This document shows, piece by piece, positions 1 through 22,228 of a stretch of DNA of 22,228 nt. How positions within the stretch are numbered: position 1 is the stretch's first letter; each line of letters opens with the position of its first letter. Below the pieces are notes generated by a model that ran no database searches, was not told where the DNA came from, and was given only the letters and a program-made list of their open reading frames with translations. The stretch spans positions 999,717 through 1,021,944 of the forward strand of contig FN649735.1 in assembly GCA_000310025.1 (NCBI GenBank). The letters run 5' to 3'. This DNA comes from Ectocarpus siliculosus. Its lineage: Eukaryota; Sar; Phaeophyceae; Ectocarpales; Ectocarpaceae. Made by a program: the position numbers and the translations under genes.

Positions 1-121
1 TTTGGGGGGGGGGTTTTTTTTAGGAAAAAGAGAGGGAAGAAAAAAATTTTTTTTTTTTTTTTTTCCCCCCCCCCCCCCCCCCCCCCCCCGCGCGCGCTCT
101 CTTCCGTTTGTGCCTGTTCAG
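1..121 (+). other. 3' end of an intron with extreme homopolymer tracts
   Basis: This is the end of the intron before the first visible exon. It contains G10, T8, then T18 directly followed by C25 and a short CG alternation, and it ends in CTGTTCAG at 121. The T/C block would act as an oversized polypyrimidine tract for that acceptor. Runs this long are also typical places for sequencing or assembly error, so the exact lengths should not be trusted. Confidence 0.55.
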
Positions 122-3100
122 ATGAAGGACCTAGAGGGCGAACGGCGCACGACTCTTCGTGAGTTCATGCTCTCCGCTAACCATGCGATCGGTGACAACT
201 GGAAGAAGATGTGCACGCTGTCCGGTCCGGCCAACGACGCCGCTAAGGCGGTGGATGCCAGCAGGGGCGCCGTGGATCAGGAGGTCCACTCCCTGGCGGC
301 CGTGCGGATGGAAGAGAAGGTGTTCGTGCTGTCGTCCACGTGTATCTCAATGATTGGTCTATTCGCTTGCGGCGTTTTTGGTGGAAAGTGTTTTGTCTCG
401 CAGTTGGTTGTTTCTCGGGCGTTTCAAATTCTTTTGTGCGTTGGTTGTATTTTTTGCTGGGTTTGGCTGTTTATTCGCGTAGAGGATCTCTAACAACTGT
501 CCCGCAAACGCGACACCCACGACTTTAGAGACGTTGAATAGATGCTGTTACTAAACATGCGTATAACGTCCCTCCAATTTCTCTCTATTTCACGCTCTTG
601 GTGGGATAGCGTAATAGCGTCTACGCTCAAGGCCGTACGTCCTGCCAGACATCGCGTTTGTTTCGCCTCCGTTTGCTTCATAGCCCGTCTTGTCGTCAAC
701 TATTTAACTCCCTGATCGCAGTTTCCTGCGCAACTTGCTTCCTTTGTTCTTCGACCGCTCCCGTGTCCTATCGCTCTACCCCCGTTGCCCCTTGTTGCCT
801 TCTTCCTCAGCAAGTCTGGCAGCAAGCTCCGATTCACACTTTTTCGTCTCACATTGCCCACGTTGTCCTATTTCCTATTCCTGTTACGCCGTGGGATCGC
901 CGTCCATTCGTCGCACCTTCTGCGTTGCACAGAAGCACGACAGCTCTAAGGAACACATCCTGGCGAACACGACCCACATCGTCCGCGCAGACCCGGCTCC
1001 CGCTGACGACTCCTTCATCGAGACTCTGTCGGTAAGGTAGATTTGCCAATCGACCCGTCTTGCGGTCAGTCGGGTGTGGTCGGACGACTCGCTACGGTTT
1101 CTCATGATGGGCGTTTTTTGTGATGTCTTTTTTTGAAGGTGTTTATTTTGTGTATTACAAACGATGACACTGCCGGGATGTGTGAGGGTGTGAGCCGTCC
1201 CTTTATCTCCCGCTTGCATGGATGTGTGTGTGTTTTCGTGCTATTTATTATGGCGGCAGTCTCCCATTTTTCATGGTGCGACATATAAATTCTATTTTTT
1301 TCAGTGTATACACTTTTCAGTGTATGTAGAGTACTACGCTTTTCAGTGTATTTTTCAGGGTACACCTCGGGAAAATTCCCGCCGTTTTTTTCCCGCCGTG
1401 GTGGGCGGTCCCGGTACTGGCGGGAATTACCGCCACATTCGGTGGTACCGGGAACCGCCGAAGGCGGTACCGCCGAAAAACGAAAAACCGCCGACCGCCT
1501 AAAAAGTACCGCCAAAAAACGAAGTACCGGGAACCGCCTAAAAAGAACCGCCATATTGCAGTACCGCCGAAAAAGTACCGCCGTACTGCAGTACCGCCAA
1601 AATGGTACCGCCAAAACACGAAGTACCGGGAACCGCCAAAAGAGAACCGCCATATTGCAGTACCGCCGAATAAATACCGCCGTACTGCAGTACCGCCAAA
1701 ATCGTACCGCCATACTACGGTTTTGCCCTCTAAAGTAGCATAGGGCACTAACTTCAACGCCATGTCTCGCGCAGAACAGTGGTTCGAGTCCAACTGGCGT
1801 GCGTCTTTGTTCACATTTATTCTTTGTTCTTGTTCTCTTTCGTCATACATATATATATATATATTTTTTTTTTGGTTCTGCCTTGTTCCTTTCGGCGGAA
1901 CCTCTTTCATCTGTCGCCGATCGTCAGCTGTTCGAACCAGCGCTTTAAATAGTCGCGAAGCGGCTGTTGCGGGGCCGCCAGGCTCCCGCAATAACAAGCC
2001 GCAGGCGTGTTGCCGGAGGCGATTTTTTTTGGATATTTGCTTGGTTTTGAAAGGAAATTACGTCAAAAATAGTGTTGTTATTTAATAATGGCGAGAAAAA
2101 GGGCCCCAAAAATTTTTTTTAGCCTACGGCGAAATGGACCCCCCCCCAAAAAATATTTCGCCTACGGCGAACGTGTTGCGGGCTAAATTTTTTCGTTGCG
2201 GCAAGCCGCAATATCCATCCAATTGTTGCGCTTCCGCAACTCCGCAACACCTGTTTAAAGCGCTGGTTCGAACACACACATCACACACGCAGCAGTTGCC
2301 CCAGCGCCCAGCAGAGCAATGAGCGCGTTAGAGGGGAATCCCGGTGCTACTAGTAGTGTAGGAGATGGGTCTGCTGCTTTGTCGGTGGCGCGTGCTGCCG
2401 GTGATTCTGTGGACGGGAGCGATTCTGTGGATGTGGAATCGGTGGCTACGAGGGAACTAGAGCTGCAATCCTCAAGCGAGTCTCGCACCATGCATGGTAG
2501 ATGCGGGCCGCGGCCAGTCAATTTGCCATATTTCAGTACCGCCACCAAAAAACCGCCATATTTGGCAGTACCGGGAACCGCCGAAGGCGGTACCGCCATA
2601 TTTCAGTACCGTCAGAAAAATACCGCCGTATTTGGCAGTACCGGGAACCGCCTAAAAAAACCCGCCATATTGACGTACCGCCAAAAAAGTACCGCCATTA
2701 TTGGCAGTACCGGGAACCGCCAAAGGCGGTACCGCCGGAAAACGAAATACCGCCAACCGCGAAAAAAGTACCGCCACATTGACGTACCGCCCCGCCTGGA
2801 TCCGCCTAAAAAACTAGTACCGAGGTGTACCCTGGTATTTTTCGTACAGCCACAACCACCCAGGGCCACACTGGAAGGGGTAAACACCATGTGTGCTCCT
2901 GCGTTTTTTATGTAACGACGTTGTTCTTGCGCCGAGTGTAGAGAGCGTCCCGCTCTGCATGCACGGCCCTCTCTTTCGTCATCTGCACGTGGCACGAAAT
3001 TGACCACGCTGCTCGTTCCTCTGGTTTGTCGAACGCAAGGCGCCTCTGGAGTCGCCCCTGGTGCGGAGCATGATGATGATCGAAAGGAGAGAAGGGAAGG

Positions 3101-6100
3101 CGATCGGCAGCAAGTACCACGCCGGGTAAGTGGATAAATAACAAGCCGCCATTGGCACGCGCTAAGGTCTAGTTTTGTCTTTGTGTAGCATACTACCTGT
3201 GTTGGGTTCGGGAGGAAAACCGGAATATATGATATGTTCGTGGTGAAAAGTTCGTGAATGGACACTATTGGTGAGCGGTTGAGCCGACGCGCATCAATAG
3301 GCAGGTAGGTGGGTGATGGTCTGTTCATCACTAGCACCGGCACGCGGGTTCTCTTTTCCGCTCTCAGCAGCCTAGTATTTGTTTGTTCTCTACGCTGCTT
3401 GAGCGACCGACCGCCTCGGCTGCCATTGCACGTCGTCGTGCCGTTGCAATGCAAGCTGATGGCTCGTTTCGTGTGACCATGCCGTAACCTGTGCGTCAAA
3501 GGGCCCCTCCGTATGCTCTTGTGTTTGGCTTCCGTCTGCCTGCAGTACCTTCTTGGTCAGCGCTCATCGGTAGGGCATAGTTCAGGTTTAGTTTCACTTT
3601 CGTGTGTGATGTGTATGTCGTTCTTGGTGGCATCGACCTACTGTATCCAACGACTTTTTTCGACCATTCTGTGTATTGGGCGACTCTTCTTGCACTGCTG
3701 TGTGCATGTTCCGTGATGCTTTGGACACGGGCAGACTGATGGTGCTGTCGTGGGACGGCTTCCTCCACTTCTTCGACATCCCTTCCTCCTCCACCGTCAA
3801 GAAAGACGCCTCTGCTTCCGCAGCTTTCCAGGAGATTTCCCCCTCCATCTCGGTGAGATTTTTTTCTTGTGGAGTCCCGTGTGTTAATGATGAGACCTTT
3901 TTGGTGCTGGATCTAAATGTCTTTACAAACGGCTCTTCTTTTCAGCAGGTCCGAGGCCGTTGTAGAAAAAAATGTCGCCGAGAGTGACCGGCAGACATTG
4001 AATGACGGCATCCCGCATGCTCTGCCTGCTTCGATGGCGGCGCTTGCCAAGGGTTCCTCTTTTCGTCTTCTGACACTGCTTCGGAATATTATAGAAGCAG
4101 TCCCGATTGCTCGGCGACGTGCCGTGGCGAAACAGAGTCCCTGACAGATACATACCCCCCCCCAGTTTCAAGCACCCAAGCTATTCACCCCTACGAACCT
4201 TCCCACGTCCATTGGCTACCCCCCGGTTCCCCTGCCTTCTAGATATCCACAAATCCGAAATTTGTCCTTCTTACCCTTGACTTGTCGTCGTTGCCCGTTT
4301 GTCCTCCGCGCTGTCCTTGGCGAACTGCCCATGGTATGAACTTCTTGTGATGCCGTCCACGGGCGAATTTTAGCTGGACGACCTCCTGGCGAACAAGAAA
4401 GACCTGGACGAGGTGCTCATGTTCAAGAGCACTCACACGCTCCGGCTGGACGAGTCCTCCACCGTGGAGGCCAAGTCCAGCCACAAGAGCCACAAGATTG
4501 AGGTGCGTGTTGTATGTAGTATGGCTGAAAAGAAGAAGCGCGACAGTAAGTTTTTTTCTACCTCCTGCTGTTGTTCGCGTCGTTGCTGATGTGCGAAGAC
4601 TTGGACATTTTCCCTTCCTGTGGTATTGTCTCATACGGGTAGTCATATCTATGGCTTTGTATCACGCTTGGGGCAATCGCTGCCGTTATCGCACGAGTTT
4701 CTCTACGACCCTTGTTGCTTGTACAATCCACCCTTGACACCTCTTGGTCTACCCCTCATTTTTCTTGAGTTTTTCTGTTTTTTCTGTGTGGTTGACTACC
4801 CCAACTGCTGGTTAACGCCCCCCGCACGCAGGTAAAGGGCAAGATGAATATCACCTCCATTAAGAGGCACTTCGGGTCTAGCAGCAAGACGGTCACCTTC
4901 CGAACGGCCACCGAGGCGGAGATGAACAACACAGTCGAGGAGATCACGGACTGTATCTACACCAGGGGCGGCATGCAGACCGCTTTGGTAAGCAAGCAAT
5001 TTTGTATTTGCGCTTGAGGGATGCTTGCGTTGTTGGTCATGTGCGTGAATGTTGGTGATGCTTTTTGGTGTTGATGTGTGTGTGATGATCTCGGTGATGC
5101 GTGTGTGATGATCTCGGTGATGTGTGTGTGATGATCTCGGTGATGCTTTGTGTGATGATCTCGGTGATGCTTTGTGTGTGATGATCTCGGTGATGCTGTG
5201 TGTGATGATCTCGGTGATATGTGTGTGATGATCTCGGTGATGTTTGTGTGATGATCTCGGTGATGCTGTGTGTGATGATCTCGGTGATGTGTGTGTGATG
5301 ATCTCGGTGATGCTGTGTGTGATGATCTCGGTGGTGCGTGTATGATGGTCTCGGTGATGTGTGTATGGTGCTTGTGATGTTGACGTTTGGTGCGGGTCAT
5401 ACCTTCAGTGTTGTTGGCGGTGATGCCCGTGATGGGTGTGGTGCTTGTGCACTTGAGGTTGGTGTGGGCGAGACGCTTGTGATGCCGGTATTGGGAGTTA
5501 TTTTGATGTCGATGTTTTGATGTTGGTGTTTGTGACTCAGTGATGTTGTTAATGTGTTCGCAGAGGCTGACCTTGTCGTTGTGCTTGATTGTTTGCGTGC
5601 TCCAATATTTAGAGCTGTGTCTGCCTATTCGTGGCCCTGACATCTAGGAACACCTCTTCACACATGCGCCCCATTTCTCTCTCACTACTTTTTTTTTTTT
5701 CCTGGTGTATTTGCACCCGTCCAGACCGGGCGGATGAGCACGGACAGCCGGTCTAGCTTCGGCAGCAGCTTCAACTCCACCGGGTCTGGTTCCACGAAAT
5801 TGGTGAGAGTCCGCCCGCAGTTTTTTTTTTTTGTGTCTTGTCGCCATCTTTGAGCGCACCCGATCGTGACGTACGTGACGGCGGGGCGTCTCGTACCACA
5901 ACGCTGACTTGCTTGAAGTCACCTCACCACACCGTAGACACGTGGCTTAGCCTTGCTAGCACGGACTGTGGAGATTTCGTAGGTGTTTAGTACCTTGAAG
6001 GGGTGGGTGCGATATGGCGGGTATAGCTTTGTTTTTTGGGTGTTGCCAAACGACACCGTTTCTGCGTGGCCGTGTGGATCAATGCCTGCCTTGGTTCGTT

Positions 6101-6873
6101 GGTAGATGTTTTTGCGCTCCGGCGACTGTGCGCCGGAATCAGGAACAGCCTCTCGAGAGAAGAACCCTTTTCTCCAACTGCCGCTTGCTATATCGTCGGC
6201 TCACTTCCAACTAGACCGGGGTTCGGTAGGTAGTCAGGGTCACACTGGTCTCGCGGGAGGAGATGACGTTGCTTGCCATTGCAATGCTGCTCCCTTCACC
6301 CCGATGTGAGGGCAGCGGTCTCAACGCTGTAACCCAGGCTACAAAGAAGGGGTGGTATACCGCCTGCCTCTCTTGGGCTCCCCTCGCAATTTGGTTTTCC
6401 CATCCACTCGACGCGTTGCACACCCCCCACGAGTACGGGATAAAACCGTTTCATCTATCACCGCTGTTGCGCCCCCTAACCCTGCCGTTGCTTGTTGCCA
6501 ACTGCATATGTTCTCCTCTGTGCAGCCGCCCAAAGAACCGGAACCAGCGCCGGCTGCCCCGGCGCCCACTCCGGCCCCCTCGTCAACCGTAGCGCCGCCC
6601 GCCGCCGAACCCGCCGCCGCTGACCCTGCCCCGCCCGTCAAGAAGCCCGCCCACGCCGCCGCCGCCGCCCCCGCCGCAGCCGCTGCCCCCACCGCGACGC
6701 CCACCGCGGAACCGACGAAGAGCCCGGCAGCCGTCCCTGCGGCGGAACCCGCTGCCCCGGCGGCACCGGCCCCGGCGGCGCCAGCGGCGACGACCGGCGC
6801 CGGAGAGGCGTCTTCGGAGGCGCCGCCGCCGCCGGCAGCGGCGGCAGCAGAACCCGTTGCGAAGGCCGTGTGA
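122..6873 (+). CDS. BAR-like and PH-domain protein, 5' end outside the window (8 exons)
   Basis: Proposed exons are 122-319, 933-1031, 3040-3125, 3735-3852, 4374-4502, 4832-4987, 5725-5802 and 6526-6873. Together they give 403 codons in one frame, ending in TGA. All junctions are phase 0 except exon 3 to 4, where GG joins A to make a Gly codon. Residues 1-66 (KDLEGERRTTLREFML onward) and 67-99 look helical and resemble the membrane-curving BAR/F-BAR type. Residues about 115-254 fit a PH domain: the strand LMVLSWDGFLHFFDIP (129-144), a long insertion, then KTVTFRTATEAEMNNTVEEI, the usual last strand and C-terminal helix. Residues 263-288 are Ser/Gly-rich and 289-403 are a Pro/Ala tail with scattered Lys and Glu. 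The family role would be binding phosphoinositide membranes and shaping them, for example in endocytosis. Exon 4 opens at the internal GGGCAG acceptor because only that phase continues the PH strand. The PH call is fairly sure; the BAR call is tentative. The true start lies upstream. Confidence 0.72.
320..932 (+). other. intron 1 of the BAR-PH gene
   Basis: The donor is GTGTTC after AAG, which is weak, and the acceptor is GTTGCACAG. The first part is T/G-rich and the second pyrimidine-rich. I see no repeat or second gene in it. A donor slightly further downstream is possible, but 320 keeps the phase for the next exon. Confidence 0.5.
1298..1355 (+). repeat. TTTTCAGTGTA motif, three copies beside the transposon
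   Basis: The 11-base motif TTTTCAGTGTA occurs at 1298-1308, 1314-1324 and 1340-1350. A fourth, one-base variant (TTTTCAGGGTA, 1352-1362) spans the left end of the hAT-like element. The first copy sits in a palindrome, AGTGTATACACT. Confidence 0.6.
1380..1725 (+). repeat. left subterminal ACCGCC array
   Basis: About 18 exact ACCGCC copies, mostly as GTACCGCC or GAACCGCC, separated by A-rich or ATATTG spacers. A 99-bp higher-order unit occurs twice in tandem (about 1521-1619 and 1620-1718) with few changes. GTACCGGGAACCGCC occurs three times and the 12-bp palindrome GGCGGTACCGCC once. In Ac and other hAT elements, short subterminal motifs bind the transposase; that role here is inferred. Confidence 0.8.
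1930..2273. mobile_element. nested 344-bp element with 20-bp perfect inverted ends
   Basis: GTTCGAACCAGCGCTTTAAA at 1930-1949 is repeated exactly, inverted, at 2254-2273. The interior contains several GTTGCGG/CCGCAAC-type short palindromes and the 12-mer GCCTACGGCGAA twice (near 2122 and 2158). No coding sequence is visible. No clear target duplication flanks the repeats. If the TTCGAA palindrome is itself the duplicated target, the ends would begin at CCAGCGC, but that cannot be separated from the repeat. It is probably a miniature inverted-repeat element inserted in the hAT-like element, or a foldback part of it. Confidence 0.55.
2319..2520 (+). pseudogene. possible truncated transposase start inside the hAT-like element
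   Basis: An ATG at 2319, after GCAGAGCA, opens a frame beginning MSALEGNPGATSSVGDG that stays Ser/Ala/Val-rich and acidic for about 65 residues. It then runs into the right ACCGCC array, where the reading is only a by-product of the repeat. This looks like the disordered start of a transposase left after an internal deletion. No BED finger, DDE residue or hATC dimerisation motif is present, so the identity rests only on position. Confidence 0.25.
2515..2810 (+). repeat. right subterminal ACCGCC array
   Basis: About 13 exact ACCGCC copies plus near copies, in the same orientation as the left array. GTACCGGGAACCGCC again occurs three times, here always preceded by GGCA, and the palindrome GGCGGTACCGCC occurs twice. 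The array ends about 10-20 bp before the right inverted end. Confidence 0.8.
3126..3734 (+). other. intron 3 of the BAR-PH gene
   Basis: The donor is GTAAGT, a strong match. The acceptor GGGCAG at 3734 lies inside a longer open frame that begins at 3676. That upstream frame is not used in my model, because a phase-2 exon 3 joins correctly only at 3735. I see nothing else in the intron. Confidence 0.5.
3853..4373 (+). other. intron 4 of the BAR-PH gene
   Basis: The donor is GTGAGA and the acceptor is AATTTTAG. Apart from a C-run near 4156 I see no repeat or gene. Confidence 0.55.
5077..5361 (+). repeat. minisatellite of about 12 copies in intron 6
   Basis: A unit of 22-25 bp, TGTGTGATGATCTCGGTGATG with small length changes in the TG part, is repeated about twelve times head to tail. 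The last copies are degenerate (GTGGTG, ATGGTC). The copies are close enough for replication slippage. The long minus-strand open frame across it (rich in His, Thr, Ile) is a by-product of the repeat. Confidence 0.9.
5803..6525 (+). other. intron 7 of the BAR-PH gene
   Basis: The donor GTGAGA directly follows exon 7 and the acceptor is CTGTGCAG. The intron begins with a T11 run near 5821. No further repeat or gene is evident. Confidence 0.55.
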
Positions 6874-9016
6874 TCGCGAAGGGTCTTCGTTGCGACAAGC
6901 TTGACGCGACGAGCTAGGATTGGTGTGGTAGGAGATTTTGTTCTGTTTTGAAAATCTCGATTCTCAGGGCGACGCGATGTTAGTGAAAAGCATGCCGTGT
7001 GTGGCGCGTGAGCTCGGGAGGGGGCTACGGCTTGATGTCTGCCCCCTGGGGTGGCCAGGACTTTTTTTTTGTCTGCGACCTTGCGTGGCGTGTTTGTTTG
7101 GCGCGGTTGTGTGTGTGTGTGGTTGTACGAGAGCACCCGAGGAGCGAGCGTCGTTCTGTATCGCCCTTTCTTGTGAAGCGCGATGTTGCGGGAATATTGT
7201 TTTAGTTTTCCCTAGGCGCTAGCAAGCCACGCCGCGCGGGCGTCGGTCGCTCGCACGATTTTCTGCCCATGGCCATGTGTTGCAAGCATCCGCAAATCTC
7301 GTGCAAAGAAACGTTGCACGCAGTATCTCCGAGGCTCCTTGTTCTCGTCGCCTGCCCATTGAAGCATGTGGAAGACTTGCGGTAGTCACATTTTGAGAAA
7401 AACGGCCCCGGCATGCGCGTCGGCACCGGCATCGCCCCTGTTATTGCTCGGCGAGGGGAGGGATGAAGTTCTGATGTTTGACGTACGTACTGTAGTTCTC
7501 TTTCGTAGCAAGGCGAAACGATGGCAAGTCGGGCGGAGTCTTCCGCAGGGCCAGGTATAGAAAGTCAAGGTGGCACACTTGGTCTTGTGGTTTATACCAT
7601 CTGGACTCTGTCGCTGCTCGTCTGCTGTTGCGCATGGGGGCGCGTTTTCTGTGCGGTTGTTGAGTAGTATTTTTTGAAGGTTGTGCGCGGCTTGCTGCCG
7701 ATCTCGGGCTGCATGGTCGATATCGATGCTCGGTCCAACTTCATACATGTCCAACGTTGTGAGTGCTCCTTCGCAAGGTTGTAGACTGGACACATCCATT
7801 TGCCGGCTTTCACAGATAAATCTGTTTGCACGTTTCTTCAGTGTGATGCATACAGTACATCTGGCGTCATCTATCGTACCAAAGTTGTAAGCGGTAGATC
7901 CAATTTGATTTTGAAGTCTTCCTCCTGTAGGTAACCCTTGCGGTTGCAAAGATAAATCGGTGTTTTAGGCCATCGCCAAGTATTGCATGTCTGCAAGTTG
8001 ATTTTGTAGCGATATTTTCGAAGATTAGTAACATAAAGATACGTAATCGCTTTCACACCGTGTCTGGCTGGTGCTTCGCGCTTGGTGTTCCCCGGGACAA
8101 CATGTCCGACGCCACGATACCCACGTTCAGGAGCTTCGCCCTGATGAGATCCACTCCATGGAGCGGTTCAGTTGGTACCCTTGTAGAACATTCGGGCTCT
8201 AGGTTGAGGGTTCCGATCGCTCAGGAGTGAAAGACTGACTCGCGCGCGCATATCAAGCTAAGGCGGCGCGCAGTTGCGTACACACACAGCAGAGGGAAGG
8301 GGCTGCTGAACCCATTCCTCGTTAATTTTGAAGGCAACCACCAGGAGCTGCAAGACGCCCGACTGGCGGCGGCAATTTTGTTCCGAAGACACAGGACGAA
8401 AATATCAATGGGTGAGTGATTTGCGGTCGAAGCGCATCGTGTCAACGGGCGGCTCGTTTTTGTAATCGACGATACTACAATACTCATACAATGTAGTTCA
8501 TTTCTTGAGCGTTCATCATATAGCAGTATGTTCGGGAGCCAGATATCTATTTTGTGACTGCCTTTCGTCGGCTACCCTCATGCTCATAGCATGCGCACTG
8601 CGGAATGACTGCCCGCCGCAAAGAGAGGAGTAGAGAGAGCTAGCATGCAGACGGGCAGAGAGGGGCATGGCGAGCGCCATGGAGCACATGGACGTTCACG
8701 TGCGGGATGTGCACAAAGCAACGGGACCATGCCGACCTTGGAGAAGCGCCTTGAAGAAGCGCCTGCTGTGACACACGAGTCCGACGTTTGGCTGCTGCAT
8801 GGCCCTCGATGCCCGGGCAAAAGAGCGCTGCTGTAATCGACGCAGAATAGCTTTTCTTCTTGCACGGCCGAAGGCCTTACAAGTACAGGGAGCCAAGAGA
8901 GAGCCGGTGTGAAGTCGAAGGTGCTCACTAATGATACTGCTATCTGCGTGTCCCCCTGGTCTCCCACCTAAGCCGCATCGACAGACACACAGCCGACTGC
9001 GCTCTACGCCGTCGCC
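6874..9016. other. 3' flank of the BAR-PH gene and intergenic region
   Basis: The 3' untranslated region should begin here, but I see no certain poly(A) site. A minus-strand frame of 187 codons (7386-7949) contains a Cys-containing stretch (ARCTVCITLKKRANRFIC) and a helical stretch (DIDHAARDRQQAAHNLQKIL). It has no recognised family or supporting exons and may be chance or a degraded gene. A 42-residue plus-strand frame (8102-8230) is equally uncertain. The start of the next gene at 9017 implies a promoter in the last few hundred bases, with no obvious TATA box. Confidence 0.4.
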
Positions 9017-11169
9017 ATGGACACCAATGCCGAGAACGCTGGAGGCGACTCAAGTTCTGGTTGGACCCAAGCTTTTGCTCCCAGGGCCACCCTCCACCCG
9101 GTGCGCATACCTGCTGTTCTTGTTGGAGGGGATGTATGCCTTGTGAATTGGCCAATTTCGAACCGCAGATGGTTGTTGTATCTCAGAGAGGAACACGGGT
9201 ACATAATTGTGCAAGTGAAGGGATGCCTTTCGGCAGTCCAATGAGCCACACACCTATATGTGTGGTATTGCAATTGACCGTCCCAATTCGTCGCGTCCGA
9301 TTGCGTTCATGGCCAGCCGTACCGTAGGAGGTTGCATAAGATATCACACCCCCTGGCCCGATGTTCGAAGCTCGATTACTTGGCAAGAATGGCGGCGTCG
9401 GAACGGCATCGTCGAGAGCTTTCCGGACGAATCTTATGATTCCAGCATCCTCTTCGTCGTGGAGTACTGTAGGGAAGCTTTGAAAATCGTCCCAGGGGGT
9501 GTGGTATCTGATGCAACCTACGGTAGGCAGTGAAGGTACTGCCAGCAGTAGAGCAACCCCATCCGGCCACCCAGGATTCACCATTGCATAGCTCGCGAAC
9601 GGCAAGTTCATAGGTGGATCGATCCAATCATGCCGACAAAAATTCGAAGCCCGCGTGTGATACCACCCAGCTTGTGCTGAAGTCTATCAACCCTCCAGAT
9701 TTCACTCAATCGACGCCGTCTACTGCTGTGTATCTCTCATGGGTCGTCTCCCATCGGATCCCTGCCCCCCACAGCCCCACGAGATTCATGGTGGTACTAG
9801 CCCTAGAGGGCGGTGATGTCTTTTGCCCGGAGTCCCCCTAACTCCTCCTTGTGTGCACCTCCTCAGAGTCGTGCCACCCTTAGGCGGTTAGCCGGGTCAT
9901 TCCTCCTCCGTAAGAGCACAACAATTGCAAAATTCAACAATTTTGTCCATCAATTGTTCCCGGGGCGTGAGGTATACCTCACACATCTGTTCCATATGAC
10001 TATAATCTAACGGAGTGAAGGCCGTGTCGATAGTGGATTGCGTCAAGGGGTTTCTCGGCATTATGAACAGCAGCGATTCTTCTCGTGAATTGTTCAACTA
10101 TCGTCGGTCCATTCACTCACCCGGCTATCCCAGACATCACAACAACACCACCGCCCTCCGCACGGCCTCTCTGTTCGCTATTATTTTCACTCAGACCACA
10201 CCGCTGAGGGGTGCCGTTGGAGACAAGCATCAAGGTCCTCTGTCCCCCTTCGCGCTGTTTTCGGAGGAGAAGGTCCAACTCAGGTGCACAACACCTCGTA
10301 GGGCTTTTACCCACACACGCTGCTGTAGGTGGTTTATTTTGGACATATTCACCCCCTTCCTGTCGACGCCAAAATGCCGCACAACCAACAGGTGCGGTGC
10401 TTGCAGTAGTAGTTCAGCGATAGCGATGAAGGTGCTGTTGCTGCCGTGTACTACTGGCGGCGGCTGCTGCTGCCTAAAACTGTATCGTACCCTTGGGTAA
10501 GAAAAGCAACCAAATTTAAAGCATCTGCCAGTGGTGTGTGGTGTGAATTTCGAGCGCCGCCCGCCGGCTCGGAGCTTCTTTGTCATTTCACTCCGAGTCC
10601 GAGTGGCAGCTTTTGCGCGTTTGTGGTGTTGGTGAAAATGGTGATAAGGAGTACCTTGACCACATATAATGTGAATATTGCTCACAACCAACTACCGATA
10701 TGGAACGCTGGGGCATCACAGCATAGCTATCTGCGTGCTGCCAAAGATGCGAGTTAACGCCTTCACGATTCAGGCCTTCCGCCCCCTAGCAATTACAACA
10801 CACCATTCCCAAACGATCGACCATTGCAATTCCTATCTCAGCAAGCCGTTCACTCTTTTCAACTCCTACTGTTGGATTTTTCGCGCTTCCTTTCGGCTGG
10901 ACTTCTCTCGCCCTCCAACACGACGCCGTGGGATGATGGCACAACAAACCAAAACTAAACTTTGGTATCTACACAGGGCGGCGTCACCAGTTGTATCGTT
11001 CGAAGAGCTCGCCAGGATCTTGGCGGAGGAGTGGGACAGCATGCCTGAGGAGGCCAAGACCCCGTACCGACAGAGGGCTGACGAAGAACACCTTCGACAC
11101 GAGACAATGAGCGCTGCACTAGCCCTTACACAGGTCACCTCCGTTGATGAAAAGCTGCTGCTAAACTGA
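9017..11169 (+). CDS. small HMG-box protein (3 exons)
   Basis: Exons 9017-9100, 10195-10283 and 10977-11169 join in phase (0, then AG plus G making Arg) to give 121 residues and a TGA stop. The HMG box covers residues about 42-100: GPLSPFALFSEEKVQLR, then SFEELARILAEEWDSM, then PYRQRADEEHLRH. These are the three helices with the expected aromatic, Trp (77) and Pro-Tyr (87-88) positions. HMG boxes bind the DNA minor groove and bend it, acting in chromatin architecture or transcription. The start was chosen because GTCGCCATGG is a good initiation context and its exon ends in the right phase before GTGCGC. Exons 2 and 3 are strong; exon 1 is less certain. The first intron (1,094 bp) carries a palindromic element. 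There is little basic or acidic tail, unlike classical HMGB proteins. Confidence 0.7.
9320..9525. repeat. 206-bp palindromic element in the HMG gene intron
   Basis: The left arm (9320-9356) and the right arm (9492-9525) are inverted copies sharing 34 aligned bases with two mismatches, plus three extra bases on the left. Pairing continues more weakly inward (CGATGTTCGAAGCT against CGATTTTCAAAGCTT). Because of it, both strands can be read as GCIRYHTPW in open frames, which is not evidence of coding. No clear target duplication is seen. It is probably a foldback or miniature inverted-repeat element. Confidence 0.65.
10284..10976 (+). other. intron 2 of the small HMG-box gene
   Basis: The donor is GTGCAC and the acceptor is CTACACAG. 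The intron splits the HMG box between helix 1 and helix 2. The piece 10409-10497, ending at a good GTAAGA donor, could be read as a cassette exon, but the box is complete without it. Confidence 0.5.
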
Positions 11170-11670
11170 CAAGTTCACTCTGTGTGACTGTTCGAGCACA
11201 TAGCGTTGTTGTGCAGCGTGGATGGCTTGATCCCATGTGGCCCGGTGGGAAGTCAGCAGTAGACTGGAACTAGTGCAGGCCATGTGCTGACGTACGCCTC
11301 CATGCTACCTACAATGGTTTGCGTCACCGAAGATAACATCCGTTACTTTCGGAGTGAAAAACTGTCCGCTGCGCTATTCATGAATGCTCCGTTACCTTGT
11401 ATGATCGAGTAGGTTCAAGTTTAGGATGAATGCGATGCCGTGCGTTGATGACCTTAACAAACATGGTAATCTATGTGATCATATTGCCGCGGTGAGGAAT
11501 TACTAATGTACCTCCTTATGCTCCGTGTAACTCTAAAGTCAAGTGATTCCAATCTTGGAAGCACATCGTGATGCTTTCCCCTAGTCTAGTAGTCTTAGGG
11601 GAGGCAAATAAAGTACATCGCTCCCCTCCATCGATCGTCCGCATCATATGAGGATATTCTTTCCGAAGCA
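11170..11670. other. intergenic region between the two HMG-box genes
   Basis: About 500 bp with no frame or repeat I can support. It should contain the 3' end of the first gene and the promoter of the second. An alternative is that the two are one gene with two boxes: GTCACC after residue Gln-110 of the small protein could be a donor. I prefer two genes because both a TGA and a later ATG are available. Confidence 0.4.
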
Positions 11671-14600
11671 ATGGACAAGAACGACGACTCGGATTCGCAT
11701 TCACTCCTTTCCAAGGTGTTGTCGGCGGAAGAAATCAACATGAATCACCCAATATTAGTATTTCTCCCCTAAACCCGGACATCCCGTCGATCGCTTTTCC
11801 ATCGCCCAGATCGGAACACCGTCTTTCCCTTCTGGCCCTACAACCCCGGTGCTCCCGCCCGGGAAGAAGGCCAGGCGCTGCCTGGATATCGGCACACCCA
11901 ACTGGCAGGTAAAAAGTCGCGGAACGGGAGAGTGTAGTGGGGCAAGGGTGTTTGTTGTTGCTGGCTGCCCTTGCCCAATTTCGGGGTGTAAACGTGATTC
12001 CCTCGGTCTTATTGTTGGTTGTGACCCGGCTTTCCCGTGGTCAGGACTGCGCACTAAAACGTTTTATGACCATTACCAGTAGGTTTGAGTCTAATTCTGC
12101 ACAGTTGAAGGTGTGTCAGTGTTATCGCGAAACATTTTCTAACGCTGAAACGAATTTTTCCTGGGGATGTCGAGTCTTTGGACCCCGGTGATGGAAACCG
12201 GTCGTTGTGAGCGGCATCTGATATCCGCCCCTGCTATCGACACAAACTAATCCTACGTCCTTGACGGCGCACTTTCACTCCTCCACCGGTACGACAACGA
12301 AATCTTCCCTGCCCCTCGGGCTTTCTCGAATCACCGATCTCGCACTGATACATGAAATGGGTGCCGCCCCGGCCGGCCAGTCACCGAGGCTCCCTCCCCA
12401 GGACGTTTGGGACTCCCCTCTCGGCCACGGAGGGTGCGGTTTCGTCCCCAACCTTGCGGGGCTGCCGGCAGCAGACGACCCAGCCGGCCTCCTCTCCGAA
12501 GGCGGCGCCGCGAACAACGGCAACGGGAACGCCACCGCCGCGCCGCCGTCATCCACGGCGACCCCCTCGAGGTTGCCCCCCTGGTCGCCGCCCCCATTCT
12601 CCTTCTCTTCTCCCCCCAAGTCGCTATCGCACAGAAGTTCTGACGTGGTACGCAGACGTGACGACGCCGGAGCGGTCGCCGACGATGCGGCGGCGGAGGA
12701 CCGGCGCACTCGTGCACGCAGTTCCGCGAGTGCCCCGCACTCTGCTGCTGTTGCTCCTGCCGGTGGTGGTGCTGTCGAGGCGACCCCCGAAAACGTTGGC
12801 GATGGCCACAGGAATGCCGGTTGGCCGATGGGCCTGGTCGGACTCACCGTCCACCCAGCGGCGGGGACGGTGGCAGCTGTTGACAAGGATGGAGGTTGCC
12901 AGTCGCCCGAGGTACGCATACGTCCTGTATCGCCACAAGAATATTGAGTAGTCTTCCACAGTGCTTTGGTGAAAGAAGAACCTCGGACCCCCGTTGACGT
13001 AGCCCAGCCACAGGGTCGTTCACCCTCCTCTCGCTCACATTGCGCAAGGAATCGCCGTTGATTTCGTTTGATCCTCGCCCCGTTAGGATCACTGATGCAC
13101 CAACCCTGACAACAACGGCAATCGCATCCTAGGCTAGCCCCTTTTCAAGCTGTTTAGCCTGAACGTGCAAACCCGGTTCCTCGCCGGGTTCGACTACTAA
13201 TTTCCTCTTGCCAAACCTACACTAGTGAGCAGTTGAAGCCCTTGGGACGAGAAGGAAACTACCAAGCATCAACTCCAACTCCGTGCCCCTTCTCAAAGCC
13301 TTAACTACCCTTGTTCTTGCTTCTTTCATCGTAATCTCTAAATTCCCTGCTCGGTTGTCGTATCGCCGGCGGCGTCTCAGACCATCTCGCGGACCGCCCT
13401 CCAAGGAGAAGCATCGAAGAAGAGCGCCGCCGGCGAGAAACGGAAAACCTCTTCCTTGTCGTCGTCTTCCACTTCCGCCGCCGCTGCCGCTTCTCCTTGG
13501 TCGATCTCCAAGAAACTGCTCGAGGAGCGGGCTCGAAAGGCGGAGTACAAGGCTGGGAGGGAGCTGGTGTCCAAGATGTCCAGGAAAGACTCTGCCAGGC
13601 GGGTACAGTTGTAGTACACCGGGGACACGTTGATGCGTTCGTTCCTCAGTGGGGGACACGCAGCGTATCCTAGGTGCATCACGCGCGTGCGTCAAAAGAG
13701 TTGTCGTGCACAGCGTATTGCTCGTTTGCACCGTTGCTCCACCGTAACCGGTGTAGGGTAATCATAGGTGGAGTAGACGTGCAATGTGGTAGGTGGGTTT
13801 GATCAGCCGAAGAGGGGGATCGTGGCGTGCACCATTTATTCAGTCCCTCACTCCCCCCCGCCCTTCCTTGGTAGGCCTTTTCTGTCGAGAAACGTTTAAC
13901 CTTGCCGGGTGCGATAGCCGATTTCGAGGAAGTAATGTGCTTCACCCTGCGTCTGTGCGTACTCGAAAAAGGGTACCTTGGTGATGGATAGCCGACGGTG
14001 CTTCTGTTTTCAGCGCTAATGCATGTCCGAAGGCACAGGTTCCAAAATCTCCTACCCCGCTGCCGCCTCTATGGTCATGGGCACACCCTACCGCATGTTC
14101 TTACATGGTTTTCGTCCCATCCGTGTGCCCACCTTGATTCACCCATGCAGGCCAAAGGGTCCTCAAAGTTCTTATATCGTGTTCTACACAGAGAAGATGG
14201 CTTCGTTCAAGGCGGCTAGGCCCGGCATGAGCATTACGGTGATGTTTCCCTGCTGATTCATACCTCTATTTCTTCTACCGCTTAACGCGTAATTCTCTCT
14301 TCCGTTTTTATCGTGGCGAAGACTTGAGAGCGCCGCGTAAACCTTCGCTCTGTGTGAGGCGAGTGTTCTACCGACGACTCAGAAGAAGTGGGTAGAAAAC
14401 AGTAAGAAGGATGTTTTCCGTGGCCGCCACGCCCGCTACTTTACATTCACTCGGAGGAGGCCGACCGGTGATGGCCTCAAAATGGTGCAACAGTTTCCTC
14501 TGTCCTATTCGTTTCATTGTCGCTGTAACTTGGGTGGGAAAACGCCAACGCTCCTGCCTTACAGACCAGTGGTACCGCTTGTTGTGTCGCTTCTGGTACG

Positions 14601-14873
14601 ATTTGCGGTCGCGAGGCATTGAAGTAGATCAACTTGTTGTCTTCGTTGATGCCCGCTGCACAGGATATCGCAACAGCGGTCGGCGAGGCCTGGCGCAGGC
14701 TGTCCGATGAGATGAAGCTTCCCTACACGAAGAAGGCCGAGGCCGATCGCAAGCGCTACGAGGACCAGCTGCGTGCCATCGCACGTAGCGCCGCTACCTC
14801 CGCCGCCACGACAACGACCGGCGCCGCCCCCACTGCCACCATCGCCCCTACCTCGTTCCTTCGCAATGTCTGA
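11671..14873 (+). CDS. HMG-box protein with long disordered N-terminal region (6 exons)
   Basis: Exons 11671-11715, 11810-11908, 12402-12911, 13381-13610, 14151-14238 and 14664-14873 give 393 residues and TGA. Junctions are phase 0, except that TT of exon 4 joins G of exon 5 as Leu. The apparent TAG at 13612 is therefore part of a GTAGTA donor. Residues 16-48 (IGTPSFPSGPTTPVLPPGKK onward) and 49-218 are Pro/Ala/Gly/Ser-rich and likely disordered. Residues 219-295 carry basic patches (KKSAAGEKRK) suiting nuclear import, then a charged helix (KKLLEERARKAEYKAGREL). The HMG box is about 296-364: PKGPQSSYIVFYTEK, GMSIT, DIATAVGEAWRRLSDEMK, LPYTKKAEADRKRYED. An Ala/Thr tail follows. DNA bending in chromatin or transcription is the family role. 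Exon 1 is the least certain: it may run to 11757, with a 52-nt intron. Exons 5 and 6 are secure. Confidence 0.68.
11909..12401 (+). other. intron 2 of the second HMG-box gene
   Basis: The donor is GTAAAA after CAG and the acceptor is CTCCCCAG. An alternative acceptor, GGCCAG at 12380, would add seven residues (SPRLPPQ) in the same frame. No repeat is seen. Confidence 0.5.
12912..13380 (+). other. intron 3 of the second HMG-box gene
   Basis: The donor is GTACGC after GAG and the acceptor is GCGTCTCAG. Nothing else is evident. Confidence 0.5.
13611..14150 (+). other. intron 4 of the second HMG-box gene
   Basis: The donor is GTAGTA and the acceptor is TTCACCCATGCAG. An open stretch at about 13876-13970, behind a very good acceptor (CCTTCCTTGGTAG), could be an alternative exon, but its codon choice is unlike that of the neighbouring exons. 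Confidence 0.45.
14239..14663 (+). other. intron 5 of the second HMG-box gene
   Basis: The donor is GTGATG after ACG and the acceptor is CCCGCTGCACAG. It splits the HMG box just before helix 2. I see nothing else in it. Confidence 0.6.
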
Positions 14874-16121
14874 ATGAACGGTCCGTTTGCTGCACCTGAG
14901 GGCGAAATGGTGTCACAGGGTATGCTCTCCTGCCCGTATTGGTCAGCGGGGGGGATGTTCTAGCAGCTGCACGGGGGTGATTCCTACGCCGCCCGCCGGT
15001 TGAAGGGCCAGGCGCGGTCAGAGGCCACGGATCCCTTCTTGTCTCAAATGACGGAATCGGTAGTCGCCCTGTTATGATGTCTTTCGCTTCTGGGCCTCGT
15101 GTGGGCCAAACAATGGTGTCTAGCCATCCTGCCGGGTGAGCCGGCGTATGTGTCAATGCAGATAGCAATCCTGTAGGAGGCGTGTCGGAAAAAGCCCAAT
15201 CAACGGTTGCGGGAGGTGGCCTGGATGAGAGGTGTGTAACTTGGCGTCTACATATCTCACTTTTCCCCGCCGTCAACCAGCCAGTGTAAATAGCTATGCA
15301 ATCCGAGCATATGTAGAAGCAAGAAGATACGAGAACCGAACGTCGATAGAACCCACGAGCAAAACAATCGCGAGCAGACGCAGCGGGATCGCGGGTAGTG
15401 GTTCGAGACGGCAGCAGTACTCCGACCACCTTTGCATAGGTTCTAGGTACGATTATAAGTGATACCCAGCCATTACAAAGGGGGGGAGGGGGGGGGCAAG
15501 GAGGCGTCGACTACAGTAGTAAACTATATGGTTGAGGGGCGGTGAAGTTGGAGTCATAGGGGTTGTGAACGTTTGATGCCCTTGGGCGGTGGAAACCGCA
15601 TAGAATGAGCCTCCCGCGATGAAGCTCCAAGCGCGGCACGTCGTCAGGACAACCGTTTAGGAATGGAAACGATTATTCTTGCGGATATGGTACGGGAATA
15701 GTCTGGAAATACTGGTCTTGGACGGAAGAGGCAGAGGCCACGGGGAAATGTGTTGCACAGCACATCTGTCGGCGTTCGTACTTTGTTTTCCTTGTTTCCG
15801 GCAAATGTTTGGCAAAGGCTCAGCAGGAGGCAGTAGTCTAGCGTGAAAGAGGTACAACTGTGGTAGTCGTCGTGAGGGTCGGCCGCCACCTTGCGTCAGG
15901 CTGAAGGTCGTCCCACATTTTCGGCGACAGCCTTAGGTGATAACAGATGTTATCCACTTGAGCCGCAAACGTGAATAGGCACGGGACATGAAAAAAAGCG
16001 ATTGAGGACTACATATTTGCTGATCCTCTATGTGCTTGGAAAGCTGACGCGTGAATTACAGAACCTGTGTGACCCTTATGGTAAAAGATCTTCGGGTGTG
16101 ATGGGGATGATGATTGTTTCT

Positions 16122-16168
<47 letters not shown>

Positions 16169-17774
16169 CTTCACAATAAAAACCGTTCCGGTCTCCGCTC
16201 AGTACCTTCCAACGTCCGTACTGGTCCAACTGACGCGGACGCTTTCCGTGGTCACAAGCGAACTATGATGGGACGATGAAAACGATGCGTAGTGCAGGAG
16301 ATGTGTCGAGCTAGAAATTGAAACAACTCAGACATGTGAGTGAGTCCGCTGTGGCTCTCCACCGCCTCTCTGTCATCGAACGTCCACGGTACGGATGTGT
16401 GTCCCGCATTACAGAGGAGTTTTCTTCAAGCCGATCGGTACACACACCTCCGTGCACGATAAATGTAATAGGTCTGTCGGAAAATTCTCAGAGGATCAGT
16501 ATATGCATGCCGCCTGACGAATGGCAAAAACAAAAACATGCCAAATCAATGACGGCGGTTATCTACCTCCGTTTTTTCTTGAGTTCCCCCGCGTTATTCT
16601 TTTTCCGAGGGCCCTTCCTTTCCAACACACCCCTCATTCCCCGATTTACCTCGTCGCCTGCGACGTCTCTACTGTATGTGCCTCAAGGCGAGCCCTCAAG
16701 GCGAGCCCGAGCACCCAACTCGCACGCATTGGTTTACCCTGTGATGCCTCTGCAAACTTCACTGTCAGTTTTGTCCTATCCGTATCTGCTTTGCCTCAAG
16801 TTAGTGTAACAGGAGTGTGCCGCCGTCGTTGTACATCGTTGTCGCAAAGAGTGCATTGTGATGGGTTGGATGTCTTCTGCAGAAGTTCACATTTACGTGG
16901 GAGAGAGCGTGTGCGGAGCGTTGTTTCGCTGCTGTAATAGAGATGAGCCGCATCACCAACCTACAGTACATGTACCTTAGCAGAGAGAGAACAAAAAAAT
17001 GTGGGCGAGGGGGGAGGAGAAATTGCGTGAAGCACTCTGAATATTGACACATAAGTGAGTGTGAAGCCAGCATGTAATGTGTGAATGCATCGAGAAGGAA
17101 CGCAACATAAAAACTTAGGGGTACATGTTGTGAGAGCGCGAAGTCCGCATACAGGGTACGGCATGGGAATTTAGGAAAGCATGAAAGGCTCTTCAATATT
17201 TACAGCTGATGGACTACGCGGTTCAAAATCCACATTTCGGCAAATATCGGTCCCGCTGCGATGGCGCCATCGAGGTCGCAACACTCTTGTGGCGGAACGT
17301 CTAACCTCACACAATAGGCCGGATGGCTGATTGATTGTCGGCAAGTCAAGAGCTCGAAAGCATATTGAACAGGGTATGACTCGAGTCCTCCCTCTGCCGG
17401 TCAGGTGTCATAATTCGGTCCGGAAGTTGCCTGTGCCCGTTTCTGGAGGCTAATCTGCAGCGAGGTCGTTGGATGCGCTGGAAAGCACCTTCAGGCAAGA
17501 GAGCGTTCAACATAATTTGATATCTGGACAATAACAGGGGACTGCAACATGCTGGAAGACTCGACCTTTGGAGCGACCTAATTGTACGTTTTTGTATGTA
17601 AGTGGGAAACGAAAAAGCAAACTACTGTACTCTCCGTAGGGCGTACAAAGATGCGCCCGGAGACACAGGCAATGCGATTGACTTTTGAGTTCGGAACAAC
17701 CTCCGCTACCGCTAGAAAAATATAAGAGATAAGCTATATATTGGACAAATATATTCGCGCAGTACCTCAAATAA
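14874..17774. other. gene-poor region
   Basis: No frame on either strand has convincing domain content or exon structure. It contains a G7AG9 tract at 15480-15496, the TTG microsatellite listed separately, and a 13-bp tandem pair (CCTCAAGGCGAGC) at 16681-16706. Open frames of 130-190 codons here have no recognisable motif and are probably chance. Confidence 0.5.
16123..16168 (+). repeat. TTG microsatellite
   Basis: About 15 uninterrupted copies of TTG. It reads as poly-Val, poly-Leu or poly-Cys depending on frame and is not supported as coding. Confidence 0.95.
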
Positions 17775-17924
17775 GAACAGCGTGAAAGATGCGTCGCAAC
17801 CAAGCTGGTGCTGGATGAGCATGTCTTCAAGTTCTCTGGCGGTCCAAAGTACCGAAAATGGTACATGACCCCAAACGTTGGTGGTACACCACAGACAACC
17901 TACCAATCGTTCTTCTGGGCACGG
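17775..17924 (+). pseudogene. possible relic of a piggyBac-type DDE transposase
   Basis: A frame without ATG, bounded by TAA and TGA, reads KLVLDEHVFKFSGGPKYRKW and then YMTPN. The arrangement of hydrophobic residues before Asp-Glu, then F-x-G, a basic cluster and x-P resembles the segment around the first catalytic Asp of piggyBac-like transposases (DE...F.GR...KP). Only about 25 residues support this and no second catalytic Asp was found nearby. The ORF that follows (17937-18335, another frame) shows no matching domain. It may also be an exon of an unrelated gene. Confidence 0.25.
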
Positions 17925-18335
17925 TGAAGCCAGCCAATGGTGAGCACCCCCGGCCCAGACGAGAGAGAAAGAGAGAGCACGGAAGCAGACGCGCTTACCG
18001 AAGACGCACAATATCGCCAAAGACTTTTTTGTGAGAGGTGGTTCAAGGTGGTATCGTCAAGATGGAAAGCCCCGCTCACTCAGCAAGAAACAAAAAAAAA
18101 ACAATTGGGATGCATCGGACGGACCCTTTTTGTCTGTTCAACCGCCCCGTTCTGCGGGCAACACGGACAAGACCGACTCTTGGCGGCCACAGACGGCGGC
18201 ATCTCCTCAAACTCGGGGAGGGGTGATGATCTGCGATTCCCCACCGAATCATACTCGAGACTCCGCGACATTTGCATTGTAGCTCGGGATCAGCATTTCG
18301 GGCCGGGTCAGGCAAAGGATGGGGGCGTCGAATGA

Positions 18336-19810
18336 AACATGGATATTGGTCTGAAAAGCTTCAGAACTTCACACCTGGATAACGCAACGAGCGGTTTCGC
18401 TGACGCATTGGACGTAAACACGTTCGGCCTCGTGGAGTGCTCGGCTGAAGTGCTCGGCTCTGCCCTCGGATAAGTCCCAAAATAAAGAGACCGAAAACCG
18501 GATTCTGATCATGGGATGTCTCGCTTCCTCCCTATCCGATCAAGTAGCATGATCCGGGTCGGGAAGGTTTTCTGCCCCTTTCGAAAGGCTGCTTCTCCAG
18601 CAGCTACGAGCGGGGAGGAAACCCTCGAGAGCACCTTCAGGCAAGGCGTCGTACAAATTGTTTGTACACACTATCCCTGTGACCCCGTCTCTCGCCTGCT
18701 GTGATGTTCGCGATCGGGGACCTTTTTGTGTTCTCTATGAATGCGTCCAGAGAACACGGTTCGTATTGGCAATCGTAACCTTTGCGTATTTGTTTTGTGG
18801 CTTTTCCCGGTTGTTACTCGCTATTGAACATCGGATGCTACGTTGTTGTTGTGGATGGCTTATCCGAATCTGCGGCGTTCTACTGCTCTGCGGTTGGGTT
18901 CGTTGGGTTTGTTTGGCGATTTGACCCAACTTGGTCCCGTCCGGTTTCACTGCGCGTTGTTGAGGTTGCAAAGCCTGGGCGTCTGCCGTCACAATATTGG
19001 GGATAGCTCCAAGTGAGATTTCACAGTAATTATTTCAATGTGCGTGTACTGTACGTGTGTATATTTTCGCTATTCTTGTTTTTCCCTCGAGTATGGTCTC
19101 CAGGCGCCTCGACACTCACGTCAGCGCCTATGTACCTTTGTCTGCGCCACGTACTGCCTCGCATGGGTCCCTGATGATTATCCTTGTGTCTTTGTCCGTT
19201 CACGTCTGTACTTGTTAGTATCGTTGGTGCGCTGACATGGGACCAACGCAAGATTTCTTCCATCTATGGCTGTTCGGAGCAAAGTGGGTAGAACGTCATG
19301 GCCCACTTCATTTCTCGTTTCCGAGCGCCGACCTCAGTTGCCACCGTTTGCCTGGCCGTCCTCCCTGTCCTCCTCTCTTTGTCACTATCCCCGACTTTCC
19401 GTTCACCACGTAATCCTCGAGTACAGTGCTCGTGCCGTCGCTCACGTCGACGAAACCTTGCGCCAGGCAAATGCCAATGATTCGTGGGGAGTGAGTAGAA
19501 GCACGTCTCCGCCCGCACGAAACTTCTTCTCCATCACTACCGTAGAGGGGGTGGAGCTCGTCAACGTCTTTTGCACCTGCCGTTGTGGGAACGTGCGACT
19601 TCCATATGCTATGTTTGGCCTTCCGTCTGAACCGAAATTGACTTTGCGAGCGAACCACAAACACCGGCCGCAACCCTTCGCACGCATAGCACTTCGAGCA
19701 CCATGTTCGCCGTCTCGGTTGTGGTTGGTTGAGATTCGGTCGGCTAATGAGGTTGTCATAGATTGAACGGCGGCTCTTGTCGGTCCACGGTACTCACGAG
19801 CACGTTCTTT
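18336..19810. other. region without supported genes
   Basis: Several short open frames exist. One starts MGCLASSL at 18511, like a lipidated N-terminus, but ends after 13 codons. A 166-codon frame at 19266-19766 has no recognisable domain. No repeat stands out. Confidence 0.4.
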
Positions 19811-19999
19811 GTCACCGCCGGAGGTTGCACTTCTCCGTACACAGAAAAATTGTGGCTGAAGAGGTCCACGCCGTGATGCGGAAGGTCCTTGCGCATGCCG
19901 AACGAGAGGAGGCGGTCGAGACGAGGAAGGCGAGAGCTTGGAGCGACGCCGGAAACAGAGGGCGTGCAGTCTACAGAACAAGGAAGTTCTGCCACACAA
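19811..19999 (+). pseudogene. copy A: decayed gene fragment, plus strand
   Basis: It reads IVAEEVHAVMRKVLAHAERE and continues charged and helical to KARA, where a one-base deletion relative to copy B shifts the frame. A second length change lies upstream, near 19840-19850. It is an inverted duplicate of copy B at 20014-20213, facing it tail to tail with about 14 bp between them. The family is unknown. Confidence 0.5.
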
Positions 20000-20013
20000 G
20001 CATCAAATTATGT

Positions 20014-20290
20014 TAATGTGGCAAAACGTCCTTGTTATGTAGACTGCGCGTCCTTCGCGGCCTGTTTCTGTCGTCGCTCCAATGCTCTCGCATTCCTTGT
20101 CTGAACCACCTGTTGGCGTTCGGCATGCGCTAGCAGCTTCCACATCACGGTGTGGACCTCTTCAGCCACACCTTTACTGTGCACAGAAGTGCAACAGAAC
20201 GGCGGTGGTGGTGTGCTAGCATTTGCTTGATCAGGGGCGCCTGTTCCACTAGGAGTAGCGGCGGTGCTAGCTGCTACTGCTGGAGATTTA
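20014..20290 (-). CDS. copy B: 3' exon of an unknown gene, minus strand
   Basis: On the minus strand a frame with no ATG near its start reads from about 20290 down to a TAA at 20033-20035. It has a Ser/Thr/Ala/Pro stretch (PSGTGAPDQANASTPPPP), then VAEEVHTVMWKLLAHAERQQ, then a basic Gln-rich helix ending KQAAKDAQST. Codons remain open where copy A has frame breaks, so this is the better preserved copy. It would be a C-terminal exon; an acceptor such as CTCCAG or AGCAG lies near its start. A minus-strand frame at 20342-20602 could be an upstream part of the same gene. Such Ala/Pro-then-coiled tails occur in many repeat-family proteins; I cannot name this one. Confidence 0.4.
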
Positions 20291-20346
20291 GGTGTGGCGG
20301 GTCAAGGAAACCGCCAGTCCTAGTGGAGCAGACGCCCCCGATCAAG
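20226..20346. repeat. 28-bp inverted repeat around a 65-bp loop
   Basis: The sequence at 20226-20253 and the reverse complement of 20319-20346 agree at 25 of 28 bases. Read outward, both arms encode a related peptide: PSGTGAPDQ on the minus strand from the left arm and PSGADAPDQ on the plus strand from the right arm. That suggests an inverted duplication of coding sequence rather than a chance stem. Confidence 0.75.
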
Positions 20347-20462
20347 AAAGCGCTATCAACCTACACCCCCCCCCACTCCCTGCCGACTCATGCGCTGAGG
20401 TAGACGACACCGGGCATTCTGTCCATGACTCGCCTCCTCCCATAAGGTTAAGCATGCTGTAG
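20292..20462 (+). pseudogene. copy C: possible third gene fragment, plus strand
   Basis: After a possible acceptor (GGAGATTTAG) the plus strand is open, reading ETASPSGADAPDQESAINLH, then a Pro-rich and acidic stretch, to TAG at 20460. The PSG-x-x-APDQ peptide followed by a Pro run matches copy B in content. The opposite strand is also open here, so which strand was coding is uncertain. Confidence 0.3.
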
Positions 20463-22228
20463 TCGGGGGCCTCGTGACCGATAAACGTTGGGCACGCGTA
20501 GCGATTGTCTTGCGCGTGCAACTGTTGACGCACATTCCAACGGGAAACGACATTGTACAGCAGTTTGGTTAAACTCAATTCGTGGGGTCGATTTCTTGAC
20601 AAACCCCCGCTGTCGTGTCCGGATATATAGTTGCGGGAGAAACACCGGGATCAACAGTTATTCTGCGTGCGTCCGAGCAAAAAGAGAAATTACCAACTCC
20701 AAGCAATAGGCTTACGAACACTACAATTGCCCAACTCCAACAACAGGCTGCGCGCCCGACATTCCAGTATCTGTGATGGACAGCAGATTTTTACCATCTC
20801 AACATGGAACCTATCTAAAGAGTTGCCAATGGATTCTCCCGAGGTCTCCCCAGATCTCCCGAGATCTCCCGATCACTCAGGACTCATCCCATTGGCTGTT
20901 TATGCAAGCCAAAGAGATGCTGCCACGAGATACAGCATGAAGCACACTTCCACCTACATCATACATCAAGTTAGACCGCGCGTCACACACTTAAGAGCGG
21001 CGTACAGCAGCCCTCGAGGGTACAAGAGATACAGGGATGCGCTCTCGACGGACGATAACTGTCAACCGAAAGGGAGACAAACACAGCCGCTGTCAGGGCG
21101 ACACCTACTCCGTGTTCGAACGGCAAGGAAGCCCCAACTCCAACAACAGGCTGCGCGCCCTATGTCAAAGTGTATGTGTTGACAGCGAGCAGGTTGTTCT
21201 GTGTTAGTATCAGCAGTATCTGTTCAAAGGGGCTTCGCACTTTTACTCAGACTGAAAAATGTGTTGATGCGGGGACCGATTGGTGGGTCGCAGACCAGGA
21301 CAAAAAAACAACAGCAGTTGCTGGTCCACGTACGTCAAGAAATCATCTGTCCCCATCATTTCAAAGCGGTTGAAGAGTTCTTCCGTTGGTAGTATTTCGT
21401 TGGGTCGGTACTGTACGTTTCTCTCTATCCTACGTTCGCCGGGTGGTTGTGCAAGAAATAGGGCGGGCGCGTTAGACTCGCCTCCGCTCTGTTATCAAGG
21501 ACGACCACAAACTGACAACATCGAAAACATCAACATGACACGACTTACTAACTGTGATATTTTACCGCGAAAGTGGCATGTCTTTTCGCCAAGGATAGAA
21601 CACGGCAAACCGCTGATCTGTTGTTTGCTGATGATGATGACGATGCTCCAAAGATCGCAGGATGTCCTGCAGTGCTGCTGTGGTGCTGTAGCGGGCCGCT
21701 CGGTATTGCTTCCATTCTCGCTGTTTGGCCCGCTTCTTGCAACCATTTTCGCTACAATGTAACGCAAAACCAGGCACGATCGGTTGGTTTCCCACTCGGT
21801 GAAGTCAGTACACGTCCTTCACGGAAACCCAAGTCAGTTTTCTAGTTAACTTTCATCTTCCTTGACTCTTCGGCTCCCACCCCAAACGAAAAACGATTTT
21901 GAAGAAGAGATTTATCTCCGAACGATGTGGATAAAACACTCAAACGCCATCATTTTCCCCACAGCGTTTTGTTTACATTCTGTCGAAACCCTATGAAACA
22001 GCGTTTGTGGCGGTGCGACAAATAAAACTAAAGACACGGTGAAATAATGAGCCAGATTGGCGGACGCTATGGATCCCACCATTTCAACACGAACGAAGCA
22101 CTCATCCTGCGAAGTCGGATGCCCCTTCTTTGACTTAGGTGGCAAGCGTAGCCGGACAGCACCGAGCCCCGAAAGGCCAGCTCGATTGCGTAGTGCACTG
22201 ATACCGCGGCCGGGGGAGGGGGGGGTGG
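20463..22228. other. right end, repeats but no supported gene
   Basis: It contains four imperfect tandem 10-mers of the TCTCCCGAGA type (about 20834-20873) and the 28-bp direct repeat listed separately. The open frames at 20631-21182 and 21280-21762 show no recognisable domain. The window ends in a G-rich tract. Confidence 0.4.
20730..21160 (+). repeat. 28-bp perfect direct repeat, 403 bp apart
   Basis: An identical 28-base sequence (beginning CCCAACTCCAACAACAGG) lies at 20730-20757 and 21133-21160. A shorter shared string, CAGTATCTGT, follows each copy at different distances (near 20768 and 21211). The enclosed 375 bp has no recognised gene. It could be the footprint of an insertion or a decayed tandem duplication. 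Confidence 0.7.

Follow-up and report, generated by a model that had tools for sequence, protein, structure and literature searches.

What kind of element occupies the apparent intron at one end of a 22,228-bp stretch of Ectocarpus siliculosus DNA (contig FN649735.1; the whole stretch analysed here, hereafter the window), and how might it be moved? Two copies of one 8-bp sequence enclose a segment of 1,479 bp (1356-2834, the outer element) whose two ends are inverted repeats of each other. There is good support for reading this segment as a non-autonomous cut-and-paste transposon whose anatomy resembles that of hAT elements. Judging from its sequence, it is probably a non-autonomous DNA transposon of the hAT superfamily, the most likely assignment, which entered an apparently intronic stretch with an 8-bp stagger. 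Two further questions are taken up below, namely how the dense motif arrays near its ends might function in transposition, and whether its interior holds a second element.

Ends, target site and host gene

Read from left to right, the locus runs GTATTTTT, CAGGGTACACCTCGG, the interior, CCGAGGTGTACCCTG and GTATTTTT again, and occupies 1348-2842 when both duplications are included (Table 1). A first-pass annotation of this DNA had reported exact 15-bp inverted ends starting with CAGGG and an exact 8-bp duplication at the flanks, and both were recovered in full, with 15 of 15 positions matching in the ends and all eight in the duplication. A C stands next after each copy of GTATTTTT, which would allow a 9-bp duplication with lopsided ends; the symmetrical reading is 8 bp. 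Immediately to the left, a 17-bp repeat is present three times at 1293-1351 and ends in TTTCAGTGTAT, reaching into the left copy of the duplication. The same annotation took the locus for a single complete element, which is borne out by the outer ends and duplication but not by the interior, where a second element had apparently been overlooked. It also called the insertion recent. Such a date is possible: none of the 23 base pairs that can be compared differs, which places divergence below 12.2% at the 95% level, and with so few base pairs the exact ends bound the age loosely.

Table 1. Coordinates of the outer element, the nested element and their parts, as positions in the window
Feature	Position	Strand	Remarks
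Outer left target-site duplication GTATTTTT	1348..1355	.	same 8 bases as 2835-2842
Outer left terminal inverted repeat CAGGGTACACCTCGG	1356..1370	+	15/15 complementary to 2820-2834
Left subterminal array	1402..1715	+	exact ACCGCC 18 on +, 2 on -; spacings mostly 14, 16, 25
12-bp perfect palindrome GGCGGTACCGCC	1463..1474, also 2586-2597 and 2725-2736	.	three copies, all within the arrays
Nested left target-site duplication GTTCGAAC, palindromic	1930..1937	.	same as 2266-2273
Nested element (apparent), 328 bp, ends CAGCGCTTTAAATAG / CTGTTTAAAGCGCTG	1938..2265	.	inverted ends 14/15
Nested right target-site duplication GTTCGAAC	2266..2273	.	8/8 vs 1930-1937
Non-repetitive core right of nested element	2274..2524	+	holds ATG at 2319, 68 codons to array
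Right subterminal array	2525..2812	+	exact ACCGCC 13 on +, 2 on -; same strand as left
Outer right terminal inverted repeat CCGAGGTGTACCCTG	2820..2834	-	complement of 1356-1370
Outer right target-site duplication GTATTTTT	2835..2842	.	8/8 vs 1348-1355

The outer element apparently sits in an intron of a eukaryotic gene, since it lies between two stretches that read as coding exons, one ending near 1031 and the next starting near 3040. The window appears to start inside this host gene. The gene had been labelled BAR-PH, a name that found no backing: the joined exons matched no Pfam family, and no PDB entry up to E 10. For the annotation of the host gene, the insertion is an otherwise ordinary transposon in an apparent intron, with unusually dense one-way arrays at its ends, and it should be masked beforehand. 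A minisatellite of period 23 with about 12 copies (5072-5364) lies, by eye, in an intron of the same gene. Farther to the right, two coding stretches match the HMG box (PF00505), at 10980-11168 (E 9e-8) and 14150-14830 (E 1e-16); the second is apparently split by an intron and was joined by eye for the Pfam search. The long G, T and C runs at 1-90 and the G-rich run at 22208-22228 are probably artefacts of sequencing or assembly.

Coding content, relatives and superfamily

A transposase domain would settle the classification of such an element directly. Altogether 25 stop-free stretches of at least 45 amino acids overlap the outer element, and all were scanned against Pfam except one that overlaps it by 21 bp. 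The 24 scanned stretches held no transposase-type domain at the Pfam cut-off. Neither a BED finger, an RNase H-like DDE core nor hATC was detected in them at that cut-off, as expected for a non-autonomous copy, and the same holds for the KDZ transposase domain (PF18758), which a non-autonomous copy need not carry. Seven matches below the cut-off (DUF4666, TMEM119, TcpF, RecJ_C, Glyc_hyd_38C_2, DUF5429 and DUF5488; E 0.0096 to 0.39) were attributed to chance in translations of low complexity.

The first-pass annotation had pointed to a possible transposase start of perhaps 65 codons. As evidence of a transposase it did not hold up: the 68-codon reading frame has no Pfam family and is as open as chance predicts. 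Two of the six frames are open across the core, but 36% of 2000 simulated sequences have at least one fully open frame, and 46% of 2000 random stretches taken from the right of the element hold an open run as long as that of the core. A remnant in two exons (ATG at 1762, GT at 1799, AG ending at 2292), whose frame is open by eye, fared no better, its joined 95 amino acids having no Pfam match up to E 10. Two other origins of the interior were considered and rejected. GGTTCGA motifs raised the idea of a tRNA or other RNA; the window yielded neither a tRNA nor, at the gathering score, any Rfam family. Capture of a gene from the window was set aside as well, the interior beyond the arrays and the nested arms matching nothing else there at E 1e-3.

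Copies and relatives were sought in viral, phage and prokaryotic collections. In IMG/VR, the end 15-mer matched 25 stretches, an array 15-mer 48 and the nested-end pattern 78, with one match in each stretch, and a 19-base array pattern was present in 2 GTDB contigs. When the element, its parts and its flanks (91-1347 and 2843-6900) were compared by BLAST with all 153 of these IMG/VR and GTDB loci, no second copy appeared and nothing longer than 34 bp aligned; these collections are viral and prokaryotic and are not expected to contain the host, so this null result says nothing on copy number in the host. The best-scoring locus (L075), where an Ascidiaceihabitans contig ends, aligns over 32 bp at 94% and has the look of coding DNA from a bacterium when read by eye; two others (L112 and L074) look unrelated. 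IMG/VR protein searches with the two host exons and with the supposed transposase remnant gave no relative, and the phage records gave no match. Among the literature matches to CAGGGTACACC there was no transposon paper, as judged by title and the start of the abstract, and a search of the literature by topic brought up no recognised description of this element, as judged from the listings.

The classification is thus a matter of anatomy. Short CAG..CTG inverted ends are typical of hAT elements, and they are present both here, at 15 of 15 positions, and in the nested element, at 14 of 15. Each of the two also has an 8-bp duplication, GTATTTTT for the outer element and GTTCGAAC for the nested one, the latter palindromic and hence ambiguous. 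A repeated subterminal motif is found at both ends, with 20 exact copies of ACCGCC on the left, 15 on the right and none in the core. Because of these three features together, hAT is the best filing for the outer element on anatomy alone. The earlier description as a non-autonomous hAT-like element therefore stands as to autonomy and anatomy, and reaches only that far with respect to actual hAT membership.

Published hAT elements provide further points of comparison. The usual duplication of the superfamily is 8 bp (PMC12730594). In one table of PMC4298943, most of the hAT Buster entries have CAGGG ends, and Buster1_NA, Buster2_NA and similar elements resemble the outer element in their short size as well; the same source describes a tandem subterminal motif for one of them, Buster1, as is seen here. 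Beyond CAGGG, the end sequences differ. Repbase practice asks that the first 11 bases differ at no more than one position from those of an already classified hAT element whose duplication is equally long (PMC4455052), and by eye the first 11 bases of the outer element have at least four mismatches to the Buster ends given in PMC4298943, which puts them outside the rule as far as these Busters go; the motif here is ACCGCC. The target preference reported for Hermes, nTnnnnAn (PMC10368747), fits GTTCGAAC but not GTATTTTT, which has a T at position 7, with one site available for each element.

Could the outer element instead be a non-autonomous member of another superfamily whose duplications measure 8 bp, with KDZ (Zisupton/Dileera) and P as the foremost candidates? 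Zisupton and Dileera make duplications of the length found here (PMC12730594), as do the P elements of Anopheles and their short derivatives (PMC1562414). Moreover, a census in Ectocarpus, itself a brown alga, counted 128 copies of hAT in 4 families, a low number, and 6403 copies of the common KDZ in 8 families, so that KDZ exceeds hAT by about fifty to one in copy number there (PMC12477816), and no domain that might decide the matter reached its cut-off in the 24 scanned stretches. The length of the ends points the other way. The inverted repeats of three Cryptococcus KDZ elements, which make duplications of 8 bp, or 4-8 bp, are 139-241 bp long (PMC12810828), and those of the Anopheles P elements measure 27-31 bp (PMC1562414), against 15 bp here; the outer element thus shares the 8-bp duplication of P but not its repeat length. 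For KDZ this measure is not decisive, since Kyakuja, with a 7-bp duplication and CA..TG ends, has no inverted repeats (PMC12730594), and long inverted repeats therefore do not define KDZ. The CAGGG end, in turn, is one listed for hAT (PMC4298943). On this evidence we consider membership of KDZ or P unlikely, and continue with hAT as the probable assignment.

Polar arrays and a proposed mode of movement

The motif ACCGCC is strongly concentrated near the two ends. Counting exact copies on both strands, 35 fall within the 669 bp of the arrays, none in the core and nested element, and 21 in the other 20.7 kb; the total of 56 in the window compares with 13.5 expected, and none of 100 shuffles reached it. 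In the arrays, 31 exact copies are on the forward strand and 4 on the reverse strand (binomial p 3.5e-6), a p value that overstates the bias because the copies are not independent, having arisen partly by tandem duplication. When one mismatch is allowed, the forward and reverse counts are 20 and 4 on the left, 18 and 5 on the right, and 4 and 5 in the interval 1741-2520, so that both the confinement and the strand bias are less strict than the exact counts suggest.

Spacings between copies of ACCGCC are mostly 14, 16, 25 and 30 bp, and the left array contains a 99-bp unit twice in tandem, the two units being 92% identical. The arrays resemble each other in direct rather than inverted orientation, with identity of up to 86% over 90 bp (2687-2776 against 1425-1514). 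The left end folds back on itself modestly (z -2.65, with 2 of 100 shuffles as good).

How might the arrays take part in transposition? By analogy with known hAT systems, a transposase supplied by another copy would use an N-terminal DNA-binding domain to hold on to the ACCGCC arrays, cut at the CAG..CTG ends and re-insert the element with an 8-bp stagger. For hAT transposases, an N-terminal BED finger is predicted and binding to short subterminal motifs has been described (PMC10368747, PMC3143072). With both arrays pointing in one direction along a single strand, the two tips would have opposite polarity: read inward from each tip, the left end would present ACCGCC and the right end GGCGGT, and the ends could be told apart. 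Perhaps the element represents an undescribed family in which strictly polar ACCGCC arrays, in direct orientation, let the transposase distinguish the left end from the right, only the outer 15 bp being inverted. We put this forward tentatively, as a possible reading that is more doubtful than probable.

The best parallels come from Hermes and Herves. Reports on Hermes describe asymmetry of its ends as an important requirement; constructs with two left ends showed little movement and those with two right ends none (PMC10368747). Hermes also resembles the outer element in its many short subterminal sites, 17 on the left and 14 on the right, and its STR2-7 are reported as antisense on the left and its STR1-5 as sense on the right (PMC10368747), a pattern that may resemble the polarity of the arrays here. 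The Herves transposase binds a motif found at each end of the element, and it does not act on both inverted repeats in the same manner (PMC3143072). The motifs themselves, AAG(T/C) and CG/AATTCAT for Hermes and Herves, differ from ACCGCC. Two observations on Hermes speak against a role for polarity: movement did not return when the first three subterminal sites (within the first 50 bp) were made asymmetric again, and in the structure reported no BED domains were seen on the right-end sites (PMC10368747). Should the polarity of the arrays have a function, the element would offer a natural experiment on the way in which hAT-type transposases distinguish the two ends. If a polar-array family does exist, end asymmetry of the Hermes type would be visible in the sequence as polarity on a single strand.

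A nested element, and inverted pairs in the window

Within the outer element, the segment 1938-2265 appears to be a second transposon-like element that inserted into the first. Its inverted ends read CAGCGCTTTAAA(T/C)AG. As a single strand, the 328 bp fold back strongly (z -7.0, with none of 100 shuffles as good). The motif CCGCAA/TTGCGG occurs 7 times in it, compared with 16 times in the 20.7 kb outside the outer element, and exact ACCGCC does not occur at all. Its ends and internal motif differ from those of the outer element, so that a different transposase was probably responsible for its movement. The nested element may have inserted at this copy, or may have travelled along with a moving outer copy. 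The nested pair provides two 8-bp empty sites potentially visible in other strains.

Since GTTCGAAC is its own reverse complement, a duplication and an inverted repeat look the same in this copy taken alone. The interval 1929-2274 might thus be a single longer inverted repeat of the outer element, a hairpin for example, with arms of 23-24 nt (24 bp, 23 of 24 matching) and no nested element at all; the palindrome equally allows a shorter duplication, TTCGAA or TCGA. With the single long repeat, the arms are flanked by AGC and CAC, so that no duplication lies outside them, whereas an 8-bp duplication yields CAG..CTG ends of the same form as those of the outer element. The interior, moreover, has a motif of its own and no exact ACCGCC. 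On these grounds, we regard a single repeat as quite improbable and prefer to read GTTCGAAC as the target-site duplication of a nested element.

How often would such pairs arise by chance? Inverted arms by themselves are unconvincing, since 100 first-order Markov windows included 6 whose longest pair, with no duplication required, measured 15 or 16 bp, and the window carries a longer pair elsewhere, of 21 bp. With the criterion set at inverted arms of 9 or more exact bases, no more than 3 kb apart and flanked by the same 8 bases, a scan of the whole window found two pairs only, namely 1356-2834 (15 exact) and 1938-2265 (12 exact, 14 of 15 in all). The same criterion gave 3 matches in 200 simulated first-order Markov windows, and 2 in 600 other simulated windows, where the arms measured 10 and 9 bp. 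Simulated windows do yield 15-bp inverted pairs within 3 kb, but those 600 gave none as strong once the flanking 8-bp repeat was included, and the ACCGCC arrays end short of both termini, so that a chance pairing of the outer ends and their 8-bp repeat has next to no probability.

Other inverted repeats are present farther along the window. A 372-bp imperfect palindrome at 19824-20195, 79% identical to its own reverse complement and with an inner pair at 19966-20047, looks like another fold-back element; no target duplication longer than 4 bp was found. At 9320-9525, inverted arms of about 50 bp (83% identical) surround a 200-bp stretch and end in TACCGTAGG; this is apparently one more short inverted-repeat element, and it has no clear duplication. 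Finally, an exact direct repeat of 28 bp occurs at 20730-20757 and 21133-21160, the two copies being about 400 bp apart.
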